A DNA stretch of 64,000 nucleotides from a virus: positions 186,001 through 250,000 of the IMG/VR virus record IMGVR_UViG_3300032236_002285; one strand, 5' to 3'. Made by a program: the position numbers and the translations under genes. Below the pieces are notes generated by a model that saw only the letters and a program-made list of their open reading frames with translations, made no database searches and had not been told where the DNA came from. Shown here in pieces: positions 1 through 64,000 of this stretch. The first letter of the stretch is position 1. Each line of letters begins with the position of its first letter.

Positions 1-586
1 CATCATGATTTCCAAATTCTAAAGTTTTCTTAATTTCTCTTTTAGCAAAATCAATAGTGTTGTTTTTATAAGGCTTGTTCTTAGAAACATTAATGATTTT
101 TGTTGGCTTAGCATATTGAAGTTCAAAAAAGTTCAAACAATCCATATACTTTAAGTTTTCCAAATCTTCTTTCAATCCAATTGGGTCAAAGTCACCAAAT
201 AATTTACGAGAAAGATTTAACATATGTGTTTGAGTTTGGTCATTAAAACAATCCATATACTCTTCAAGTACGATATTTCTTTCATTCTCAAATTGTTCCT
301 TAGTAACATTAAATTCACCAAGTAAGTCCATAAACTCACCTTTCCACTTATTTACTTTTTCATCTAAACCTGTTAGATAGAAAACGATTTCATTTGAACT
401 CGTGTAAGCATTCCAATCAATACCATCTTTATCAAAATCTTCTTGAAGATGATCAAAGTTTTTACACATTAAATGTTCCATTAAATGGCTAATACCATAC
501 CAACCTTTTTTCTCAAGGTTTGTTGAACCTTCATAAACTACATAAAAACCAGAAAGGTCTGTTTGAGATTTTAAATTTATTATCAT
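1..586 (-). CDS. M16-family zinc metallopeptidase (C-terminus outside window)
   Basis: The 195 visible residues begin MIINLKSQTDLSGFYV and carry the inverted zinc motif HLMEH at residues 34-38, followed about 75 residues later by FENERNIVLEEY, the usual position of the third zinc ligand (Glu) in pitrilysin/insulinase-type M16 peptidases. Only the first half of the N-terminal M16 domain is visible. M16 enzymes degrade peptides inside a closed chamber. A TTATTTAGTG/TATA-rich stretch precedes the start. M16 genes are not a usual phage component; with the M28 and M42 enzymes in this window they form a peptidase set. Family call is firm; the role is unknown. Confidence 0.85.
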   Translation of the reverse strand, partial: MIINLKSQTDLSGFYVVYEGSTNLEKKGWYGISHLMEHLMCKNFDHLQEDFDKDGIDWNAYTSSNEIVFYLTGLDEKVNKWKGEFMDLLGEFNVTKEQFENERNIVLEEYMDCFNDQTQTHMLNLSRKLFGDFDPIGLKEDLENLKYMDCLNFFELQYAKPTKIINVSKNKPYKNNTIDFAKREIKKTLEFGNHD

Positions 587-636
587 TTATACACACTTTT
601 ATTTAGTGTTATATATTTAGTAAGTAAGAATGTTTA

Positions 637-1566
637 TTATTTATTAATGTCAAATTTAGACCAAATAACAAGGTCACCATCTACATACTGTACTTCAGTA
701 GGAACCCACTTTAAGTAAACAATAAATCTAGAAGATATTTCTTCACTAGTAATCTTAGTTCCAAATTTTGAATTTATTTTATCAGCAATACCTTGACAGA
801 AAATAATTAATCTATCTTCTTCAACTACTGAAAATTCATTTATTGTTATAAATTGTTCAACATAGCTTTTTACCGATTTATTATAGTTTGCGGTTGTTGG
901 ATTATCTGTTAGGTTTTTAGTAATTATTTTTGACCAGTTTTCTTTTAAGTCATCTTGTAAATAAGTAAGAGCTACTTCATGGTATTTTTCCATTAAACCA
1001 GGAATTTCGTTAATATAAAGCTGACCATAAGGTGTTTGATGATATCCATATTTATATCTAATTATGATTTCATCAACACCATTAAATAAAGCCCAACCAT
1101 CACCACCAAGAAAAATTTTATTTTTATCAAGTCCTAATTTATCGGCTGTAAAGTAAAGATAAACATCACAAAAACCATTTGTGCTATCTAATCTTGTTGA
1201 CTTATACCACTCAAAGAAATCCCTACCTGTTATTTTATTTGCTTCCTCTGAGAAGATAAGTTTAATAATTTCAAAAGTCCAACCTTTTTTCTCAAGTTCT
1301 GATTGTAGATATTGATAATCTTCTTCTGGTTTTGCATTTTCTCTTTTACAAAGGTCAGAAAAAGACAAAGTACTAAAATTTTCAGTTACTCCAATAATAT
1401 CATCAGAAAAAGTATCTCTTAATTCTATAAGTTCCTGTCTTTTATTATCAGCAATCATTTTTTTAACATCTGATTCTGATATAACAATTTGTTTTCCATT
1501 AACATCATAAACTACAATGTCTTCCTTAATGAATTCATTATACTTCTTCAACAACTTCTTCTTCAT
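637..1566 (-). CDS. Hypothetical protein, 309 aa
   Basis: I do not recognise a family. The protein starts MKKKLLKKYNEFIKED with a charged, helical N-terminus. A mixed middle contains the tyrosine-rich run IIIRYKYGYHQTPYGQLY, and the C-terminus ends in beta-strand-like WVPTEVQYVDGDLVIW. There is no signal peptide, membrane segment or obvious catalytic motif. The start overlaps the end of the small upstream gene by 29 bases on the same strand, so the two are probably co-transcribed with each other and, downstream, with the M16 peptidase. Confidence 0.7.
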   Translation of the reverse strand: MKKKLLKKYNEFIKEDIVVYDVNGKQIVISESDVKKMIADNKRQELIELRDTFSDDIIGVTENFSTLSFSDLCKRENAKPEEDYQYLQSELEKKGWTFEIIKLIFSEEANKITGRDFFEWYKSTRLDSTNGFCDVYLYFTADKLGLDKNKIFLGGDGWALFNGVDEIIIRYKYGYHQTPYGQLYINEIPGLMEKYHEVALTYLQDDLKENWSKIITKNLTDNPTTANYNKSVKSYVEQFITINEFSVVEEDRLIIFCQGIADKINSKFGTKITSEEISSRFIVYLKWVPTEVQYVDGDLVIWSKFDINK

Positions 1567-1684
1567 GTAAAATTTGTTCTTTTTCTAATTCTTTTTTTGC
1601 AACTTCAGCAACATAATTAGCCCACTCTTCATCCATATAGCCGATGTCGCTATTGTTATAAAATGATATTGGTTCTTTTTTCAT
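1538..1684 (-). CDS. Small acidic hypothetical protein, 48 aa
   Basis: This short frame reads MKKEPISFYNNSDIGYMDEE and ends in a Glu-rich helix (QILHEEEVVEEV). It fills the gap between the primase and the 309-aa gene. The motif TTAATATATAC lies just upstream, with the same 4-8 base spacing to ATG seen before other genes of this phage, which supports the start. It overlaps the next gene by 29 bases. Function unknown. Confidence 0.55.
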   Translation of the reverse strand: MKKEPISFYNNSDIGYMDEEWANYVAEVAKKELEKEQILHEEEVVEEV

Positions 1685-1695
1685 AAGAGTATATA

Positions 1696-2679
1696 TTAAG
1701 AAATTTTTCTGTTTTTTAAGTAATTTAAAAAATCAAAAGAGTTATCTTGATAAGTATTTAATATTTCTTTATTGATATTTATTTCTAAAATATCATCTAA
1801 ATATTGGTTCTTTTGGAAGTAGTGTTCAGCCGGATCTTTAGCGACTTTACTGATAACAGTTTTAGTTTTAATATTATTGAGTTCAAAAAAATCTTTTAGA
1901 ATAGCTGATGATCTTAACCCTACTTCATCTTTATCGGAAAAGATAACAATTGAAGAAGGTTTCTTTTTTATTACTTGATAAAGTTGAATACCTGACCACA
2001 TTGCACTTGAACAAGTAATCGCATTTTTACTTAAATTGACTAATGCCATTGTGTCAAAAATACCTTCTGTAATCCATATTTCTTTATCTTGTCCAAACCT
2101 ATCAAGACCCCAAACTGAAATATCAGGACAAGCTAATGAATATTTTAATGTTCTTGTAAAACCATTACTCTCGATTCCAATTTTTCTAATGGCGCAATTT
2201 ATTAATCTATCATTTTCATCAAATAAAGGTATTAATATACCACCTTGTTCAATAGCATCTTGTAAAATTGGACTTAATATAGGATGTATAGTAGCTCCTA
2301 AAATCTCAAGATGTCTTTTGTCATTAAAAGCAGACAAACCAACAATATCCCAATCAAGTATTGTTTTTTCGCCAAGACCTCTATTTTCTAAATAGTTATA
2401 TTCATCTGCACTTAGTAATCCACAATTTTCTCTAACAATCTCAGTTAAACTATATAAATCTTCTTTAGTAATAATAACATCTTCAGCTTTGGTGTTTAAC
2501 TCTTTTGAATTCACTTCAACCATTCTGTTATCATCTTGCCAGATAGATTTACATTCTTTTAATTGGTTTTCAATCCTTACTAAAGTAACTGGATTAAGCT
2601 CAGGTAGGAAATTTGAGACAACACCCTTAACCGATCGATTATTATAAAGGATATAACCGAGTTCTTCATTTGTGTACAT
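1696..2679 (-). CDS. DnaG-type primase fragment with TOPRIM domain
   Basis: The 327-aa protein has a TOPRIM domain: the catalytic Glu in TEGIFDTMAL (E205) and the metal-binding pair in FSDKDEVG (D249, D251). The segment before it (LDWDIVGLS through IPLFDENDRLINCAIRK) resembles the RNA-polymerase-like subdomain of DnaG. There is no N-terminal zinc finger (no CxxC/CHxC cluster) and no helicase domain, so this is a compact phage primase of the kind that works with a separate helicase in lagging-strand synthesis. It is transcribed divergently from the CoaE-like gene. Confidence 0.85.
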   Translation of the reverse strand: MYTNEELGYILYNNRSVKGVVSNFLPELNPVTLVRIENQLKECKSIWQDDNRMVEVNSKELNTKAEDVIITKEDLYSLTEIVRENCGLLSADEYNYLENRGLGEKTILDWDIVGLSAFNDKRHLEILGATIHPILSPILQDAIEQGGILIPLFDENDRLINCAIRKIGIESNGFTRTLKYSLACPDISVWGLDRFGQDKEIWITEGIFDTMALVNLSKNAITCSSAMWSGIQLYQVIKKKPSSIVIFSDKDEVGLRSSAILKDFFELNNIKTKTVISKVAKDPAEHYFQKNQYLDDILEININKEILNTYQDNSFDFLNYLKNRKIS

Positions 2680-2700
2680 AAAATATTATAATTTAAAATA

Positions 2701-2732
2701 GTTGTCTCGTTTGAATATATTTACTATATTTG
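2701..2732 (+). promoter_or_regulatory. Bacteroidetes-type promoter upstream of the CoaE-like gene
   Basis: A TTG-type -33 box (TTGTCT, 2702) is followed by TATATTTG at 2725-2732, matching the TAnnTTTG -7 consensus. The gene start lies 23 bases downstream. Confidence 0.65.
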
Positions 2733-2754
2733 TAGAAATTATATATTAAAACAA

Positions 2755-3372
2755 ATGATAAAAGTTGGACTTTCTGGTAATAGATATTCAGGTACTGATG
2801 AAATATGTAGTATATTTAGGCAGTATTCAATTCCTGTTTTTGAAGTCGATACTATATTGAAATTTATCATAAACCATGATATAACGGTTAGTTCTGATAT
2901 TCGTTCAAAATTAAAATCTATTCATAATGGCGCTGGTTATATTGACCCAAGGTTGATAAGAACAAAGACAGAGGCTGAGGCTGTTATTAACTCTGCTAAA
3001 CATGAATTGATGTCAGCTTATAATAAATTTTCTGAAAAACATAGACAATCAATTTATACAATATTTCATTCATCTATACTATTTGAAACAGGTTGGCAAA
3101 AAGAAATGAATTTTAATATAAATGTTTTTTGTCCAAAATCAACAAGAATAGAAAGGTGTAAACAAAATTTAAAAATTCCTATTTCAAGTGCAGCTGATTT
3201 GCTAAGAAATGAAATTGATGATTTGGATAAAAATAAAATGGCTAACTTTGTAATTCATAATTACAAAGGAAATAAAAGCCATTTAGATCAAGTTAATAAA
3301 ATTGACCAGTATATAATTGATGAGTATTTAGATAGAAAACATAAAAATACTATTATTGAAACACACTTTTAA
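2755..3372 (+). CDS. Dephospho-CoA-kinase-like P-loop protein with degenerate Walker A
   Basis: The start MIKVGLSGNRYSGTDEIC aligns with the CoaE/dNMP-kinase beginning (GLTGGIGSGKS), but the Walker A Lys-Ser/Thr is Thr-Asp here, so ATP binding may be lost or changed. FEVDTI follows where CoaE has its conserved Asp. The length (205 aa) suits CoaE. The C-terminus (FVIHNYKGNKSHLDQVNKIDQYI) also follows the CoaE pattern of a late Asn and a final helix. It may be a regulatory or repurposed nucleotide-kinase fold. It opens a forward operon with the bL12-like gene, whose ATG is 4 bases after its stop. Confidence 0.6.
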   Translation: MIKVGLSGNRYSGTDEICSIFRQYSIPVFEVDTILKFIINHDITVSSDIRSKLKSIHNGAGYIDPRLIRTKTEAEAVINSAKHELMSAYNKFSEKHRQSIYTIFHSSILFETGWQKEMNFNINVFCPKSTRIERCKQNLKIPISSAADLLRNEIDDLDKNKMANFVIHNYKGNKSHLDQVNKIDQYIIDEYLDRKHKNTIIETHF

Positions 3373-3376
3373 ACTT

Positions 3377-3859
3377 ATGGTCCTAAGCAAAGCGTTGAAA
3401 ACTATTAAAATAAAGTTAGTCGAACCAACTCCAAATAAGTTAGCTTTTGTCAAATTGATAAAAGATTGCAGTGGCCTTGGTTTAAGAGAGGCAAAAGATT
3501 TATGTGATAATATACATGGTAATCCTGAAAAAGTACATGAGATGCCTATTCGTGACTGGGAAAGCATGGATTATAATACCGGTAAAACAACACCTGCAAT
3601 TACTGATTTTAGAAAAAAGTTCAACACTGAGATTAAAAATGTTGGTGGTAGATTTATTGTTAATGGTGGTGTTCAATGGGATAGAAATGTAAAAATGTTG
3701 ACACTTGGGATAGCTGAAAAATCTGATTATATCGAATTTATGAAAGATTATATTTTAAATAAATTTGGTAATTCAGAAGATTTACTTACCTTTGTACTCG
3801 ATAAAATTTCTAAAGAAGATTTACAAGAAATTTTTAATAAAACTAATATAGAATTATAA
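3377..3859 (+). CDS. Protein with ribosomal bL12 C-terminal-like domain
   Basis: Residues 18-45 (LAFVKLIKDCSGLGLREAKD, then LCDN) closely match the signature helix-turn-helix of the bL7/L12 C-terminal domain (consensus KIxVIKxVRxxTGLGLKEAKxLV), the surface that recruits translation GTPases. The rest of the 160 residues is not bL12-like and ends in an acidic helical tail. Start chosen at MVLSKALKTI just after the previous stop; an upstream in-frame ATG at 3356 would overlap it. Ribosomal proteins including bL12 are known in some viral genomes, but this fusion looks unusual. It could compete for elongation factors (inference). Confidence 0.65.
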   Translation: MVLSKALKTIKIKLVEPTPNKLAFVKLIKDCSGLGLREAKDLCDNIHGNPEKVHEMPIRDWESMDYNTGKTTPAITDFRKKFNTEIKNVGGRFIVNGGVQWDRNVKMLTLGIAEKSDYIEFMKDYILNKFGNSEDLLTFVLDKISKEDLQEIFNKTNIEL

Positions 3860-4255
3860 ATGGCTAACGCTTATATTCACTCAAAGTCCTCTGCTCGAAA
3901 GTTTGGAGGCGAACCAGAAGATTATCTTTCAATCCACATGAAGATGGATTGTTCTAAAGCTTATGTTGCTGATAATAGACACAGAGCACTAACACATACT
4001 AACTTTTGGATTCATGAAGTAATGATACCAATTTTTGGTTATACAATGACTAATTCGGCTGGTAAAGTTGTTTCTGTTAAAGATGTTTGTGAACAACACA
4101 TACTTGAAGATTTTGGTATGAGATTTATTCCAACAGCTCAAGATTATCTTGAAAACATGGAATTTAAAGATTGGATGCAAAATGGAATAAAAGGTCATCC
4201 ATCTTCTTTTGAGAAAATTTCACAAAAAGGAAATATTAAAGTTAATCTCGACTAA
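3860..4255 (+). CDS. DUF6915-like conserved protein
   Basis: The 131-aa protein MANAYIHSKSSARKFGGEPE has the conserved pattern SKAYVADNRHRALTHTNFWI seen in a family of small proteins (DUF6915, recalled from memory) found in bacteria and large phages. Function is unknown. The His/Arg-rich HRALTH motif could bind metal or nucleic acid. Its ATG directly follows the stop of the bL12-like gene, so translation is probably coupled. Homologues are often used as markers of giant phages, but no activity has been shown to my knowledge. Confidence 0.6.
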   Translation: MANAYIHSKSSARKFGGEPEDYLSIHMKMDCSKAYVADNRHRALTHTNFWIHEVMIPIFGYTMTNSAGKVVSVKDVCEQHILEDFGMRFIPTAQDYLENMEFKDWMQNGIKGHPSSFEKISQKGNIKVNLD

Positions 4256-4256
4256 T

Positions 4257-4982
4257 ATGATAGTAATTTGCAAAAGAGCAACAAAAAGAATTGTTAAAGG
4301 AGTTCGCTACGAGACGGGTAACCTATGGAACTCTGGAAACAATGCAAAATGGAGAGAAGGCAAAGTGGAAATTTTAGGAATTGGTATATTTGTAGTTGAT
4401 AACTTCACTGATACTAATGGTAATCCATTACCTAAAATTGACATTAGTGTACCTCGTCAAGTATCTGAAATATTAAAATATGAAGATGTAAAAAAAGGTG
4501 ATATCTTAGTTTGTACATCTGATATGTATAAAACCTTAGGTAAAGGTTGTATGTACCAAGTTGAATTACTAAATCAAACATCTGAACAATTAATGGGTTG
4601 GAATAAACAACCTTATACACGAGTTGAACAAACAGTAAAGTTTGTTGGTATACCTCGCACACTTAAATTTAGTGGTTGGAGATTTAGAAAATTAACTCCA
4701 CAAGAAGCTCGTGAGATTTCTCTAAATTCTGTTCTTCATGGTGAAGAACCAAAAATCACAAAGACAAAAGACATCCGTAAGATTGAAATGGCGGCTAACA
4801 AAGATTTAGAATTAATGTCTGCCATTTCAAAGTCAATAATTGACAATAATAGACACCATTTATCTATTTTAGATTGGGCTTGTCAAAAATCTAGTCAAAA
4901 TCTAGGTATAACACCTGATGATTATGTCACTCTTTTAAATATGCCTTTAAAAGATATTCTTGAAAAAATTGAAACAAAGTAA
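4257..4982 (+). CDS. Hypothetical protein with KKGDILVC domain, 241 aa
   Basis: The start at MIVICKRATKRIVKG follows the previous stop by one base; a longer frame from 4209 would overlap that gene. A central segment (VKKGDILVCTSDMYKTLGKG, then CMYQVE) repeats the pattern of the small protein at 7527 (YKKGDILVCVTDKMYGMSYS, then LKVGEQYQV), so the two share an SH3-like beta domain. The C-terminal 80 residues are helical. Function unknown. Confidence 0.65.
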   Translation: MIVICKRATKRIVKGVRYETGNLWNSGNNAKWREGKVEILGIGIFVVDNFTDTNGNPLPKIDISVPRQVSEILKYEDVKKGDILVCTSDMYKTLGKGCMYQVELLNQTSEQLMGWNKQPYTRVEQTVKFVGIPRTLKFSGWRFRKLTPQEAREISLNSVLHGEEPKITKTKDIRKIEMAANKDLELMSAISKSIIDNNRHHLSILDWACQKSSQNLGITPDDYVTLLNMPLKDILEKIETK

Positions 4983-5002
4983 AAATTAAATATACGATAA
5001 CT

Positions 5003-5491
5003 ATGTCAAACGAAAAGTTCGCAATTCTAAAAGAAAAGCAAGCAGAGATTCAGAAATTAAAAAAAGAAATGTTAGAAGCATCTAACAAAATCTTCACTGA
5101 TTGTACAAAAACTATCTTTGAAGACCATCCAAAAGTAAAATCATTCTCTTGGACACAATATACACCTTACTTCAATGATGGTGATACTTGTACATTCTCA
5201 GCTGATACAAATTACATCACTGTAAATGATGAAAGAGTAGATGAAGCTGACTGGATGAGCCCAACAATCATCACTAAGTATGGTACTTGGAACCGTGAGA
5301 AAAGAGTGTATGAAGACCGTGAAGAGGAATTAAACCCTAAATATGATCCAGAAATGGTAAAAGCGGTTGATGAAATTAGAGATTTTCTTTCACACTTTGA
5401 TGATGATTTTTTCCTAAGTCAATTTGGCGACCACGCTGAAATCACAATAACATCAGAAGGTGTTAGTATTGATGAATACGAACACGAATAA
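5003..5491 (+). CDS. Hypothetical acidic protein, 162 aa
   Basis: An N-terminal coiled-coil-like helix (FAILKEKQAEIQKLKKEMLE) is followed by a Trp/Tyr/Asp-rich beta region (SFSWTQYTPYFNDGDTCTF) and an acidic tail (FLSHFDDDFFLSQFGDH). There is no known catalytic motif or membrane segment. It lies 20 bases after the preceding gene and 46 before the SPFH gene, probably in the same transcript. I do not recognise a family. Confidence 0.65.
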   Translation: MSNEKFAILKEKQAEIQKLKKEMLEASNKIFTDCTKTIFEDHPKVKSFSWTQYTPYFNDGDTCTFSADTNYITVNDERVDEADWMSPTIITKYGTWNREKRVYEDREEELNPKYDPEMVKAVDEIRDFLSHFDDDFFLSQFGDHAEITITSEGVSIDEYEHE

Positions 5492-5537
5492 ATTAAATAA
5501 AAAACAAATATAAATTAACAATTAAAAAAAGTAAAAA

Positions 5538-7448
5538 ATGGTAAATTTCATTAGTAATTATTGGTGGATAGGTGTTATCCTTCTTTGTGTAGTGATGTAT
5601 AAATTCATCCTACGAATGTTCTTCGGGTTAGTTATTGTACCTGAAAGTAAAATTGGTCTTGTAACAAAAAAGTTTGTTCTATTTGGACCTAATAAACAGC
5701 TAAGCGGTGATCGTATTATTGCGGTTAACGGTGAAGCGGGTTTACAAGCTGAAATGCTTATGCCAGGTTTGCACTGGATGATGTGGCCTTGGCAGTATAA
5801 CATTGATATGCAAGGATTCGTTGTAATCCCTGAAGGTCATATCGGTCTTGTATCATCTAAAGATGGTGCTGTTCCACAAACAGGTCGAATCTTAGGTCGT
5901 AGAGTTGAGTGTGAAAACTTCCAAGATGCTGTTGCATTCTTAAAAAATGGTGGTCAAAAAGGTCGTCAAGCCGCCTTTATCCCAAATGGTGTTTATAAAA
6001 TCAATACACACTTATTTGAAGTATCAACTGTTAAACAATCTACTATTCAAGAGAATATGGTAGGTGTTGTTACTACATTAGACGGTGAACCATTAAGTAC
6101 AGACCAGATTGCTGGTAAAAGTGTAGAAGGTCATAATAATTTCCAAGACTTTGATAAGTTCTTAGAATTAGGTGGTAATCGTGGTCTTCAACAACAAGTT
6201 ATCTTAGCTGGTTCTTATAACTTAAATCCTTGGGCTGTTCAAGTTGAAGAAGTTCAAATGACAGAAATTCCTATTGGTCACGTTGGTGTTGTTATTTCCT
6301 TTGTTGGTGATGATGGTGTAGACGTTACTGGTTCTGATTTCAAACATGGTAACTTAGTTAGTAAAGGACAAAAAGGTGTTTGGGCTGAGCCATTTGGACC
6401 AGGTAAGTATCCAATCAACAAATATACTAATCGTATTGAGTTGGTACCTACAACTAACCTTGTTCTTAACTGGGCAACTGCTCGTACTGAGTCTCACAAC
6501 TTAGATAAGAACTTGTCTACAATCACTGTTCGTTCTAAAGATGGTTTCCCATTCAATTTGGACGTATCTCAAATCATTCATATTCCTATGAATGAAGCGC
6601 CAAAAGTAATTGCTCGTTTCGGTTCAATGCAAAACCTTGTATCACAAGTGTTAGAGCCAACAATTGGTAACTACTTCCGTAATAGTGCTCAAGATAGTGA
6701 TGTAATTGCTTTCTTATCAACACGTCAATCTCGTCAAGATGCTGCTAAGAGTGCTATCTCTAAAGTATTGGATGAATATAACGTTCACGCTGTTGATACT
6801 TTGATTGGTGATATTACTCCACCAGAGTCTTTGATGAAAACCTTGACAGATCGTAAGATTGCTCAAGAACAAGAGGTGACTTTTGAAACTCAAAAGAAAG
6901 CCGCTATCTCTCGTCAAACTTATGAGAAAGAAACTGCGATTGCTGACATGCAAGCAGAAGTTGTAAAAGCTGACCAAGGTGTTCAAATCTCTGAAAGACT
7001 TGCTGATGCTTCTGTTAAGAAAGCAACAGGTGAGGCTCGTTCAATCAAGATTACTGCTGAAGCTAATGCTGAATCAACTAAGTTGAAAGCAGAAGCAGAT
7101 GCTACAAGAACATCACTTATTGGTAACGCTGAAGCTGAGGCCATCCTTGCAAAAGGTAAATCTACTGCTGAGGCATATAAATTAGCCGTTGAGGCGATGG
7201 GTAAAGAAAACTTTACTACATTTAAGGTCACTGAAGAGATTGGTAAAAATGGTGTGAAAATCATGCCTGACTTGTTAATCAACGGAGGTGGACAAAGCGG
7301 GAACGGTGCGATAGATGGATTATTGGGAGTTCAAATTCTTAATATGATGGGTAACCAAGTTAAGAACTTGAATGACACAACAGTGAAGTCAACTACAACT
7401 GATGCGCCTGTTGAAGACATTTCGGTCCAAACGAAAGGTAAGAAGTAA
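5538..7448 (+). CDS. SPFH/flotillin-like membrane-scaffold protein
   Basis: The 636-aa protein has an N-terminal membrane segment (WWIGVILLCVVMYKFILRMF), beta-rich SPFH-like repeats (VIPEGHIGLVSSKDG, EIPIGHVGVVISFVGDDG) and the SPFH core (LNWATARTESHNLDKNLSTI onward). A long Ala/Glu/Lys-rich coiled coil follows (residues ~440-560), then a Gly-rich tail (GGGQSGNGAIDGLLG). This is the flotillin/prohibitin layout: membrane-anchored oligomers that organise membranes or regulate proteases. A strong terminator follows. In a phage it may line the host membrane or a replication/lysis site; that is inference. Confidence 0.85.
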   Translation: MVNFISNYWWIGVILLCVVMYKFILRMFFGLVIVPESKIGLVTKKFVLFGPNKQLSGDRIIAVNGEAGLQAEMLMPGLHWMMWPWQYNIDMQGFVVIPEGHIGLVSSKDGAVPQTGRILGRRVECENFQDAVAFLKNGGQKGRQAAFIPNGVYKINTHLFEVSTVKQSTIQENMVGVVTTLDGEPLSTDQIAGKSVEGHNNFQDFDKFLELGGNRGLQQQVILAGSYNLNPWAVQVEEVQMTEIPIGHVGVVISFVGDDGVDVTGSDFKHGNLVSKGQKGVWAEPFGPGKYPINKYTNRIELVPTTNLVLNWATARTESHNLDKNLSTITVRSKDGFPFNLDVSQIIHIPMNEAPKVIARFGSMQNLVSQVLEPTIGNYFRNSAQDSDVIAFLSTRQSRQDAAKSAISKVLDEYNVHAVDTLIGDITPPESLMKTLTDRKIAQEQEVTFETQKKAAISRQTYEKETAIADMQAEVVKADQGVQISERLADASVKKATGEARSIKITAEANAESTKLKAEADATRTSLIGNAEAEAILAKGKSTAEAYKLAVEAMGKENFTTFKVTEEIGKNGVKIMPDLLINGGGQSGNGAIDGLLGVQILNMMGNQVKNLNDTTVKSTTTDAPVEDISVQTKGKK

Positions 7449-7465
7449 TCACTTCTATTAATAAG

Positions 7466-7498
7466 AAACCCTTTGATTAATTTCAAAGGGTTTTTTTA
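7466..7498 (+). terminator. Intrinsic terminator after the SPFH gene
   Basis: The inverted repeat AAACCCTTTGA/TCAAAGGGTTT with a short loop is followed by a run of T, 18 bases after the stop codon. Confidence 0.9.
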
Positions 7499-7522
7499 TT
7501 TTAAAATATTTGTGTATATTTG
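7490..7522 (+). promoter_or_regulatory. Bacteroidetes-type promoter giving a near-leaderless mRNA
   Basis: TATATTTG at 7515-7522 fits the TAnnTTTG -7 box. The next ATG is at 7527, only a few bases from the expected start site. Confidence 0.6.
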
Positions 7523-7526
7523 CTTT

Positions 7527-7766
7527 ATGCCAAGATATAAAAAAGGTGATATACTAGTTTGCGTAACCGATAAAATGTATGGAATGTCATACTCATTAAA
7601 AGTTGGTGAACAATACCAAGTTGATGATTTTATTGAAATGGCTGAAAAGAATTTAGTAAGTGTAAGTGATGTTAAAACTGGAGAACCGGTTAGTATATTT
7701 GATGATAAACACTTTATGCCATTAGATATTTGGCGTGAATTTCAACTAAGAAAGATATTAGAATAA
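7527..7766 (+). CDS. Small SH3-like protein, 79 aa
   Basis: The start was set at MPRYKKGDILVC because the -7 promoter box lies immediately upstream; a longer frame from 7473 would begin in the terminator. Two beta patterns (KKGDILVC, LKVGEQYQVDDF) and a basic C-terminus ending WREFQLRKIL are visible. It shares its first half with the 241-aa protein at 4257 and its C-terminal style (R..KIxKIL) with several small proteins here. It overlaps the next gene by one base (TAATG). Function unknown. Confidence 0.65.
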   Translation: MPRYKKGDILVCVTDKMYGMSYSLKVGEQYQVDDFIEMAEKNLVSVSDVKTGEPVSIFDDKHFMPLDIWREFQLRKILE

Positions 7767-8302
7767 TGTTAAAAGGTAAAGACATATACACATTTGTAAG
7801 ATTCGGTGGTCTTGATTTGAAAAATCAAAAAGGTTTCTCTCAAGTTCCTGAAACTTATCATCAACCACCAGCTTCTCGTGGTTTTTATGCTATGCCTAAA
7901 ATTGCCCAAGAGTTCTTTCTTATTGGCTCATTGGATTCTACTCAACCAGGTGTTTTTGCTAAATCTGGTGAAAATGTAATCAACAAAAAATCACAAGATC
8001 CTAACTATTGGAGAAATAAACTCCGTCAAATCCGTAAAGAGTTCAAAAAAACTGATGGTGAAATCTGGCATCATCTTGAAGAATATACTGATATCAAAGA
8101 TATTCTTCAAAGACACGGCTCTTGGGTTAAAACTGATATCAAAGTTTGGGCTAAAGCTTTCTCTAAAATGTCTACTATTATGAGATATGGTCGTGCTAAA
8201 TATGATTTAGATAATGGTATGAATCAACATGGTGATGGTAAAGGTGTTGTTGGTTGGTATTCTAAAGACCACTGTGAAGTTTTTTTTGATGAAAAAGTAT
8301 AA
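7766..8302 (+). CDS. Hypothetical protein, 178 aa
   Basis: The protein starts MLKGKDIYTFVRFGGLDLKN and contains a basic middle (YWRNKLRQIRKEFKKTDGEI) and a Gly/Asn-rich end (DNGMNQHGDGKGVVGWYS). No family is recognised and no membrane or secretion signal is seen. It is joined by TAATG overlap to the small gene before it and by a 2-base gap to the M28 peptidase gene, so the three form one transcript. Confidence 0.65.
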   Translation: MLKGKDIYTFVRFGGLDLKNQKGFSQVPETYHQPPASRGFYAMPKIAQEFFLIGSLDSTQPGVFAKSGENVINKKSQDPNYWRNKLRQIRKEFKKTDGEIWHHLEEYTDIKDILQRHGSWVKTDIKVWAKAFSKMSTIMRYGRAKYDLDNGMNQHGDGKGVVGWYSKDHCEVFFDEKV

Positions 8303-8304
8303 TT

Positions 8305-9015
8305 ATGTATAACAAGATATATGACTTTTGTAAGGTAAGAAATCTTGGTAGTGTTTACTCAAATGGAGATGAACCTACACCAAGAGTTAAGTTCATTACT
8401 GGTTTACTAGAATCAGAAGGAATTGACTATGAATTAGATATATTTAAGTCAAGAAATCTTTCTTGTTATAATGTTATTATGAAGGGCAATTCAACTAAAA
8501 TGGTTGTTGCTCATCATGATATTAGCAACCCTAATATTGATAATGCTAATGATAACTCAGCATCTGTTATCAATGCTATTATGATTAAGAAGTTAATGCC
8601 TCATATGAACGTAGTTCTTTTAGATGGTGAAGAATGTGGCGGTTTAGGATCTCAAAGAGTCTCAGATCAAATCAATGAAGGTTACTTTGGCAAAATTGAC
8701 TGGGTTCTTAATTTAGAATTGACTGGTCGTGGTGGTGATACCTTTTTCATCGGTGATTATAGAGGTGTATTATTTGACCATATTAAATCAATGTTTGATT
8801 GTGTAGTTTACAAAACTCCATTTAATGATTCTGTAGTATTCAGAAAAAATGGAATAGATTCATGTGTGATTAATCCTTTACCGACTTTAACTAACGGAAA
8901 TATGGATTATTCTATGTTATATAATTGTCATAATCAAAAGGATACATTATCAACAATCGATGTTAATGATATGCGTATTTTTGTTGAAAAAGTTTTATGT
9001 AAAATACTACAATAA
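8305..9015 (+). CDS. M28-family zinc aminopeptidase-like protein
   Basis: The 236-aa protein has the M28 dizinc pattern in order: H70/H71-x-D72 (VVAHHDIS), D83 in NANDNSASV, the catalytic/bridging pair E109-E110 (LLDGEECGGLGS), and a late His in NCHNQKDT. It has no signal peptide, so it acts in the cytoplasm or is packaged. M28 enzymes release N-terminal amino acids. Its 3' end overlaps the convergent endonuclease remnant by 9 bases. Confidence 0.85.
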   Translation: MYNKIYDFCKVRNLGSVYSNGDEPTPRVKFITGLLESEGIDYELDIFKSRNLSCYNVIMKGNSTKMVVAHHDISNPNIDNANDNSASVINAIMIKKLMPHMNVVLLDGEECGGLGSQRVSDQINEGYFGKIDWVLNLELTGRGGDTFFIGDYRGVLFDHIKSMFDCVVYKTPFNDSVVFRKNGIDSCVINPLPTLTNGNMDYSMLYNCHNQKDTLSTIDVNDMRIFVEKVLCKILQ

Positions 9016-9687
9016 CTTCCAACTCCAAAAATATCCATAACTTTTTTTAATATCACCATTACAACATTTTCTTATACATGCCCTATTGAATCCTAATTCT
9101 CTTTCAATACTACCAGTTGATATCCACTCTTTAATTAGGTTTTTATTAATATCATATTGATAAACACTTTTTTTATTTTGTTGAGACAATGATAGTTTTA
9201 TTTTAGTTTCATCACTTCTTTTTACTCTAAGTTTATTTTTAGTCTCTTCAGTTTGTTTTTTTCTACTAAATTTTTCTTTAAGATGTCCTTGTAGAATATC
9301 TTTTTCATCTTTGTATTTCCAAACATATCCTCCAGATGTTTTATATTTACCACTAGCAGCATTGCCTATGTTGATAATACCAGTTGATGAAATAGCCTCT
9401 TTTATCGAATTAAACTCACATATTAAAATATTATCCTTAAATTGCATGACAGGCTTAGACATTAGTTCGATTCTTTCTTTACTCTTATCTTTTCTACCCT
9501 CACCACCATCTGTTAAATTAACTAATGGACCAAGTTTCATATCTCTTCTACCTATTTCATTTATTACGAGAGATTCTAATTCAAAAGCTTTTTTCTCATC
9601 TAGCTTCTCATAAACTTTTATTATAATTGGATATTTTAATTTAAAATATGATGGATATGATGAAGGTGACGTGCCTGATAGATTCAA
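9007..9687 (-). pseudogene. N-terminally truncated GIY-YIG homing endonuclease with NUMOD repeats
   Basis: The C-terminal part of a GIY-YIG nuclease is clear: the catalytic-Glu helix (AFELESLVINEIGRRD) and the closing NLTDGGEG. Two NUMOD-like DNA-binding repeats follow (PVMQFKDNILICEFNSIKEA and SVYQYDINKNLIKEWISTGS). The GIY and YIG strands that should open the domain are missing; the frame only extends upstream as YKLSTILNLSGTS to a stop near the terminator at 9715. There is no normal ATG (TTG at 9687). It is best read as a decayed mobile endonuclease wedged between two operons. Confidence 0.7.
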
Positions 9688-9714
9688 TATAGTACTAAGT
9701 TTATATAAATAAAA

Positions 9715-9743
9715 AAAACCTCAGATTTCTCTGAGGTTTTTTC
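9715..9743. terminator. Bidirectional intrinsic terminator
   Basis: CCTCAGA/TCTGAGG with loop TTTC is flanked by A-run and T-run on the two sides. It ends the S1-like gene on the minus strand and abuts the truncated endonuclease. Confidence 0.9.
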
Positions 9744-9759
9744 TTTCTGTAAAAATCTA

Positions 9760-10857
9760 TTAACCAATAGTTAAGAAGATTTTACGAGACATTCTATCCA
9801 CTGATAAAACTTTCACTTTAATTGCTTGACCAGCACTGAATTTTCTACCAAGTTTCTCCATTTCTGAAGTGTGGATAAGACCAACTGTCTCATCATCAAG
9901 GTTTACTAAAGTACCAAATGCTTTGGTGTCTTTAACGGTACCTTCAATGATTTGACCGTTTTTGATGTTGTCCCAAAGAGTTTCTCTCAAGATTTGAGTC
10001 AAGATAATTTTATCTTTAATCACTTCTTTGATATAGAACTCAATTTGGAATCCTGGTTGGATTTGAGTTAATTTCTCAGCCCATTCTGGATTAACGTTTG
10101 CCTTGTGAATCATTCCTGTAAGACATTCGTTGAACTCTACGAACACACCAAATGGTGTAGTTCCTGTAACGTGACCGTTATAGATTTTGTTGTATTCCAG
10201 TTGTTTAACAGCATCTGGGATAAGTGTTTGAAGATACTTACGTCTTGAAACGATATAAGTTCCTTCACTCTTTGAGTAAGATTCAATCATTACATTGAAT
10301 GTTTCACCTACTATTGACATAGGGTCGTGAAGTTTGTTGATTCCGGCTAAAGTATTTGGCATAAATCCTGGAAGTGTAACACCACCGTGATTTAATTCAA
10401 CATCATAACCAGCTGGGTTAAGACTCTTAACAGTAACCATAACTGATTCACCTTCAACAAGAGATTTAAGGTTAGCGTGAGCTCTTGATTCATAAAGAGA
10501 AGCAACGCTTCCTTTAATCATAAAAGCGTCTTGGTTTACTTCAGTTATCAAAACATCAATAGCATCACCAATGTTTAAGTTTTTGAAGTATTTAGATTCA
10601 CTAACTCGGTTATCCACTCTAACGTCATCTTTGTATCCTACTACACTGAATACATATTGGTCTGCTGACATGCCAATATATTTAGCGGATACTACTTGAT
10701 TTTCCTCAGGGATATTGATTACATCAAGGTTATAAAGTTTAATCATTTCTTGATACTCTTTTGTGCTTCTATTGCGAGTACCTTTTCGAGTAAATACTGA
10801 TTCATCAAAGATGTCCAATAATTCCTCATTTCCAATTGTGTTGTTATTCATATTCAT
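9760..10857 (-). CDS. S1-repeat (OB-fold) RNA-binding protein, bS1-like
   Basis: The 365-aa protein has about four S1 repeats. The last two are typical: YNGHVTGTTPFGVFVEFNEC and IEGTVKDTKAFGTLVNLDDE, each followed by GLIH/GMIH and a closing K-x-x-L/I strand. The first two are more diverged (VSAKYIGMSADQYVFSVVGY; MVTVKSLNPAGYDVELNHGG). Ribosomal S1 loads mRNA onto the 30S subunit; Bacteroidetes mRNAs rarely use Shine-Dalgarno pairing. A phage S1-like protein could steer ribosomes to phage mRNA (inference). It could also serve RNA degradation, since RNase E and PNPase carry S1 domains, but no nuclease part is present. Confidence 0.8.
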   Translation of the reverse strand: MNMNNNTIGNEELLDIFDESVFTRKGTRNRSTKEYQEMIKLYNLDVINIPEENQVVSAKYIGMSADQYVFSVVGYKDDVRVDNRVSESKYFKNLNIGDAIDVLITEVNQDAFMIKGSVASLYESRAHANLKSLVEGESVMVTVKSLNPAGYDVELNHGGVTLPGFMPNTLAGINKLHDPMSIVGETFNVMIESYSKSEGTYIVSRRKYLQTLIPDAVKQLEYNKIYNGHVTGTTPFGVFVEFNECLTGMIHKANVNPEWAEKLTQIQPGFQIEFYIKEVIKDKIILTQILRETLWDNIKNGQIIEGTVKDTKAFGTLVNLDDETVGLIHTSEMEKLGRKFSAGQAIKVKVLSVDRMSRKIFLTIG

Positions 10858-10915
10858 ATTTTTTAGAGTTACAAAGTAATATATTCAAATCGACTTTAAT
10901 AGTTTAGAAAAAAAA

Positions 10916-11323
10916 TTAATATCTTTTAATATTATTTCTATTCATATAGTCACGAACTCTTGCCGCTTCTTCATACTTCTCTTTTCTGATTAAGTCGTCA
11001 AGCTTTTTGTTTAATTCCTTAGTGACTTCTTCTATTCCTTTTTGCTTAGAAAGTTGTTGAATATCATCAATAAAAGAATTATAAAAATTTTCCATTTGAG
11101 AGATGTCTACAAAGTAGACAGGTACTGGAACAGGTAAGAGTTTTTGTTCAGAAGATTTTTCATCTTCATTTAACTCTTTTAATCTATCACTGTTTTTAAT
11201 TTTTCTAATAAACTCATCAGTAAGTGCTGAATTTTCAACCAGATACTTAGCTAAGTGATAAGGTCTATTTTTGAACATTTTGAGTAGAATAACTAAACTA
11301 CGATATAATTCCTCATTTTCCAT
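10916..11323 (-). CDS. UVR-motif protein, 135 aa
   Basis: The C-terminal 30 residues (ELNKKLDDLIRKEKYEEAAR, then VRDYM) are a good UVR motif, the paired helix by which UvrB and UvrC interact and which also occurs in McsA/ClpC-type proteins. The N-terminus is a helical region (LLKMFKNRPYHLAKYLVENS) followed by a linker with VPVPVYFVDIS. No nuclease or ATPase part is present. It sits between the S1-like gene and the structural cluster on the minus strand. It may be an adaptor to host UvrB/UvrC or a Clp partner; the sequence does not decide. Confidence 0.65.
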   Translation of the reverse strand: MENEELYRSLVILLKMFKNRPYHLAKYLVENSALTDEFIRKIKNSDRLKELNEDEKSSEQKLLPVPVPVYFVDISQMENFYNSFIDDIQQLSKQKGIEEVTKELNKKLDDLIRKEKYEEAARVRDYMNRNNIKRY

Positions 11324-11353
11324 ACAACTTTTATGTAGGAAATGGTAACTTGT

Positions 11354-12043
11354 TTAGATCCTTTCGAAGAAAATATTAAAGTAATAATCAAAGTTATATT
11401 GAGATGATGACTTCTCTTGACTGAAGTAAACTTTTATTTGAGAATCATCATATGCCAAATCCTTTTGAATTTTTGTTAGTAAGTTAGAATTTGATATGAT
11501 ATTTGGATTCCAAGTATTTACATATCTTAATACATTTTGATTCATTAAGTCTTTATAAGAAAGATATAAATCTATTCTACTAAACTTATATTTATTTAAC
11601 ACATTATTAGATATGTATTCTTTTAAAGCAGTATTTACATCATTATTCTTTGTTATTGAGTTACTAACTCCTTCAAAACTTCTATATCTTTTCATAATAG
11701 CAAATAAGTAATCGGATAAAATCGATTTTAAGTCAATATTTAATATCCATTTAGTATTGCCATCTTTTTGGTAGGATAATTGAGACGGATCAATCGTGAT
11801 TGTTTGATGACTTTTCATATTATCCGATGCAGAATAAACTTGTGTTGGTAAAGATGACTCAATTGATAAATCTAATTGCTCACCTGTAGCTTTTTGATAA
11901 TAGATAATATTTTGATTTGAAATATAAATACTATCTTCAATATACAACATTTTAGCACTAAAGAAGTTACTTTCTTCAACCATGTTATAAGTTCCGTATA
12001 TTGACGAATTAATGAATTCTGGTGATATGTAATTTCTTCTCAT
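11354..12043 (-). CDS. Predicted virion structural protein, 229 aa
   Basis: No family is recognised. The start MRRNYISPEFINSSIYGTYN and the Tyr/Asn/Ser-rich composition are those of tail or baseplate parts of large Bacteroidetes phages. It lies 1 base from the 1370-aa gene on the same strand and ends with YNFDYYFNIFFERI, typical of a buried C-terminal strand. No signal peptide or membrane segment is seen. Confidence 0.5.
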   Translation of the reverse strand: MRRNYISPEFINSSIYGTYNMVEESNFFSAKMLYIEDSIYISNQNIIYYQKATGEQLDLSIESSLPTQVYSASDNMKSHQTITIDPSQLSYQKDGNTKWILNIDLKSILSDYLFAIMKRYRSFEGVSNSITKNNDVNTALKEYISNNVLNKYKFSRIDLYLSYKDLMNQNVLRYVNTWNPNIISNSNLLTKIQKDLAYDDSQIKVYFSQEKSSSQYNFDYYFNIFFERI

Positions 12044-12044
12044 G

Positions 12045-15000
12045 TTATAAACTTATATTTTTAATTGGTGTTTGAATACCTCTTAAACCAACATCTTGTA
12101 TAAGTGTTGATTTAGATTCTAATGATGTGGCAACAGAAGGGTTATTAGCTGTTAAATAATGATAGTTCAAATCCCAAGTTGACTTAAATATAAATGAGTC
12201 TAATATAGTATAACCAAACTCATCAAGCATAGGATAAATTGACTTTTCACTAGTTACATTATTTAATTTAAGAACTGAGTTAACATGATTTATTTTTCTT
12301 ACCTTTCTTTCCTTTACAATACCGAATTCAGTTAAAGTTGTATCAAATTTATAATTGCTTAAAACCTGATATTGTGTTGATGTTGGTTCTTTAGGTGATT
12401 CAAATAATTGTATATCATAAAAAATAGGCATATAAAAACCACTAAATCTATAAATAACATCTTGTGTTATGTTAACATTGCCATTATAATTAGCAATTGG
12501 CTCTGGAACATCATTATTAGGTATTATCTCAGCCGCAACAGATACATTGTTATAATAATTTAAATTACTCAAATCAGCCGCAATGGATGTTAAAACTTTA
12601 GAAGCTTTAAGTTGTTTAGGTGTGTCTATAGCATTTGTTGTAATAGAATTGTGTTTCATCATAACTTCATCCGGTGTTTCACAAATTATATAGTGAGGCA
12701 ATCCTTGAATATTGTCATAATTATATCTTTTAATACTACCATCTTCTCCTATTATTATATAATTGATAAAATCAGTAAATCCATACTTATTTGATAAATC
12801 ATTTATACTTTGAATAAAATTATGAGCTGTTAGCTTTTTATTTAATTCATTGTATAAGGTATCTCTATCAACATTGCTTAAATTTGGAACCGTATTGTCA
12901 GATATATTTACATTGATAAGAATATTCTTCCACATTTTATTTATGTAGATATTAATACCGTTTTCCAATGTTGAGTTAGATGTATTACTATTTATCATAT
13001 AGTATGAGTTATTCATCTCAATTATTGGATTTGTTGTTGAGTTATAGACAATAGAAGTATCTGGTAGTAAACTATATTGTCTTGTCCAATCTTTTGAAAC
13101 GCCTGGTTCGTTACCCGCCATTGAAGATGTACAATAGTAAACTACTTCGTTATGAACAATATATGTATTTGTGTATGAAACACTAGGATTCCAAATACTT
13201 ATAGTTGACCATTTTGGACTATTTGATTGAGTTGCTACCCAGTAGTAACTACCTGTGTTGTCATATACAACTGTGCCTTCTAATTGACTTCTAAGTGGGT
13301 TATAAGATGTTGTTATATTATAAGGTTGTTGATAATCTGGTCTATGATGGTTTGATGAAGTCATAGACATATAATATTGACCTTTGAATAAAACAGTTGA
13401 ACCATAAGAATATCCGGGTGTATCAGATTGTGTTGGACTCCAGAAATCATCCGTACCACCAACATAGTAATAATAATCACCATGATTATAAACTATATCA
13501 TTGTTAAAACCAACTCCAGATCCTGGGTAAGTACCTATTGGACTCCAAAAAACTGACTTACCACTTACTGTTGTGTATGGTAACCAACCAACTTGATTAT
13601 ATGGTGCAGATATTACTCTTTTCATTGATGTGTAATCCTTACTAGGAACTGTAACAATATTATTGATTATCGTAGATTGATATAAAATATCATCTTTAAC
13701 TACAATGTCTCCAAGATTGTATGTTTTGTCCATTTTCCAGTTATCAAAAATAGTCCAACTCATTTGGTTTTGTGATTGAGTTAAAGCACCAATGTTGTTA
13801 CCAAGTGGTGAATCAATAACTGACCAGTCATTATCTGATAATAATATAGAAAACTTATACCCATCAAATGTATTTGATGTTTTTAGGTTCAACATACTTA
13901 TTTTACCAGTTTGGTCTTTTTTAATATCATCAATATCATAGATTAAAAACTTAATACCTTTGAAAACCGACATATTTGGTATAGAAGTATCTCCTGTGTT
14001 GAATAAAGAATACTTTTTAACATTTTTAGATACTTTATAGTTATCAAAATTAGCTGTTCTATTAAAGAAATAAGAAAAATAATCAAAACTATAAGTAGCA
14101 GAAGATCCAGTTGCTGTTGTATAAGTAGTTAAATTCAAATACTTATCAAGTTCAAAGTTAAATGATGTGTCTATACCAGACGATGTTTGATTCTCAACAT
14201 GTAAAGTATGATGTATATAAGATGATGTTGAAGAATTAATAGTATAGAAATAGTCTAAATTTCTTTCAATTCTTCGTGTGTCGGGATCGAAAGGATTAGC
14301 CGTTCTATTGTAATCTTCAAACATCAAAGAGTTATTCAATAAATAAGGAACATCATTTGCTGATAGTGAATTTTGAAATCCCCATCTACAATAAGTAGCA
14401 TTTTTTCTCCATATCTCAGAAAGACTACCGTTATCTATCTTAAATGTTTCATAATTAGCCGTATATTCAGATGATACAGGTATATTAACTACTTCTGAGT
14501 TATATACAAAGTCATCATAATGCTTTGGAAAAGTGTTGCTATTTAAATTTGTAAGATACATCTTAGTCTCATCTGTGTTAGTTAAGCTGAACTTATTTTC
14601 ATATTCATATTTAGAATATTCAGTATCAATAATTTTATCATCAAAGTCTTTAATATCCGTAAATTTAAGTTTATAAATATTAAACTTTTTAGGTGGATTA
14701 TTAGCATCAACAACAAAGCTTACTTTTTTAGTATAGCTAGGATCATTTTTATTAATCCAATATTGATAATCATTTTGATTAACCTTAAAAGAATAATCTG
14801 TATTGATTCTAATTCTTGTTGTAACGGTTTTAACCCCATTAACTAATTCTGGACCAGTTTCTCTAACTAAATTATGTAAAACGCCATCAATTTCAATTAA
14901 CCAAATATCAGCAGAATCCCACTCATCAAATAAGTAGTTACTATTATCATAGTTTAATAATCTATTAGGATATATTGAGTCATCAGCACCTATAGTACCA

Positions 15001-16157
15001 AAACCTTTGTTTAACATAGATTGTTTACCAGATAAATCAATATCCGATATAATTCTATACTTATTAGTTACTTTATCTGTATATTGTTGAGTAACAACAT
15101 TTCCAGTTTTAACTGGTTGTAAAACATTTGGTGTTGTTTGAGTGAACATTTCTACCTTATAATATTCTCCATTATATTCTACATAATAAATCTTATTATC
15201 TAAGAATCCTTCTACAAATGGGTCACCTGATGGTGAATATAATATATTACCTGGTTGAATAACAGCATCTGATTTAATAAATGGTGTGATATAAGGTGAA
15301 ATAGCTTTTACCTTAACCATATCTTCTAAATAAAAACCATAATATCTATTAATAGACCATTTTCTAATAGAATCAGAATCAGCAGGCATGTCGTTAAAAA
15401 GAAAAGACATATTGATTATATTAGGGAAAACAACTTTGTGGTTTTTATAACCATCAAAAACGAATTTTTCAAATTCGTATATTTCTTTTTCGTTTTCATA
15501 AACTGACTCTAAAAATTGAGACTTACTTATATAACCACCTGTTTCATAATCTATACCATTCCATTTAGTAAACTCTAAGTTTTGAAAACTCATTTCAAAT
15601 GGAGTTAAAGGAAAAAAAGAATTATTATTGAAATTTAAATCCAACCATTCACCTAACACGCTATTTTTAGTTAAATCAAATACCTTAACCGTTTTGAATT
15701 TATTAAGTATGTTAGATTTAAAATTATCTTTAGTAACTGATTCAATGCCTGTTCCATCTACTCTAAAAATAATAAACTTCTTAGGTAAATTATTTGGTGA
15801 AATATAAAGTGGAGAAAAATATTCAAATTCTTCTTGATAGTTTTTATTATCAGATATATTTCTAGCACCATACTGATAAAGTTCATCATATTGAGCAGAA
15901 TAATCTTTACTCATAGAATCAACATCATTATCATACTTTATGTAAAAAGCTGTATCAGCTGGTAAGCCATCATAAAAATAAGTTACTAATTCATCATAGT
16001 AATTCTTTTTAATAAAATCAACTTTTTTGAATTTAGTATTTGACAGCTCTTCTTTTGATTCAATACTATCAAGTGATAAATTATAGCTACTATCCACCAT
16101 TATTTTGATGTTAGTAGTTAATCCGACATTAGTTCTTAATATAGCAAAGCTCTTCAA
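12045..16157 (-). CDS. Giant baseplate/fibre structural protein with carbohydrate-binding-like repeats, 1370 aa
   Basis: The protein is Asn/Tyr/Ser-rich, as expected of a phage tail or baseplate part. Between residues ~780 and 1010 it has at least five short repeats of the CBM5/12 (chitin-binding-like) type: a Tyr-x-x-Gly-x-x-V strand, a Y-Y-x strand and a closing Trp (for example YNLGDIVVKDDILYQS, YSYGSTVLFKGQYYMS, EGTVVYDNTGSYYWVA). Such modules bind polysaccharide, so part of the protein may contact the host capsule. The N-terminal 700 residues show no known domain. It lies 15 bases downstream of the 1055-aa structural gene on the same strand. Confidence 0.65.
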   Translation of the reverse strand: MKSFAILRTNVGLTTNIKIMVDSSYNLSLDSIESKEELSNTKFKKVDFIKKNYYDELVTYFYDGLPADTAFYIKYDNDVDSMSKDYSAQYDELYQYGARNISDNKNYQEEFEYFSPLYISPNNLPKKFIIFRVDGTGIESVTKDNFKSNILNKFKTVKVFDLTKNSVLGEWLDLNFNNNSFFPLTPFEMSFQNLEFTKWNGIDYETGGYISKSQFLESVYENEKEIYEFEKFVFDGYKNHKVVFPNIINMSFLFNDMPADSDSIRKWSINRYYGFYLEDMVKVKAISPYITPFIKSDAVIQPGNILYSPSGDPFVEGFLDNKIYYVEYNGEYYKVEMFTQTTPNVLQPVKTGNVVTQQYTDKVTNKYRIISDIDLSGKQSMLNKGFGTIGADDSIYPNRLLNYDNSNYLFDEWDSADIWLIEIDGVLHNLVRETGPELVNGVKTVTTRIRINTDYSFKVNQNDYQYWINKNDPSYTKKVSFVVDANNPPKKFNIYKLKFTDIKDFDDKIIDTEYSKYEYENKFSLTNTDETKMYLTNLNSNTFPKHYDDFVYNSEVVNIPVSSEYTANYETFKIDNGSLSEIWRKNATYCRWGFQNSLSANDVPYLLNNSLMFEDYNRTANPFDPDTRRIERNLDYFYTINSSTSSYIHHTLHVENQTSSGIDTSFNFELDKYLNLTTYTTATGSSATYSFDYFSYFFNRTANFDNYKVSKNVKKYSLFNTGDTSIPNMSVFKGIKFLIYDIDDIKKDQTGKISMLNLKTSNTFDGYKFSILLSDNDWSVIDSPLGNNIGALTQSQNQMSWTIFDNWKMDKTYNLGDIVVKDDILYQSTIINNIVTVPSKDYTSMKRVISAPYNQVGWLPYTTVSGKSVFWSPIGTYPGSGVGFNNDIVYNHGDYYYYVGGTDDFWSPTQSDTPGYSYGSTVLFKGQYYMSMTSSNHHRPDYQQPYNITTSYNPLRSQLEGTVVYDNTGSYYWVATQSNSPKWSTISIWNPSVSYTNTYIVHNEVVYYCTSSMAGNEPGVSKDWTRQYSLLPDTSIVYNSTTNPIIEMNNSYYMINSNTSNSTLENGINIYINKMWKNILINVNISDNTVPNLSNVDRDTLYNELNKKLTAHNFIQSINDLSNKYGFTDFINYIIIGEDGSIKRYNYDNIQGLPHYIICETPDEVMMKHNSITTNAIDTPKQLKASKVLTSIAADLSNLNYYNNVSVAAEIIPNNDVPEPIANYNGNVNITQDVIYRFSGFYMPIFYDIQLFESPKEPTSTQYQVLSNYKFDTTLTEFGIVKERKVRKINHVNSVLKLNNVTSEKSIYPMLDEFGYTILDSFIFKSTWDLNYHYLTANNPSVATSLESKSTLIQDVGLRGIQTPIKNISL

Positions 16158-16172
16158 TTTTTAAAAATTATT

Positions 16173-19100
16173 TTATCTGATAGAAGTGTTAATTGCATTA
16201 GTTACTTTTCTAACGATTACTTTACTTCTATTTATATTAAACTTGATACTGAATACAAATGGTCTGTTTTCTGCCTCATTTTCTAAGAAGAATTTAACCT
16301 TCTTAACATGTTGTACCGTCTGTCTAGATGAATTTAGATTAATGTATTTATAGTTTAATCCACTTTGATTATTGTCTAAAGAATTCATTTTGAAGTAAAT
16401 ATTCAAAGGAATAACGGTAGAATTAGCATCACCAGTATCAATTGTTTTTATTTTATCTGAGTTTGTTTCTACAATTGTTTCTAAGTTATGAACAACTGGA
16501 TGTATAGTTGTTAATAATTTAGCCGTAGATGATACAGAAACATTCGTATCTATCCACTTTGAAGGATCTAATAAAGATTTATTATTACCAACAAATGATA
16601 AAATAGCTGTTTCATTAAATCCTACATTATATTCATTAGAAGATAAAACATTAGTAATAGAGTTTGATGCGTTTGTTGTAAATAAATTTCCTACATTTTC
16701 TGTTAACTTAGTAACAGATGTGTCTAAAACAGAATCATAATTTATCATCCAAACATATTGGTTATCTAATTGTGTTCTGGTTTGACCTGAAATATCTGAA
16801 GTTATTAACTCATCGTGGTCATTAACCCAGAATGTTTGAGGAACACCTGTGTTATAAACACTTGGGTTTTGTAAATAAGTTCTATTAGAAAGTAATCCTA
16901 ATGGAGAACTTGTTGACTTATTTCTAATCTTAACAACATAGTCTTTAATAACATAGATATTATTAGCATAAACTCTACCAGTTGGTATTCCAGAACCAGT
17001 ATATGGATCAAGATAATCTTCACACTCAACATTAAATGTTGTTTCACTTCCATTAGCAACTGCAAACTCTTGGTTATTTCTAAGAATAACAACTTCAAGT
17101 TCACCTTTAACCATTTTAATTTTCTCTTCAAGAGTAGCAATTCTATCTTGTAAGGATTTTAAGTAAGTAAATAAGTCTAAAGCAACACCATTGGCATCCT
17201 TAAATCCAGATAATATCTTAGTTGCATCATGATGAAAAGTAACATTATTTACAACAATAGTATCTGATAAGTGATCATCTAAACCTTTAGCTGATAACTC
17301 TTGATTTACCTTAACTTTTAAGTCTTCAGATGTTGCTGCTTGTAATATAAAGTCATTTTCATTTAAAACATTATTTAAATCATTTGGAAACTCAATAGTT
17401 AAAATATCAGACCAATCTGATTCTACTGGAGACTCAGGCCAACCTACTTCAGATATAGATTTAATTCTAACATCTATTTTTTCATTAGCTTGAATATCTA
17501 AGTCTAATTGGTTAATATTAGGAGTATCAGCACTTTCAATATTTTGGATCTCCCAAGTATATTCACCAGTACCTTGATTATAAACTCTTTTTCTAGCATC
17601 TGTTTTAAATTCATTCCAGTTAGAGAATGCTGCTTTTGTTTGAGTATTATCAACTGCAAATGTTTCAACTGGTGGTTCAGTACCATCTTTACTTAAATAT
17701 CTATATTGAACTCTAAATTGAACAATCTCTTGTGGTCTTGTACCTCTTGTAACAACAGCAGACGGTATAGTCCAGAAACCTCTAATTCTAAACTTAGGTT
17801 GTACCTTTGTTTGAGGACTATTTGATAACTGAATAATTTCTTGAGTTGTAGTAGCAAGTAATTTAGACTTACTATCTTTTTTTCTTGTAAGCTCTTCAAT
17901 TTCAAGATTTGCTTGTTTTTTATCAGATTCAGATTTGAATTTGACAAATTTAGCTTTAGCATTTTTATCAACAATAGCATCAGAAATTTGTTGTATCTCA
18001 GATTGTAACGTAAGATGATAATTATGCTTTTGTTTAATTAAATTAGAATCAGGAGTATCTGTTAAGTGTTTATTAATTTGAACAACTTTAAAGTTAGCCG
18101 AATTCAATGTTGGTGCAACTGGTGTGCCAGCTAAAGAATTAGGAGTCTTTTTGGCAACCAAGTCTTTCAATACCGTACCATAGTCATATACATAGTCTGT
18201 ATAGAATTGCTCCATTGTAAGACCATTTTGAGGTGATGTTGAATCTAATGTTAAATCATTAGTCCAATATCCTGTACCTAAGCTCCAATTTCTTGCCAAT
18301 AGATTAACATCGGCATTTAATGGTTTAATAAAAACTACATTTCTCTCGTTATAACCAACACTTACTTTTACTGTTTTAGTGTAAAGAACTGGTGAGTAAA
18401 TTTTAAGAGTTCCAATTCCAACAGGAATTGCTTCAACACCTTCAACTCTTTCAAATCTAACTCTTGGGCTAGATTCTGCAGTAGATACTTCAATTACTTT
18501 ATATCTTGTTGAAGTTTGAGCTGAATTAATAATAACTTCACTACCAACAGATAATTGAGCTGTTTGATTGGATGCTCTAACTAAATATGTTAAAGTATCT
18601 AAAACATACCAAAGTTTTCTATTAATTCTATCTTCTTGAATTCTAAGAACTGAAAACTGACCATCATATAACAAATCTTGAGGGTCTAAATCAAATACTT
18701 GCTCATCAAATTGAGGATTAGTAGGATAAAGAACACCTGGTGTTGTACTATGCCAGTTTTCAAAATCAGTTATAACAATTGAAGAATTACCTCTAAATAA
18801 AGTATTAAAGCTATTCAAAGCTGATTGTCCAAGTGCTGTTAAGTTACCTGAAGCATCAGTTGCAAAATCTACAATGTATCTTCTACTTAAAACCTTTCTT
18901 ACATTATCTTCTACTTTTCCAGTTAGATCTAATTCAATAGAAACAATTGGACTCATAAGTCCATCAAAAAACCAATTATTAACCGCCTTAAATTTAGTAA
19001 GTGTACCAAGTGTTCCGACAGCATTTGGTTCTCTATTTAAGTCAACTGTAATTATTTTTTTATATTTATTCTGGCTTGATGTTGATATCATCGAACCAGC

Positions 19101-19340
19101 AGTATCAATACTATAAAGTGAATTGATGTTGTTATTCAATCTATCTATATCAGCTTTTAATGAACTGAAAGAAGGAACTGCAAAATTTCTTAAAACTCCA
19201 TTTTCATCATAAATTTGAATATTTACAGATGGGTCTTGCGTTGTTGTTAAAGTATTAATCTGACCTAGTATTTCTATAATATTTTTATTAGAGGAAATGA
19301 CCTGGTCAGCTACCGTCGGAAATGAACTTTGAATTGGCAT
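16173..19340 (-). CDS. Large tail/baseplate structural protein, 1055 aa
   Basis: The protein starts MPIQSSFPTVADQVISSNKN. It contains a central coiled coil (residues ~430-490, LTLQSEIQQISDAIVDKNAK), a fibronectin-like strand set (FRIRGFWTIPSAVVTRGTRP; VQFRVQYRYLSKDG) and a second short coiled coil (YLKSLQDRIATLEEKIKMVK) before a beta-rich C-terminus. Size and domain mix suit a baseplate or tail-hub protein. TTAATATATAAG lies about 20 bases upstream of ATG, supporting this start and a phage-type promoter. It is the first gene of the minus-strand structural block. Confidence 0.65.
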   Translation of the reverse strand: MPIQSSFPTVADQVISSNKNIIEILGQINTLTTTQDPSVNIQIYDENGVLRNFAVPSFSSLKADIDRLNNNINSLYSIDTAGSMISTSSQNKYKKIITVDLNREPNAVGTLGTLTKFKAVNNWFFDGLMSPIVSIELDLTGKVEDNVRKVLSRRYIVDFATDASGNLTALGQSALNSFNTLFRGNSSIVITDFENWHSTTPGVLYPTNPQFDEQVFDLDPQDLLYDGQFSVLRIQEDRINRKLWYVLDTLTYLVRASNQTAQLSVGSEVIINSAQTSTRYKVIEVSTAESSPRVRFERVEGVEAIPVGIGTLKIYSPVLYTKTVKVSVGYNERNVVFIKPLNADVNLLARNWSLGTGYWTNDLTLDSTSPQNGLTMEQFYTDYVYDYGTVLKDLVAKKTPNSLAGTPVAPTLNSANFKVVQINKHLTDTPDSNLIKQKHNYHLTLQSEIQQISDAIVDKNAKAKFVKFKSESDKKQANLEIEELTRKKDSKSKLLATTTQEIIQLSNSPQTKVQPKFRIRGFWTIPSAVVTRGTRPQEIVQFRVQYRYLSKDGTEPPVETFAVDNTQTKAAFSNWNEFKTDARKRVYNQGTGEYTWEIQNIESADTPNINQLDLDIQANEKIDVRIKSISEVGWPESPVESDWSDILTIEFPNDLNNVLNENDFILQAATSEDLKVKVNQELSAKGLDDHLSDTIVVNNVTFHHDATKILSGFKDANGVALDLFTYLKSLQDRIATLEEKIKMVKGELEVVILRNNQEFAVANGSETTFNVECEDYLDPYTGSGIPTGRVYANNIYVIKDYVVKIRNKSTSSPLGLLSNRTYLQNPSVYNTGVPQTFWVNDHDELITSDISGQTRTQLDNQYVWMINYDSVLDTSVTKLTENVGNLFTTNASNSITNVLSSNEYNVGFNETAILSFVGNNKSLLDPSKWIDTNVSVSSTAKLLTTIHPVVHNLETIVETNSDKIKTIDTGDANSTVIPLNIYFKMNSLDNNQSGLNYKYINLNSSRQTVQHVKKVKFFLENEAENRPFVFSIKFNINRSKVIVRKVTNAINTSIR

Positions 19341-19394
19341 TTTTTAATCTATTGATTTTTCTTATATATTAAATTCTACTCATTTCTTTAATAT

Positions 19395-19425
19395 TTGTTT
19401 TTGTTAAATTATTTCCTTAATTTTG
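19395..19425 (+). promoter_or_regulatory. Bacteroidetes-type promoter, leaderless start
   Basis: TTTG-type upstream box and TAATTTTG at 19418-19425 precede ATG 19429 by three bases, so the mRNA should begin at or next to the start codon. Confidence 0.6.
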
Positions 19426-19428
19426 TTT

Positions 19429-19668
19429 ATGATGAAGATTTACAAAGTAACATTTAATGATGGTGGTTGGCATAGTGGACCACTACCTAGTACAACAATA
19501 GTTGCTGAATCTGGTGATGATGCAAAGGAAAAGGCACTATTATTAAACCCAATGTATAAAAATAGGTATGATGTTTGGGTCTCTGAATTCAAAATAGAAG
19601 GCTATGTAATAGAGGTTTATGATGAAAAAACATATAACCGTGAAAAGAATCTTAACAAAATTCTTTAA
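19429..19668 (+). CDS. Small hypothetical protein, 79 aa
   Basis: The start is at one of two adjacent ATGs (19429 or 19432), chosen because the promoter -7 box ends at 19425. The sequence MMKIYKVTFNDGGWHSGPLP has a strand-helix-strand look, with an AESGDDAKEKAL helix and YVIEVYDEKTY strand, and the basic C-terminus NREKNLNKIL shared with other small proteins here. Function unknown. It is followed by its own promoter and the ligase gene. Confidence 0.6.
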   Translation: MMKIYKVTFNDGGWHSGPLPSTTIVAESGDDAKEKALLLNPMYKNRYDVWVSEFKIEGYVIEVYDEKTYNREKNLNKIL

Positions 19669-19693
19669 TTAATAAAAAAATTAACTATCTTTG
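19661..19693 (+). promoter_or_regulatory. Bacteroidetes-type promoter for ligase
   Basis: TATCTTTG at 19686-19693 (-7 box) with AT-rich upstream sequence; ATG is at 19698, again nearly leaderless. Confidence 0.6.
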
Positions 19694-19697
19694 TAAA

Positions 19698-21527
19698 ATG
19701 ATTGAACAATTAAAAGCGCAAATTATTAAGGCTAATGATGCCTATAGATTGGGTAAGCCAATCATATCCGATGCTAAATACGACCAATTAGTTGAGGAAC
19801 TTCAAATGTTATCACCATCTGATGAAATACTTTCTAAAGTAGGTCATACAGTTGCTGATGAATCCCGCAAATCTCGTCTTCCTATAGAAATGGCTTCAAT
19901 GAATAAAATCAAGTCAATGGAAGATATCGAAGATTGGTCACGTCTTAAAGGTATTTCAAAATACGAATATGTTATTATTACTCCTAAGTTTGATGGTCTT
20001 TCATTATGTGTTAATGAAACAACATCCGAAGCTTGGACTCGTGGTGATGGTGTATTCGGCCAAAAATCAAATGAACACTACTCATTAATTCAAAATCATC
20101 TTAACCTACAAGAAGATTCATTTAGCTTTACCTATGGTGAAGTTATGATGCCTAAACAAGTATTTGTTGATAAATACTCAGCAGACTTTGCTAATCCTCG
20201 TAATCTTGTTGCTGGTCTTTTAAATTCAAAAGATCCAAGTAATATTCTTAAAGATTGTCAGTATATTAAGTACGGTGCTATTTGTAAAAGAAACTTCTTT
20301 ACTAAACAAAATGTTATTAATGAACTTAATAAAGGACAAGCATCAAAAGTACAATATCATATTTGTCAACTATCTGACTTATCAGAAGACTTACTAATTG
20401 AACTATTCCATAAATTCTCTACTGAATATGAAATCGATGGTTTGATTATAGAATTAAACCGTCTTGAATTACAAGATCAGTTAGGTCGTGAAACATCTTC
20501 AAACAATCCTGTTTGGGCTCGTGCTTTCAAGCATCCAAGTTTTGAACAATCTGCTGAAACTGATGTTATTGGTATTTCTTGGAATATATCTAAACAAGGC
20601 TTATTAAAGCCAATTCTACATATTAATCCTGTTAAACTAGATGGTGTAACCGTGTCTAATGTTACTGGTAACAACGCCAGATTCGTAAAAGACTTAGGAC
20701 TTGGTATTGGTGCTAAAGTAGTCGTAAAACGCTCCGGAATGGTTATTCCAATCATTGCTGATGTTATCACCCCAGTTGAATTTGTTCAACCTACAATTGA
20801 AGGTGTTGAAGTAGATTGGAATGAAGCTGGTATTGAGTTAATTACTTTAACTGAAACTGACGATCAAAAATTAAAAAAGATTGTTGCTTTCTTTGAAATC
20901 TTAGAAGCTGACAATGTGTCAGAAGGAGTTATCACTCAATTATGGGAAGCTGGTTACAAAACAATTAAAGATGTTCTTAATCTTAAAAAAGAAGATTTAG
21001 AGAAAATTGACCGTTTTGGTAAGAGAAAAGCTGAGATTGTTTTTAACTCTATTCAAAAGTCTGTTAGTGGTGTTCAGTTGTCTAAACTACAACACGCAAC
21101 AGGTATCTTCAAAGGATTAGGTTCTAAGAAATTAGTTCTTTTAGAAGATTTCAAAACTAAACCAACATTAGACCAAGTAATGTCAATTGAAGGATTTGCT
21201 GAAGTATCAGCTCAATCTTATATTGATTCATATGACACGTTCTTTGATTTCATTAAAGATTTACCTGTCACAATTATAGAAAAAGTAGAGGCGGTTAAAG
21301 TTGGCACAGACCTTGAAGGTAAATCATTTGTCTTTACCGGAGTTCGTAGACCAGATTTAGAATCTGTGATTGAATCTCGTGGTGGTAAAATTGGTTCTGG
21401 TGTGTCTAAAACAACTACTCACCTTGTGATGAAGGCGATTGGTAGTGGCTCTTCTAAAGAAAAGAAAGCTATTGAGTTAGGTGTTGAAGTGATTACAATT
21501 GAACAATTAGAAAAAATGTTATCATAA
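19698..21527 (+). CDS. ligA: NAD-dependent DNA ligase
   Basis: The 609-aa protein has the NAD-binding Ia-type helix (YRLGKPIISDAKYDQLVEEL), the adenylation motif KFDG with lysine K97, a nucleotide-binding EVMM motif, OB-fold residues (VKRSGMVIPII), helix-hairpin-helix repeats (TIKDVLNLKKEDLEKIDRFG) and a C-terminal BRCT domain (FVFTGVRRPDLESVIESRGG). It is shorter than cellular LigA (~670 aa), and the four-cysteine zinc finger between OB and HhH is absent. It seals nicks in replicating phage DNA. The next gene starts 1 base after its stop. Confidence 0.95.
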   Translation: MIEQLKAQIIKANDAYRLGKPIISDAKYDQLVEELQMLSPSDEILSKVGHTVADESRKSRLPIEMASMNKIKSMEDIEDWSRLKGISKYEYVIITPKFDGLSLCVNETTSEAWTRGDGVFGQKSNEHYSLIQNHLNLQEDSFSFTYGEVMMPKQVFVDKYSADFANPRNLVAGLLNSKDPSNILKDCQYIKYGAICKRNFFTKQNVINELNKGQASKVQYHICQLSDLSEDLLIELFHKFSTEYEIDGLIIELNRLELQDQLGRETSSNNPVWARAFKHPSFEQSAETDVIGISWNISKQGLLKPILHINPVKLDGVTVSNVTGNNARFVKDLGLGIGAKVVVKRSGMVIPIIADVITPVEFVQPTIEGVEVDWNEAGIELITLTETDDQKLKKIVAFFEILEADNVSEGVITQLWEAGYKTIKDVLNLKKEDLEKIDRFGKRKAEIVFNSIQKSVSGVQLSKLQHATGIFKGLGSKKLVLLEDFKTKPTLDQVMSIEGFAEVSAQSYIDSYDTFFDFIKDLPVTIIEKVEAVKVGTDLEGKSFVFTGVRRPDLESVIESRGGKIGSGVSKTTTHLVMKAIGSGSSKEKKAIELGVEVITIEQLEKMLS

Positions 21528-21528
21528 T

Positions 21529-21876
21529 ATGTCACTAATATACCATTTAGGAAAAGCTGAGACTTCTCAAGAAGGGGTAAAGGATTTAGTAAAAGATTTA
21601 GAAACTTGTGTACAAACACTTGAGAATATTAATAGTATTCTAAAAGGTTCAAAATATGGAAGGTCATATGCGGAAACCGAAGTCAATAAAAAGATTGAAG
21701 ATGGTATTTTAGATTCAATTCACAATGCTAATAATCACCAATTAAGTGTTATATTAAATGGTGGATATAGATTCAGATTCTATACTGAATTGAACGATAA
21801 AGAATTATTAAGAAACGAAATACAAAAAAGATTAAGACATAACAAATTAAAAGAATTACTAAATGACAGAATTTAA
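21529..21876 (+). CDS. Hypothetical protein, 115 aa
   Basis: No family is recognised. It is mostly helical (GVKDLVKDLETCVQTLENIN), with a short beta region NHQLSVILNGGYRFRFYTEL and a basic C-terminal helix LRNEIQKRLRHNKLKELLND. The start ATG lies one base after the ligase stop, so translation is probably coupled; its end overlaps the next gene by 14 bases. Confidence 0.6.
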   Translation: MSLIYHLGKAETSQEGVKDLVKDLETCVQTLENINSILKGSKYGRSYAETEVNKKIEDGILDSIHNANNHQLSVILNGGYRFRFYTELNDKELLRNEIQKRLRHNKLKELLNDRI

Positions 21877-22273
21877 TTATAACCCAACAATAACTGATAG
21901 AGTTATTAAGACAAAAGAAGAACAATTTGATAAGTTTTTTTATCAAGGGCATCCTAAGTTTTTAATTCCGGATTTTAATCAAAATCCTGAGGATATTTGG
22001 TTATCATATATGGACTTCTTGGAAAATAATCATTCTTGTGAGATATATGATCAAGATGGTGGTGAAGTTCACTCAATTGAAATCATTGATGAAGATTCTG
22101 GTTTGACAAAATGTATCTATACTGCTTGTGGTATAACGCTTGATGAAAGTGATGAACCGCAAGATGTAGATGTCGAGATAGAAGGTTATGTTGTTGAAAT
22201 TCCAGAAAATGGATTTAATGACTATGTATTTGTTGCTAAAAAAGTTTTTGAAAATTATAAAATGTCAATTTAA
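21863..22273 (+). CDS. Hypothetical acidic protein, 136 aa
   Basis: Acidic beta-rich protein (HSIEIIDEDSGLTKCIYTAC; EIEGYVVEIPENGFNDYVFV) with N-terminal MTEFNYNPTITDRVIKTKEE. No membrane segment, signal or catalytic motif is seen. It overlaps the previous gene by 14 bases and is followed 2 bases later by a membrane protein gene. Confidence 0.6.
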   Translation: MTEFNYNPTITDRVIKTKEEQFDKFFYQGHPKFLIPDFNQNPEDIWLSYMDFLENNHSCEIYDQDGGEVHSIEIIDEDSGLTKCIYTACGITLDESDEPQDVDVEIEGYVVEIPENGFNDYVFVAKKVFENYKMSI

Positions 22274-22275
22274 TT

Positions 22276-22653
22276 ATGATTTGGTTAGGAATTTTAATAG
22301 GATTTATATTAGGTCTTCCAATTGGATTTATCAAGTGGAAGAAAAAGCCTGTTGTTGAAAAGTATTCAAGAAGAGGTTTATTAAAAAAGAACTTTTCTGT
22401 TACTGACAATCTTTCTAATAGAAAAAGTTCAGTTGATGTTATGTATGAGATTGGTGAGTTAGAATCAACTGATAAGTTATCAAAGATTGAAGTTATTGAT
22501 CTTAAATCTGACCAATCTGAATACAATACAGATTATAATAAAAAGAGATTAACCGATATGGTTAATAAAACCTGGCTTGGATCTGATGAAATTACTTGGA
22601 TTACAACTGCTGCTGATGTGAGAAATAAAAAAATCGACAAAATATTAAATTAA
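22276..22653 (+). CDS. Small single-pass membrane protein, 125 aa
   Basis: The N-terminus MIWLGILIGFILGLPIGFIK is one hydrophobic helix followed by a KWKKKP stop-transfer patch, predicting N-out/C-in topology. The rest is a soluble charged domain ending ITTAADVRNKKIDKILN. That ending is very similar to the C-terminus of the protein at 23104 (TFADVRDRKIDQIIK). Function unknown. Confidence 0.65.
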   Translation: MIWLGILIGFILGLPIGFIKWKKKPVVEKYSRRGLLKKNFSVTDNLSNRKSSVDVMYEIGELESTDKLSKIEVIDLKSDQSEYNTDYNKKRLTDMVNKTWLGSDEITWITTAADVRNKKIDKILN

Positions 22654-22654
22654 T

Positions 22655-23107
22655 ATGGATAATCAAAAACTAGAGAAGATATTTAGTTATCTACCACCTT
22701 CACTTGATAAAGTTAAAAATAACTTGAGTGAGAATGGTCAGAAAATTGGTCTAAAAACAGGATATGAACCTTACATTCAACACATTCCAGAAATGATTGA
22801 AGAAGCTCAAAGTGTTTTCATTGAGCTATGTGTTCAAGAAGGTATTTTAGACAAAAAGTTTTTAAGTGGTAAAGTTCATCGTCAAGGTATTATTGGTAGA
22901 TATTTAGATGATTCTGGTTCTGGTATTTATAAGTATTGGAATAGATTTATGTGTATTGATGAAAAATATCGTGAGTGGGAACAACCATATTACGCAATCA
23001 ACTTTGAAAAAGAAGGTAAAGATTTTCATGGCTGTTGTATAAACACTATGTCTCCAGAATTGATTTCTTTTTTTAGAGACCAAAAAATTAATGAAGTATT
23101 ATCATGA
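22655..23107 (+). CDS. Hypothetical protein, 150 aa
   Basis: No family is recognised. The sequence MDNQKLEKIFSYLPPSLDKV is followed by a helical segment, an aromatic stretch (YKYWNRFMCIDEKYREWEQP) and several cysteines near the end (HGCCINTMSPELISFFRDQK). It overlaps the next gene by 4 bases (ATGA), typical of coupled translation. Confidence 0.6.
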   Translation: MDNQKLEKIFSYLPPSLDKVKNNLSENGQKIGLKTGYEPYIQHIPEMIEEAQSVFIELCVQEGILDKKFLSGKVHRQGIIGRYLDDSGSGIYKYWNRFMCIDEKYREWEQPYYAINFEKEGKDFHGCCINTMSPELISFFRDQKINEVLS

Positions 23108-23412
23108 ACGGATTTGAAAGTTTAAGAATACCACATATAAAGTATATTTCTGAAACTCAATCAAAGAGTAAAGGAGAAAGAACTTTATATTATTTAGGTG
23201 GAGAACCAGAAGAAAATCATTCAAGATTAACCATAGGTAAACAATATGTAGTTAGAACTGCTTCTTACTCACCAAGTGCTGATATTGAGCGAGTTAGTGT
23301 ATGGTTATGTTCTGATGATGAAAATAAAGGTAGATTATGTAGGGTAAATCTAAATAATTTCGGTACCTTTGCAGATGTGCGTGATAGAAAAATAGACCAG
23401 ATAATTAAGTAA
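23104..23412 (+). CDS. Small SH3-like protein, 102 aa
   Basis: The core LTIGKQYVVRTASYSPSADI resembles the GKxYxV beta unit found in the proteins at 4257 and 7527. The C-terminus FGTFADVRDRKIDQIIK shares its last 12 residues in pattern with the membrane protein at 22276. These look like members of one phage family of small beta proteins. Function unknown. Confidence 0.6.
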   Translation: MNGFESLRIPHIKYISETQSKSKGERTLYYLGGEPEENHSRLTIGKQYVVRTASYSPSADIERVSVWLCSDDENKGRLCRVNLNNFGTFADVRDRKIDQIIK

Positions 23413-23427
23413 AAACAAACCAAATAT

Positions 23428-24216
23428 ATGACTATTGAACCCCATGAAGAATTAAAAATTTCCCAAAATTATGATGAAAAAAATCTCTCAGGAGAGCCAA
23501 CTTTTGCTGATATATATAATATAAATTTAGGTGAGCAATCACCATTAACGGCAGAAAAAGGCAATACCATTGAGGATGAATTAATGACTCCTCAAACAAA
23601 AAATGAACGGCAAATTATGGAATCGAAGGCGATTTTATTCAGTGATCAAGAAAAACTATTTAGAGAAAGAACGGGTAAAGATTTCTCTACACTCTACACA
23701 AAGTATTACCCAAAATTAGTATATTTTACATCTAAAATATGCAATGACCCTCAAAAGGCAGAAGATATCTCAACAGATTCATTCATGGCAGCTTTTGAGA
23801 AGATTGAGAAATATGAAAAGGAAAAATCTCAATTCTCTACATGGCTATTCACAATAGCAAAAAACTTAGCACTTCAAGACCTTAAAAGCAACAAAAAAAC
23901 AATGTCTTTAGATATTGAGTTTGATGATGAAGGTACAACAATGAAAGACTTTATTCAAGAAGAAGATGGTGATAATCTTATTCATGAAATTCATGCCAAA
24001 AAAGCTGAAATTATGAAGAAGCACATTCAAAACTTGAAAAATCCTTATCGTGATGTAATTGAAATGCGTGAGTTAAAAAGAATGTCTTATAAAGATATTT
24101 CTGACCAACTTAATCTTAACCTATCAACGGTTAAGTCACAAATTCGTAATGGAAGAGCTATCTTAGTTCGTGAAACTAAGAAAGAGTTTGATGCGATTGA
24201 TGAAATGTTAATGTAA
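23428..24216 (+). CDS. Sigma-70 family (ECF-like) RNA polymerase sigma factor
   Basis: Region 2 is clear at about residues 84-150 (FSTLYTKYYPKLVYFTSKIC; FSTWLFTIAKNLALQDLKSN). Region 4 follows at 205-255 (NPYRDVIEMRELKRMSYKDI; LNLNLSTVKSQIRNGRAILV), a normal -35-binding helix-turn-helix. An extra ~75-residue N-terminus is present and may be a regulatory part. Regions 1 and 3 are absent, as in ECF factors. It probably directs the host RNA polymerase to phage promoters; the repeated TTAATATATA motif in this window is a candidate target (inference). Confidence 0.9.
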   Translation: MTIEPHEELKISQNYDEKNLSGEPTFADIYNINLGEQSPLTAEKGNTIEDELMTPQTKNERQIMESKAILFSDQEKLFRERTGKDFSTLYTKYYPKLVYFTSKICNDPQKAEDISTDSFMAAFEKIEKYEKEKSQFSTWLFTIAKNLALQDLKSNKKTMSLDIEFDDEGTTMKDFIQEEDGDNLIHEIHAKKAEIMKKHIQNLKNPYRDVIEMRELKRMSYKDISDQLNLNLSTVKSQIRNGRAILVRETKKEFDAIDEMLM

Positions 24217-24220
24217 TTAT

Positions 24221-25516
24221 ATGAACATAGAATCTCTAGGAAGACAGGCTATAGATAGAATCAAGTCTGAATGGGGCTTGCCCTTACACGGATTTGTCGC
24301 TGGAGGTGCCATCGCAAACATTGTTTGGGAATTGGTATCAGGCAACAAAGCAGTGGTCAATGATATTGACATCTTTGTTTTTGATGGTATTGAAAAAGAA
24401 ATAGATTCAAATAAAAATTCTCTTTTCAATTACCAAGAAAAAGAAACAAAGTATTATGAAGACTATAATGGTATGAATTTTAATAATTATACCAAGGATT
24501 TCTATTCTATAGTTGAGTCTGAGAGAGACGATATGTTTAATACTATTAAATATAAATCAAACACATCAGATCCTTCTTTAATTATTAAATCATTTGATAT
24601 TAATGCCACCCGCATCGGTTACGATATTGATAATGATAAAATCTATTGGACTTCTGAGTTTGAAGACTTCTTAAAAACTGGTGAACTAAAGATTACAAAT
24701 CTTATGACACCTTCTCACACCGCAATTCGCATTGCTAAAAAGAATAAAGAGTTAAATGCTAAACTTGATGAATTTGAATTCAAATTAATTCAATATGCTC
24801 TTTCTTATAGATTTATAGATAGAATCAAACTAAGATTTAGAGAAAGATATTTAGAAATGTGTAGAGAGTATAAAGATGTACTAACTAAGTATTTTCAAAT
24901 GTCAAGAGATTTAGAATCTGAGGAATGGGTTTTAAGAGAAAAAGGCGAAAAAGTAGAACTTTATTATCTAGTAGCTAGAGATTATGAACTGGAGAAAATT
25001 ACTGATGAGTTTGAAAAAATTGTTTACAGTAGTTTACCTAAAATCTTTGATGATGAGAATATTAATAAGATATTCAAGTCAACCGACTTCTTATTCTATA
25101 TGAGAAATATCTATAATAAAGAACAAAATATTAAAGATATGTGGTCTAAGCTATACTACTTCTTTAATGATGTTCACTATATAGATAGAGAAATTAACCA
25201 AGAAGATATGCAACTCTTAGAAAGATTTGCTAAATACGCTCCAGATTCTATTGAAAATCTTAAAGGTCTAAAAATCTCTGAGCAAATAGAAATTATTAAA
25301 AAGTTTTTAGATACATTTAAGGAAGATCCATTAATAGCAATTTCAATTTTAGAAAATACTAGAGTTGATAAGAACATTGTTTTAGATGAGCAAACTATGT
25401 TACTTTTAGAACTTTCTGTAAGAAAAAAAATTATTAATGATACTCGTGGTAAAGTCAATAAAATCTTGAATATTGAGGAAGCTGTTGAAAGTAAACCAGG
25501 TGATATCATCTGGTAA
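24221..25516 (+). CDS. Nucleotidyltransferase-fold protein (Pol-beta superfamily), 431 aa
   Basis: The N-terminal region has the superfamily pattern: GFVAGGAIANIVWEL (GG helix) then NDIDIFVF (the two-Asp metal motif, around residues 47-54), and a later strand SFDINATRIGYD supplying a possible third acidic residue. The rest is helical and charged. The head resembles tRNA nucleotidyl- and poly(A)-polymerase-type enzymes, but the RNA-binding parts are not recognisable, so the substrate (tRNA 3' ends, other RNA, or protein) is open. It follows the sigma factor by 4 bases. Confidence 0.6.
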   Translation: MNIESLGRQAIDRIKSEWGLPLHGFVAGGAIANIVWELVSGNKAVVNDIDIFVFDGIEKEIDSNKNSLFNYQEKETKYYEDYNGMNFNNYTKDFYSIVESERDDMFNTIKYKSNTSDPSLIIKSFDINATRIGYDIDNDKIYWTSEFEDFLKTGELKITNLMTPSHTAIRIAKKNKELNAKLDEFEFKLIQYALSYRFIDRIKLRFRERYLEMCREYKDVLTKYFQMSRDLESEEWVLREKGEKVELYYLVARDYELEKITDEFEKIVYSSLPKIFDDENINKIFKSTDFLFYMRNIYNKEQNIKDMWSKLYYFFNDVHYIDREINQEDMQLLERFAKYAPDSIENLKGLKISEQIEIIKKFLDTFKEDPLIAISILENTRVDKNIVLDEQTMLLLELSVRKKIINDTRGKVNKILNIEEAVESKPGDIIW

Positions 25517-25566
25517 TTCTAAACTTTCTTGATATATAAAATATAAAATAAAAAATAATAAGAAAT

Positions 25567-25890
25567 ATGGTAGCATATATAACAGAATTAAATGCAGATA
25601 ACTATGACAACTTTGTTAAAGAAGGATTAGTACTTGTTGACATTTGGGCGGCTTGGTGCGGTCCTTGTAAAATGATTTCACCTATTGTAGATGAAATCTC
25701 ATCAGACTATGTTGATAGACTTAAAGTTGGTAAATGTGACGCTGATGCAAATAGAGATAAAGTTATGGAACTTGGTGTTAGAAATATTCCTACACTTTTC
25801 CTTTACAAAGATGGCCAAATTGTTGAAACTACAAAAGGTGCTATAACAAAAAAGGCAATAACTGAACTCATTGATAAACACTTATCATAA
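25567..25890 (+). CDS. trxA: Thioredoxin
   Basis: The 107-aa protein has the thioredoxin fold and the active site WCGPCK (W30, C31, C34), the cis-Pro loop RNIPTLFLY and the C-terminal helix. It is a thiol reductant and, in some phages, a polymerase processivity or ribonucleotide reductase partner. It overlaps the next start by one base (TAATG). Confidence 0.95.
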   Translation: MVAYITELNADNYDNFVKEGLVLVDIWAAWCGPCKMISPIVDEISSDYVDRLKVGKCDADANRDKVMELGVRNIPTLFLYKDGQIVETTKGAITKKAITELIDKHLS

Positions 25891-26465
25891 TGAAAGATAT
25901 TGGTTACCTTTTTGACCTATTGAAAAAATCTAACATATCTCTATTGGGATATAAATTTAATCAAGAAAGGCTTAAAGATGAGATTATTTCAAAACTACCT
26001 CACTTGGTGGTTCATGAAATAAACTCGTCTTTTTCTTTTAAATCTTTTTTAAGAGATTTGAAACTTCAATCAATTTTAGAAACTAGTGAGACTATAAAAA
26101 ATCCAGAGTATCTTGTTTTAGATTTGAATGATATTAGATTTAAATCAGATGATTTAGGTGATAGACAAAGACAAATATCTAATATTCTAAATAGGCTTAG
26201 AGAAGATATGTACTCTGGTTCTGATGTGCCTTATAAACTTTTGATACTCACCTCACTATACAGTAGTGGAAAGAACGTCGATGATGTTAATATTACAAAT
26301 TTTTCTGGCGGTAGCAAACCAATCTTTATGAGTGACGTAGTATTTGTAATGCAAGAAGAATCAATGAAAGTAATAAAGAATAGATTTGATGAAAACAACA
26401 TTGATATTTCTTACAATAAATTAAAAGATTATAACTATATTTGCAACTATGAAAATAACAACTAA
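25890..26465 (+). CDS. RecA/DnaB-like core protein without a normal Walker A
   Basis: The 191-aa protein has a Walker-B-like strand EYLVLDLNDIRF. A DnaB-like order follows: a helix (RQRQISNILNRLREDMYSGS), a strand (YKLLILTSLYSS), an SGG-type loop, and SDVVFVMQEESMKVIKNRFD (compare the AD-V-hydrophobic strand and K-NR segment of DnaB). No G-x4-GK-S/T is seen at the N-terminus. It may be a non-catalytic partner of a helicase or RecA-type ATPase. Its end overlaps smpB by 17 bases. Confidence 0.4.
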   Translation: MKDIGYLFDLLKKSNISLLGYKFNQERLKDEIISKLPHLVVHEINSSFSFKSFLRDLKLQSILETSETIKNPEYLVLDLNDIRFKSDDLGDRQRQISNILNRLREDMYSGSDVPYKLLILTSLYSSGKNVDDVNITNFSGGSKPIFMSDVVFVMQEESMKVIKNRFDENNIDISYNKLKDYNYICNYENNN

Positions 26466-26895
26466 CAAAAAAGCTTATTACGAATACTTTGTCATTGAAG
26501 ACTTTGATGCTGGTATTATGCTTTTAGGAAGTGAAGTAAAGTCAATCAGAGAAGGTAACTTGAGTTTAATTGATTGTTTTGCTTACATTTCAGATGGTGA
26601 ACTTTGGTTAAAAAATATGAAAGTGGCTCGATATAAACAAGTCCATGTTGCTGAAAAACATGAAGAAAATCGAGACAAAAAATTACTTCTCAATAGAAAA
26701 GAAATAAATAAAATTGAAAAGTTACTTCAAGATAATGGAACAACTATGGTTCCTTTAGAAGTATTCACAGCACATAATCGAATTAAAGTTAAGATTGGTG
26801 TTGTTAAAGGTAAGAAGCTATATGATAAAAGATCCACTATTAAAGAGAGAGATATAAAAAGAGAGATAAACAGAGAAAGTAATTTTAATATATAA
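26449..26895 (+). CDS. smpB: SmpB (tmRNA-binding protein)
   Basis: 148 aa with the SmpB barrel signature: NKKAYYEYFVIEDFDAGIML, LGSEVKSIREGNLSLIDCFA, the loop GELWLKNMKVARY, and a basic C-terminal tail KGKKLYDKRSTIKERD that enters the ribosome A site in known SmpB. With tmRNA it rescues stalled ribosomes. A phage smpB is uncommon. No standard tmRNA gene is seen in the window; the structured RNA at 29846 is a possible but unproven partner. The LAGLIDADG gene follows directly. Confidence 0.93.
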   Translation: MKITTNKKAYYEYFVIEDFDAGIMLLGSEVKSIREGNLSLIDCFAYISDGELWLKNMKVARYKQVHVAEKHEENRDKKLLLNRKEINKIEKLLQDNGTTMVPLEVFTAHNRIKVKIGVVKGKKLYDKRSTIKERDIKREINRESNFNI

Positions 26896-26914
26896 GTAAA
26901 TATATTTATGTATT

Positions 26915-27787
26915 ATGTTAAACAATAAAGAAAAATCAATAAAATATTTATTGGAGAATTACTCAGTTAAATCAAAGGTTGAAATACAAAATGATTTAAA
27001 TTTATCTTGGTCTTATATACAAAAATTAGCATGTCTTAATGGTATTAAAAGAACATCAAATGAGTCACCAAATGATTGGAGATATAAAAAGTTAATAAAC
27101 TATAATGATAATATCTCTATGTATTGGATAGGATTTATGATAGCAGACGGTCATATTTCTAAAAAGAAGAATATACAGATTAATATATCTATAAAAGATA
27201 AACTACATCTGTTAAAAATAACAGAACATATTGGTAATATTTCTATAAATCTAACTGATAGTCAAATAAGAGCTACTATAAACGATAGAAGAACTACGAG
27301 TGTTTTATCAAATGATTTTAAATGGCTTTCTAATAAGACAAAAAATCCAATAGAAATACCAAAAATTATTTCTGAGGATTCTTTATTTAGTTTAATTATT
27401 GGATTTATAGATGGTGATGGTACCATAAATAAAAAAGGACATATTTTTGTTAAGTGTGATGGTTCTTGGAAGAATAATTTGGAATATTTTTATTATATAT
27501 TAACAGGTGAAAAAAAAGTATTTAATCTAACAAGTGATGGTTTATCCATAATCTATATTCTTAAATTTAAGAATTTAATTCAAATTAAAGAAAGAGCTAA
27601 ATTATTAAATTTACCAATAATGAGTAGAAAGTGGGATAGAATAGAAAATAAAGTTTTCAAGAGTGATAAATATGAGATTGTTAAAACTCTACTTAAAGAA
27701 GGTAATTCTATTAAAGAGACAATTGATAAAACAAACTTTGGACAAACTCTTGTTTATAAAGTTTATAAAGAAATTAATAAAATTTAA
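26915..27787 (+). CDS. Free-standing LAGLIDADG homing endonuclease
   Basis: The 290-aa protein has two LAGLIDADG-like helices: YWIGFMIADGHIS (~residue 70) and LIIGFIDGDGTIN (~165), whose acidic residues form the active site in this family. An N-terminal helix-turn-helix (WSYIQKLACLNGIKR) and a C-terminal one (NFGQTLVYKVYKEINK) suggest extra DNA binding. It separates smpB from the 120-aa gene and carries its own TTAATATATA motif upstream. No interrupted gene or intron end is visible around it. Confidence 0.85.
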   Translation: MLNNKEKSIKYLLENYSVKSKVEIQNDLNLSWSYIQKLACLNGIKRTSNESPNDWRYKKLINYNDNISMYWIGFMIADGHISKKKNIQINISIKDKLHLLKITEHIGNISINLTDSQIRATINDRRTTSVLSNDFKWLSNKTKNPIEIPKIISEDSLFSLIIGFIDGDGTINKKGHIFVKCDGSWKNNLEYFYYILTGEKKVFNLTSDGLSIIYILKFKNLIQIKERAKLLNLPIMSRKWDRIENKVFKSDKYEIVKTLLKEGNSIKETIDKTNFGQTLVYKVYKEINKI

Positions 27788-27788
27788 A

Positions 27789-28151
27789 ATGGCTCGTAAA
27801 CCTAAAGATATAAATCCTCTTTTGGACAAACTCAGTAAATCACTTACTGAAGAAGAAATTCTTAAACATCTTGTTAAATTGGTAAAATCATTTGATCCTT
27901 ACCAGTATAAAGAAGTCATATATAATAACCCTTATTACAAGTCTTTAATTCCAGATATTCAAGTTGATATAATCAAAGATTTAGAAAATGTTAAAGATTC
28001 TTTAGTAAAAGAAATTGAAAAGATAGAGTCAGATCTTAAAAAGATTGGAAATAAAGACTCTGCGGAACAATTAAAAAATCTTAAAAGAGATTGTTTGGCT
28101 TTAATCTATGAAATTGATGAACGTAAAAGAGAGATAGATAGTTTATCTTAA
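27789..28151 (+). CDS. Hypothetical coiled-coil protein, 120 aa
   Basis: The start was set at MARKPKDINPLLDKLSKSL, directly after the endonuclease stop; an in-frame extension to 27663 would run inside the endonuclease gene. The C-terminal half is a strong coiled coil (DLENVKDSLVKEIEKIESDL). Function unknown. The 3' end overlaps a convergent gene by 9 bases. Confidence 0.6.
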   Translation: MARKPKDINPLLDKLSKSLTEEEILKHLVKLVKSFDPYQYKEVIYNNPYYKSLIPDIQVDIIKDLENVKDSLVKEIEKIESDLKKIGNKDSAEQLKNLKRDCLALIYEIDERKREIDSLS

Positions 28152-29789
28152 TAAAGAGTCAACATATCTTTCAATGTGTTTAGCTTTCTTAATGTCTTCT
28201 ATAATTTCTTCTTCCCTTCTTTTATCAATTCTATCAATATAATACTCAGTATCACCAGAATACTGAAATTCATTTAAAATATTTCTGGTATAAAAAAACG
28301 TAAGTCCTCTTTCATTAGATAAACTTTTAATAGATTTTAATTTAGCTATAACCATTGATAAATCTTCAATAGTTTGAATATTCTGAGAAAGTAAATAATT
28401 TTTGATCTTTTTACCAATTTCCATAAATATTTTAAATATTTCCTTAATTGCCTCATTATTAGAATTATTAACTATGTTAAGAGACTTAATATATAGCTTT
28501 ATATAGTCCTCATTATAAGAATTTAGTGATTTGAAACTACTAACAATATTTGATAAGTAATAATGTCTATCTGATTCATCAGCTTTCATTATTTCATAAA
28601 TATTATTAGACATACTATCTAAAGTGTCAAATCCTGGTCTACTTTTATAAATTGAAATAAAAGCAAAATCACTACAAACTGATTTTATAACTAATTTTTG
28701 AAGATTTTTAAGTTCAGTAATATCTTGTTTAATACCCATTTTACCAACTAATGCAGACATGTATCTTTCAATGTTAGCCTTTTTTATTTCAGAATCACTT
28801 ACTAATCTAGTAGCACCTTCTCTTGATTCAGTTCTACTTTTTCTTACATCACTAACTTTAGTTCCAACAGATTTAAGTACATCACCAATCATTAAAACAA
28901 TAGCAAAGTCTGATCTATCAACTGATTTATAATCATATATTGACCAATCTGTTTCACCCCACTCTCTTAAATTATAATTTTTATTTACTGGAAGATTGAA
29001 ATCAAATGGATTTGATTCTTTTTTCTTTTCTTCTTCTTTTATTTTTCCTACTACATGTATAGGTTCATCTGATGGTGTATAAATATGTAGTTTACCATGG
29101 TCACTAGCTGGTGAATCCACATCACCCATTGTCCAAGAATCTATAAATCTTGAATCTTGATTTCTCCATTCTCTCCAATTTACTCCATCTACCGCACGGT
29201 CAGGTGTTCCACCATTAGCAACATTTTGAATGGCGTTAAGATGATCATTGTCATCTCTCCATATTTTAGCTAACGACAATCTATTTAAATCTTCATAATC
29301 TTCAGACCAAACACCAATAACTAATTGGCCATGTTGTAATTCATTATAATCTTTAACCGGTGTTAATTTACCTGTTTTTATATCTAATGTGTTTTTTATG
29401 TAATCTAATTCTTCATTACTAAATGGTTCATTCTGATTTGTTTTTGCATAACCTTTAAGATACTTATTAAAATCCATTGTAAGATCACCTGTACCTGTGA
29501 ATCCTAAATATCCCTCATCCATTGAGAACCAGAATTTCAAACAGTATAGACCTCTTTCATCTTCCTCAGTTGATTTTATTTTAAGTGCTTGATTTTTATT
29601 AAGATACTTAACATTATCATCTTTGATTTTATCAATAGGAATATCTAATTTAGCTATCATAGTTTTTAATTTATCACGGAATCTTTCTTTGGAATTATTA
29701 TCTACTTTACTTTTCAAAAATTTCATCATTTTTGACAAAGCATTAGATTCAAAAGCCTCAAATAACATTAGATATTTCATGTCTGACAT
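28143..29789 (-). CDS. Large protein with capsid-targeting-like N-terminus, 548 aa
   Basis: The N-terminus MSDMKYLMLFEAFESNAL contains the shared peptide MKYLMLFEAFE|S; the second Met may be the true start. The same kind of peptide opens nine other proteins here and resembles the T4 capsid-targeting sequence cut by the prohead protease after I/L-x-E. The middle (YDYKSVDRSDFAIVLMIGDV) and the helical C-terminus have no known domain. TTAATATATAG lies just upstream. It is predicted to be packaged inside the head. Confidence 0.6.
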   Translation of the reverse strand: MSDMKYLMLFEAFESNALSKMMKFLKSKVDNNSKERFRDKLKTMIAKLDIPIDKIKDDNVKYLNKNQALKIKSTEEDERGLYCLKFWFSMDEGYLGFTGTGDLTMDFNKYLKGYAKTNQNEPFSNEELDYIKNTLDIKTGKLTPVKDYNELQHGQLVIGVWSEDYEDLNRLSLAKIWRDDNDHLNAIQNVANGGTPDRAVDGVNWREWRNQDSRFIDSWTMGDVDSPASDHGKLHIYTPSDEPIHVVGKIKEEEKKKESNPFDFNLPVNKNYNLREWGETDWSIYDYKSVDRSDFAIVLMIGDVLKSVGTKVSDVRKSRTESREGATRLVSDSEIKKANIERYMSALVGKMGIKQDITELKNLQKLVIKSVCSDFAFISIYKSRPGFDTLDSMSNNIYEIMKADESDRHYYLSNIVSSFKSLNSYNEDYIKLYIKSLNIVNNSNNEAIKEIFKIFMEIGKKIKNYLLSQNIQTIEDLSMVIAKLKSIKSLSNERGLTFFYTRNILNEFQYSGDTEYYIDRIDKRREEEIIEDIKKAKHIERYVDSLLR

Positions 29790-29809
29790 ACTCTATATAT
29801 TAAAAAATA

Positions 29810-29841
29810 TTTGGTAAAATAAAACTTTATTCTTAATTTTG
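29810..29841 (+). promoter_or_regulatory. Bacteroidetes-type promoter of the structured RNA
   Basis: TTTGGT at 29810-29815 and TAATTTTG at 29834-29841 with an 18-base spacer; the same layout precedes the tRNA blocks. Confidence 0.75.
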
Positions 29842-29845
29842 TATA

Positions 29846-30240
29846 ACAAACAAAGAGTCGTTAAGACAAAAGTTAAGAAATTAACAAGTTGAAAGACTTC
29901 ACATTATAAACAATTTAGAAGATAAGTGTGAGTCTTAACGAAATTATGGTAGTAAGTAGCTGTTAAATATGTTAACACCCTTGTTAAAGCCAGTGAACTA
30001 CCTTGTATTATATTATATGATAATAGTAAGGGTGTAGATATCAAAGTCGTGTTGGTGATAGATGTCTCAAATATAACTAAATGAATAAACCCAACTCAAA
30101 GAAGATTAAACCGAGCAGAATGGTAACACTGCTCAACCGAGGCGAAAGCATATTAAAAGGTAATCCTAAGTGATGAGGTCACTAAAAGTTAAGGTAAGGT
30201 TCTCGGATTTCGACCATACTTAGCAGGCGTTCCAAACATC
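29846..30240 (+). ncRNA. Unassigned ~395-nt structured RNA with at least two pseudoknots
   Basis: No open frame fills this region, which runs from a strong promoter to a T-run at 30241-30250. Long pairings are visible. (a) TCGTTAAGAC (29858) with GTCTTAACGA (29932). (b) GGTAGT (29948) with ACTACC (29997), interleaved with ACACCCTT (29975) pairing AAGGGTGT (30028), which makes a pseudoknot. (c) Hairpin GAGCAG/CTGCTC around 30114-30134. (d) CCGAG (30136) with CTCGG (30202), interleaved with CTAAGT (30166) pairing ACTTAG (30219), a second pseudoknot. The size and pseudoknots recall tmRNA, and smpB is 3 kb upstream, but no tag frame, T-arm or CCA end is found. Other large ornate phage RNAs are an alternative. 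Confidence 0.7.
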
Positions 30241-30276
30241 TTCTTTTTTTATTAAAAATTATTAAAAACAAAGTAT

Positions 30277-30684
30277 ATGACACTGAAAGAAAAAATTAAC
30301 GCAGACTTCATTACAGCTTTTAAATCTAAAAACGCTGTTGCTAAAAGTATTTTATCCGTAGTAAAGGGTGAAATTCAAAATATTGAAAAGAACGTAGGCT
30401 CTGATAATCTTTCAGATGTTGAAGTAACTAAGATTTTAACAAAGACTGTTAAATCTCTTAAAGAAACTATTGCATTAAGCAATGACGAAAAATCTAAGCT
30501 TGAATTAGCTATTGTTGAAGTTTATCTTCCAAAGCAAATGTCTAAAGAAGAAGTTACTGCTAAAGTAACAGAACTTGTAAATTCTGGTATCACTCAAATT
30601 GGTGCCATCATGAAAGAATTTGCAACTCTTCCAGCTGACAAGAAAATGGTCTCTGAATCAATCAAAGAAGTTACTAAACAGTAA
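30277..30684 (+). CDS. YqeY/GatB-like protein
   Basis: 135 aa, the full length of the YqeY family: N-terminal helices (TLKEKINADFITAFKSKNAV), the central LSDVEVTKILTKTVKSLKET, and the diagnostic ELAIVEVYLPKQMSKEEVTA. YqeY is related to the GatB tail domain of Glu/Asp-tRNA amidotransferases, which contacts tRNA; its cellular role is unclear. Here it is one of several translation-linked proteins. Its end overlaps the convergent fibre gene by 11 bases. Confidence 0.88.
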   Translation: MTLKEKINADFITAFKSKNAVAKSILSVVKGEIQNIEKNVGSDNLSDVEVTKILTKTVKSLKETIALSNDEKSKLELAIVEVYLPKQMSKEEVTAKVTELVNSGITQIGAIMKEFATLPADKKMVSESIKEVTKQ

Positions 30685-31573
30685 TTTTTGTTGTAGATGA
30701 TGATGCACCAGCAACATTAACTGCATTCAAGGTAATAGTATATGTGTGACCGGTGTAAGCATAATTATAGTTATAGCTTCCACCGTTCACTACTGTTGTA
30801 GTTATTTGACTTGGGTTAAAATTCTGATTGTTATAAAGTTGGGTTCCTAATTCTGAGTATATTATACCACCTTCTGAAATAATCACTTGATAAGCATCAA
30901 CACCCGATAATTGATTCCAAGAGATATTTAATATTACATTATTATTCATTGGATTTATAGAACTACAAGTAAGACCTAAAGAGCCGGAAGGAATAGCAAA
31001 AGAGGCAGCTCTTTCACTCCACTTTGATATATTTCCATAAGAGCCATTAGCCCATTTAACAGTTTCAACTGTTCCAGAGACTGTAACTTTTTTAATAGAC
31101 CAAGTATTATCAGTATCAGCAGCATTCATATCATATGAATATCCATAATAAGTAACTGGTGGATTAATATCTCTTCTTATCCAATTTATAGCATTATAAG
31201 AACTAATAACTTTTTCTTCAACAATCATATATAATTGACCTGACTCGCTATATCTAGCTGACATACCACTACTACGAACTATTTTAACAGAATATGTATA
31301 TGTACCTGCAACTGGTGTATCAATAACCGACATAGCAACTGTCATATTTAATCCACCTGTTGGAGTTTCAATGTGTAAAACCTCACCAATAGCTGTTGAA
31401 TCTCTAAATATTTGCAATTCATGCCATCCAGATCCACCTGGCTCAGCATCACCTGTAACAGTTACTTGAACTGGAAATCCACTCGTTGTTATAGAAGCGG
31501 TTTGTATAGTACTACCCGTAGCACTTAACGTTACTTGTCCATTGTTACCAATTGTATAATTTAAATCTATCAT
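30674..31573 (-). CDS. Fibre-like structural protein with Ig/FN3-like domains, 299 aa
   Basis: Beta-rich and Ser/Gly/Thr-rich. The C-terminal ~100 residues (ILNISWNQLSGVDAYQVIIS; YTITLNAVNVAGASSSTTKI) fit a fibronectin type III domain. The N-terminal part (ATGSTIQTASITTSGFPVQV) looks like another beta sandwich. TTAATATATAC lies about 25 bases upstream of ATG. It is likely a tail-fibre or virion decoration protein. Confidence 0.6.
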   Translation of the reverse strand: MIDLNYTIGNNGQVTLSATGSTIQTASITTSGFPVQVTVTGDAEPGGSGWHELQIFRDSTAIGEVLHIETPTGGLNMTVAMSVIDTPVAGTYTYSVKIVRSSGMSARYSESGQLYMIVEEKVISSYNAINWIRRDINPPVTYYGYSYDMNAADTDNTWSIKKVTVSGTVETVKWANGSYGNISKWSERAASFAIPSGSLGLTCSSINPMNNNVILNISWNQLSGVDAYQVIISEGGIIYSELGTQLYNNQNFNPSQITTTVVNGGSYNYNYAYTGHTYTITLNAVNVAGASSSTTKITV

Positions 31574-31674
31574 TTTGAAGTTTTATAGTTTATTGTATAT
31601 ATTAAAAGTTTTTGTTTTAATTTCAGAAAAAACAAATTAATAAGTTTTCTATATAAAAAATAAAAATAAAAATT

Positions 31675-31887
31675 ATGGCTTATTTAAGAGATGGTGGAAT
31701 TATCACTGAAAGAGATTATGTTGGGAAAACATTAGAAGAAGCAACACAATATGCTGAAAGTGGTGGGTTTGAAGTAAGAGTTGTTGAGGTTGATGGTCAA
31801 TCTAAAATGCTTACTATGGATACTAAATCAAATAGAATTAATTTCAGAGTTCGTGGTGGTTATGTAACTGCGGCTTTTGGAGGATAA
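31675..31887 (+). CDS. Peptidase inhibitor I78/potato-inhibitor-like protein, 70 aa
   Basis: The sequence follows the I78/I13 pattern closely: GKTLEEATQYAESGGFEVRV (helix and first strand), then VDGQSKMLTMDTKSNRINF (exposed reactive loop and Arg-x-Asn strand), and RVRGGYVTAAFGG (closing strand with final Gly). There is no signal peptide, so it would act inside the infected cell or be packaged. It may protect phage proteins from a host protease or regulate one of the phage peptidases (inference). Confidence 0.7.
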   Translation: MAYLRDGGIITERDYVGKTLEEATQYAESGGFEVRVVEVDGQSKMLTMDTKSNRINFRVRGGYVTAAFGG

Positions 31888-31900
31888 AAATTTAAAATAA

Positions 31901-31932
31901 TTTGGTGAATTAAAAATGTCACCGTATATTTG
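31901..31932 (+). promoter_or_regulatory. Bacteroidetes-type promoter upstream of the 113-aa gene
   Basis: TTTGGT at 31901 and TATATTTG at 31925-31932, 18-base spacer. A ~90-base leader follows, ending in hairpin TTTCCTT/AAGGAAA (about 31997-32021), which sits just before ATG 32027 and could limit translation. Confidence 0.75.
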
Positions 31933-32026
31933 TATTCACAAAACAGAACTGATAACTGTAAATAATCAGTGGAGCCGTTATTGAAATTCACGTTAGAAAT
32001 TTCCTTAAAATTAAAAAGGAAAATCT

Positions 32027-32368
32027 ATGAAGTCATTATGGCAATGGGAAAAACACGATGTTGTTAATTACCTAAGAGCAAATTTTTTAGAGACAGATGT
32101 TGAGTTTACAACAGAATCTCTAATTAAAAAGATTAACAAATCAAAATCAAAATCTTACGGTTTTGGTTATATTGATAAGATAATATCAAAGCACTTATCT
32201 GATTTGGCAACAGACGGATATCTAACAGTTAGATATGTTTCTGTTAAAATGGAACCAAATGAAGAATACTGGTATTCTGAAAAATGTAAAAAAAGATTTG
32301 GTTCAAAGACAGTATCAGTCTATAAAATGGTAGGAAGAGAGGAAAAAATAAAAAAAATATTGAAATAA
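32027..32368 (+). CDS. Small basic protein, possible winged-helix regulator, 113 aa
   Basis: The segment IDKIISKHLSDLATDGYLTV followed by a beta hairpin (RYVSVKM; TVSVYKMV) resembles a winged helix (recognition helix plus wing), but the match is weak. The N-terminus MKSLWQWEKHDVVNYLRANF is helical. The C-terminus ends REEKIKKILK, the basic tail shared by several small proteins here. It has its own promoter and a long structured leader, and lies directly before tRNA array 1. Confidence 0.5.
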   Translation: MKSLWQWEKHDVVNYLRANFLETDVEFTTESLIKKINKSKSKSYGFGYIDKIISKHLSDLATDGYLTVRYVSVKMEPNEEYWYSEKCKKRFGSKTVSVYKMVGREEKIKKILK

Positions 32369-32369
32369 A

Positions 32370-32401
32370 TTTGGTAGAATTAAAACTTTTTACTAATTTT
32401 G
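32370..32401 (+). promoter_or_regulatory. Promoter of tRNA block 1
   Basis: TTTGGT at 32370 and TAATTTTG at 32394-32401. A second, phage-type motif TTAATATATA lies at about 32443, 6 bases before the leader ATG. Confidence 0.75.
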
Positions 32402-32457
32402 TATAAAATAAGAACAAAAATAACAAAAGAGACAATAACTTTTTAATATATAAAGAA

Positions 32458-32565
32458 ATGAGAACAAATAATACACATAAACATTTTAGTAAATCGAATA
32501 AGTGGTTTAGCAACCAGTTCGGTACTGAAAGTGTATTGCTCTCAAATAAGATGTTAAAAGTCTAA
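32458..32565 (+). CDS. Leader peptide 1 (His/Phe/Trp/Lys/Asn-rich, 35 aa)
   Basis: The peptide contains THKHFSKSNKWFSNQF: two His, three Phe, one Trp, several Lys and Asn. The tRNA genes that follow are His, Phe, His, Phe, Trp, Trp and then four Lys and one Asn. The frame ends 20 bases before an intrinsic terminator. Codons 20-23 hold AGTTCGG-T-ACT (32516-32526), which can pair with AGTCCGAACT (32588-32597) in the terminator's 5' arm. A ribosome stalled at the His/Phe/Trp codons would leave this antiterminator free. A regulatory rather than functional peptide is inferred. Confidence 0.75.
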   Translation: MRTNNTHKHFSKSNKWFSNQFGTESVLLSNKMLKV

Positions 32566-32584
32566 TTTTAGATAAACAATATTC

Positions 32585-32619
32585 AAAAGTCCGAACTTCA
32601 AAAAAGTTCGGACTTTTTT
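32585..32619 (+). terminator. Attenuator terminator of tRNA block 1
   Basis: A 13-bp stem, AAAGTCCGAACTT/AAGTTCGGACTTT, is followed by TTTTTT. It stands between leader 1 and the first tRNA-His; its 5' arm has the competing pairing to 32516-32526. Confidence 0.88.
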
Positions 32620-32628
32620 GTTTTATAT

Positions 32629-32714
32629 GGTGTCGTTATTGTTAACGGAGAGTCGAAAGACGAGCATCTGGCTCTGTGAAAGCCAGGGTACGGGTTCAAA
32701 TCCCGTACGACACC
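32629..32714 (+). tRNA. tRNA-His(GUG) with enlarged D region
   Basis: Acceptor GTGTCGT/ACGACAC with an extra encoded G-1 opposite C73, anticodon loop CTGTGAA and T-loop TTCAAAT. The D region is ~32 nt instead of ~19 and includes a GTC-GAAA-GAC hairpin. Confidence 0.8.
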
Positions 32715-32720
32715 CAAGAA

Positions 32721-32796
32721 GGAACCTAAGCTAATCAGGTGAAAGCACTGGACTGAAAATCCAGGGAGCCCGGATCGTTACCGGGAGGTTCCACCA
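32721..32796 (+). tRNA. tRNA-Phe(GAA)
   Basis: Acceptor GGAACCT/AGGTTCC with encoded CCA, anticodon loop CTGAAAA. The T-loop is ATCGTTA instead of the near-universal TTCRANY. Confidence 0.85.
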
Positions 32797-32804
32797 AAAT
32801 AAAT

Positions 32805-32880
32805 GGTGTATGTAGCTCAATCGGTAGAGCGTCGGTTTGTGGAGCCGAAGGTAGCGGGATCGTAACCCGTCATTCACCCA
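32805..32880 (+). tRNA. tRNA-His(GUG), second copy
   Basis: G-1 plus acceptor GTGTATG/CATTCAC (one T-T mismatch), C73, anticodon loop TTGTGGA. T-loop ATCGTAA, the same odd form as the preceding tRNA-Phe. Confidence 0.82.
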
Positions 32881-32883
32881 AAA

Positions 32884-32955
32884 GGAGACTTAGCTGAGAC
32901 GGTTTAGCGTTTGGTTGAAGCCCAAAAGAGGTCGGTTCGATTCCGGCAGTCTCCA
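32884..32955 (+). tRNA. tRNA-Phe(GAA), second copy
   Basis: Acceptor GGAGACT/AGTCTCC, anticodon loop TTGAAGC, normal T-loop TTCGATT. Confidence 0.87.
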
Positions 32956-32961
32956 CAACAT

Positions 32962-33032
32962 ACGTCATACAGACAAGGTGTCGGTCAGGTCTCCAAAACC
33001 TCGACGGTGGGGTTCGATTCCTCAATGGCGTG
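32962..33032 (+). tRNA. tRNA-Trp(CCA)
   Basis: Acceptor ACGTCAT/ATGGCGT with one G-T pair, anticodon loop CTCCAAA, discriminator G as usual for Trp. Confidence 0.82.
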
Positions 33033-33038
33033 CTAAAT

Positions 33039-33110
33039 ACGGGTATGGTGTAATGGCTAACATTTTGGTCTCCAAAACCAAAGATCTTGATTCGAATTCA
33101 GGTACCCGTG
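33039..33110 (+). tRNA. tRNA-Trp(CCA), second copy
   Basis: Acceptor ACGGGTA/TACCCGT, anticodon stem-loop TTGGT-CTCCAAA-ACCAA, discriminator G. Confidence 0.9.
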
Positions 33111-33174
33111 CTAAAAGGTTCGTGTCTTTTTTTGATGTTTCGGACTTAATATATAGAATAAATAAGTTTTATAT

Positions 33175-33717
33175 ATGAAAGAGGAAATATTAAAGTTAAG
33201 AAGTGAAGGTAAGACTTTTAATGAAATAAAAGAAATACTAAAATGTTCAAAATCTACAATATCTTACCATTGTAGTGATGAACAAAAAGAAAAATCTAGA
33301 AATAGAACTAGAAAAAGAAGAGAGAATTTAATTCACTCTAAACTTGAAAGTTTTATCTATAGAAAAGAAAAAAATGTAAAAGAAGGAATAAGAAAGTTTC
33401 AAAAAACTGACTCAAATTCTAAAGGAAGGGTTAATAGTAATATTAAAACAACATTTAATTGGGTTGATGTTTTGAATAAGTTTGGTGAAAATACATATTG
33501 TTATTTGTCTGGAGAGAAAATTAACCTATATGAAGATAACTACAACTTTGACCATATTATACCAGTTAGTAAAAATGGTAGTAATAGTTTAGAAAACTTA
33601 GGAATTCTACACGAAAAAGTAAATAGAATGAAATCTGACTTATCACCAGAAGAATTAATAGAATGGTGTAAAAAGATTTTAGAGTTTAATAATTATAAAA
33701 TAGAAAAATTAGATTAA
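33175..33717 (+). CDS. HNH homing endonuclease inside the tRNA array
   Basis: 180 aa. An N-terminal helix-turn-helix (GKTFNEIKEILKCSKSTISY) is followed by a basic region and an HNH nuclease: CYLSGEKINLYEDNYNFDHI, then IPVSKNGSNSLENLGILHEK. DHI gives the metal-binding His pair and the NLGILH strand the Asn/His. A TTAATATATAG motif lies ~30 bases upstream. It splits the array between tRNA-Trp and the Lys block and probably spreads by cutting arrays that lack it. Confidence 0.87.
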   Translation: MKEEILKLRSEGKTFNEIKEILKCSKSTISYHCSDEQKEKSRNRTRKRRENLIHSKLESFIYRKEKNVKEGIRKFQKTDSNSKGRVNSNIKTTFNWVDVLNKFGENTYCYLSGEKINLYEDNYNFDHIIPVSKNGSNSLENLGILHEKVNRMKSDLSPEELIEWCKKILEFNNYKIEKLD

Positions 33718-33721
33718 GAGT

Positions 33722-33751
33722 ATGAAAACTAAATTGAAATATAAACGCTAG
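33722..33751 (+). CDS. Possible Lys-rich mini leader (9 aa)
   Basis: The frame reads MKTKLKYKR, four Lys in nine codons, and ends at the base of a hairpin. Four tRNA-Lys genes follow. This mirrors the other leader peptides, but the frame is very short and no host-type promoter is adjacent, so the call is tentative. Confidence 0.35.
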   Translation: MKTKLKYKR

Positions 33752-33779
33752 GCAACGATTCGAGTCACGGATCGTTGCC
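33751..33779 (+). promoter_or_regulatory. Hairpin before the tRNA-Lys block
   Basis: A perfect 9-bp stem GGCAACGAT/ATCGTTGCC overlaps the stop of the mini leader. There is no T-run after it, so it is not a standard intrinsic terminator; it could be a processing site or a pausing hairpin. Confidence 0.5.
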
Positions 33780-33791
33780 CTCAACAACAAT

Positions 33792-33864
33792 GATTCCGTA
33801 GCTCAATTGGTGGAGCTTCCGGCTTTTAACCGGAAGGATGTGAGTTCGAACCTCACCGGAATCA
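33792..33864 (+). tRNA. tRNA-Lys(UUU)
   Basis: Acceptor GATTCCG/CGGAATC, anticodon stem-loop TCCGG-CTTTTAA-CCGGA, normal short variable loop. Confidence 0.92.
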
Positions 33865-33871
33865 CTAAAAT

Positions 33872-33958
33872 GGTTCTGTCGCTTAGCGGCTATAGCAACT
33901 GGCTTTTAACCAGTAGAGATAATGTTCTCAACCGTGGGTTCGAGTCCCACCAGGACCA
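33872..33958 (+). tRNA. tRNA-Lys(UUU) with long class-II-like variable arm
   Basis: Acceptor GGTTCTG/CAGGACC, anticodon stem-loop ACTGG-CTTTTAA-CCAGT. An extra hairpin GAGATAATGTTCTC stands in the variable region, where tRNA-Lys normally has 5 nt. Confidence 0.85.
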
Positions 33959-33966
33959 CTAAAAAC

Positions 33967-34050
33967 ACTCCTGTCGCTCAGAGGTCGAGAGCAACTGGCT
34001 TTTAACCAGTAGACGCAAGTCCATCGTAGGTTCGAATCCTACCAGGAGTA
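33967..34050 (+). tRNA. tRNA-Lys(UUU) with long variable arm, second copy
   Basis: Acceptor ACTCCTG/CAGGAGT; anticodon arm identical to the preceding gene; variable hairpin GAC-GCAA-GTC. Confidence 0.85.
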
Positions 34051-34054
34051 CTAA

Positions 34055-34137
34055 CGATTCGTCGCATAGTGGCTATTGCACCTGACTCTTAATCAGGCGA
34101 AGAAATTCAATCGTGGGTTCGAGTCCCACCGGGTCGA
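34055..34137 (+). tRNA. tRNA-Lys(CUU) with long variable arm
   Basis: Acceptor CGATTCG/CGGGTCG (two G-T pairs), anticodon stem-loop CCTGA-CTCTTAA-TCAGG, variable hairpin CGAAGAAATTCAATCG. Confidence 0.82.
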
Positions 34138-34145
34138 CAAAAAAT

Positions 34146-34251
34146 AGTCAAGTGGCGAAAAGGCGAGACGCATAAGAGTTAATCTTTTGGGGTAGACCGA
34201 AGAACCGCGAAAAAGAAGGTTCCCATACAGGTTCGAGTCCTGTCTTGACTA
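34146..34251 (+). tRNA. Atypical tRNA, probably Leu(UAA), with 37-nt variable region
   Basis: Acceptor AGTCAAG/CTTGACT, D-stem GCG/CGC, T-arm ACAGG-TTCGAGT-CCTGT. Spacing from the D-arm puts the anticodon at TAA in loop GTTAATC; a T at position 37 is unusual. The variable region folds as GAACC/GGTTC with an 11-nt loop. It could contain a small insertion, so anticodon identity is uncertain. Confidence 0.6.
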
Positions 34252-34260
34252 CAAAAATAT

Positions 34261-34404
34261 GGAGAGAGTAGCTCAGTTGGTTAGAGCACGTATTCATTCT
34301 CTGACAAGGATTCTCTGATTATGGTCAACATAATTAGTAGTGATGTTAAGAGATACTTCGGTCTGTTAAACCCGTGGTCGTAGGTTCGAGTCCTACCTCT
34401 CTCC
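34261..34404 (+). tRNA. tRNA-Asn(GUU) with ~69-nt insertion between D-arm and anticodon
   Basis: The D-arm (GCTC/GAGC) and T-arm (GTAGG/CCTAC) are normal. The acceptor is 8 bp, with an extra G opposite C73 as in tRNA-His. Between GAGCACG (ends 34290) and GGTCTGTTAAACCC (starts 34360) lie ~69 extra bases. Removing them restores a perfect anticodon stem CGGGT/ACCCG. The insertion carries TCTCT/AGAGA and ends TACTTC, like two other genes here. Confidence 0.75.
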
Positions 34405-34432
34405 CAAATATTAGATTATTAAAAAAATAAAA

Positions 34433-35065
34433 ATGGAAATAAAATTAGAAAGTACTTACAAAGGAACAAGGATTCTTTTTAAGGACAGCGCTAAAAATAA
34501 AAGAAAGTTACTAAATAGCATGATTGATATTTTAGAATCATATGGTTATCAGGAAATAATGATACCTATTATTCAAAAACAAGAAACATTTCAGTCAAAA
34601 GTTGGTGATGAAAACAGAAATATGATGTTTAACTTCAAAGACAGAGGTGATAGAGATTTGTGTTTATCTCCAGAGTACACGGCAATTGTTCAACAATTAT
34701 CAAGTGATAAAATGAAATATGATAAAGATGTAAAAATGTTTTATATCGGTGAATGTTTCAGAGGAGAAAATACACAATCTGGAAGATGGAGACAATTTAC
34801 ACAATTTGGAGTTGAAGTTATAAATCCAAGTAAAGATTATACTGATGAAATGGTTGAAATTGCCAGTAAACTAATTGAGTTAGTTACAAAAAATTATGAA
34901 GTAAATCTGGAAACTACAAGAGGACTTGACTACTACAAAGGTGGAAAAGGATTTGAAATTGCTTGTCCCGAATTAGGATCATCTAAGCAAATTTGTGGAG
35001 GTGGTTCATATGATGGTGGTATTGGATTTGCTGTTGGTGTAGATAGATTACTATTATGTAAATAA
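34433..35065 (+). CDS. Miniature histidyl-tRNA-synthetase-like protein, 210 aa
   Basis: Class II HisRS core motifs are present in order: motif 1 region (KRKLLNSMIDILESYGYQEI), ATP/amino-acid segment (LCLSPEYTAIVQQL), motif 2 (IGECFRGENTQSGRWRQFTQ), the His-specific RGLDYYKGGKGFE, and motif 3 (GGSYDGGIGFAVGVDRLLL). Normal HisRS has ~420 aa. The insertion domain between motif 2 and RGLDYY and the whole C-terminal anticodon-binding domain are missing. It lies in the array with two tRNA-His and may charge them, bind His like HisZ, or sense tRNA (inference). Confidence 0.85.
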   Translation: MEIKLESTYKGTRILFKDSAKNKRKLLNSMIDILESYGYQEIMIPIIQKQETFQSKVGDENRNMMFNFKDRGDRDLCLSPEYTAIVQQLSSDKMKYDKDVKMFYIGECFRGENTQSGRWRQFTQFGVEVINPSKDYTDEMVEIASKLIELVTKNYEVNLETTRGLDYYKGGKGFEIACPELGSSKQICGGGSYDGGIGFAVGVDRLLLCK

Positions 35066-35074
35066 AAATAAATT

Positions 35075-35202
35075 GGGGATGTAGCTCAGTGGTAGAGAAA
35101 ACTATCTCTTTTGAAAATTTACCTCATAAGAGTGTTGATTGAGAGAGTTACTTCGTATATTTTGAAATTATAAGGTCGTGGGTTCGAATCCCACCATCCC
35201 CA
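35075..35202 (+). tRNA. tRNA with ~65-nt insertion before the anticodon arm (identity uncertain)
   Basis: Acceptor GGGGATG/CATCCCC, T-arm GTGGG-TTCGAAT-CCCAC and D-loop AGTGGTA are clear. After the D-arm (~35098) an insertion runs to ~35154. It contains AACT-AT-CTCT pairing AGAG-AGTT and ends TACTTC. The following anticodon arm TATAT-TTTGAAA-TTATA reads UGA (Ser); GAA or U-U-G readings are possible with other registers. Confidence 0.6.
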
Positions 35203-35211
35203 CAAAAAAGA

Positions 35212-35243
35212 TTTGGTAAATCAATAAAAAAGATTTACTTTTG
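35212..35243 (+). promoter_or_regulatory. Promoter of tRNA block 2 (Ser/Arg)
   Basis: TTTGGT at 35212-35217 and TACTTTTG at 35236-35243, then TTAATATATA at ~35264 before the leader ATG. Confidence 0.75.
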
Positions 35244-35281
35244 TAAAAACAAAGAAAAGAAAATTAATATATAATAAAGTT

Positions 35282-35359
35282 ATGAAAACAATTATGCTTA
35301 CATCGAAGTCGTCAAGTAGTCGCTCGTCAAAACCGAGTGAGGTTCGATCGTATTCATAA
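35282..35359 (+). CDS. Leader peptide 2 (Ser-rich, 25 aa)
   Basis: The peptide includes SKSSSSRSSKPSEVRSYS: ten Ser and two Arg in 25 codons. The next genes are tRNA-Arg(ACG) and four tRNA-Ser. Its codons (TCG, TCA, AGT, CGC, CGA) are ones read by those tRNAs, and TCG, CGC and CGA look rare in neighbouring genes. AGGTTCGA (35340-35347) late in the frame can pair with TCGAACTT (35389-35396), the terminator's 5' arm, with one G-T pair. Stalling in the Ser run would favour this antiterminator. Confidence 0.78.
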   Translation: MKTIMLTSKSSSSRSSKPSEVRSYS

Positions 35360-35382
35360 TATTCGTATAAAGATATTTTATG

Positions 35383-35417
35383 AAACCCTCGAACTTAATG
35401 TTTGAGGGTTTTTTTGT
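35383..35417 (+). terminator. Attenuator terminator of tRNA block 2
   Basis: Stem AACCCTC-GAAC/GTTT-GAGGGTT followed by TTTTT, between leader 2 and tRNA-Arg. Confidence 0.87.
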
Positions 35418-35426
35418 TTTATATAT

Positions 35427-35501
35427 GGTTCTATAGTTTAAATGGATAAAACACTCGGCTACGAACCGAGAGACGTGAAGGTTCGAATCCTTCTGGAACT
35501 A
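35427..35501 (+). tRNA. tRNA-Arg(ACG)
   Basis: Acceptor GGTTCTA/TGGAACT with two G-T pairs, anticodon stem-loop CTCGG-CTACGAA-CCGAG, T-loop TTCGAAT. Confidence 0.9.
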
Positions 35502-35507
35502 CAAATT

Positions 35508-35598
35508 GGAGAAGTCAACCGAAATTGGTATCGGCCTAGTCTTGAAAACTAGTCATCGGCGATGAGTTGGTGTGTCGGTTCGAGTCCGACCTTCTCCG
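35508..35598 (+). tRNA. tRNA-Ser(UGA)
   Basis: Acceptor GGAGAAG/CTTCTCC, G73, anticodon loop CTTGAAA, long variable arm as expected for Ser. Confidence 0.92.
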
Positions 35599-35603
35599 CA
35601 ACC

Positions 35604-35689
35604 GGAAGGAGTCCGAATGGACGAGGAACTTGTCTTGAAAACAAGCGGCTGTAAAAGGTTTGGGGGTTCGATTCCCTCTTCTTCCGCCA
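35604..35689 (+). tRNA. tRNA-Ser(UGA), second copy, CCA encoded
   Basis: Acceptor GGAAGGA/TTCTTCC, G73 and encoded CCA, anticodon loop CTTGAAA, class II variable arm. Confidence 0.88.
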
Positions 35690-35691
35690 AT

Positions 35692-35777
35692 GGAGAGTAA
35701 AGTAGCCAGGGTGCTACCACCGCCTGCTAAGCGAGTGGCCCATTAATTTGGGTGTGATTCGAGTTCACTGCTCTCCG
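35692..35777 (+). tRNA. tRNA-Ser(GCU)
   Basis: Acceptor GGAGAGT/GCTCTCC, G73, anticodon loop CTGCTAA, class II variable arm CCCATTAATTTGGG. Confidence 0.87.
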
Positions 35778-35789
35778 CAAAAGATAACT

Positions 35790-35876
35790 GGAGAGTTGTC
35801 CGAGTGGTTTATGGAGCACGCTTGGAAAGCGTGTGTACTCGAAAGGGTACCGAAGGTTCGAATCCTTCACTCTCCG
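35790..35876 (+). tRNA. tRNA-Ser(GGA)
   Basis: Acceptor GGAGAGT/ACTCTCC, G73, anticodon stem-loop ACGCT-TGGAAAG-CGT region reading GGA, variable arm TACTC-GAAA-GGGTA. Confidence 0.9.
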
Positions 35877-35891
35877 CAAAAAAATTATATT

Positions 35892-36194
35892 ATGGATACA
35901 AGATATTTGACAAGACCAACATCATTTGAAACTACATTAGCTATTCTACAAGAATTGCTAAGTGAAAGATTATCACCGGAATGGAGGAGAATTTGGGTGC
36001 AAGGGTCTAATTCTGGTAGAACAAGATTCTGCTTTACTATATTTCCCAATACTGGAACATATACGATGAGATTTCATGATGTTGGTTCGTTTAGACAATT
36101 TAGAACCGATGGTGAATTAGAATCTGAATTTGAGCTATTAAATAGATTTATTACTTCTTTATCTGAAGGTGTATTAAAAGACATAATTATCTGA
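35892..36194 (+). CDS. Hypothetical protein, 100 aa
   Basis: The start was set at MDTRYLTRPTSFETTLAILQ, after the last tRNA-Ser; the longer frame from 35748 would run through two tRNAs. The middle is beta-rich (TRFCFTIFPNTGTYTMRFHD) and the C-terminus helical. It should be co-transcribed with tRNA block 2. I do not recognise a family. Confidence 0.65.
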   Translation: MDTRYLTRPTSFETTLAILQELLSERLSPEWRRIWVQGSNSGRTRFCFTIFPNTGTYTMRFHDVGSFRQFRTDGELESEFELLNRFITSLSEGVLKDIII

Positions 36195-36201
36195 AATTAA
36201 G

Positions 36202-36256
36202 AAAGGCTTTACTAATATATAGATTTATGAAAATTTTATCTATTTTAGTAAAGCCT
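36202..36256. terminator. Inverted repeat between convergent genes
   Basis: AAAGGCTTTACTA and TAGTAAAGCCTTT form a 13-bp stem around a ~30-base loop that contains TAATATATAG. It probably ends the tRNA-block-2 transcript. Confidence 0.55.
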
Positions 36257-36292
36257 TTAATTATGTATGTTAATTGGAGAATTAAATCTAGG

Positions 36293-37801
36293 TTAACTAA
36301 CCATTGATATCATAAACCAAGATCCTCCTCCATTTTTAAGAATTGTTATTGAACCATAATTACTATTTATGGTTTTTGCACCAGTTGAACCATCAATAGT
36401 TTCACCTAAATGTGGAGTTATAGTAATATTATTAGAACTTGCATTACCCGCTTCGTCTTTTATAATAACTATTTTACCATCTGTTAAAGTAGCAACACTT
36501 GCTAATGTTATACTAACAGATGTAGCAGTAGTATCTACCGGCCAATACTCTGGTTGAATTGATGGTAGTGCTAGAGGTGTTAATATAAAGCCAGATGGTG
36601 CTGAGATTGATGGATTAACAATAGGTCCGCCACTAACACCTGAAACACCTGAAGTACCGGATGAACCAGATGATCCGGAAACACCAGTTGATCCAATTTT
36701 ACCATCGTAATTCCAACTTATAGTATAAATATCTTCATCTATCAAAGTTACATTTGCTGGAGTAACCGATGATGCTGAACCTGATATTGTAAGATATGAA
36801 TAACCACCTGATACATTTTTAGCAACACTACCTCCTGTATTTTTGTTAATGGTATAGATACCTATAGGATCATTTGCTCCAAATCTTTTCAATTGAATAT
36901 AAGCCACTCTTCCTCTAAAAACTTGGTTGTATAAATCATCTAATAAATAATAATAGTCTGTTCCAACATAATCAAGTTGACCTATTGTTATTTGAGTTAA
37001 TGTTGTTACGTCAGTTGTATCAGTGTGAAAATGGTTAGGGTTATAAAGAGAACTTGAATACTTCCATCTACCTGAAAGTGCAGCACCATCATTACCACTT
37101 ACTCCTGATGAACCGGATGAACCCGATACACCACTTGTGCCTGAACTACCTGATGTGCCTGAACTACCAGATGAACCTGATGAACCTGATGAGCCAGACT
37201 GACCCATAGTTACCCAACTAATTGAATAGTTTTTACCACCTATTGCCATTCCATTTGATGAAACCTTAGTACAGTTAAAATTCCAAGAAGAACCCATATC
37301 TAAACCATTATTAACTTGGTAAATAACATAGTTATTAGCAGCATCGATCTGAGTTATCTTCATATATCCTTGATTTGGATAAGAAGTTAAAAAACTTCCT
37401 AAAGATGCTAACCAACTTGTGGCATCACCGCTTTCACTATAATAGTTTATATTAACATTATTACTTACTTGAGAAAAATCTGTATTACCTAAATTATATT
37501 GACCATTAATAGAATTGCTACCATAAACCCATCTTAGTGTATTAGAGCCATCAGCGCCACTTAAACCCGAAGTTCCTGATGAACCATTAGGACCAGTAGC
37601 ACCAACATGACCTGAGGTACCTGATGAACCTGATGAGCCAGATGACCCACTTCCACCACCACCTGAACCTATTACGGTAACATTACCTGATGTATCTTTT
37701 TGTTTAAGTACTCCGTCTAGATCTAGACCCATTAAAATACCTGATGACGGAGTTGCTGCTCCGGACATATCAATATAAGTAGAAAGTGAAATTAAACTCA
37801 T
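36293..37801 (-). CDS. Collagen-like tail-fibre protein, 502 aa
   Basis: Three blocks of Gly-x-y-type repeats (GSSGSSGSSGTSG; GSSGTSGVSGSSGSS) separate globular beta domains, as in trimeric phage fibres. The N-terminus MSLISLSTYIDMSGAATPSS may attach to the tail. The C-terminal domain (IVIIKDEAGNASSNNITITP) ends ILKNGGGSWFMISMVS, a common phage fibre-tip ending. AATATATAG lies upstream of ATG. Likely a receptor-binding or accessory fibre. Confidence 0.8.
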   Translation of the reverse strand: MSLISLSTYIDMSGAATPSSGILMGLDLDGVLKQKDTSGNVTVIGSGGGGSGSSGSSGSSGTSGHVGATGPNGSSGTSGLSGADGSNTLRWVYGSNSINGQYNLGNTDFSQVSNNVNINYYSESGDATSWLASLGSFLTSYPNQGYMKITQIDAANNYVIYQVNNGLDMGSSWNFNCTKVSSNGMAIGGKNYSISWVTMGQSGSSGSSGSSGSSGTSGSSGTSGVSGSSGSSGVSGNDGAALSGRWKYSSSLYNPNHFHTDTTDVTTLTQITIGQLDYVGTDYYYLLDDLYNQVFRGRVAYIQLKRFGANDPIGIYTINKNTGGSVAKNVSGGYSYLTISGSASSVTPANVTLIDEDIYTISWNYDGKIGSTGVSGSSGSSGTSGVSGVSGGPIVNPSISAPSGFILTPLALPSIQPEYWPVDTTATSVSITLASVATLTDGKIVIIKDEAGNASSNNITITPHLGETIDGSTGAKTINSNYGSITILKNGGGSWFMISMVS

Positions 37802-37870
37802 CTATAATAATTTTTTTTATTACTCTATATATTATTTTGTTAAATGGCTTTTATATTTTATATTTGTGGT

Positions 37871-38272
37871 ATGGGACATTGTATATCAGTATATCTAATG
37901 AATAAATCAGAGTTAAGAGACGAAAAGATTAGCTCTATACTAGATAATAAAGAAAAAAGTAAACAAATAAAATGGACTGAGCTACCAAAAGGTATTTTAG
38001 CAACTACTTATATTCCTAATGTAAGAGAGTTTGGTAAAGATAAAACAATTGCTAAAATATCAACTGACTACTTTGGTGGTAGTGGTTACCAAGAAGCAAA
38101 ATTATTTATTAATAATAAAAAAGTCTATAACGAATCGGATGAACAAGTAAATTTTGGTATCCGCCCAATCAATGATGTATTGAAAATGATGGGTATTGTT
38201 GCAAATAGTGGCATGGATGAATTTGATACAATCAACCTAAGTAATTACAGAAGTAACGAAGATTTCAAATGA
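37871..38272 (+). CDS. Hypothetical protein, 133 aa
   Basis: The start was set at MGHCISVYLMNKSELRDEKI because TATATTTG (about 37858-37866), a -7 box, lies just upstream; the frame from 37844 would include the promoter. The family is conserved in Bacteroidetes phages as far as I recall, without known function. Its stop overlaps the start of the small membrane protein gene (ATGA). Confidence 0.65.
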   Translation: MGHCISVYLMNKSELRDEKISSILDNKEKSKQIKWTELPKGILATTYIPNVREFGKDKTIAKISTDYFGGSGYQEAKLFINNKKVYNESDEQVNFGIRPINDVLKMMGIVANSGMDEFDTINLSNYRSNEDFK

Positions 38273-38436
38273 AAATAAAATTAATCCTAGCAATACCAAT
38301 GCTTCTTTTAGCTACTCTAATATTTAATGAGGTTATCAACAAAGATTATGATATTTGGTATAAAATAATAATTTCAATATTTGGTGCATTTTTTATCTAT
38401 GAACCAATTAGAATTCTTTTACATAAAACAAAGTAA
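38269..38436 (+). CDS. Small two-helix membrane protein, 55 aa
   Basis: Two hydrophobic segments (LILAIPMLLLATLIF and WYKIIISIFGAFFIYEPI) are joined by a short polar loop and end in a basic tail (LLHKTK). It overlaps the previous gene by 4 bases, so the two are probably translated together. Size and topology would suit a holin or an exclusion protein, but there is no specific evidence for either. Confidence 0.6.
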   Translation: MKIKLILAIPMLLLATLIFNEVINKDYDIWYKIIISIFGAFFIYEPIRILLHKTK

Positions 38437-38445
38437 ATTAGTAAT

Positions 38446-39516
38446 ATGAAAATAAACGAGCAGTTTTTAGAGAGCTATCTTAATAGCAATTCACCAACCG
38501 GATTTGAATACGAGTTAGGTGGTCAAAAAGTTTGGATGGACTACGTTTCCAAATTTGTAAATAAAGTAGAAATTGATAACTACGGCACCGCCTACGGTGT
38601 TATGGGTAATATGGACTCTAAGTTCAAAGTAGTTATTGAAGCTCACTCTGATGAAATTAGTTGGTTTGTAAACTATATTGATTCAAAAGGCTACATCAAA
38701 GTAATCAAAAACGGTGGTTCTGATGCCCAAATTGCTCCTTCTATGAGAGTTAATCTTTGGGGAAGTAAAGGACCAGTTAGTGGTGTATTTGGACACCCAG
38801 CAATTCACATTCATTATCGCAAAGACAAAGTAGATTTAGATTCTATCTTTATTGACGTTGGTGCTTCATCTAAAGAAGAAGTTTTAGAAATGGGTATCAA
38901 TGTTGGTACCGTTGCTACTTTCCAAGACCAATTCATGAAGTTAGGTACAAGTTATTACACTGGTCGTGCTTTAGACAACCGTATTGGTGGATTTATGATT
39001 GCTGAAGTAGCTCGTAGATTAAAAGAAAAAGGTAAAGAATTACCTTACCAATTATATGTTGTTAACTCAGTTCAAGAAGAAATTGGTTTAAGAGGCGCTG
39101 AAATGATTGCTAACACAATCAAACCTAATGTGGCTATCGTAACGGATGTTTGTCATGAAACTTCTTCTCCTTGTTATACCGCTTCTAAAGAAGGTGAACA
39201 CGTTGCTGGTCAAGGTGGTGTTATCACAAGAGCACCGGCTGTTCATAACAAATTAAGACAATTAGTAATTGATACAGCAACTAAGAAAGAAATTCCTTTC
39301 CAATTGGCGGCTTCTTCTCGTTCTACTGGAACCGATACAGATGCTTTTGCTTATTCAAATGGTGGAGTTCCTTCAGTTTTAATTTCACTTCCTCTAAAAT
39401 ATATGCACACAACGTGTGAGACCGTCCACAAAGACGATGTTGAAAATGTGATTAAGTTAATCTACAATACTCTCTTAAAGATTGAAGAAAATCACAATTT
39501 TAAGTATAATGCTTAA
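38446..39516 (+). CDS. M42-family metallo-aminopeptidase
   Basis: 356 aa, the full family length. Dizinc ligands and catalytic residues are in place: AHSDE (H67, D69), RALDNRIGG (D177), QEEIGLRGA (E211 catalytic, E212), TDVCH (D234) and a late His in HTTCETVHKDD. M42 enzymes (TET/FrvX type) form 12-subunit tetrahedral shells that trim peptides. With M16 and M28 enzymes this phage could recycle amino acids from host protein (inference). A terminator follows. Confidence 0.92.
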   Translation: MKINEQFLESYLNSNSPTGFEYELGGQKVWMDYVSKFVNKVEIDNYGTAYGVMGNMDSKFKVVIEAHSDEISWFVNYIDSKGYIKVIKNGGSDAQIAPSMRVNLWGSKGPVSGVFGHPAIHIHYRKDKVDLDSIFIDVGASSKEEVLEMGINVGTVATFQDQFMKLGTSYYTGRALDNRIGGFMIAEVARRLKEKGKELPYQLYVVNSVQEEIGLRGAEMIANTIKPNVAIVTDVCHETSSPCYTASKEGEHVAGQGGVITRAPAVHNKLRQLVIDTATKKEIPFQLAASSRSTGTDTDAFAYSNGGVPSVLISLPLKYMHTTCETVHKDDVENVIKLIYNTLLKIEENHNFKYNA

Positions 39517-39520
39517 AAAG

Positions 39521-39550
39521 AAAAACCCACTCAACTGAGTGGGTTTTTTA
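39521..39550. terminator. Intrinsic terminator after the M42 gene
   Basis: AACCCACTCA/TGAGTGGGTT followed by TTTTT, between convergent genes. Confidence 0.9.
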
Positions 39551-39916
39551 TTAGTATTTAGGTATTTTCATATCTGTTGTAATTTCAATTCTGAAACCAA
39601 ATCCAGTATCATCATCTGAACTATATTTTACTTCAGAGTCGTAACCTCTATTACCATCAAAAGTCATAGGTTTTGGACCATTCATTCTAGCTTTTTTTCT
39701 CATTTCTTCTTCTCTCAACTTGGCTTCTTCTTGAGCAACCATTTCTTCAAATGTTAATCCAGGATTTGAAGGTTGTTGAGGTTCTTCTCTAGTTGAAAAT
39801 TGTTGAGGTTGATGTCCATATTTACGAAGTAGTTGTTCAGCCTCCCAACTATCAATATTAACTGGTGAAGTTTGTTCTTCTTGACTTTGTATAATTCTTA
39901 CTTCTGGTCTGTTCAT
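39551..39916 (-). CDS. Hypothetical Gln/Glu-rich protein, 121 aa
   Basis: Low-complexity Gln/Pro/Glu N-terminal half (FSTREEPQQPSNPGL), a charged helix (EEMVAQEEAKLREEEMRKKA) and an acidic end. It is probably disordered. It follows the 143-aa CTS-bearing gene by 4 bases on the same strand. Function unknown. Confidence 0.6.
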   Translation of the reverse strand: MNRPEVRIIQSQEEQTSPVNIDSWEAEQLLRKYGHQPQQFSTREEPQQPSNPGLTFEEMVAQEEAKLREEEMRKKARMNGPKPMTFDGNRGYDSEVKYSSDDDTGFGFRIEITTDMKIPKY

Positions 39917-39920
39917 AAAA

Positions 39921-40352
39921 TTAATTTATTTTATCTAAATATATTTCATTTCCATATCTATCTAATTCCCAACCCTCTATTGGGTTGTTTTGTAAATATC
40001 GGTAATATATTTTTGTTCTTTGATGTAGTGCATCTTTTTCAGTTCCTTTACCTAAGCCTTTAATAGTTATCATCTGACACCAATCATTCTTACTAATAAA
40101 GTCGGGTAGAATACCATCAAAGATAGTTTTTAATAATCTGAATATATTTGTTTGTACTACTTTGAAAGTCCATTCTTCACCTTCTTTAACACGATAAAGT
40201 ATTTCTGCTTCACCTTCTGGTTTTCTATCTATTTCAACTCTGAATTCATTTTGACCATCTGAGAAAAAATAATAGTAGGTAGCACCTTCGTGACCACCGT
40301 ATTCAAATGTGTAAAACTCAATAGATTCAAATATAGATTTGATGTATTTCAT
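39921..40352 (-). CDS. CTS-bearing hypothetical protein, 143 aa
   Basis: It opens MKYIKSIFESIEFYTFEYGG: MKYIKSIFE|S is the short form of the shared N-terminal peptide. The rest is a small alpha/beta protein (ATYYYFFSDGQNEFRVEIDR) with no known domain. TTAATATATAC lies 4 bases before ATG, as for the other members. Predicted to be a processed head-internal protein. Confidence 0.6.
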   Translation of the reverse strand: MKYIKSIFESIEFYTFEYGGHEGATYYYFFSDGQNEFRVEIDRKPEGEAEILYRVKEGEEWTFKVVQTNIFRLLKTIFDGILPDFISKNDWCQMITIKGLGKGTEKDALHQRTKIYYRYLQNNPIEGWELDRYGNEIYLDKIN

Positions 40353-40408
40353 AGTGTATATATTAAAACTTTTGTTATTATTAAAGTATAAAATAATAAA
40401 ATATAATT

Positions 40409-40963
40409 ATGGCACATAAAGCACAACAAGATTTTTTTGAAAGCGTCAGAGTTAAATTTCCTGAGTATTTTACCGATGTTAAAGTTTTGGATATTGGTTC
40501 TTTAGATATAAATGGTAATACTAGACACTTTTTAAAACAACCTTACTACTACACTGGTTTGGATTTAGATAATGGTCCTAATGTTGATGTAGTTTGCCCA
40601 GCACATTTATATGATTGTGGATTTCAATTTGATTTAATTATGTCAGGTGAATGCTTTGAACATGATATGTTTTATCCAAAGTCAATAAAAAATCTTGTAC
40701 GTCTTTTAAGAAGTGGAGGATTATTTGTTTTTACTTGTGCGTCCACAGATAGACCAGAACATGGAACTTTAAGAACATCACCAGAGAATGCTCCATTTTT
40801 AGAAAAGTATGGAGAAGAGTGGTGTAGTTATTACAAAAACTTAACAGAGTCTGATATTAGAGAAGTGATTAATATTGAAGAAACTTTTAGTGATTTTTAT
40901 TTTCAAGAATCATTTTCTGGATACATTGGTAATGACTTATACTTTTGGGGTATAAAAAAATAA
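40409..40963 (+). CDS. SAM-dependent methyltransferase (class I)
   Basis: 184 aa with the Rossmann motif VKVLDIGSLDINGNTRHFL (motif I), the acidic end of strand 2 (GLDLDNGPNVDVVC), and FDLIMSGECFEHD (motif IV region) followed by LLRSGGLFVFTCAS. It stands first in a block with three sugar-transfer genes and probably methylates a sugar or lipid-linked precursor (inference). Confidence 0.82.
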   Translation: MAHKAQQDFFESVRVKFPEYFTDVKVLDIGSLDINGNTRHFLKQPYYYTGLDLDNGPNVDVVCPAHLYDCGFQFDLIMSGECFEHDMFYPKSIKNLVRLLRSGGLFVFTCASTDRPEHGTLRTSPENAPFLEKYGEEWCSYYKNLTESDIREVINIEETFSDFYFQESFSGYIGNDLYFWGIKK

Positions 40964-40971
40964 AATATTAA

Positions 40972-42660
40972 ATGATATCAGTATTAGTAGTAAACTTAAA
41001 TAATTTAGAATTTACAAAAAATTGTGTTAATGATTTAATGTTACAAGATTGTGAATTCAATCTAACAATTATTGATCAAAATAGTTCAGAAGAAGGAACT
41101 AAAGAATACTTTTCAACACTACCTTCAAATATAGAATTTATACAGAATGGTCAAAACACACATCTAAATCAACTTTGGAATTGGTTTGTAATGAAATCAA
41201 ATACACCATACATATGTTTATTAAACAATGATGTTAGAATTGCTCCTAATTTTTTATCATCAGCAATTCAAGTATTTGAGAAAGAACCAAATGTTGGTTT
41301 TGTTAACCATGTTTCAAATAATAAAGATTATCAAGAATGGTCTAATACGTTAGATTATAAAATAATTGAAACTCCTTATAGACAAGGATGGGATCCAATT
41401 TTTAGAAAAGAGTGTTATAATCAAATACCTCAAGAGTTATCTTTCTTTTATGGAGATGACTACATTTATTCTAAATTATATTCATCAGGAATGAAAGGTG
41501 CTTATGTGTTAAATTCACCTATGATTCACTTTGAAAGAAGTACAACAGTTGGAAAAGGAGGACAAAGAGATGCTTCACCTGATAATTTATATTTTCATCA
41601 ATTAGATTTGGATTATAAAAATATGTCTTTTGTGGAAGAATTAAGTAAATGGAAACCTGAATTTTTAACTTTAAAAAGTAAAAACACAAGAACTTATATA
41701 ACACACGTTACTAGAGATTACTTAGAAGTAGCTCTTAATTTAGCAAAATCAGTTAGATTATTTTCTAACTTACCTTTATTGGTTTATTGTATAAATTTAC
41801 AAGAAGAAGATAAACAAAGATTTGATGAATATGAAAATGTTCAACTTAGAAATGTTGATTTGGATATTTCTGAACGAACATCTGAAGATTACACATCTGT
41901 TGATTCTGGTAACTTTTATATAAATAGATATAGTGCTAGAATTTATAATATTTTATGTGCTAAGACTATTGCTATGGAAATGGCTTTAGAAGAAGGTTGG
42001 GATGAGGTTTGTTATTTAGACTCCGATTGTTTAGCAACGCCTTTAGTTGATGAATTATTTGACTGGATGTCTATTATAACTGACTATCCTATAGCTACAC
42101 AGGGTATTCATGATTATATGATTTGGTTTGAAAATGGTATTGAACTTGGAAATCCTTTTGCTGGTGGATCTTGGCCTAATGTTGATAATAAACTTTGCTT
42201 AGAATGGCCTTTGATGAGTTTCTTAGAAGTTGATGAAAATCAAAGAGGTTCTTATAGAACAACCGGTATAATGTTGATGAACCAGGACTGTTTACCTTTT
42301 ATAAAAACTTGGAGAGAATTTTGTTTTATTTTACCTAAATTAGTTAATATAAGAAAGTATGCTACTTATCACGAAGAAACCATTTATAATGTACTTTCTT
42401 GGAAAAAAACAAATCAAGGGTTTCCACTTTGTTATGTTAATATAGGCGAAGGCTTAGAAACTGTAAAACATTTTTATTCTGATGATGCGGTCGAGGGTAA
42501 ATTAAGATGGGATGATAATGATAATTCAAAAAACTTTTATAAAATTCCAGATAATAAAAGAAACTCTAAAGTTTTACATGGTGAAAAAAGAACATCAGAA
42601 GTTGATTTAATTTTAGACTACCTAGTAGAATTAAAAAATAATAAATATTTTAATGATTAG
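40972..42660 (+). CDS. Two-domain glycosyltransferase
   Basis: The N-terminal ~230 residues are a GT2-type domain (ISVLVVNLNNLEFTKNCVND; ICLLNNDVRIAPNF with the acidic metal motif). The C-terminal ~300 residues form a second transferase with the DxD-like YLDSDCLATPL and a TGIMLMNQDC acceptor loop, as in GT8-like families. It overlaps the next gene by 8 bases. It probably builds a glycan on the virion or the host surface. Confidence 0.8.
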   Translation: MISVLVVNLNNLEFTKNCVNDLMLQDCEFNLTIIDQNSSEEGTKEYFSTLPSNIEFIQNGQNTHLNQLWNWFVMKSNTPYICLLNNDVRIAPNFLSSAIQVFEKEPNVGFVNHVSNNKDYQEWSNTLDYKIIETPYRQGWDPIFRKECYNQIPQELSFFYGDDYIYSKLYSSGMKGAYVLNSPMIHFERSTTVGKGGQRDASPDNLYFHQLDLDYKNMSFVEELSKWKPEFLTLKSKNTRTYITHVTRDYLEVALNLAKSVRLFSNLPLLVYCINLQEEDKQRFDEYENVQLRNVDLDISERTSEDYTSVDSGNFYINRYSARIYNILCAKTIAMEMALEEGWDEVCYLDSDCLATPLVDELFDWMSIITDYPIATQGIHDYMIWFENGIELGNPFAGGSWPNVDNKLCLEWPLMSFLEVDENQRGSYRTTGIMLMNQDCLPFIKTWREFCFILPKLVNIRKYATYHEETIYNVLSWKKTNQGFPLCYVNIGEGLETVKHFYSDDAVEGKLRWDDNDNSKNFYKIPDNKRNSKVLHGEKRTSEVDLILDYLVELKNNKYFND

Positions 42661-44239
42661 ATTCGAGCAACCATCAAATGAAAATCCATTTGGAAAAATC
42701 TTAGTAAATATAGATTCAAATTACGATCATTCTTTATTTAAACTACCTTTTACTTTTAAGGTGGTAAATGATATAGATAAACAAGTAAAATGGCAGACTA
42801 ATGATATGCAAAATGGTTGGTGGGCAACTTATGTAGAGCCTTGTAACTCAGAAGCCTTTTTACTTGACTCAATGGATAATATATTATATAGTTGGAAGTG
42901 GGACACAGATAAACATGGTGATAAATCTCATAAATTCTTTTTAGATTGGTGTAAAAAAAATAAAGGGTCTAAAGGTATAGCTATTGGAACACATAATGGT
43001 ACAACAGGTGAATGGGTAGTTCCTGTTATGGATAATCTAATCGAGGCTTATTTAGTAGAAGCATCAGATAAACAATATAGCGAATTAGTTGAAAATTATA
43101 AAAGTAGTTCAAATGCTCATACTATAAAAAGCCTAATAACTTCTGATGGATCGGAAATTGAATTTTTTGAAAGTGAGGATGGATTTACAAATTCAACTTC
43201 AAAAGAACATGTTTTAAAATTTCATAATGATGTTAACTCAGTTATTAAAAAATCAATATCATTGAATGATTTAATAATTCAGTGCGGATTACAAAATGAT
43301 TTAAAATGGTTACATTTAGATGTTGAAGGTATTGATGATGAATTAATACTTAGTCTAGATGATACTAAAGTTAAATTGCCGGAAATAATTATCTACGAAA
43401 GTCTTAATCTAAGTGATGAAAGGAAAAAGAATGTCATTGAGTGGTTAGAATCAAAAAATTACCAATGTGAAGAATCTGGATGGAATACAATAGCTATTTT
43501 GAATAAATTAGATTTATCCTTATTAGTACATACTTGTGATTCTTATGAACAATTTTGGGGTGGTATGTTTTATACTTTAGATTCATACTGGGATTATAAT
43601 ATTCCTGTTTATTTTGCAAATGAAGAAAAAGAAATGTCTGATATAGTTATTGACTGCAAAGGAACACCATATAAACCAGATACAAGAATAAAGCAAATAT
43701 TAACTGGTAAAACTGATAAAAATGGATTCTCAACTAGATTTATTGAAGCAGTTAAACAAATACCAACTAAATATGTTCTTTATATACAAGAAGATATGTG
43801 GTTAAAAAGAGGAATAGATAATAAAGTATTTTCAGATATAATTTCTTTTATGGATGAAGTAAATGCTGACTCTGTTAAAATTCACGCAAAGTTATTTTAT
43901 TATGATAATTATCTTTTAGAACCTACTGAACATTTTATTGATAATCAAAGACTTTTAAAATATTTAGATTGTGACGCTTTATTAACACATAATGCTACAA
44001 TATGGAGAAAAGATTATATTTTAGAACATCAAATACCCGGTGAGGATCCTTGGGTAAATGAAATATCAGGTAGTAGAAGAATGTGCTCGAAAAAACACAA
44101 TCACTATCACTATAATATACATTGGTATTGTCAACCAGGAACAGTTGATAAAGGTGAACCATCTCAAGAATTTGTTGTCTATGCTCATATAGTTGATGAA
44201 ATGAAAAGTATGGAATTAAAATTAAATTTGAAAAAATAA
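42653..44239 (+). CDS. FkbM-type methyltransferase fused to a glycosyltransferase-like domain
   Basis: Residues ~100-290 follow the FkbM pattern: GIAIGTHNGTTGEWVVPVMD (SAM motif), an acidic strand-2 end (LVEASDKQY), and DLKWLHLDVEGIDDELILSL. The C-terminal ~230 residues begin SLLVHTCDSYEQFWGGMFYT and contain VLYIQEDMWLKRGID, resembling a glycosyltransferase with an acidic metal site. It overlaps both neighbours (8 bases before, 1 base after), so the block is one operon. Confidence 0.68.
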   Translation: MIRFEQPSNENPFGKILVNIDSNYDHSLFKLPFTFKVVNDIDKQVKWQTNDMQNGWWATYVEPCNSEAFLLDSMDNILYSWKWDTDKHGDKSHKFFLDWCKKNKGSKGIAIGTHNGTTGEWVVPVMDNLIEAYLVEASDKQYSELVENYKSSSNAHTIKSLITSDGSEIEFFESEDGFTNSTSKEHVLKFHNDVNSVIKKSISLNDLIIQCGLQNDLKWLHLDVEGIDDELILSLDDTKVKLPEIIIYESLNLSDERKKNVIEWLESKNYQCEESGWNTIAILNKLDLSLLVHTCDSYEQFWGGMFYTLDSYWDYNIPVYFANEEKEMSDIVIDCKGTPYKPDTRIKQILTGKTDKNGFSTRFIEAVKQIPTKYVLYIQEDMWLKRGIDNKVFSDIISFMDEVNADSVKIHAKLFYYDNYLLEPTEHFIDNQRLLKYLDCDALLTHNATIWRKDYILEHQIPGEDPWVNEISGSRRMCSKKHNHYHYNIHWYCQPGTVDKGEPSQEFVVYAHIVDEMKSMELKLNLKK

Positions 44240-44997
44240 TGAAACCCAAAGTTAGTGTAATAATACCTTGTTATAATTATGATAAGTATATTGAACAATG
44301 TCTTATGTCTGTTGTTTTGCAAAATCGAGATTTTAATATTGAGGTTTTAATAGGTGATGACAATTCAACAGATAAGAGTATTGAAATTATTGAAAGATTT
44401 AGTAGGTATTATAGATATGATAATTTAAAATATAAAATATACTCACATGATAAAAATTTAGGTGAAATTAATAATACAAAATTTCTTTTAGATAATTGTG
44501 AAGGTGAATATATTGCTTATTTAGATGCTGATGATTACTGGACAGATCCAAATAAATTAAAAAATCAATTAGAGTTTTTAGATAATAATAAAGACTACTC
44601 ACTTTGTATAACAGGCTATATTCAATTAAAAAATGGTGTTGATTATAACCCAAATGTTAATTTTAAAAGCTGGCTTTGCCCTAAAGATATAAATAATATG
44701 AATTCTGATGCTCTGTCTAAAGGTAATATAGTTGGTTCATCATCTTCTAGAGTATTCAGAAATTATAAAGATTTAGTTAAAGATTACTTTTATGATTTTC
44801 CTTATTCAGATTGGGTAATGAATTTTGAATTATCTCTAAAAGGTAAAATAGGTTATTTAAATTTTCCAAGTTATGTTTATCGAATGCATGATAATTCTTT
44901 ATCTACAAAAGATTTACAAGCTGAGAATAAAGAAGAACTATATAATAAAAGAGTTAGTATTTTAAAGTCTGAGCTAAATAAATATCTAAATAATTAA
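44239..44997 (+). CDS. GT2-family glycosyltransferase
   Basis: 252 aa, classic GT-A fold: VSVIIPCYNYDKYIEQCLMS, VLIGDDNSTDKSIEIIERF, and the DxD motif YLDADDYWTDP, with the acceptor-side VYRMHDNSLS near the end. Its start overlaps the previous stop (TAATGA). It is the last gene before tRNA array 2. Confidence 0.92.
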   Translation: MKPKVSVIIPCYNYDKYIEQCLMSVVLQNRDFNIEVLIGDDNSTDKSIEIIERFSRYYRYDNLKYKIYSHDKNLGEINNTKFLLDNCEGEYIAYLDADDYWTDPNKLKNQLEFLDNNKDYSLCITGYIQLKNGVDYNPNVNFKSWLCPKDINNMNSDALSKGNIVGSSSSRVFRNYKDLVKDYFYDFPYSDWVMNFELSLKGKIGYLNFPSYVYRMHDNSLSTKDLQAENKEELYNKRVSILKSELNKYLNN

Positions 44998-45016
44998 AAA
45001 TTTTATTGTATATTTG
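44983..45016 (+). promoter_or_regulatory. Promoter before the initiator-like tRNA-Met
   Basis: TATATTTG at 45009-45016 with an AT-rich -33 region. TTAATATATAC follows at ~45044, 30 bases before the tRNA. No leader peptide is present here. Confidence 0.65.
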
Positions 45017-45073
45017 TAAAAAATAAGAAAAGGGACTAAACTTTTTTAATATATACACATACAATAAAAACAT

Positions 45074-45145
45074 TGCGGGGTAGAGAAGAGGCATCTCGCC
45101 AGGCTCATAACCTGGAGGTCAGTGGTTCGAATCCACTCCCCGCTA
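45074..45145 (+). tRNA. tRNA-Met(CAU), initiator-like
   Basis: Anticodon stem-loop CCAGG-CTCATAA-CCTGG. Acceptor GCGGGG/CCCCGC is preceded by T1 opposite T72, an unpaired 1:72 position as in bacterial initiator tRNA, with A73. D-arm AGAG/CTCG also resembles initiators. The three G-C pairs typical of initiator anticodon stems are not complete. Confidence 0.75.
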
Positions 45146-45150
45146 CAAAT

Positions 45151-45223
45151 AGAAAGACAGGACAAATATCTGATCAGCCCCAAGAAGGTAGGGTAGAGTA
45201 CTCTGAACAAGTCTTTCTAAGGA
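45151..45223 (+). ncRNA. Unassigned RNA closed by a 9-bp stem
   Basis: TAGAAAGAC and GTCTTTCTA pair perfectly and enclose ~55 nt holding CCC/GGG and AGAG-TA-CTCT pairings. It lies directly after the initiator-like tRNA in the same transcript. It has no T-arm or anticodon, so it is not a tRNA; role unknown. Confidence 0.4.
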
Positions 45224-45244
45224 ATTAAAAAAATATTAAAAATA

Positions 45245-45276
45245 TTTGGTGAAATAAAAATTTCACCGTATATTTG
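45245..45276 (+). promoter_or_regulatory. Promoter of tRNA block 3 (Tyr/Glu)
   Basis: TTTGGT at 45245 and TATATTTG at 45269-45276, an 18-base spacer; a near-perfect Bacteroidetes promoter. Confidence 0.8.
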
Positions 45277-45309
45277 TAAAACAATTAAGAAATTATAAAA
45301 ACTAAAACA

Positions 45310-45387
45310 ATGACAACTATTACTAACATAGCGTATTATTATGAGGGAGAGCGTAGCTCAAACGTCAGACTAATGTCTATGTCGTAA
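45310..45387 (+). CDS. Leader peptide 3 (Tyr/Glu-rich, 25 aa)
   Basis: The peptide includes AYYYEGERSS. The following genes are a Tyr-like tRNA, tRNA-Glu, a second Glu-anticodon tRNA, tRNA-Tyr and tRNA-Glu(CUC). GTCAGACT (45364-45371), inside codons 19-21 just after the YYYEGER stretch, is perfectly complementary to AGTCTGAC (45415-45422) in the terminator. The leader lies 34 bases from the promoter -7 box. Stalling at TAT or GAG codons should free the antiterminator and allow read-through into the Tyr/Glu tRNAs. Confidence 0.8.
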   Translation: MTTITNIAYYYEGERSSNVRLMSMS

Positions 45388-45409
45388 TGGTTTCATTATG
45401 ATATTTTCT

Positions 45410-45441
45410 AACCCAGTCTGACTTTCAGACTGGGTTTTTTG
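45410..45441 (+). terminator. Attenuator terminator of tRNA block 3
   Basis: AACCCAGTCTGA/TCAGACTGGGTT with a short loop, then TTTT. Its 5' arm has an alternative 8-bp partner in leader 3. Confidence 0.9.
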
Positions 45442-45455
45442 TTTTAAAATAAATT

Positions 45456-45540
45456 GGGAGTATAACGTCAGCGGTGTGTAAGCCGCCCCTAATCAAAGAG
45501 ACGTATAGAGGTAACTTGTGTGCAAATCCAGGTACTCCCA
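45456..45540 (+). tRNA. tRNA-like gene, Tyr(GUA)-type anticodon arm, no normal D-arm
   Basis: Acceptor GGGAGTA/TACTCCC with A73 is clear. Only 8 nt separate it from a hairpin GCGG-TGTGTAAG-CCGC that holds GTA. ACGTC and GACGT can pair around that hairpin. The T-arm is poor (CTTG/CAGG, loop without TTCG). It may be a degenerate class II tRNA-Tyr or a tRNA-like regulatory RNA. Confidence 0.5.
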
Positions 45541-45546
45541 CAAAAT

Positions 45547-45618
45547 GGTCCTGTCGACTAATGGTCAGGTTACAAGACTTTCAATCTTGAGATGCGGGTT
45601 CGATTCCCGTCAGGACTA
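45547..45618 (+). tRNA. tRNA-Glu(UUC)
   Basis: Acceptor GGTCCTG/CAGGACT, anticodon stem-loop CAAGA-CTTTCAA-TCTTG, T-loop TTCGATT, short variable loop. Confidence 0.9.
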
Positions 45619-45625
45619 CAAATAT

Positions 45626-45711
45626 GCTACGGTATGCAAACCGGAATAAGCGACCAGACTTTCAATCTGGACATCGAAAGATGTGTGCGGGTTCGAGCCC
45701 CGTCCGTAGTA
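45626..45711 (+). tRNA. tRNA with Glu(UUC) anticodon and long class-II variable arm
   Basis: Acceptor GCTACGG/CCGTAGT, anticodon stem-loop CCAGA-CTTTCAA-TCTGG, variable hairpin CATC-GAAA-GATG, T-arm GCGGG-TTCGAGC-CCCGT. A long variable arm is not normal for Glu. Confidence 0.8.
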
Positions 45712-45718
45712 CAAATAA

Positions 45719-45802
45719 GGGAGAGCGCCAACGTTGGAGAGTTGGGCTTGTCTGTAAAACAAGTGGCTTACGCCTGAGTGGGTTCGATTCCCACCTCTCC
45801 CA
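45719..45802 (+). tRNA. tRNA-Tyr(GUA)
   Basis: Acceptor GGGAGAG/CTCTCCC, A73, anticodon stem-loop TTGTC-TGTAAAA-CAAG region reading GUA, class II variable arm, T-loop TTCGATT. Confidence 0.92.
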
Positions 45803-45843
45803 CAAAAAATTAAACAAAAAAAATGAAAAGTTGAAAGTGAAAG

Positions 45844-46026
45844 ATGATAATTATGTTGGTAGTTATCTTTTTATCAAAACCAGTAATGTCACAGAACATT
45901 ATTAAATACCAACAAAAAACAAAAATTGATTTGAGATTAAATAAGTCAATTGAAAACCAAAAGGTTCTTTTTAAGAAAACTAAATTAGAATCTGATAACT
46001 TTGAAATTAAAATTAGTCACGATTAG
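45844..46026 (+). CDS. Small secreted protein with signal peptide, 60 aa
   Basis: MIIMLVVIFLSKPVMSQ is a short Sec signal peptide (hydrophobic core, cleavage likely after VMS or MSQ). The mature ~43 residues are basic and polar (YQQKTKIDLRLNKSIENQKV). It lies inside the Tyr/Glu tRNA block and should be co-transcribed. No family is recognised. Confidence 0.55.
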   Translation: MIIMLVVIFLSKPVMSQNIIKYQQKTKIDLRLNKSIENQKVLFKKTKLESDNFEIKISHD

Positions 46027-46103
46027 CTGATTAATAAAAAGTTTAGAATCAGGTTTACTTTATGTTTAGACATGAAAGAATTTTTTACCAAAGAGTAAAA
46101 AAT

Positions 46104-46176
46104 GATGCTATCGACTAATGGTTTAGGTCGCCATCCTCTCAAGGTGGAAATACGGGTTCGAATCCCGTTAGCATTA
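46104..46176 (+). tRNA. tRNA-Glu(CUC)
   Basis: Acceptor GATGCTA/TAGCATT, anticodon stem-loop CCATC-CTCTCAA-GGTGG, T-loop TTCGAAT. Confidence 0.85.
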
Positions 46177-46194
46177 CAAAAAATTAAACAAATG

Positions 46195-46225
46195 TTTGGA
46201 TATTAAAAAAGTATCCTTATCTTTG
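46195..46225 (+). promoter_or_regulatory. Promoter before tRNA-Glu(UUC)
   Basis: TTTGGA at 46195-46200 and TATCTTTG at 46218-46225. The tRNA begins 17 bases later, with no leader peptide. Confidence 0.72.
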
Positions 46226-46241
46226 TAAAAGAATAAAAAAT

Positions 46242-46313
46242 GGTCCCGTCGTCTAATGGTTAGGACAATGCCCTTTCACGGCATAGATTTCGGTTCAAAT
46301 CCGTGCGGGACTA
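46242..46313 (+). tRNA. tRNA-Glu(UUC), further copy
   Basis: Acceptor GGTCCCG/CGGGACT, anticodon stem-loop ATGCC-CTTTCAC-GGCAT, T-loop TTCAAAT. Confidence 0.88.
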
Positions 46314-46320
46314 CAATAAA

Positions 46321-46397
46321 AACAGATAACTCCGGTATGGTCTCAATCATTACTTAGAACCGGGCTTTGGAAAGTTACAAGTTGAGATTCTGTTTTT
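46321..46397 (+). ncRNA. Compact RNA pseudoknot with terminator-like end
   Basis: CCGGT (46332) pairs ACCGG (46359), interleaved with TCTCAAT (46341) pairing GTTGAGA (46381), so an H-type pseudoknot. An outer stem AACAGA/TCTGTT (46321/46389) closes it, followed by TTTT. It lies between tRNA-Glu and tRNA-Tyr. It may be a regulated terminator or a riboswitch-like element; ligand unknown. Confidence 0.5.
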
Positions 46398-46402
46398 TAT
46401 AT

Positions 46403-46485
46403 TGGAAGGTGGCCGAGTGGTTAATGGCGCTTGACTGTAAATCAAGTCTCTTGCGAGTACGGGGGTTCGAATCCCTCCCTTCCAA
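46403..46485 (+). tRNA. tRNA-Tyr(GUA), second copy
   Basis: Acceptor TGGAAGG/CCTTCCA, A73, anticodon stem-loop CTTGA-CTGTAAA-TCAAG, class II variable arm, T-loop TTCGAAT. Confidence 0.92.
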
Positions 46486-46550
46486 CAAAAATAAAAAAAA
46501 TTAAAAGGGAAGACAAAACTTTTTATATATACATTAATATAATTAAAACG

Positions 46551-46631
46551 ATGAAAAATTTAACTAACATATCAACAGCAATCATAGGAGGCGGCGCGGG
46601 AGCGAATGTCACTGGCTGGACTATGTTATAA
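46551..46631 (+). CDS. Leader peptide 4 (Gly/Ala-rich, 26 aa)
   Basis: The peptide includes AIIGGGAGANVTGW, with codons GGA GGC GGC GCG GGA GCG. The downstream genes are four tRNA-Gly (one in two pieces) and three Ala-anticodon tRNAs or tRNA parts, preceded by an Ile(UAU)-type tRNA-like gene (the leader also has two ATA codons). CACTGGCTGG (46610-46619), directly after the Gly/Ala run, pairs with CCAGTCAGTG (46659-46668) in the terminator: ten pairs including one G-T. A phage-type TTTTATATATAC motif lies ~25 bases before ATG; no TAnnTTTG box is seen. Confidence 0.8.
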   Translation: MKNLTNISTAIIGGGAGANVTGWTML

Positions 46632-46655
46632 TCTTTCATCAAAAGAATTAAACGT

Positions 46656-46688
46656 AACCCAGTCAGTGAAAATTGACTGGGTTTTTTT
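46656..46688 (+). terminator. Attenuator terminator of tRNA block 4
   Basis: AACCCAGTCA/TGACTGGGTT with loop GTGAAAAT and a following T-run. Its 5' arm has the alternative partner in leader 4. Confidence 0.9.
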
Positions 46689-46692
46689 ATTT

Positions 46693-46776
46693 CGGCAGGT
46701 ACCGATGGTGTCTTATACACACTATAACCGTAGCGGGAAGTTGAAAACGTGGGTTCGAATCCCACCCTGCCGACCA
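46693..46776 (+). tRNA. tRNA-like gene, Ile(UAU)-type anticodon, no D-arm, CCA encoded
   Basis: Acceptor CGGCAGG/CCTGCCG with A73 and encoded CCA, T-arm GTGGG-TTCGAAT-CCCAC. Only 7 nt lie before an anticodon-type hairpin GGTGT-CTTATAC-ACACT; a ~25-nt variable region follows. Like the gene at 45456, it is the first element after an attenuator. Confidence 0.55.
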
Positions 46777-46836
46777 ACTGAGAAAACAGTAAATCGTGAG
46801 CCAACACTAAAACCATCCCACCAGGATGTAAAACTC

Positions 46837-46908
46837 GCGGGTATCGTATAGTGGCTATTACTCCTTCCTTCCAAGTAGGAGACGTCGGTTCGATTCCGGC
46901 TACCCGCT
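46837..46908 (+). tRNA. tRNA-Gly(UCC)
   Basis: Acceptor GCGGGTA/TACCCGC, U73 typical of Gly, anticodon loop CTTCCAA, T-loop TTCGATT. Confidence 0.88.
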
Positions 46909-46916
46909 CAAATTTT

Positions 46917-46991
46917 GGGGTCACATGTACCAAGGCTAGGCGATGATGCTTTGCAAGCATCGTGTGGTGAGTTCGATTCTCACTGGCTCCA
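46917..46991 (+). tRNA. tRNA-Ala(UGC)
   Basis: Acceptor GGGGTCA/TGGCTCC with two G-T pairs, anticodon stem-loop GATGC-TTTGCAA-GCATC, T-arm GTGAG-TTCGATT-CTCAC. Confidence 0.87.
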
Positions 46992-47010
46992 CAAAAAATG
47001 AATAGTAAAA

Positions 47011-47178
47011 ATGACTATATTCAAATATTTAGTAGATGGAAAACTTTACTTCTTGTACAATGGAGTAAATGGATATATTGCTATACCATTTGAGCATAGT
47101 GGAAATACTATATCAAATCCAAATCTTGATGAATTTGTACCAGTGAAAATGGGCAATGGTTCTGATGGATTTGTATAA
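47011..47178 (+). CDS. Small hypothetical protein within tRNA block 4, 55 aa
   Basis: MTIFKYLVDGKLYFLYNGVN is followed by GYIAIPFEHSGNTISNPNLD and a short polar end. The KYLxxGKLYxLY beginning is one I associate with small Bacteroidetes proteins of unknown function. Located between tRNA-Ala and tRNA-Gly and so co-expressed with them. Confidence 0.5.
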   Translation: MTIFKYLVDGKLYFLYNGVNGYIAIPFEHSGNTISNPNLDEFVPVKMGNGSDGFV

Positions 47179-47181
47179 AAT

Positions 47182-47253
47182 GCGAAAGTCGTATAGTGGC
47201 TATTATATCAGCTTGCCAAGCTGAGGACGGCAGTTCGATTCTGCTCTTTCGCT
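47182..47253 (+). tRNA. tRNA-Gly(GCC)
   Basis: Acceptor GCGAAAG/CTTTCGC, U73, anticodon stem-loop TCAGC-TTGCCAA-GCTGA, T-loop TTCGATT. Confidence 0.9.
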
Positions 47254-47261
47254 CCAATATG

Positions 47262-47297
47262 CCGGATGATCCACCGTTGAATCGCGGTGCCGGCTCC
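47262..47297 (+). other. Double-stem RNA hairpin between tRNAs
   Basis: GCCGG...CCGGC encloses CACCG/CGGTG with loop TTGAATCG. It is GC-rich in an AT-rich region, with no T-run. It may be a processing signal or a tRNA remnant. Confidence 0.4.
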
Positions 47298-47298
47298 A

Positions 47299-47372
47299 GG
47301 GGAATTAGCTCATTTGGCTAGAGCGCTTGTCTGGCAGACAAGAGGTGACGAGTTCAAATCTCGTATTCTCCA
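47299..47372 (+). tRNA. tRNA-Ala(GGC)
   Basis: Acceptor GGGGAAT/ATTCTCC, anticodon stem-loop CTTGT-CTGGCAG-ACAAG, T-loop TTCAAAT. Confidence 0.9.
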
Positions 47373-47379
47373 CTAATAA

Positions 47380-47459
47380 GCGGGTGTCGTATAGTGGCAC
47401 GTAGTAGATTATGCCGGTCTTCCAAACCGGAGATGTGAGTTCGATTCTCATCACCCGCT
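47380..47459 (+). tRNA. tRNA-Gly(UCC) with enlarged D-loop
   Basis: Acceptor GCGGGTG/CACCCGC, U73, anticodon stem-loop CCGGT-CTTCCAA-ACCGG. The D-loop has ~10 extra bases (CACGTAGTAG) compared with tRNA-Gly at 46837. Confidence 0.88.
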
Positions 47460-47460
47460 C

Positions 47461-47536
47461 AAAGATAGTAGTAATGTACGAGTGTTACTTCGTATTTCCA
47501 ACGACTAGTTCAGGTTCGAATCCTGGGTTCCGCTCA
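47461..47536 (+). tRNA. 3' half of a split or permuted tRNA-Gly, with intron-like 5' flank
   Basis: From 47495 on: TTTCCAA anticodon loop (UCC), T-arm TCAGG-TTCGAAT-CCTGG, 3' acceptor GTTCCGC, U73. No 5' acceptor lies upstream. The flank TAGTAGTAATGT...GAGTGTTACTTC matches the 3' part of the insertion in tRNA-Asn (34336-34359). The partner half starts 14 bases downstream. Confidence 0.55.
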
Positions 47537-47547
47537 AATGATAATAT

Positions 47548-47586
47548 GCGGGATTAGTGTAACGGTAGCACAGTAAAAACACACTC
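47548..47586 (+). tRNA. 5' half of the split or permuted tRNA-Gly
   Basis: 5' acceptor GCGGGAT pairs with GTTCCGC (47527-47533) of the preceding half: seven pairs, two G-T. D-arm GTGT-AACGGTA-GCAC is normal for tRNA-Gly. The flank ends ACACTC (47581-47586), an exact complement of GAGTGT (47480-47485) beside the 3' half. The order 3'-half then 5'-half is that of permuted tRNA genes. Confidence 0.55.
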
Positions 47587-47609
47587 AGCAAATTTTCTCT
47601 ATCTTATTA

Positions 47610-47688
47610 GGGCCAGATGCCAACGGCAGGTCAACTCGCTTGCACCGAGATTGTTTGGGTTCGATTCCCACTGTGTCCACTATATTTA
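47610..47688 (+). tRNA. tRNA-Ala(UGC)-like 3' part without matching 5' acceptor
   Basis: Anticodon loop CTTGCAC in stem CTCG/CGAG, T-loop TTCGATT, and 3' end TGTGTCC. A 5' strand GGACACA is not found nearby. It may be a remnant or belong to a separate 5' piece. Confidence 0.4.
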
Positions 47689-47690
47689 TT

Positions 47691-47835
47691 TTTCATAGCT
47701 ACCTAAACTTCAATATATTAATTATATATATACCATTAGATTAGATTAAAGAAAGGTTTTTAGACAGTTTAGTATTTTTAGATTAAAGAATGACTTGAAG
47801 TTAGACAATTAACTAAAAAATAACTATGCTAAAAA
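47691..47835 (+). promoter_or_regulatory. AT-rich gap before the T9SS-type gene
   Basis: Holds AATTATATATATAC (~47720), similar to the phage-type promoter motif, and a direct repeat TTAGATTAAAGAA (about 47738 and 47780). No gene is seen. Confidence 0.4.
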
Positions 47836-50799
47836 ATGAAAAAGATCCTAAAGTTCTTACTAGTGTCATTGACTCTAGTATTTTTTGTGCCTAAACAAGC
47901 ACAAGCCTCTCATTGCGCTGGAGCTGAATTATTATTCCAATGGCTTCATGACTCAACTTATCAACTTTATTACAAGTTTTACCGTGATTGTGCCGGTATT
48001 AATGAGCCAACAAATGTTACAGTTTGTTGTAGTAACAATTGTAATTCAACTACAATCAACGTAATTTTAAACAAAGTTACTACACTTATTCCTCCTGGTG
48101 TAAATAATGGAAATGAAGTTGCTAGAGTTTGTCCTGGTATACATACCACTTGTGGTAATCCAGCCGGAACAACACCTGGCTACAGAGAATGGTGGTATGC
48201 TAATACTGTAACTCTACCATCAAGATGTAACCACTGGACTTTTTCAGTAAGTCAGTCAGCTAGAAACTCTGGTATTACTAATTTATCTAATCCAGGTTCT
48301 CAAAATCTTTATACAGAAGCCACACTTGATAATAGAGATGCTCAAGGTGATACCTCACCTTTCTTTTCTGTTAAGCCGGTCCCGTATATCTGTGCTAATA
48401 TACCATACACTTATAACAATGGAGCTTATGACTTAAATAACGACTCTATGGTGTTTAAAATTGTTCAACCAAATGGTGGCTCAGGTTGTCCTCCAACCAC
48501 GTCAGCCATTGCTTTTGCTAATACAACACCAAGTTTAAATCTAACTGATAATCCTTTACAAACAAACAATACTTTTTCTATAAATGCTCAAAATGGATTG
48601 ATGAGTTTTACTCCAGCTGGAACACAAATTGCAGTTGTAACTATTCAAGTAGATGAATATAGAAATGGTAGAAAAATTGGTTCTGTAATGCGTGATATTC
48701 AAATTATTGTTTTGTCTTGTAATGTTCAGCAACCAGAAGTAAATATATCTGCTGCTTCTTTAAATAATGCAACTCTTGATAATAATGGAAACATTACAGC
48801 TTGTGCTGGAACACCTTTTAGTTTTTGTTTTGATGCTACAACACCAGATTCAAATGGTATTTTACTCGCATCTGATAACTCAAATATTGTAATGCCTAAT
48901 TCAGTAGTATCATATACTAATCAAACTACAGATACGGTTACTGGTTGTTTTTCTTGGTGGCCTTCTGTGTATGATACAGGTTATAAAATTTTTACAATAA
49001 CTATAATGGATTCATCTTGTCGTCCTCCTGGCTTAATGTTTTCACAAACATTTACCTTACCAATTTATGTTTGGCCTGCGACTAATATTCTAAGTGATAC
49101 CACAATCTGTAGAGGTGGTGCTGCAAATTTACTTGCTGTTGGTGGTGGAAATTTTATTTGGTCGGTTTTACCAGGAGGTTCTGCTTTATCAACTTTAAAC
49201 TGCACAAACTGCTCAAATCCAGTTGCTACTCCAATAATCACAACTCAGTATGTAGCTACATCTCAAATAACAAATGCTATTTGTAAAAATAAAGATACGG
49301 TAACAGTAGCGGTTATTCAACCATTTCAGATTATACTACCTGATACAACAACATGTGTTAATAATTCTTTACAATTAAATGCAGTAGTTAATACAACAAA
49401 TAATTATACTATATCCTGGACACCAAATACTTATTTAAGTAATGCTGGTATTAATAATCCAATTGTAACACCACCATCTGGTCAATCATTGATAACTTAC
49501 TATGTTAAAGTTTCTTCAATTGGTTCATCAGCTTGTTCAGTTACAGATACATTCAAATTAAAAGTTTTACAAGGATTTACTATCTATAATCATGATACAA
49601 CAATTTGTCTTGGTAAATCAGTAAATATAGCCGGCTCTGGTGATGCTTTATATAATTATACTTGGACACCAACCAGTGGTATAAGTACAATACTTACACC
49701 ATCAATAACACCAAATGTAGTTACAACAACAACGTATATTTTAACAGGTAAATATCCTGGTTGTAAAGATTCTACTAATAAAATTAAAATCACAACAGAA
49801 CCTGTACCAACTGTAGTAGCTGGTGCTGATAGACAAATATGTAGTGGTGATACTATTCATCTTACACCTTTAGTTACTCCAAGTTATCCATATGTTTACA
49901 CTTGGACACCAGGATCTTCATTAGATAATCCAAATTCTGAATTTGCTATCTTTTCAGGATTAATCACAACTCATTTATCACTAACTGTTAAATCACCAGT
50001 TGCTAATTGTTCATCAGCTGATAGTTTAATTATTAATGTAGTTAAACAATCTTTCTTAAAGGTTTCACCACAAGACACTTCAATTTGTCCATCTGATACA
50101 GTTATGATTAAATTAACCACACCTAATGATAAGTTAGTTATTTTTAATTGGAGCCCTCATAATTTTATCAGTGATTATAATTCAGTTAATCCTTATTTAT
50201 ACCCACCAACATCAATGGTTTATACTGCTTGGGCTACTGATACAGCTGGTTGTAATGATACTATATCAGCTTATATTGAAATTAGACCAGGTGCTGTAAT
50301 TGACATGCCTACATCAATTGGTTTATATCCTGGTGATTCTTATCAAATAACACCTCAAACTAACTGTACTAAATTTATTTGGTTTCCATCAAGTGGTTTA
50401 AATTATGACTCATTATCAAATCCAACAGTGACCAACTTAGGAGTTAATACTAAGTATATAGTTATTGGTCAAACAGAATGGGGATGTAAAGTATCTGATT
50501 CAATAAATGTAATGGTTATTAATGATTCTTATATTGATATACCTAATGCTTTTTCACCTACAGGTGATCACAATAAAACACTAAAAGTAATTCATTTAGG
50601 TTCTGCTACTCTTGAATATTTTAGAATATACAATAGATGGGGTAATAAAGTTTTTGAAACAAATGATATTAATGTTGGATGGGATGGTACTTATAATGGT
50701 CAAGCTCAATCACAAGGTGTTTATGTTTATGAAGTAAAAGCAATAACATATAAAGGTAGGGTCTTTATTAAACAAGGCAATATAACTTTGATGAAATAA
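47836..50799 (+). CDS. Secreted surface protein with type IX secretion C-terminal domain, 987 aa
   Basis: A Sec signal peptide (KFLLVSLTLVFFVPKQAQA, residues ~6-24) is followed by a cysteine-containing region (HCAGAELLFQWLHDSTYQLY). Then come five or more PKD/Ig-like repeats each opening DTTIC-G (SDTTICRGGAANLLA; HDTTICLGKSVNIAG; DRQICSGDTIHLTP). The C-terminal ~90 residues are the gliding-motility-type CTD: IDIPNAFSPTGDHNKTLKV, FRIYNRWGNKVFE, GWDGTYNGQAQSQGVYVYEV, GNITLMK. In Bacteroidetes this type-B CTD sends proteins through the T9SS to the cell surface. A phage copy implies display on the infected host, perhaps as adhesin or exclusion factor (inference). Confidence 0.88.
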   Translation: MKKILKFLLVSLTLVFFVPKQAQASHCAGAELLFQWLHDSTYQLYYKFYRDCAGINEPTNVTVCCSNNCNSTTINVILNKVTTLIPPGVNNGNEVARVCPGIHTTCGNPAGTTPGYREWWYANTVTLPSRCNHWTFSVSQSARNSGITNLSNPGSQNLYTEATLDNRDAQGDTSPFFSVKPVPYICANIPYTYNNGAYDLNNDSMVFKIVQPNGGSGCPPTTSAIAFANTTPSLNLTDNPLQTNNTFSINAQNGLMSFTPAGTQIAVVTIQVDEYRNGRKIGSVMRDIQIIVLSCNVQQPEVNISAASLNNATLDNNGNITACAGTPFSFCFDATTPDSNGILLASDNSNIVMPNSVVSYTNQTTDTVTGCFSWWPSVYDTGYKIFTITIMDSSCRPPGLMFSQTFTLPIYVWPATNILSDTTICRGGAANLLAVGGGNFIWSVLPGGSALSTLNCTNCSNPVATPIITTQYVATSQITNAICKNKDTVTVAVIQPFQIILPDTTTCVNNSLQLNAVVNTTNNYTISWTPNTYLSNAGINNPIVTPPSGQSLITYYVKVSSIGSSACSVTDTFKLKVLQGFTIYNHDTTICLGKSVNIAGSGDALYNYTWTPTSGISTILTPSITPNVVTTTTYILTGKYPGCKDSTNKIKITTEPVPTVVAGADRQICSGDTIHLTPLVTPSYPYVYTWTPGSSLDNPNSEFAIFSGLITTHLSLTVKSPVANCSSADSLIINVVKQSFLKVSPQDTSICPSDTVMIKLTTPNDKLVIFNWSPHNFISDYNSVNPYLYPPTSMVYTAWATDTAGCNDTISAYIEIRPGAVIDMPTSIGLYPGDSYQITPQTNCTKFIWFPSSGLNYDSLSNPTVTNLGVNTKYIVIGQTEWGCKVSDSINVMVINDSYIDIPNAFSPTGDHNKTLKVIHLGSATLEYFRIYNRWGNKVFETNDINVGWDGTYNGQAQSQGVYVYEVKAITYKGRVFIKQGNITLMK

Positions 50800-50802
50800 A
50801 AA

Positions 50803-50834
50803 TAAAACCCATCTTAAAAAGATGGGTTTTTTAT
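50803..50834 (+). terminator. Intrinsic terminator after the T9SS-type gene
   Basis: AAACCCATCTT/AAGATGGGTTT followed by TTT. Confidence 0.9.
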
Positions 50835-50863
50835 TTTAAAACTTTTCCAGTAATAATAATTGT

Positions 50864-51067
50864 CTATTTGTTTAAAACATAATTTTGGTACATTGATTCG
50901 ATGTCAATATCTTCTGTACCTCCAACACTAGTAACATCAAAAAAATCAAGTTCATATTTCTCTCTTTCAGCAGTAGTTAATCCATTCCACCATTTTAGTG
51001 CCTTATCTCTAATTTTTTCAGAGTTATCACTTTTTGAAAAAAATTCAAACAATTTAATATATTTCAT
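50864..51067 (-). CDS. CTS-bearing small protein, 67 aa
   Basis: MKYIKLFEFFSKSDNSEKIR opens with the shared N-terminal peptide; a cut after LFE would follow the pattern. The remaining ~58 residues are helical (KALKWWNGLTTAEREKYELD) and end with ESMYQNYVLNK. Predicted head-internal protein. Confidence 0.6.
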   Translation of the reverse strand: MKYIKLFEFFSKSDNSEKIRDKALKWWNGLTTAEREKYELDFFDVTSVGGTEDIDIESMYQNYVLNK

Positions 51068-51098
51068 AAGATAGATTTTATTTTATTTATATATAAAA

Positions 51099-51130
51099 TT
51101 TGTAGAATTAGAATCTTTATCGTATATTTG
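51099..51130 (+). promoter_or_regulatory. Promoter of the Thg1 gene with a structured leader
   Basis: TTTGTA at 51099 and TATATTTG at 51123-51130. In the ~85-base leader, ATTTTTCTTT (~51150) and AAAGAAAAAT (~51202) form a 10-bp stem ending next to the start region, which could restrict ribosome access. Confidence 0.65.
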
Positions 51131-51215
51131 TAATATAATATCAACTATCATTTTTCTTTGTCAAAAGGTGGTGAAAAAATTTCAAAGAAATTTGAATTAA
51201 AAAGAAAAATGTAGT

Positions 51216-52034
51216 ATGAAAAACAAAGACTTCGGTGATCGTATGAAAATGTACGAAAACCAAACCTGCGGAATCAGATTGATTCCCAGAATTCCGGTAA
51301 TTGCTCGCCTTGATGGAAAAGGCTTTTCCAAATTCACTAAAGGTCTTAAAAGACCGTATGATGAAAGATTATCACGTTTGATGGCTGAAACAACTAAGTA
51401 TTTAGTTAAAGAAACTAATGCTAATTGTGGATATACTCAATCAGATGAAATTACTTTAATGTGGTACACTGATAAGATTGATGCTTCAATTTACTTTGAT
51501 GGTCGTCTTTTCAAAATGTTATCTGATCTTTCAGCAATGGCTTCTGTATTTTTTAACAGAAAACTTAGTGAATATCTTCCAGAAAAGTCTGACAAGATGC
51601 CAAGGTTTGACTGTAGAGTTTACAATGTACCTACTTTAGATGAGGCTATGAATTCATTCCTTTGGAGAGAACAAGATGCTACTAAGAACTCAATTACTAT
51701 GGCGGCTTCTGCTTATTACTCTCACAAAGAGTTAATGAATAAGAATGGATCTGAAAAACAAGAAATGCTTTTTCAAAAAGGTGTTAATTGGAATGATTAT
51801 CCAACTTTTTTCAAAAGAGGTTCTTATGTACAAAGAAAAAGAGTTTTAACTCCTTTCACTGCTGAAGAAATTGAAAGATTACCAGCTAAACACAATGCTA
51901 GAAAAGACCCTAGTATGTTAATTGAAAGATGGGTTATTGATGTAGTTGAACTACCTAAATTATCAAGTATTGAAAACTCAGTTGAAGTTATTGTATTTGG
52001 TGAAGAACCTAAACTAAAAAGTCCAGTTATTTAA
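51216..52034 (+). CDS. Thg1-like tRNA(His) guanylyltransferase / 3'-5' polymerase
   Basis: 272 aa with the Thg1 palm motifs: RLDGKGFSKFT (metal ligand D33) and GYTQSDEITLMW (D77, E78), plus the family's HINNLYN-like region replaced by RFDCRVYNVPTLDEAMNSFL and a late RGSYVQRK. Thg1 adds G-1 to tRNA-His; bacterial and archaeal Thg1-like proteins repair tRNA 5' ends by templated 3'-5' addition. The phage tRNA-His genes already encode G-1, so 5'-end repair is the more likely role (inference). Confidence 0.88.
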   Translation: MKNKDFGDRMKMYENQTCGIRLIPRIPVIARLDGKGFSKFTKGLKRPYDERLSRLMAETTKYLVKETNANCGYTQSDEITLMWYTDKIDASIYFDGRLFKMLSDLSAMASVFFNRKLSEYLPEKSDKMPRFDCRVYNVPTLDEAMNSFLWREQDATKNSITMAASAYYSHKELMNKNGSEKQEMLFQKGVNWNDYPTFFKRGSYVQRKRVLTPFTAEEIERLPAKHNARKDPSMLIERWVIDVVELPKLSSIENSVEVIVFGEEPKLKSPVI

Positions 52035-52044
52035 CTGGACTTTA
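52018..52044. terminator. Bidirectional terminator at convergent gene ends
   Basis: AAAGTCCAGTTA/TAACTGGACTTT overlaps the 3' ends of both the Thg1 and pirin genes. Confidence 0.8.
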
Positions 52045-52713
52045 TTTTAAATCAAAGACTATAATTTCCGACTCTTCTTTTGGTGAAATATCTATTAAAT
52101 TCTCTTCTATGTAACTTAAACCATCACCTTCGATTAGTTCTAATCCATTTATAGTAACTGAACCAGTTACAATGTATAAATAGTATTTTCTATTATTATT
52201 AATTTCAAAAGTAAAATCTTCAGTAAAAATACCTGCTAATAGTTTAGCATCTTGTTTAATTGGTAACTTTTCTGTTATATCACAGAATTTATTTAATTTA
52301 TCTTCTCTTGTGAATTGATACCAATCGTGATAAGAATCTGTATTAAATTCATTTGGTCTAATCCATAGTTGTAAATAACGATTTGGTTTATCAGAAGCAT
52401 TACCTTCAGTGTGCCAGATACTTTTACCAGCGCTCATTCTTTGTACAGCACCTGCCGGTATATCTAAAACTTTACCATGACTATCTGTGTGACGACAAGT
52501 TCCTTCCACAACATATCCAAATATTTCCATATTTTGGTGTTCGTGCCAAGGAACGTGTCCATTAGGTTGAACTCTATCATCGTTGATAGTTTGAAGGTCA
52601 CTAAAGTTCATATAACGAGCATCATAATAAGCTGGAAAACTAAAAGTTCTATATGAATTAATCCAACTAGCTCTAGGGTTACCTCTTGTATTATATGGTC
52701 TATGTACTATCAT
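52042..52713 (-). CDS. Pirin-family cupin protein
   Basis: 223 aa, two cupin domains. The N-terminal one holds the metal site of pirins: PWHEHQNMEIFGYVVEG (two His), then SAGKSIWHTEGNAS (third His and Glu region). The family includes quercetin 2,3-dioxygenase-like enzymes and redox-sensing regulators. A phage copy is unusual and its substrate unknown. TTAATATATAATTT precedes the ATG by 4 bases. Confidence 0.9.
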   Translation of the reverse strand: MIVHRPYNTRGNPRASWINSYRTFSFPAYYDARYMNFSDLQTINDDRVQPNGHVPWHEHQNMEIFGYVVEGTCRHTDSHGKVLDIPAGAVQRMSAGKSIWHTEGNASDKPNRYLQLWIRPNEFNTDSYHDWYQFTREDKLNKFCDITEKLPIKQDAKLLAGIFTEDFTFEINNNRKYYLYIVTGSVTINGLELIEGDGLSYIEENLIDISPKEESEIIVFDLK

Positions 52714-52723
52714 AAATTATATA

Positions 52724-53533
52724 TTAACACCAGTTATTACCCTCTGATGATACTAAAGGTGTGTAAATTGTAAATGTAGCAGGGAAGTAAAATGTTCCGG
52801 CTAAACTAGGGTTTACCGGATAACCTGGTCCACTATTTAAGTACCAATCATTATAAGCGGTATCAACCGCGCTAATAAGAAATTGATTATAACTAGAATT
52901 TACTCCAATTCTAACAAGTCCAGTACTTATAGAACTACCAGCACCCCAAGTTACGTTAAATATATAACCATCAGCATTTGTTCCTAAACTATTAGTGTTA
53001 AATATATTTGTAATTTCTGATAATTTTTGAGATGTTAATGCGTAATTAACAATTTGAAATATTATATTATCATTACCAGCTGAAATATATCCTAATAATC
53101 CATTAGTAGTAATTCCGCTACCAGTACCCAAAAGATTTGCGATGTCTGCTGTAGCTATTGTAAATGTAACTAAACCCCAAGAAGTCCAGTAACCATTATT
53201 ATTTAACCAAGTTTTAGCATCATCACCAGTTGTGAAATTTTGACCAGTAAGGTTATTTGCTTCTTCAAGAAAAGAAGCTTCTGTTAAAGTTGCTGATCTG
53301 CGAAAAGCAACATAAGCAAAAACACCATAAACCGGTGTGTGTTGGTCACCATTTAAATTAGGCTTAGCGATTACATATCCTATTGATTCATCTGGTCCAT
53401 TCCACCATTGTAATCCGGTTGAATCAAATCCAGCAATTGGTGTTCCAATTGCTAAACTTCCAACTTGGTCAGTTCCGGATATTGGCGCACCGGTGTTATA
53501 TGCGAAGGGTCTACTTACTTGAGGTCTTGACAT
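52724..53533 (-). CDS. Predicted virion structural protein, 269 aa
   Basis: MSRPQVSRPFAYNTGAPISG then GLQWWNGPDESIGYVIAKPN is a beginning I recall from structural proteins of marine and Bacteroidetes phages. Beta-rich, Gly/Asn-rich, no catalytic motif. The C-terminus FYFPATFTIYTPLVSSEGNN suits a jelly-roll or fibre part. It overlaps the next gene on the same strand by 23 bases. Confidence 0.6.
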   Translation of the reverse strand: MSRPQVSRPFAYNTGAPISGTDQVGSLAIGTPIAGFDSTGLQWWNGPDESIGYVIAKPNLNGDQHTPVYGVFAYVAFRRSATLTEASFLEEANNLTGQNFTTGDDAKTWLNNNGYWTSWGLVTFTIATADIANLLGTGSGITTNGLLGYISAGNDNIIFQIVNYALTSQKLSEITNIFNTNSLGTNADGYIFNVTWGAGSSISTGLVRIGVNSSYNQFLISAVDTAYNDWYLNSGPGYPVNPSLAGTFYFPATFTIYTPLVSSEGNNWC

Positions 53534-54149
53534 CTTTATTAAATATTTTTTCTAAATACAAGTAAATGTATTTTTTGTATCTATTAATTGTTTTTTCATC
53601 ACAGAAACGTTTAATATCAGCCCAAAGGTGACCAGCTTGTCCACCAACACCTCTTTGTAATTTCTCCATACCTTTTTCCACACTTTTTGTAACTTTAGCA
53701 AGTTCATTAGCAATTGTAAAAGAGAAAGCCATAACTTCTTCTTTATTAGAAAAATAAGATTTTCTATCAAGAGGGCTTGGTAGATTATAATCTATTTTAC
53801 CTTTTCTTAAACTTTGTTCAGCGTGAACTCTTTCGTGACTAATGATATCTAACATAATTTCCTTGAAGTTAGGAATAAATCTAGCAGCATTTACATCTAC
53901 TAAAACAAACATAGGTTTTTTTCTAACTGGATTGAAAAGAGCAAAGAAAGGAACACCCATTCTTGGCGGTGCTGATTTTTTATTTTCTTCACTTAATGAA
54001 TTAAAGAACTCATCATAACCAACAACATCAAAGCCATTTCTTTCACCGAATTCTTTAGCTGATTCAAAAGAATTAACAGGTGCTTTATCCTCAATTGGTG
54101 TTGGCATAATAACTGCTTCAAATATGTTAAAAGGTTTTAGATGTTTCAT
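53511..54149 (-). CDS. CTS-bearing HExxH metallopeptidase-like protein, 212 aa
   Basis: The start was set at MKHLKPFNIFEAV, which carries the shared N-terminal peptide and has TTAATATATAC 4 bases upstream; a longer frame adds MFILIYTF. The zinc-protease motif HERVH lies in IMLDIISHERVHAEQSL, with a candidate third ligand Glu in SNKEEVMAFSF. The preceding strand MFVLVDVNAARFIPNF fits a gluzincin layout. Predicted to be packaged in the head and perhaps injected. Confidence 0.7.
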   Translation of the reverse strand: MKHLKPFNIFEAVIMPTPIEDKAPVNSFESAKEFGERNGFDVVGYDEFFNSLSEENKKSAPPRMGVPFFALFNPVRKKPMFVLVDVNAARFIPNFKEIMLDIISHERVHAEQSLRKGKIDYNLPSPLDRKSYFSNKEEVMAFSFTIANELAKVTKSVEKGMEKLQRGVGGQAGHLWADIKRFCDEKTINRYKKYIYLYLEKIFNKDVKTSSK

Positions 54150-54199
54150 AAAAGTATATATTAAAATAAACAAGTTGATAATTTTAAATTATAAGATTT

Positions 54200-54859
54200 A
54201 TGGAATTATTTCACTTTGATATTGAAACTGCGGGAAATTATAAAGATTATGATTCCTTCTTAGATAATGATGAAAGAGGAGCTAAACTCTTTGCTGGTAA
54301 GTATGAAAAAATGAACTGGTCAGAAAAATACACTGATATCAATGAGGCTTATCTCGAAAATGCTGGTATCATTTCTACTTATGGTAGAATCGTTTGTATT
54401 TCTTTTGGGTATATTGATAATGAAGGTAATAATAAAATATCATCTTTTTATGGAGATGATGAAGAGGATATTGTTAATTCATTTAACAACTTGTTGAAGA
54501 AGATTGAAACTAAGAGTTTTAATCTTAGTGGGTTCAGAATCAATTATTTCGACCTGCCTTGGTTGCTCCACAAACTACATAAATACGGCATTGAACCAGC
54601 AAATATGATTTACTTATATGATAAAAAGCCTTGGGACTTGCGTGTTGTTGATATGTCGGATGATTGGAAAGGTAAGTTTGCTTGGGCATTCTCGTTTGAC
54701 GAAATGTGTTATGAATTAGGCGTGGTATCACCAAAAGATATTATCAATGGTTCTGATGTTCATAAGTATTACTGGTCTGGTAAGATTGAACAAATTAAGA
54801 CTTACTGTGAGAAAGACGTTCATTCATCAATTGAAGTTTCTAAAAAATTGTATAAGTAG
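54200..54859 (+). CDS. DnaQ/PolB-type 3'-5' exonuclease
   Basis: 219 aa with the DEDDy pattern: FHFDIETAG (Asp, Glu), SGFRINYFDLPWLLHKL (Asp in the second motif) and YCEKDVHSSIE (Tyr-x3-Asp third motif). It resembles the stand-alone 'predicted PolB exonuclease-like' family and may proofread or process DNA ends. The next gene starts at GTG overlapping its stop. Confidence 0.8.
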   Translation: MELFHFDIETAGNYKDYDSFLDNDERGAKLFAGKYEKMNWSEKYTDINEAYLENAGIISTYGRIVCISFGYIDNEGNNKISSFYGDDEEDIVNSFNNLLKKIETKSFNLSGFRINYFDLPWLLHKLHKYGIEPANMIYLYDKKPWDLRVVDMSDDWKGKFAWAFSFDEMCYELGVVSPKDIINGSDVHKYYWSGKIEQIKTYCEKDVHSSIEVSKKLYK

Positions 54860-55224
54860 TGAATAGAATAATACTATACATTGACCGTGATTGGAATTAT
54901 ATAGATTTAATAATATCAGATAGAGACTTTGAGACTCTTAAAGAATTACATACGATTAATTTTGATGTAGAGTTTGATATTTCATTTGATAATAAAACTC
55001 TTGATGAATCGTTAAATCATGAAAATCTTAAATATAGAAGAGATTATTTATTTGATAGTCTTTTACAAAATGGAGTTGATAAAATATTTATTGAAAAATC
55101 ACTTAGTTTAGGTTTGCCAATACCTGGTCATCTTTATAGAAACAATCATCCATTTGATATTGATAAAGCTTGGAGAGTTTCTTATAATAGAGACCAAAAA
55201 ATAAATAAAATATTAAAAAATTAA
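54859..55224 (+). CDS. Hypothetical protein, 121 aa (GTG start)
   Basis: The frame begins with GTG overlapping the exonuclease stop (TAGTG) and reads MNRIILYIDRDWNYIDLIIS. The protein is acidic alpha/beta and ends YNRDQKINKILKN, the basic C-terminal tail seen in other small proteins here. Function unknown. Confidence 0.6.
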   Translation: MNRIILYIDRDWNYIDLIISDRDFETLKELHTINFDVEFDISFDNKTLDESLNHENLKYRRDYLFDSLLQNGVDKIFIEKSLSLGLPIPGHLYRNNHPFDIDKAWRVSYNRDQKINKILKN

Positions 55225-55253
55225 TTTTTTTCAGATATTTATGATTTTGAACA

Positions 55254-55283
55254 TTGTTAAGTCAATTAACTTCCTTATCTTTG
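55254..55283 (+). promoter_or_regulatory. Promoter of the nuclease-helicase-methyltransferase gene
   Basis: TTG at ~55254 and TATCTTTG at 55276-55283; ATG at 55300. Confidence 0.65.
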
Positions 55284-55299
55284 TAAAAATAAACACCAA

Positions 55300-58200
55300 A
55301 TGAAGGAAATCATATACGTCTATACAACAGATACTTACAAAAGTAAAAATTGGTTTAAAATTGGAATGACTAATCAAGAGTCAGGCTCAGTTCGTATTTC
55401 TCAACAGGATGGAACATCAAATCCAGAGAGATTAGAAAAAAAATATGAAATGGACATTTCGGGAGAAACCGAATTATCTGCTTATGAGGTTGAACAAAAA
55501 ATTCACAGGTATTATGATAGACTTGGTAAAAGAGTTCGTGATAATCGTGAATGGTTTGAGGTTGAAGGTGGTGTTGATGAAATTAAAAAAGTTATTGAAT
55601 CTATTTTAGATAATTCGGACTTACATAAATCTCAAATTAAATTAAAGCCACATCAAATTGAAGCAAACATTAAAATTAATGAATGTTTTAATTCTGATGA
55701 TAAAAAATGTCTCTTGGCGCACAAACCAAGATCTGGTAAAACATTTACAACAATCTTTAATATTAAAGAAAATAACTACAAAAATGTTGTTATTTTAACT
55801 TCATATCCTATCTTAAATTATCAATGGGAGGAAGTTATAACTAGTTTTAAAGGATTTTCTAATACTGAAATTATTATTGGATCTGGCTTATCTAAAATTG
55901 AATTAAATTCAGAAAAAAATTCTATTGTTCTTCTTTCATTACAAGATGTTAAAGGTGGTGAAGAAGTTTTTGAAAAAGAAAAGTTTGACCTAATTAAGGA
56001 TATTGAGTTTGATTTACTCGTTATTGATGAGGTTCACTATGGAGTTGAGACGGAGAAAACACAAAATTTCCTTAACAAGATTAAATTTACAAGAATGTTG
56101 GGTTTATCAGCAACACCAACAAGAAATCTATTATGTGGTAGATTCTCTAAAGATCAAATTCACAATTATACATTAGTTGAAGAGGTTCAATTAAAGAAAC
56201 AATATCCAGATTTATATCCTTATGCTGATATTAATTTTCTTATTTGGAATTTATCTAATAATGAAAAGTCCGAGTTGAAATATTTTTCAGATGAAGAGCA
56301 ATTCAAGTTTGATAAGTTTTTCAGAATTGAAGGTGGTGAATTCTATTACAAATCAGATATTATATTTCTATTTAAGAAATTAATTGGTGATAAGGATATT
56401 TGTCGTAGAGATAAGCTAGGAACATCATATCCATTTAAAAATAATGGCGAGTTTTCTGTTATAAAGTCAATTTTATTATTTGTTCCGGGTATAGATGTTC
56501 AATATAAATTGAAATCACTTCTGGAAGAATTAGAATCATATGATGATTTTAATATTCATATTACAAATAGTAATGAGTATTCCTCCAAGAAATTAATAAG
56601 TAAGATTAAGAGAGACTTCAAGTCCGGTGATAAAAGAAGTCTAATTTTAGCAGTAGACCAATTAACAACAGGCATCACTTTGGATGATTGTGATATGTCA
56701 GCTTTAATGAATGATTGGAGATCAGTTGATAAATATGTTCAATCATCATTTAGGTGCCAATCACCAAGAGAAGGTAAGAATAATTGTTTTGTATTGGACT
56801 TCAATGCTGCTAGAAGTTTTGAATTGATGTGGGAATATCAAAATATCATTTCAAAAAATAATGGTAAACAATTGACTGAAAATATTTTGGACTGGGTGGA
56901 ATGTGTCAATATTTTCAATAGAGTTGACGGTGAACTTAAAAGAGTTGATTTTGATGGTTTTAATAGTGAGTACAACAAGGCTGTTTTAGAGAGACCAAGG
57001 TTTAATTATCAATCTGTTATTTTATCTGAGAAATTATCAGATGTTGAAGTTGGAAAGGCTTTACAAGCAATTGGTGTAAAAGGTGGTTCATCTTCTTCTG
57101 ATGAATATTTAAATGATGATGGTATTGAACGTGGTAAGAGTAAGGAAGGTGTCAAAGGTGGTAGTAAAAAGACTGATAAGAAAGACGAAATAAGTCAAGT
57201 TAAATTAATGGAGATTGCTAAAGCATTAGTTGATAAAACTATGTTGTTAAGTATATTTACTTACTTTAAACATGATAATGTTGATGATTGCTTTAAGGCA
57301 TTGTTGGAAGATAATACGATAGTTGAAGGAATTGGAGAATTGGGAAGAAAGATGTATTTAGAGACATTATTACTAGGAATGAATGATGTTGACAATATTA
57401 ATTTAGGTGTTATTAAGTTCATTTATGATAATATTTTTGACAAGGATGTAATCAATAAAAAGTTATATCTATTCAACCAAAACGTAAATTTAATATATAA
57501 TAGTATCGGGGAAAATCCTGGTGATATTAGTACTATGTTAGTAAATTTAATGGAATTGGTGGATAGTTATTTGAAGCCCTCAAATACAGAGAAGAAAATG
57601 CTTGGTGAAGTTTTCACCAGTTTAGAATTAGTTGAAGAAATGTTGAATAAACTTCCAGTTGAAGTTTGGTCTAATCCTGATTTAAAATTTTTGGATCCAT
57701 CAAATGGAATTGGAAATTTTCCAGTTATTCTTGTTAAGAAGTTAATGGTTGGATTGAAAGAATGGCAACCTGACTCAGAATTGAGATTAAAACATATCTT
57801 AGAAAATCAAATTTATGTTTGTGAATTACAATCTAAGAATATGTTTATTTACTTACAATTATTTGATTCAGAAAATCAATATAAGCTAAATTTTCATAGA
57901 GGATCTTTCCTAGATGAAAATTTTACAGAAGTTATGAAGAAATGGGGAGTTGATAAATTTGATGTTGTTGTCGGTAATCCTCCTTATAACAATGACCAAA
58001 AAGCGGAAGGTAAAAGAGGCGGTGGTGATACTTTGTGGGATAAATTTGTTATAAAAATCATTAATTCATTTTTAAAGGAAAATGGATATTTGGTTTTTGT
58101 TCACCCTACTCTTTGGAGAAAACCTCAATCTGATAGAAGTACATCAAAAGATGTAAGTGAATTAATGATGAAAAAACAAATTCATTATTTAGAGTGCCAT

Positions 58201-58809
58201 GACTCAAATGATGGAATGAAAGTTTTCAATGCTGGAACAAGATATGATTTTTACGTTTTGGAAAATTGTTCTATATATAAAGAAACATTAATAAATGGTG
58301 AGGATAGAAAAGATGTTTTAGTTAATCTTAAAAATTATGATTTTATTCCAAATTATAATCTTCAACTATTTGATAAAATAATAGCCAAAGATGGTGATGA
58401 AAAATGTCCTATACTTTTCAATGTTTCAAATTATGAGACTCGTAAATCATGGGTATCTGATGAAAAAAATGAAGAGTATAAATATACACTGATACACTCT
58501 ACTCCAAAAGGAGGAACAAGGTATAAATATTCATCAAAAAATGATAATGGTCATTTTGGTATATCAAAGGTTATATTTGGTGAGAGTGGAATAGGAGATG
58601 TTATAATTGATATGAATGGTGATTATGGTATGACGCAAGGTGCTATGTCAATAATAATATCTTCATTAGAAGAGGCCAACAATATTAAAAAAGCATTGAT
58701 GAGTGGTAAATTTAATGAATTTTTAAAGACAGTAATGTGGTCAAACTTTCGTATAGACTGGAGATTATTTAGTTATCTTAAAAAAGACTTTTGGAAGGAA
58801 TTTATATGA
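55300..58809 (+). CDS. GIY-YIG nuclease / SF2 helicase / N6-adenine methyltransferase fusion, 1169 aa
   Basis: Three parts are visible. Residues 1-100: T5orf172/MUG113-type GIY-YIG domain (IYVYTTDTYKSKNWFKIGMT; EVEQKIHRYYDRLGKRVRDN). Residues ~110-560: SF2 helicase with Walker A (KPRSGKT, K147), DEVH (VIDEVHYG), LSATPTRN and a QSSFRCQSPREGK motif VI. Residues ~760-1000: methyltransferase with motif I (LDPSNGIGNFPVIL) and NPPY (~892), followed by a target-recognition-like C-terminus. The order resembles single-chain Type ISP restriction enzymes but with a different nuclease. It may restrict rival DNA or host DNA while protecting its own (inference). Confidence 0.85.
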   Translation: MKEIIYVYTTDTYKSKNWFKIGMTNQESGSVRISQQDGTSNPERLEKKYEMDISGETELSAYEVEQKIHRYYDRLGKRVRDNREWFEVEGGVDEIKKVIESILDNSDLHKSQIKLKPHQIEANIKINECFNSDDKKCLLAHKPRSGKTFTTIFNIKENNYKNVVILTSYPILNYQWEEVITSFKGFSNTEIIIGSGLSKIELNSEKNSIVLLSLQDVKGGEEVFEKEKFDLIKDIEFDLLVIDEVHYGVETEKTQNFLNKIKFTRMLGLSATPTRNLLCGRFSKDQIHNYTLVEEVQLKKQYPDLYPYADINFLIWNLSNNEKSELKYFSDEEQFKFDKFFRIEGGEFYYKSDIIFLFKKLIGDKDICRRDKLGTSYPFKNNGEFSVIKSILLFVPGIDVQYKLKSLLEELESYDDFNIHITNSNEYSSKKLISKIKRDFKSGDKRSLILAVDQLTTGITLDDCDMSALMNDWRSVDKYVQSSFRCQSPREGKNNCFVLDFNAARSFELMWEYQNIISKNNGKQLTENILDWVECVNIFNRVDGELKRVDFDGFNSEYNKAVLERPRFNYQSVILSEKLSDVEVGKALQAIGVKGGSSSSDEYLNDDGIERGKSKEGVKGGSKKTDKKDEISQVKLMEIAKALVDKTMLLSIFTYFKHDNVDDCFKALLEDNTIVEGIGELGRKMYLETLLLGMNDVDNINLGVIKFIYDNIFDKDVINKKLYLFNQNVNLIYNSIGENPGDISTMLVNLMELVDSYLKPSNTEKKMLGEVFTSLELVEEMLNKLPVEVWSNPDLKFLDPSNGIGNFPVILVKKLMVGLKEWQPDSELRLKHILENQIYVCELQSKNMFIYLQLFDSENQYKLNFHRGSFLDENFTEVMKKWGVDKFDVVVGNPPYNNDQKAEGKRGGGDTLWDKFVIKIINSFLKENGYLVFVHPTLWRKPQSDRSTSKDVSELMMKKQIHYLECHDSNDGMKVFNAGTRYDFYVLENCSIYKETLINGEDRKDVLVNLKNYDFIPNYNLQLFDKIIAKDGDEKCPILFNVSNYETRKSWVSDEKNEEYKYTLIHSTPKGGTRYKYSSKNDNGHFGISKVIFGESGIGDVIIDMNGDYGMTQGAMSIIISSLEEANNIKKALMSGKFNEFLKTVMWSNFRIDWRLFSYLKKDFWKEFI

Positions 58810-59378
58810 TACTAACTAATATTGAGTATAAAATAAGATTAGATGATAATCTAATAGTTATAGATAAATTAGATGGTAATACTTATATAAGTATTTCACT
58901 TCCTTTATATTGGACACAACATGTTGATGATTGTGATGATTGTAAATCATTTTATTCTAAATTAAAAAATGAATCAAAGGATGACTGGTTTGTAAATTAC
59001 AATGATGAATATTATAAATTGGAATTTTTAGACAACCAATATATTGGAAATGGACATAATACTATTATGGATTCTAAAATAGACTTAAAAAAAGTTGACA
59101 TATCAAATATTAACCATACTGAGTATTATAAAATACAAAATATTAAATTAATAAGTGTTAATAAATATGAAAGTATTGAAATTAATAGAAATGATAAGTT
59201 GGATCACTTAATTCCATCAGAATATAATGATACAGATAAAGTTATTTATAAAAATATGTTCTTCACTCCTATATCAAAAGAATTTTCAGAAGATATTACA
59301 AATAATGAACAAACTATTAAAATAGAATTAGATAAATTAGAATCATTTGATTTTAAAATCCTAATTTCTAAAAAATAA
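58806..59378 (+). CDS. Hypothetical protein, 190 aa, coupled to the fusion enzyme
   Basis: The start was set at MILTNIEYKIRLDDNLIVID, overlapping the stop of the fusion gene (ATGA); the longer frame from 58791 has a weaker start. Asp/Lys/Ile-rich beta protein with a clustered HVDDCDDCKSF motif. No family is recognised. Tight coupling suggests a partner or inhibitor of the fusion enzyme (inference). Confidence 0.6.
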   Translation: MILTNIEYKIRLDDNLIVIDKLDGNTYISISLPLYWTQHVDDCDDCKSFYSKLKNESKDDWFVNYNDEYYKLEFLDNQYIGNGHNTIMDSKIDLKKVDISNINHTEYYKIQNIKLISVNKYESIEINRNDKLDHLIPSEYNDTDKVIYKNMFFTPISKEFSEDITNNEQTIKIELDKLESFDFKILISKK

Positions 59379-59387
59379 CCCTATGAA

Positions 59388-59657
59388 ATGGATATCCAAC
59401 AATATTACCTAATAATTAAACAAAAGCTAGAATCGGGCGACTACACAACAACCAATCAAAGAGAAATAAATACTCATTTAGAAGCGATAAACTATCTACA
59501 ATGGGAATTTATGTCTGATAGAAAAGATCCAAGAATAAATAGAGTTTTCTCAGATATTTGTATTCCAAATAATATCAATCAGGGAGAACTTGATGTTGAT
59601 TTTTCTAAATATTCTGTTGAGGAATTTCTAAGAGATATCATGACCTTGAAAGATTAA
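59388..59657 (+). CDS. Hypothetical protein, 89 aa
   Basis: MDIQQYYLIIKQKLESGDYT and a helical middle (HLEAINYLQWEFMSDRKDPR) are followed by an acidic end (DFSKYSVEEFLRDIMTLKD). It lies 9 bases after the previous gene. Function unknown. Confidence 0.6.
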   Translation: MDIQQYYLIIKQKLESGDYTTTNQREINTHLEAINYLQWEFMSDRKDPRINRVFSDICIPNNINQGELDVDFSKYSVEEFLRDIMTLKD

Positions 59658-59688
59658 TTTCTAATTCAAATTATTTTCCTTATCTTTG
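59656..59688 (+). promoter_or_regulatory. Bacteroidetes-type promoter
   Basis: TATCTTTG at 59681-59688, 19 bases before ATG 59708. Confidence 0.55.
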
Positions 59689-59707
59689 TATTCTAAACAA
59701 AATCACT

Positions 59708-59845
59708 ATGGGAAGAGTAAAAGAAATCTATATGGAAATCCAAGAAAAACTTGGAGAAGACGTTGAAGTAACTGAAGAAGTATTTACTCAACATCTAATT
59801 GAAAAAGGAATTTACAAAGAAGACAATTCCGACGAAGAAGAATAA
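59708..59845 (+). CDS. Small acidic protein, 45 aa
   Basis: MGRVKEIYMEIQEKLGEDVE followed by a helical acidic end (HLIEKGIYKEDNSDEEE). It has its own promoter and a terminator after it, so it is likely a real short gene. Function unknown. Confidence 0.6.
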   Translation: MGRVKEIYMEIQEKLGEDVEVTEEVFTQHLIEKGIYKEDNSDEEE

Positions 59846-59867
59846 ATTTGTTAGACATAAAATAAAG

Positions 59868-59898
59868 AAACCCATCTAATTTTTTAGATGGGTTTTTT
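59868..59898 (+). terminator. Intrinsic terminator
   Basis: AAACCCATCTAA/TTAGATGGGTTT followed by TTTT; TATATATAG after it is the phage-type motif before the next ATG. Confidence 0.88.
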
Positions 59899-59911
59899 TA
59901 TATATAGTATA

Positions 59912-60373
59912 ATGAAATATTTAAAAACATATAAAATATTTGAGGCTAAGTTAAAAACTATTCAGTATAAAGATATGACTGACTGGGGAAGTACTGAACC
60001 ACAAAAGGTTAATAAGCAAATAGAACCTGAATATTTTAATTTAGTATTTGCTGATTTTATTGATGATGGCGCTGAAGTTGAATCTAATACAACCGAAGAC
60101 CATATAGAAGATTATTGGGAAATAATTATTAAAGAGCCAGTATTAAGAGGTTCAAGAGCAGTATCAAGAGATTCAATAGATATTGATAATCATATTAAAA
60201 CTATTGAAAAGTTAAATGAGTTATACTTAGATATTAAATCTTGTATAAATAAAATAAAGGATGAATACCCTAATATCAATGTAGAATTTTCTATTGAAGA
60301 ATTTGGAGAGAATAATGCTTGGGAAAATAAAATTGAAAGAAATATACACTTAATATTTAATTACAAACAATGA
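59912..60373 (+). CDS. CTS-bearing protein 1 of the row, 153 aa
   Basis: The start was set at MKYLKTYKIFEAKLKTIQYK because the shared peptide MKYLKTYKIFE|A begins there and TATATATAG lies 6 bases upstream; a frame from 59888 would start in the terminator. The body is acidic alpha/beta (EVESNTTEDHIEDYWEIIIK). It overlaps the next gene by 4 bases. Confidence 0.68.
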   Translation: MKYLKTYKIFEAKLKTIQYKDMTDWGSTEPQKVNKQIEPEYFNLVFADFIDDGAEVESNTTEDHIEDYWEIIIKEPVLRGSRAVSRDSIDIDNHIKTIEKLNELYLDIKSCINKIKDEYPNINVEFSIEEFGENNAWENKIERNIHLIFNYKQ

Positions 60374-60879
60374 GATATTTAAAAACATATAAAATATTTG
60401 AATCTTCAGATGATATACAATCTGAGATTATAGATATATTTCAACCGCTTATAGATATAAGTAATGTGAAGATGAGACATCATCCGAGCTTACCAGAACT
60501 TGGTAATAAGAAAACTTTAGAAATATCTATTAACTTCGACCGTTTAGCTGAACCTACTTCAATAAAAAGTGAGTATGATGTAGATTACAGACCGGTTAAA
60601 GATGGTAATTCTATAGCTACTGAGTTAGCAGATGCCATTGATAGATGTGTTAATATTTTAGGAATAGAATTAAAAAGAGCCGAAGTTGGTTGGATAAATG
60701 CTGGCGAATGGTCTCAATGTGCTAATAACGGATCACTAGGTAAGATATTTACATCTGATGGTGTAGTTGGACCTTTAGATAAATTAACTAAAGGCGAATA
60801 TTCTACTGATTTATTACCGGAGTTTATTGTTCAGAAAGGTGATAGAATAAGAAATATTAAATTAACATTTAGATACTAA
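60370..60879 (+). CDS. CTS-bearing protein 2 of the row, 169 aa
   Basis: MRYLKTYKIFESSDDIQSEI opens with the shared peptide; the next residues (IIDIFQPLIDISNVKMRHHP) resemble a segment of protein 3 (VIDVFQGIIDLGFNPKFKLS), so these two are paralogues after the peptide as well. No known domain. ATGA overlap with the preceding gene and one-base overlap with the next. Confidence 0.68.
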   Translation: MRYLKTYKIFESSDDIQSEIIDIFQPLIDISNVKMRHHPSLPELGNKKTLEISINFDRLAEPTSIKSEYDVDYRPVKDGNSIATELADAIDRCVNILGIELKRAEVGWINAGEWSQCANNGSLGKIFTSDGVVGPLDKLTKGEYSTDLLPEFIVQKGDRIRNIKLTFRY

Positions 60880-62123
60880 TGAGACACTTAGAAACATATA
60901 AAATATTTGAATCACTAGTTGATAAAAAGATACAACTACTAAAGGACCTTGCTATTGAATTACAAGATGCTGGTCTTCAAGTAGAAGTGATTAATGGTTC
61001 TCATTCTCATTTACTTAGAGACCCAAGGGTTTCTATTCACACCGGTTCAAGATATACTAATGATTATAAGAAGTTTATAGTTATGAAAGTAACTGACGAT
61101 GATAATAAGTTTAATGCTGATTTATATTTTACTGATACTATACAAGATTTTATAGAAACATTGAAGTCATATGGTATGAATCCAAGAGGAATGTCTGGTG
61201 GTAATCATTTTACCGTATTCAAATTTGATAAACATGGTAGTATGACCAACTCACCAATTGTTAGAGAGTCAAAGATATTTGAGGCTAAGAAGTCTTTAGT
61301 AGATGATTATCTTTCTAAGATAGACGCAACTCGTCAAGATGTGATTGATGTCTTTCAAGGTATTATAGACTTAGGTTTTAATCCAAAGTTTAAGTTATCT
61401 TACATAGATAAGAATGGTAGAGCAAAAGAAGAGAAAACAAGTGGTCAAGAAACGCCATTATTGACTATTAAGTTTGAATCATCTCGTGAAAAGTATATTG
61501 GTGGCTCTGTTAGATTTGATAACTTAGATTACTTAGAAAATCTTTATCATAGTTTAGCTATGTTTATGTCAATGTATAAAGACAAGTGTAATATTGAATA
61601 TGATTTAGATAATATGATTGAATTAAAATTAAGATTACAATTTGATACTGAGTATGATGAGAATAAATTATCTATAAGTAGAGATGATGTTTATGATGCT
61701 TTAGAATCGGCTCTTCAAATTATACCACAAGATTATTCAAATAGTCTAAGATCAGATTATCGTACAATTAGTTTAGATATAGAACCAACTGATGATGTGA
61801 CTGAAGAATTAGCTAAAGAATTAGAAAGTTCTAAGGATAAGAAAGAGGTTGATAATTCTACTGAGGTTAATAAGATAGCTAAAGATGTTGTTAATGAAGT
61901 GGCAAAGATAATGTCAGTTAATCTTAAAAAAGATATTAAATATGAATCCAAATATCGTGCCAAATCAGGTCTTTATTGTGGTGAGCAACTACTTTGTAAT
62001 GTATCTATAGATGAAAGTGATGATTCTAAGAAATATTCATATCATGTTAAAAGAGGATTTTTAAGAACTGATAAATGTTATATTAAGATAGCCCCTATAA
62101 GAATAGAAATTCAATTAGCATAA
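60879..62123 (+). CDS. CTS-bearing protein 3 of the row, 414 aa, with a second internal CTS-like site
   Basis: MRHLETYKIFESLVDKKIQL opens the protein. A second copy of the site, VRESKIFEAKKSLVDDYL, stands near residue 130 and is followed by a segment like protein 2, so the gene looks like a fusion of two former genes, the second leader being partly eroded. If the site is cut, two mature proteins would result. The rest is alpha/beta without a known domain. Confidence 0.68.
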   Translation: MRHLETYKIFESLVDKKIQLLKDLAIELQDAGLQVEVINGSHSHLLRDPRVSIHTGSRYTNDYKKFIVMKVTDDDNKFNADLYFTDTIQDFIETLKSYGMNPRGMSGGNHFTVFKFDKHGSMTNSPIVRESKIFEAKKSLVDDYLSKIDATRQDVIDVFQGIIDLGFNPKFKLSYIDKNGRAKEEKTSGQETPLLTIKFESSREKYIGGSVRFDNLDYLENLYHSLAMFMSMYKDKCNIEYDLDNMIELKLRLQFDTEYDENKLSISRDDVYDALESALQIIPQDYSNSLRSDYRTISLDIEPTDDVTEELAKELESSKDKKEVDNSTEVNKIAKDVVNEVAKIMSVNLKKDIKYESKYRAKSGLYCGEQLLCNVSIDESDDSKKYSYHVKRGFLRTDKCYIKIAPIRIEIQLA

Positions 62124-62647
62124 TGAAACATATAAAGACATATAAACTATTTGAAAGTATTGATACTGATAAAATTTATAATAACATAGATACTTCTGAT
62201 AATGATGTTTATTATCAAATACCATTCCAATGGTTTTATGACGGTAAAGAATTTGGTGATGACTTTAAGTTATTTCTTGGTGAAAGATTTATTTATGATT
62301 ACATAAAAGATGAAGAAATAACAAAAGAATTAGAATCTGATTTAAGTAATGTTGATTTAAGTAAAGGGTGGGAATCTGATACATTTCATTCTGGTGATAA
62401 TAAAGATAACATACACACTAAAAGGATTGCTAAATTAGTTCAGTCATTACAAAATAATGAGCCACTAAGACCTATATCTTTTTGGGTATCAGAAAATAGT
62501 TATATGCATGATTGTTATAATTTCATAGAAGATGGAAATCATAGGTTAAGAGCTTTACAGTATTTAGGTTATGATTATTTCCCAGCTTATGTTTATGGTT
62601 CTCATGAGAAGTTTATTTTAGAAGAATTAAAAAAATTAAATAGTTAA
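62123..62647 (+). CDS. CTS-bearing protein 4, ParB/Srx-like motif, 174 aa
   Basis: MKHIKTYKLFESIDTDKIYN carries the shared peptide. Near the C-terminus PISFWVSENSYMHDCYNFIE and DGNHRLRALQYLGYDYFPAY give the D/E-G-x-H-R pattern of ParB/sulfiredoxin-fold nucleotidases and kinases. That suggests an enzymatic head protein delivered with the DNA (inference). It overlaps the preceding gene by one base. Confidence 0.68.
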   Translation: MKHIKTYKLFESIDTDKIYNNIDTSDNDVYYQIPFQWFYDGKEFGDDFKLFLGERFIYDYIKDEEITKELESDLSNVDLSKGWESDTFHSGDNKDNIHTKRIAKLVQSLQNNEPLRPISFWVSENSYMHDCYNFIEDGNHRLRALQYLGYDYFPAYVYGSHEKFILEELKKLNS

Positions 62648-62658
62648 TATATACTATA

Positions 62659-63132
62659 ATGAAACATCTAAAGACATACAAGATATTTGAAAATATTGAT
62701 ACGATAATAAATGATCTTAAAGATATCTTATTAGAGTTACAAGATAAGAACTTTAACATACGAATTGCGAGTATTGAACATCATGCTGGTGAAAATGCCT
62801 TAGATATAACTATATCTAAAGATGGTGGTAATTTTGATTTCTGGACAGAAAGTAATATAGGTGAACTCACACCTTTCAATTTTATTGAGGTTAAAGAGGA
62901 TCTAATAAGATTATTAGAATATGCTAATAGTGAAGGATGGTATGACTTTAACTTTGAAATTATTACACCATCAAACACATTAAATGGTAGTAAAAAATTT
63001 AATGATGGTACATACCAAGCTTCGGTGGAAGTTAAAGGTGATGAGATTGTAACTAATTACAGTTGGAATCAAGGTGAACCAATTAAAGATGATGAAAAGA
63101 TCCTTTGTGTTTATATTGGATTGTTGAAATAA
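62659..63132 (+). CDS. CTS-bearing protein 5 of the row, 157 aa
   Basis: MKHLKTYKIFENIDTIINDL opens with the shared peptide (N instead of S/A after the Glu). The body begins DLKDILLELQDKNFNIRIAS, nearly the same as protein 6 (DLKDILLELQDEGYKVIHND), so they are paralogues. TTAATATATAC lies just upstream of ATG. Confidence 0.68.
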   Translation: MKHLKTYKIFENIDTIINDLKDILLELQDKNFNIRIASIEHHAGENALDITISKDGGNFDFWTESNIGELTPFNFIEVKEDLIRLLEYANSEGWYDFNFEIITPSNTLNGSKKFNDGTYQASVEVKGDEIVTNYSWNQGEPIKDDEKILCVYIGLLK

Positions 63133-63143
63133 TATATACTCTA

Positions 63144-63536
63144 ATGAAACATCTAAAATCATATAAAGTATTTGAGTCAACTGAGACAGAGCAAGACTTA
63201 AAAGATATCCTACTTGAGCTACAAGATGAAGGATATAAAGTTATACATAATGATGATGTTATGTTAGGGGTTACTGGTGAACCAGGAAATATTAAAGCTA
63301 TCTGGGTAAGAGATGTTAATAATCCAAGTTATAGTGAAGGTAAAGATTGGGAAGAGTTAAGAGATTACGCTTTAAGAATTAAAGATTACTTAGGTGATAA
63401 GTATTTGAGCTTTGCTTGGAGACCTATTCTTTTAGGAAGTCAAGGTAAAGAAAATCCTTATCATACTGTTAAGTTAAATGAAGATACCCAAATAGATGAA
63501 AAAATATACTCATTCGTAATAAAATACAAAGAATAA
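63144..63536 (+). CDS. CTS-bearing protein 6 of the row, 130 aa
   Basis: The start was set at MKHLKSYKVFESTETEQDLK, with AATATATAC 5 bases before it; the frame from 63105 would overlap the previous gene. It is a paralogue of protein 5 through DLKDILLELQDEG. No known domain beyond that. A terminator follows. Confidence 0.68.
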   Translation: MKHLKSYKVFESTETEQDLKDILLELQDEGYKVIHNDDVMLGVTGEPGNIKAIWVRDVNNPSYSEGKDWEELRDYALRIKDYLGDKYLSFAWRPILLGSQGKENPYHTVKLNEDTQIDEKIYSFVIKYKE

Positions 63537-63567
63537 AAAAGCCCTCTTAATGAGGGCTTTCTTTTTA
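63537..63567. terminator. Bidirectional terminator
   Basis: AAAGCCCTC/GAGGGCTTT with loop TTAAT, flanked by A- and T-runs, between convergent genes. Confidence 0.88.
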
Positions 63568-64000
63568 TCTTAATAAAGTGATATTACCTTTCTTATAGAA
63601 TCTCTTACCTTTATATGAATAAGCTTCTGCTTCATAAACATAAACACCAATCGGACAAGGCTCACCTTTAAATCTACCATCCCAGCCTTCATCTATATTC
63701 TTTGTTTCAAATACCATCTGACCCCATCTATTGAATATTCTAAAATGATCCAATGTAGCAATACCATGATGTTGTACTTTAATTATATCATTAGGTGAAG
63801 AACCCGGTGAAAAAGCATTAGCCACATCAATATAAGAATCATCTTCTACAATCACAACAACTGTATCAGTTACTTCACAACCATATTCTGTTTTAGCATT
63901 GACAGTATAAATAATACTAGATTGTACTGAAGTAATAGGTGATGATATACAAGGATTACTTAAACCATTAAGCGGAAACCAATTAAAGTATAAACAATTA
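63565..64000 (-). CDS. Second T9SS-type surface protein (N-terminus outside window)
   Basis: The visible C-terminal ~145 residues have a PKD-like repeat end (YTVNAKTEYGCEVTDTVVVI) and the same gliding-motility CTD as the 987-aa protein: IDVANAFSPGSSPNDIIKVQ, FRIFNRWGQMVFETKN, GWDGRFKGEPCPIGVYVYEA, GNITLLR. The two CTDs are clearly paralogous. The frame stays open to the window edge. Confidence 0.85.
   Translation of the reverse strand, partial: NCLYFNWFPLNGLSNPCISSPITSVQSSIIYTVNAKTEYGCEVTDTVVVIVEDDSYIDVANAFSPGSSPNDIIKVQHHGIATLDHFRIFNRWGQMVFETKNIDEGWDGRFKGEPCPIGVYVYEAEAYSYKGKRFYKKGNITLLR

Follow-up and report, generated by a model that had tools for sequence, protein, structure and literature searches.

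Putative ribosome-mediated attenuators ahead of the tRNA operons of a huge phage

It has long been asked why the genomes of large phages should contain tRNA genes by the dozen. In one virus record of 476,236 bp there are 63 tRNA matches, almost all of which fall into a few clusters, and one of these clusters, a tRNA-Arg followed by four tRNA-Ser genes, is preceded by a short open reading frame (ORF) that is itself rich in serine codons. What might such an ORF do in front of the tRNAs that read its codons? The stretch of DNA that was analysed, here called the window, comprises 64,000 nucleotides (C1:186001–250000 of the record), and coordinates refer to the window unless another record is named. 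The evidence, which consists of ORFs, codon matching, frame specificity, terminators and competing pairings within the sequence, points to each tRNA operon of this phage being under the control of a ribosome-mediated transcription attenuator, a reading to which we give a probability of about 0.92. Translation of the leaders, stalling of ribosomes on them, coupling to RNA polymerase and the physiological trigger are what we infer from that evidence.

The serine leader and its operon

Leader ORF 2 (35282–35359, + strand, with its stop codon at 35357–35359) encodes MKTIMLTSKSSSSRSSKPSEVRSYS, a peptide of 25 amino acids of which 10 are serine. The serine codons are TCG (four), TCA (three) and AGT (three), alongside the arginine codons CGC and CGA, and the putative control codons TCG AAG TCG TCA AGT AGT CGC TCG TCA (Ser/Arg) occupy 35303–35329 (+). 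Downstream on the same strand lie tRNA-Arg(ACG) (35427–35502), two copies of tRNA-Ser(UGA) (35508–35599 and 35604–35689), a divergent tRNA-Ser(GCU) (approximately 35691–35777) and tRNA-Ser(GGA) (35790–35877). The tRNA-Ser(GCU) is not called by ARAGORN or Rfam; its predicted fold is nevertheless that of a tRNA whose variable arm is long, and the Ser leader of the huge phage LR745206 is followed by a Ser-GCU tRNA with the same layout. The original prediction, made from the letters of the DNA, had placed a 25-codon ORF with ten Ser codons ahead of one tRNA-Arg and four tRNA-Ser and had listed TCG, TCA, AGT, CGC and CGA as its codons; the coordinates and codons proved exact and the codon counts agree. 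It had also held that a peptide of this kind was very unlikely to arise by chance, and indeed leader ORF 2 has the highest Ser fraction among the 371 ATG-started ORFs of 15–45 amino acids in the 64-kb window (binomial P = 4.5e-6 per ORF). The codon-rarity check suggested at the time, when carried out on this window, gave a clear answer: TCG makes up 2% of Ser codons in the window compared with 4 of the 10 in leader 2, and CGC and CGA make up 2% and 3% of Arg codons, respectively. TCT and TCC, the codons of Ser(GGA), do not occur in leader 2 and are present in other leaders.

Between the ORF and the first tRNA lies an intrinsic terminator (35383–35411, +) with a 12-bp stem, a 5-nt loop and a U run. 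Its two arms are referred to as segments 3 and 4. Segment 2, the predicted 5′ arm of an antiterminator (AGGTTCGA, 35340–35347, +), pairs with segment 3 (TCGAACTT, 35389–35396) over 8 bp including one G-U, just as had been proposed. Upstream there is a putative promoter of Bacteroidota type (35213–35243, +), recognised from its sequence as a TTG at 35213–35215, a 20-nt spacer and TACTTTTG at 35236–35243. The −7 consensus of Flavobacterium is TAnnTTTG (PMC9723704), and for 40 of 58 leaders this motif is present in the 120 nt that precede them, mostly accompanied by a TTG at a suitable spacing; among random 120-mers, 11% contain the motif. A further element, the TTAATATATA box, lies at 35264–35273 (+). 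It stands shortly 5′ of many leader ATGs and likewise of ordinary phage ORFs on both strands, for example 4–22 nt before the ATG ORFs at 26885, 33146 and 62644 (+) and at 52727, 40366 and 29803 (-). The box is a general 5′ element of this phage, and its presence at ordinary ORFs fits with the leader ORFs sharing the mode of expression of other phage genes.

The surroundings of the operon have features of their own. It adjoins a gene (36293–37801, -) for a 502-aa protein with collagen-like GSSGSSGTSG repeats. Upstream, two tRNA-like genes (34261–34405, Asn-GUU, and 35075–35203) are enlarged by a long stretch of additional sequence that separates the D arm from the T arm; of these genes, the second is 81% conserved over its whole 131 nt in L062 (2110–2242), which indicates that the insert is kept. 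These genes possibly contain tRNA introns, or are unusual tRNAs.

Leaders in the same phage and its relatives

A leader was defined mechanically as an ATG ORF of 12–40 codons that ends 10–45 nt before an intrinsic terminator, which in turn lies no more than 250 nt from a tRNA. By this ORF–terminator–tRNA rule the 476-kb phage has seven leaders, whose operons carry tRNAs for His/Phe/Trp/Lys, Arg/Ser, Glu/Tyr, Gly/Ala, Asn/Ile/Leu/Val/Thr/Met, Asp/Pro and Gln. In addition to leader 2, three of them were mapped in the window, all on the + strand. Leader ORF 1 (32458–32565), which begins MRTNNTHKHFSKSNKWFSNQFG and contains His, Phe, Lys and Trp codons, is followed by a terminator (32586–32616) and by an operon of His, Phe, His, Phe, Trp, Trp and four Lys tRNAs (32628–34138) that is interrupted by an HNH endonuclease gene (33175–33717). 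Leader ORF 3 (MTTITNIAYYYEGERSSNVRLMSMS, Tyr/Glu codons, 45310–45387) has its terminator at 45410–45436 and precedes a Glu/Tyr tRNA operon (45547–46486), and leader ORF 4 (MKNLTNISTAIIGGGAGANVTGWTML, Gly/Ala codons, 46551–46631) has its terminator at 46656–46683 and precedes a Gly/Ala tRNA operon (46837–47459). The genes that would be regulated are mainly tRNAs; genes for amino-acid synthesis, import or charging, which are usual in attenuators, are not the rule here. Three operons of the phage nevertheless hold a synthetase, with genes for HisRS, GlnRS and LeuRS each lying 3′ of tRNAs for the same amino acid: GlnRS after the Gln tRNAs, LeuRS after the Leu-containing set and, downstream of the His/Phe/Trp/Lys tRNAs, a short histidyl-tRNA synthetase of 210 aa (34433–35065, +; Pfam tRNA-synt_His, 93 bits). 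No leader was detected by the rule for the Cys, one Met and the Leu/Arg (C1:385.6k) tRNAs of the same genome.

Within the first operon, the segment at 33722–33790 consists of a mini-ORF, MKTKLKYKR, and then a perfect hairpin without a U run, ahead of the four Lys tRNAs. The Lys-rich mini-ORF (approximately 33723–33752) was considered as an extra leader and set aside because its hairpin lacks the U run; it is further disfavoured by LR745206, where the Lys tRNAs come straight after Trp. A full Lys leader (MKTVNKNKKNKRVSLIR) with a terminator is found in L342. In the tRNAs at 32721 (Phe) and 32806 (His) of the window the T-loop reads ATCGTTA or ATCGTAA in place of TTCGANN, with loss of the usual A58, and the same change is seen at L016:3105, 3183, 3352 and 3430; L016 also has an endonuclease-like ORF, as judged by eye, inserted within a tRNA operon (2085–2880).

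Relatives were gathered through HisRS, GlnRS and LeuRS scans of IMG/VR together with LR756502 (642 kb) and LR745206 (635 kb), two huge uncultured phages that are the closest named relatives and whose HisRS is 86% identical to that of the window. In Al-Shayeb et al. 2020 (PMC7162821), phages as large as these two fall into the Mahaphage clade, for which Bacteroidetes hosts are predicted, and the leader-bearing relatives are of the Bacteroidota-infecting Mahaphage type and beyond. Together with this phage they provide 67 distinct codon-matched leaders in 21 records. The original reading of leader 2, as a Ser/Arg leader coupled to a switch between terminator and antiterminator, is supported and applies well beyond this locus. 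Where tRNA operons are merged or split in relatives, the leader codons are regrouped likewise. Thus L059 has a joint operon of Glu, Tyr, Gly, Ile and Ala tRNAs behind the leader MNTLIYIGYIAEGGYEAGSF; in L069, Cys has been added to a Leu operon with the leader MKNICRNTINNNLIINNNTLC; L363 joins His, Trp, Met, Ser, Asn, Arg and Ile behind MQSSIIHISNSMNWRRNSPNRSGM; and L010 joins Gln, Phe, Met, Thr, Val and Leu behind MKNLTNILFVMTLTVLFQFTQTELES.

The matching between leader and operon was quantified over the 67 leaders. In the ORF frame, residues corresponding to the leader's own operon are in excess by 0.274 (z 16.6; 0 of 20,000 shuffles as extreme; 66 of 67 leaders), compared with 0.002 and -0.036 in the remaining two forward frames (z 0.2 and -3.7) and -0.003 to 0.026 in the reverse frames (z -0.4 to 2.7). 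For every one of the 20 amino acids, leaders with the matching tRNA in their operon contain that residue at a higher frequency. The records are mutually related, so that P values from permutations across records are not independent, whereas tests within a record are; in these, the true pairing of leaders with operons was the unique best of 5,040 in each of G000, LR756502, LR745206, G012 and G013, which have seven leaders each, second best (2 of 5,040) in G008 and 1 of 720 in G007. Because the matching of residues is confined to the ORF frame, the leader ORFs are taken to be read by ribosomes; this frame specificity is an indirect sign of such reading, and the best available, and it counts indirectly against an untranslated frame, the outcome that would have overturned the original prediction. 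Rare codons are a feature of some leaders only: GGC and GCG are over-represented in the Gly/Ala leader, in addition to TCG in leader 2, but the leaders for Asn, Tyr, Asp and Gln rely on codons that are common.

The leader system is not general, being absent from the bacterial tRNA genes that were scanned and from some phage relatives. The same scan gave no match at 182 other tRNAs and a single match, without clear codon matching, at 87 Flavobacteriia tRNAs; it found no leader in the tRNA-bearing phage relatives L042–L045 and L047. G011 (451,956 bp) likewise has no leader, and in the stretches examined its tRNAs are scattered or loosely grouped. A DNA pattern for the Gln leader, run on viral contigs, was too loose and returned only noise. 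Other features of the tRNA arrays were seen in passing. In relatives, tRNAs with a CUA anticodon, called Pyl by ARAGORN, occur at L008:17166 and 17245, L060:1131, L071:1413 and L367:1416, and are possibly amber suppressors. L336 and L337, from the chromosome of Chryseobacterium sp. ZHDP1 (3.94–3.96 Mb), are dense phage-like tRNA arrays in a bacterial chromosome.

Competing RNA pairings and the proposed switch

Folding and pairing tests covered 45 leaders. In all 45, the segment that best complements the terminator's 5′ arm sits directly 3′ of the control codons, mostly in the second half of the ORF. This complement, segment 2, is stronger than in shuffled sequences (mean z -2.9; z < -2 in 32 of 45), and own-operon residues account for 45% of the peptide upstream of it and 14% downstream. 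When arms were swapped between leaders of G000, the mean 2:3 pairing energy went from -14.1 kcal/mol for a leader's own arms to -8.7 kcal/mol, and only 1 of 5,040 permutations was as good. An alignment of five Ser leaders revealed that columns 61 (segment 2), 115 (segment 3) and 122 (segment 4) co-vary, dividing the leaders into a G/C/G group and an A/U/A group, such that the segment 3 base stays paired both ways; in the row for the window a gap shifts the segment 4 base by one column. The change in segment 2 alters a Val to an Ile, which suggests that RNA pairing is what is kept there. The full-length Ser leader RNA is predicted to fold into a 1:2 hairpin plus the terminator. Prior to synthesis of segment 4, the RNA beyond the control codons is predicted to adopt the 2:3 antiterminator (-15.4 kcal/mol). 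With a ribosome placed on a control codon, the predictions sequester half or more of segment 3 in 45 of 45 leaders; with the ribosome at the stop codon, they do so in 0 of 45. A stricter folding rule, blind to segment 2, gave 0.69 against 0.43 for spacers that had been shuffled, so that the effect per leader is modest; the folding evidence by itself is hence supportive and not decisive, being weaker than the duplex and swap tests. The stop codon lies 19–37 nt from the hairpin (median 24; 67 leaders). Features of trp and his attenuators that are present here are a start-to-stop ORF between the promoter and the first gene, cognate codons, an intrinsic terminator and a predicted, mutually exclusive 2:3 antiterminator.

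On the attenuator reading, a ribosome would translate a leader ORF of 15–40 codons bearing codons read by the tRNAs encoded downstream, tRNAs that in some operons would also be charged by a synthetase encoded there. If charged tRNA were scarce, the ribosome would stall on the control codons (in leader 2, at 35303–35329 upon shortage of Ser or Arg), leaving segment 2 free to pair with segment 3, so that RNA polymerase would continue and the matching tRNAs would be made. If charged tRNA were plentiful, the ribosome would reach the stop codon (35357–35359) and cover segment 2, and the 3:4 terminator would halt transcription. Since the product tRNA would relieve the signal, this would amount to direct negative-feedback control of supply for each amino-acid group. 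Amino-acid starvation could be the trigger, as could the decay of host tRNAs once the host has been shut off or the cleavage of tRNAs by host defences, and the sequence is compatible with each. More tentatively, and with rather less than even confidence in the whole, the giant phage may sense charged tRNA pools group by group and restrict its replacement tRNAs and synthetases to those the host no longer has, having lost them, for instance, to tRNA-cleaving defence systems or to the phage's own shutdown of the host.

Which other explanations might account for these leaders? AT-rich DNA has many short ORFs, and a Ser-rich one might simply have come to lie next to a constitutive terminator; given its standing as the best of 371 ORFs, the z of 16.6 over 67 leaders, the co-variation of the Ser leaders and the near-empty scans of other tRNAs, coincidence can practically be dismissed. 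Many synthetase genes are controlled by T-boxes through a specifier codon, and the leader RNA might in the same way sense uncharged tRNA directly, with no peptide being translated. That is very improbable: the Rfam search listed no match to the T-box covariance model, the matching spans many codons per leader and is found in the ORF frame only, between ATG and stop, and the leader before the hairpin is shorter than a T-box stem I needs. The Rfam family His_leader (RF00514) scored 24.7 bits against a gathering cut-off of 49, with the alignment limited to the terminator part. We hold it just as improbable that the peptides are nascent-chain arrest peptides of the TnaC/Erm type that sense a small molecule and not codons. 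Short ORFs before terminators are found in that class too, but the leader peptides share no motif beyond a loose MKxLxNI start, and the match between residues and tRNAs is conserved and shifts with the content of the operon.

A different possibility accepts the attenuators as real and takes their main signal to be a general slowing or absence of translation, not a shortage of single amino acids. Of 45 leaders, only 16 have a predicted 1:2 protector hairpin of the classical kind (such a hairpin is also seen in the full-length Ser leader fold), so that a leader left untranslated is frequently expected to let transcription continue, a point against the main reading; untranslated RNA is predicted to sequester segment 3 in 30 of 45, and a global failure of translation would therefore open operons as well. 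Leaders with several amino acids, moreover, cannot distinguish between those amino acids. The codon sets are strongly operon-specific, however, which would be needless in a general sensor, and we consider this explanation unlikely.

Implications and relation to known systems

If the leaders work as they look, phage tRNAs would be made on demand and would not be a constant supplement, and the leader codons would reveal which shortage each operon answers; the ideas of codon compensation, host tRNA degradation and tRNA-cleaving defence would become directly testable. A viral set of attenuators that spans the amino acids would also be a ready-made set of codon-specific sensors of charged tRNA, and the relatives offer a natural experiment in evolution, where the fusion of operons can be traced together with the fusion of leader codons. 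Supply control that is virus-wide and proceeds amino acid by amino acid would, apparently, be unreported in the open-licence literature that was searched.

Leader-peptide attenuation is a classical mechanism. Likely examples upstream of Flavobacterium amino-acid biosynthesis operons have been reported (PMC9723704); for tRNA operons, or in phages, no report of it was found in the open-licence literature that was searched, and the word stem ‘attenuat’ is absent from the huge-phage paper (PMC7162821). Phage tRNA arrays that resist tRNA-cleaving defences through changes in the anticodon loop have been described (PMC10264068). There too host tRNAs are replaced by phage ones; that work concerns anticodon-loop changes, and a text search turned up neither leaders nor the regulation of phage tRNA transcription. 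The T-boxes of Bacillota synthetase genes resemble the phage leaders in that antitermination responds to the charging state of tRNA and acts on tRNA-charging genes, but the phage leaders have no T-box RNA, and it is the codons of a peptide ORF that would do the sensing.

In E. coli, the pheST leader (pheM) mediates attenuation of phenylalanyl-tRNA synthetase by sensing charged tRNA. As in pheST, the phage attenuators would sense charged tRNA and control the translation machinery, including synthetases in some operons; they differ in that the phage output is mainly tRNAs, such that the molecule sensed and the product would be of the same species. The closest likeness in architecture is to the trp, his and ilv attenuators, with a short ORF that appears to be translated, runs of cognate codons, competition between 2:3 and 3:4 pairings, and the genes lying downstream. 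The phage leaders would, in contrast, regulate viral tRNA operons and not biosynthetic genes, with several amino acids per leader and with a 1:2 protector predicted in a minority, and seven paralogous attenuators occur in a single genome, with those of relatives extending the set to all 20 amino acids.
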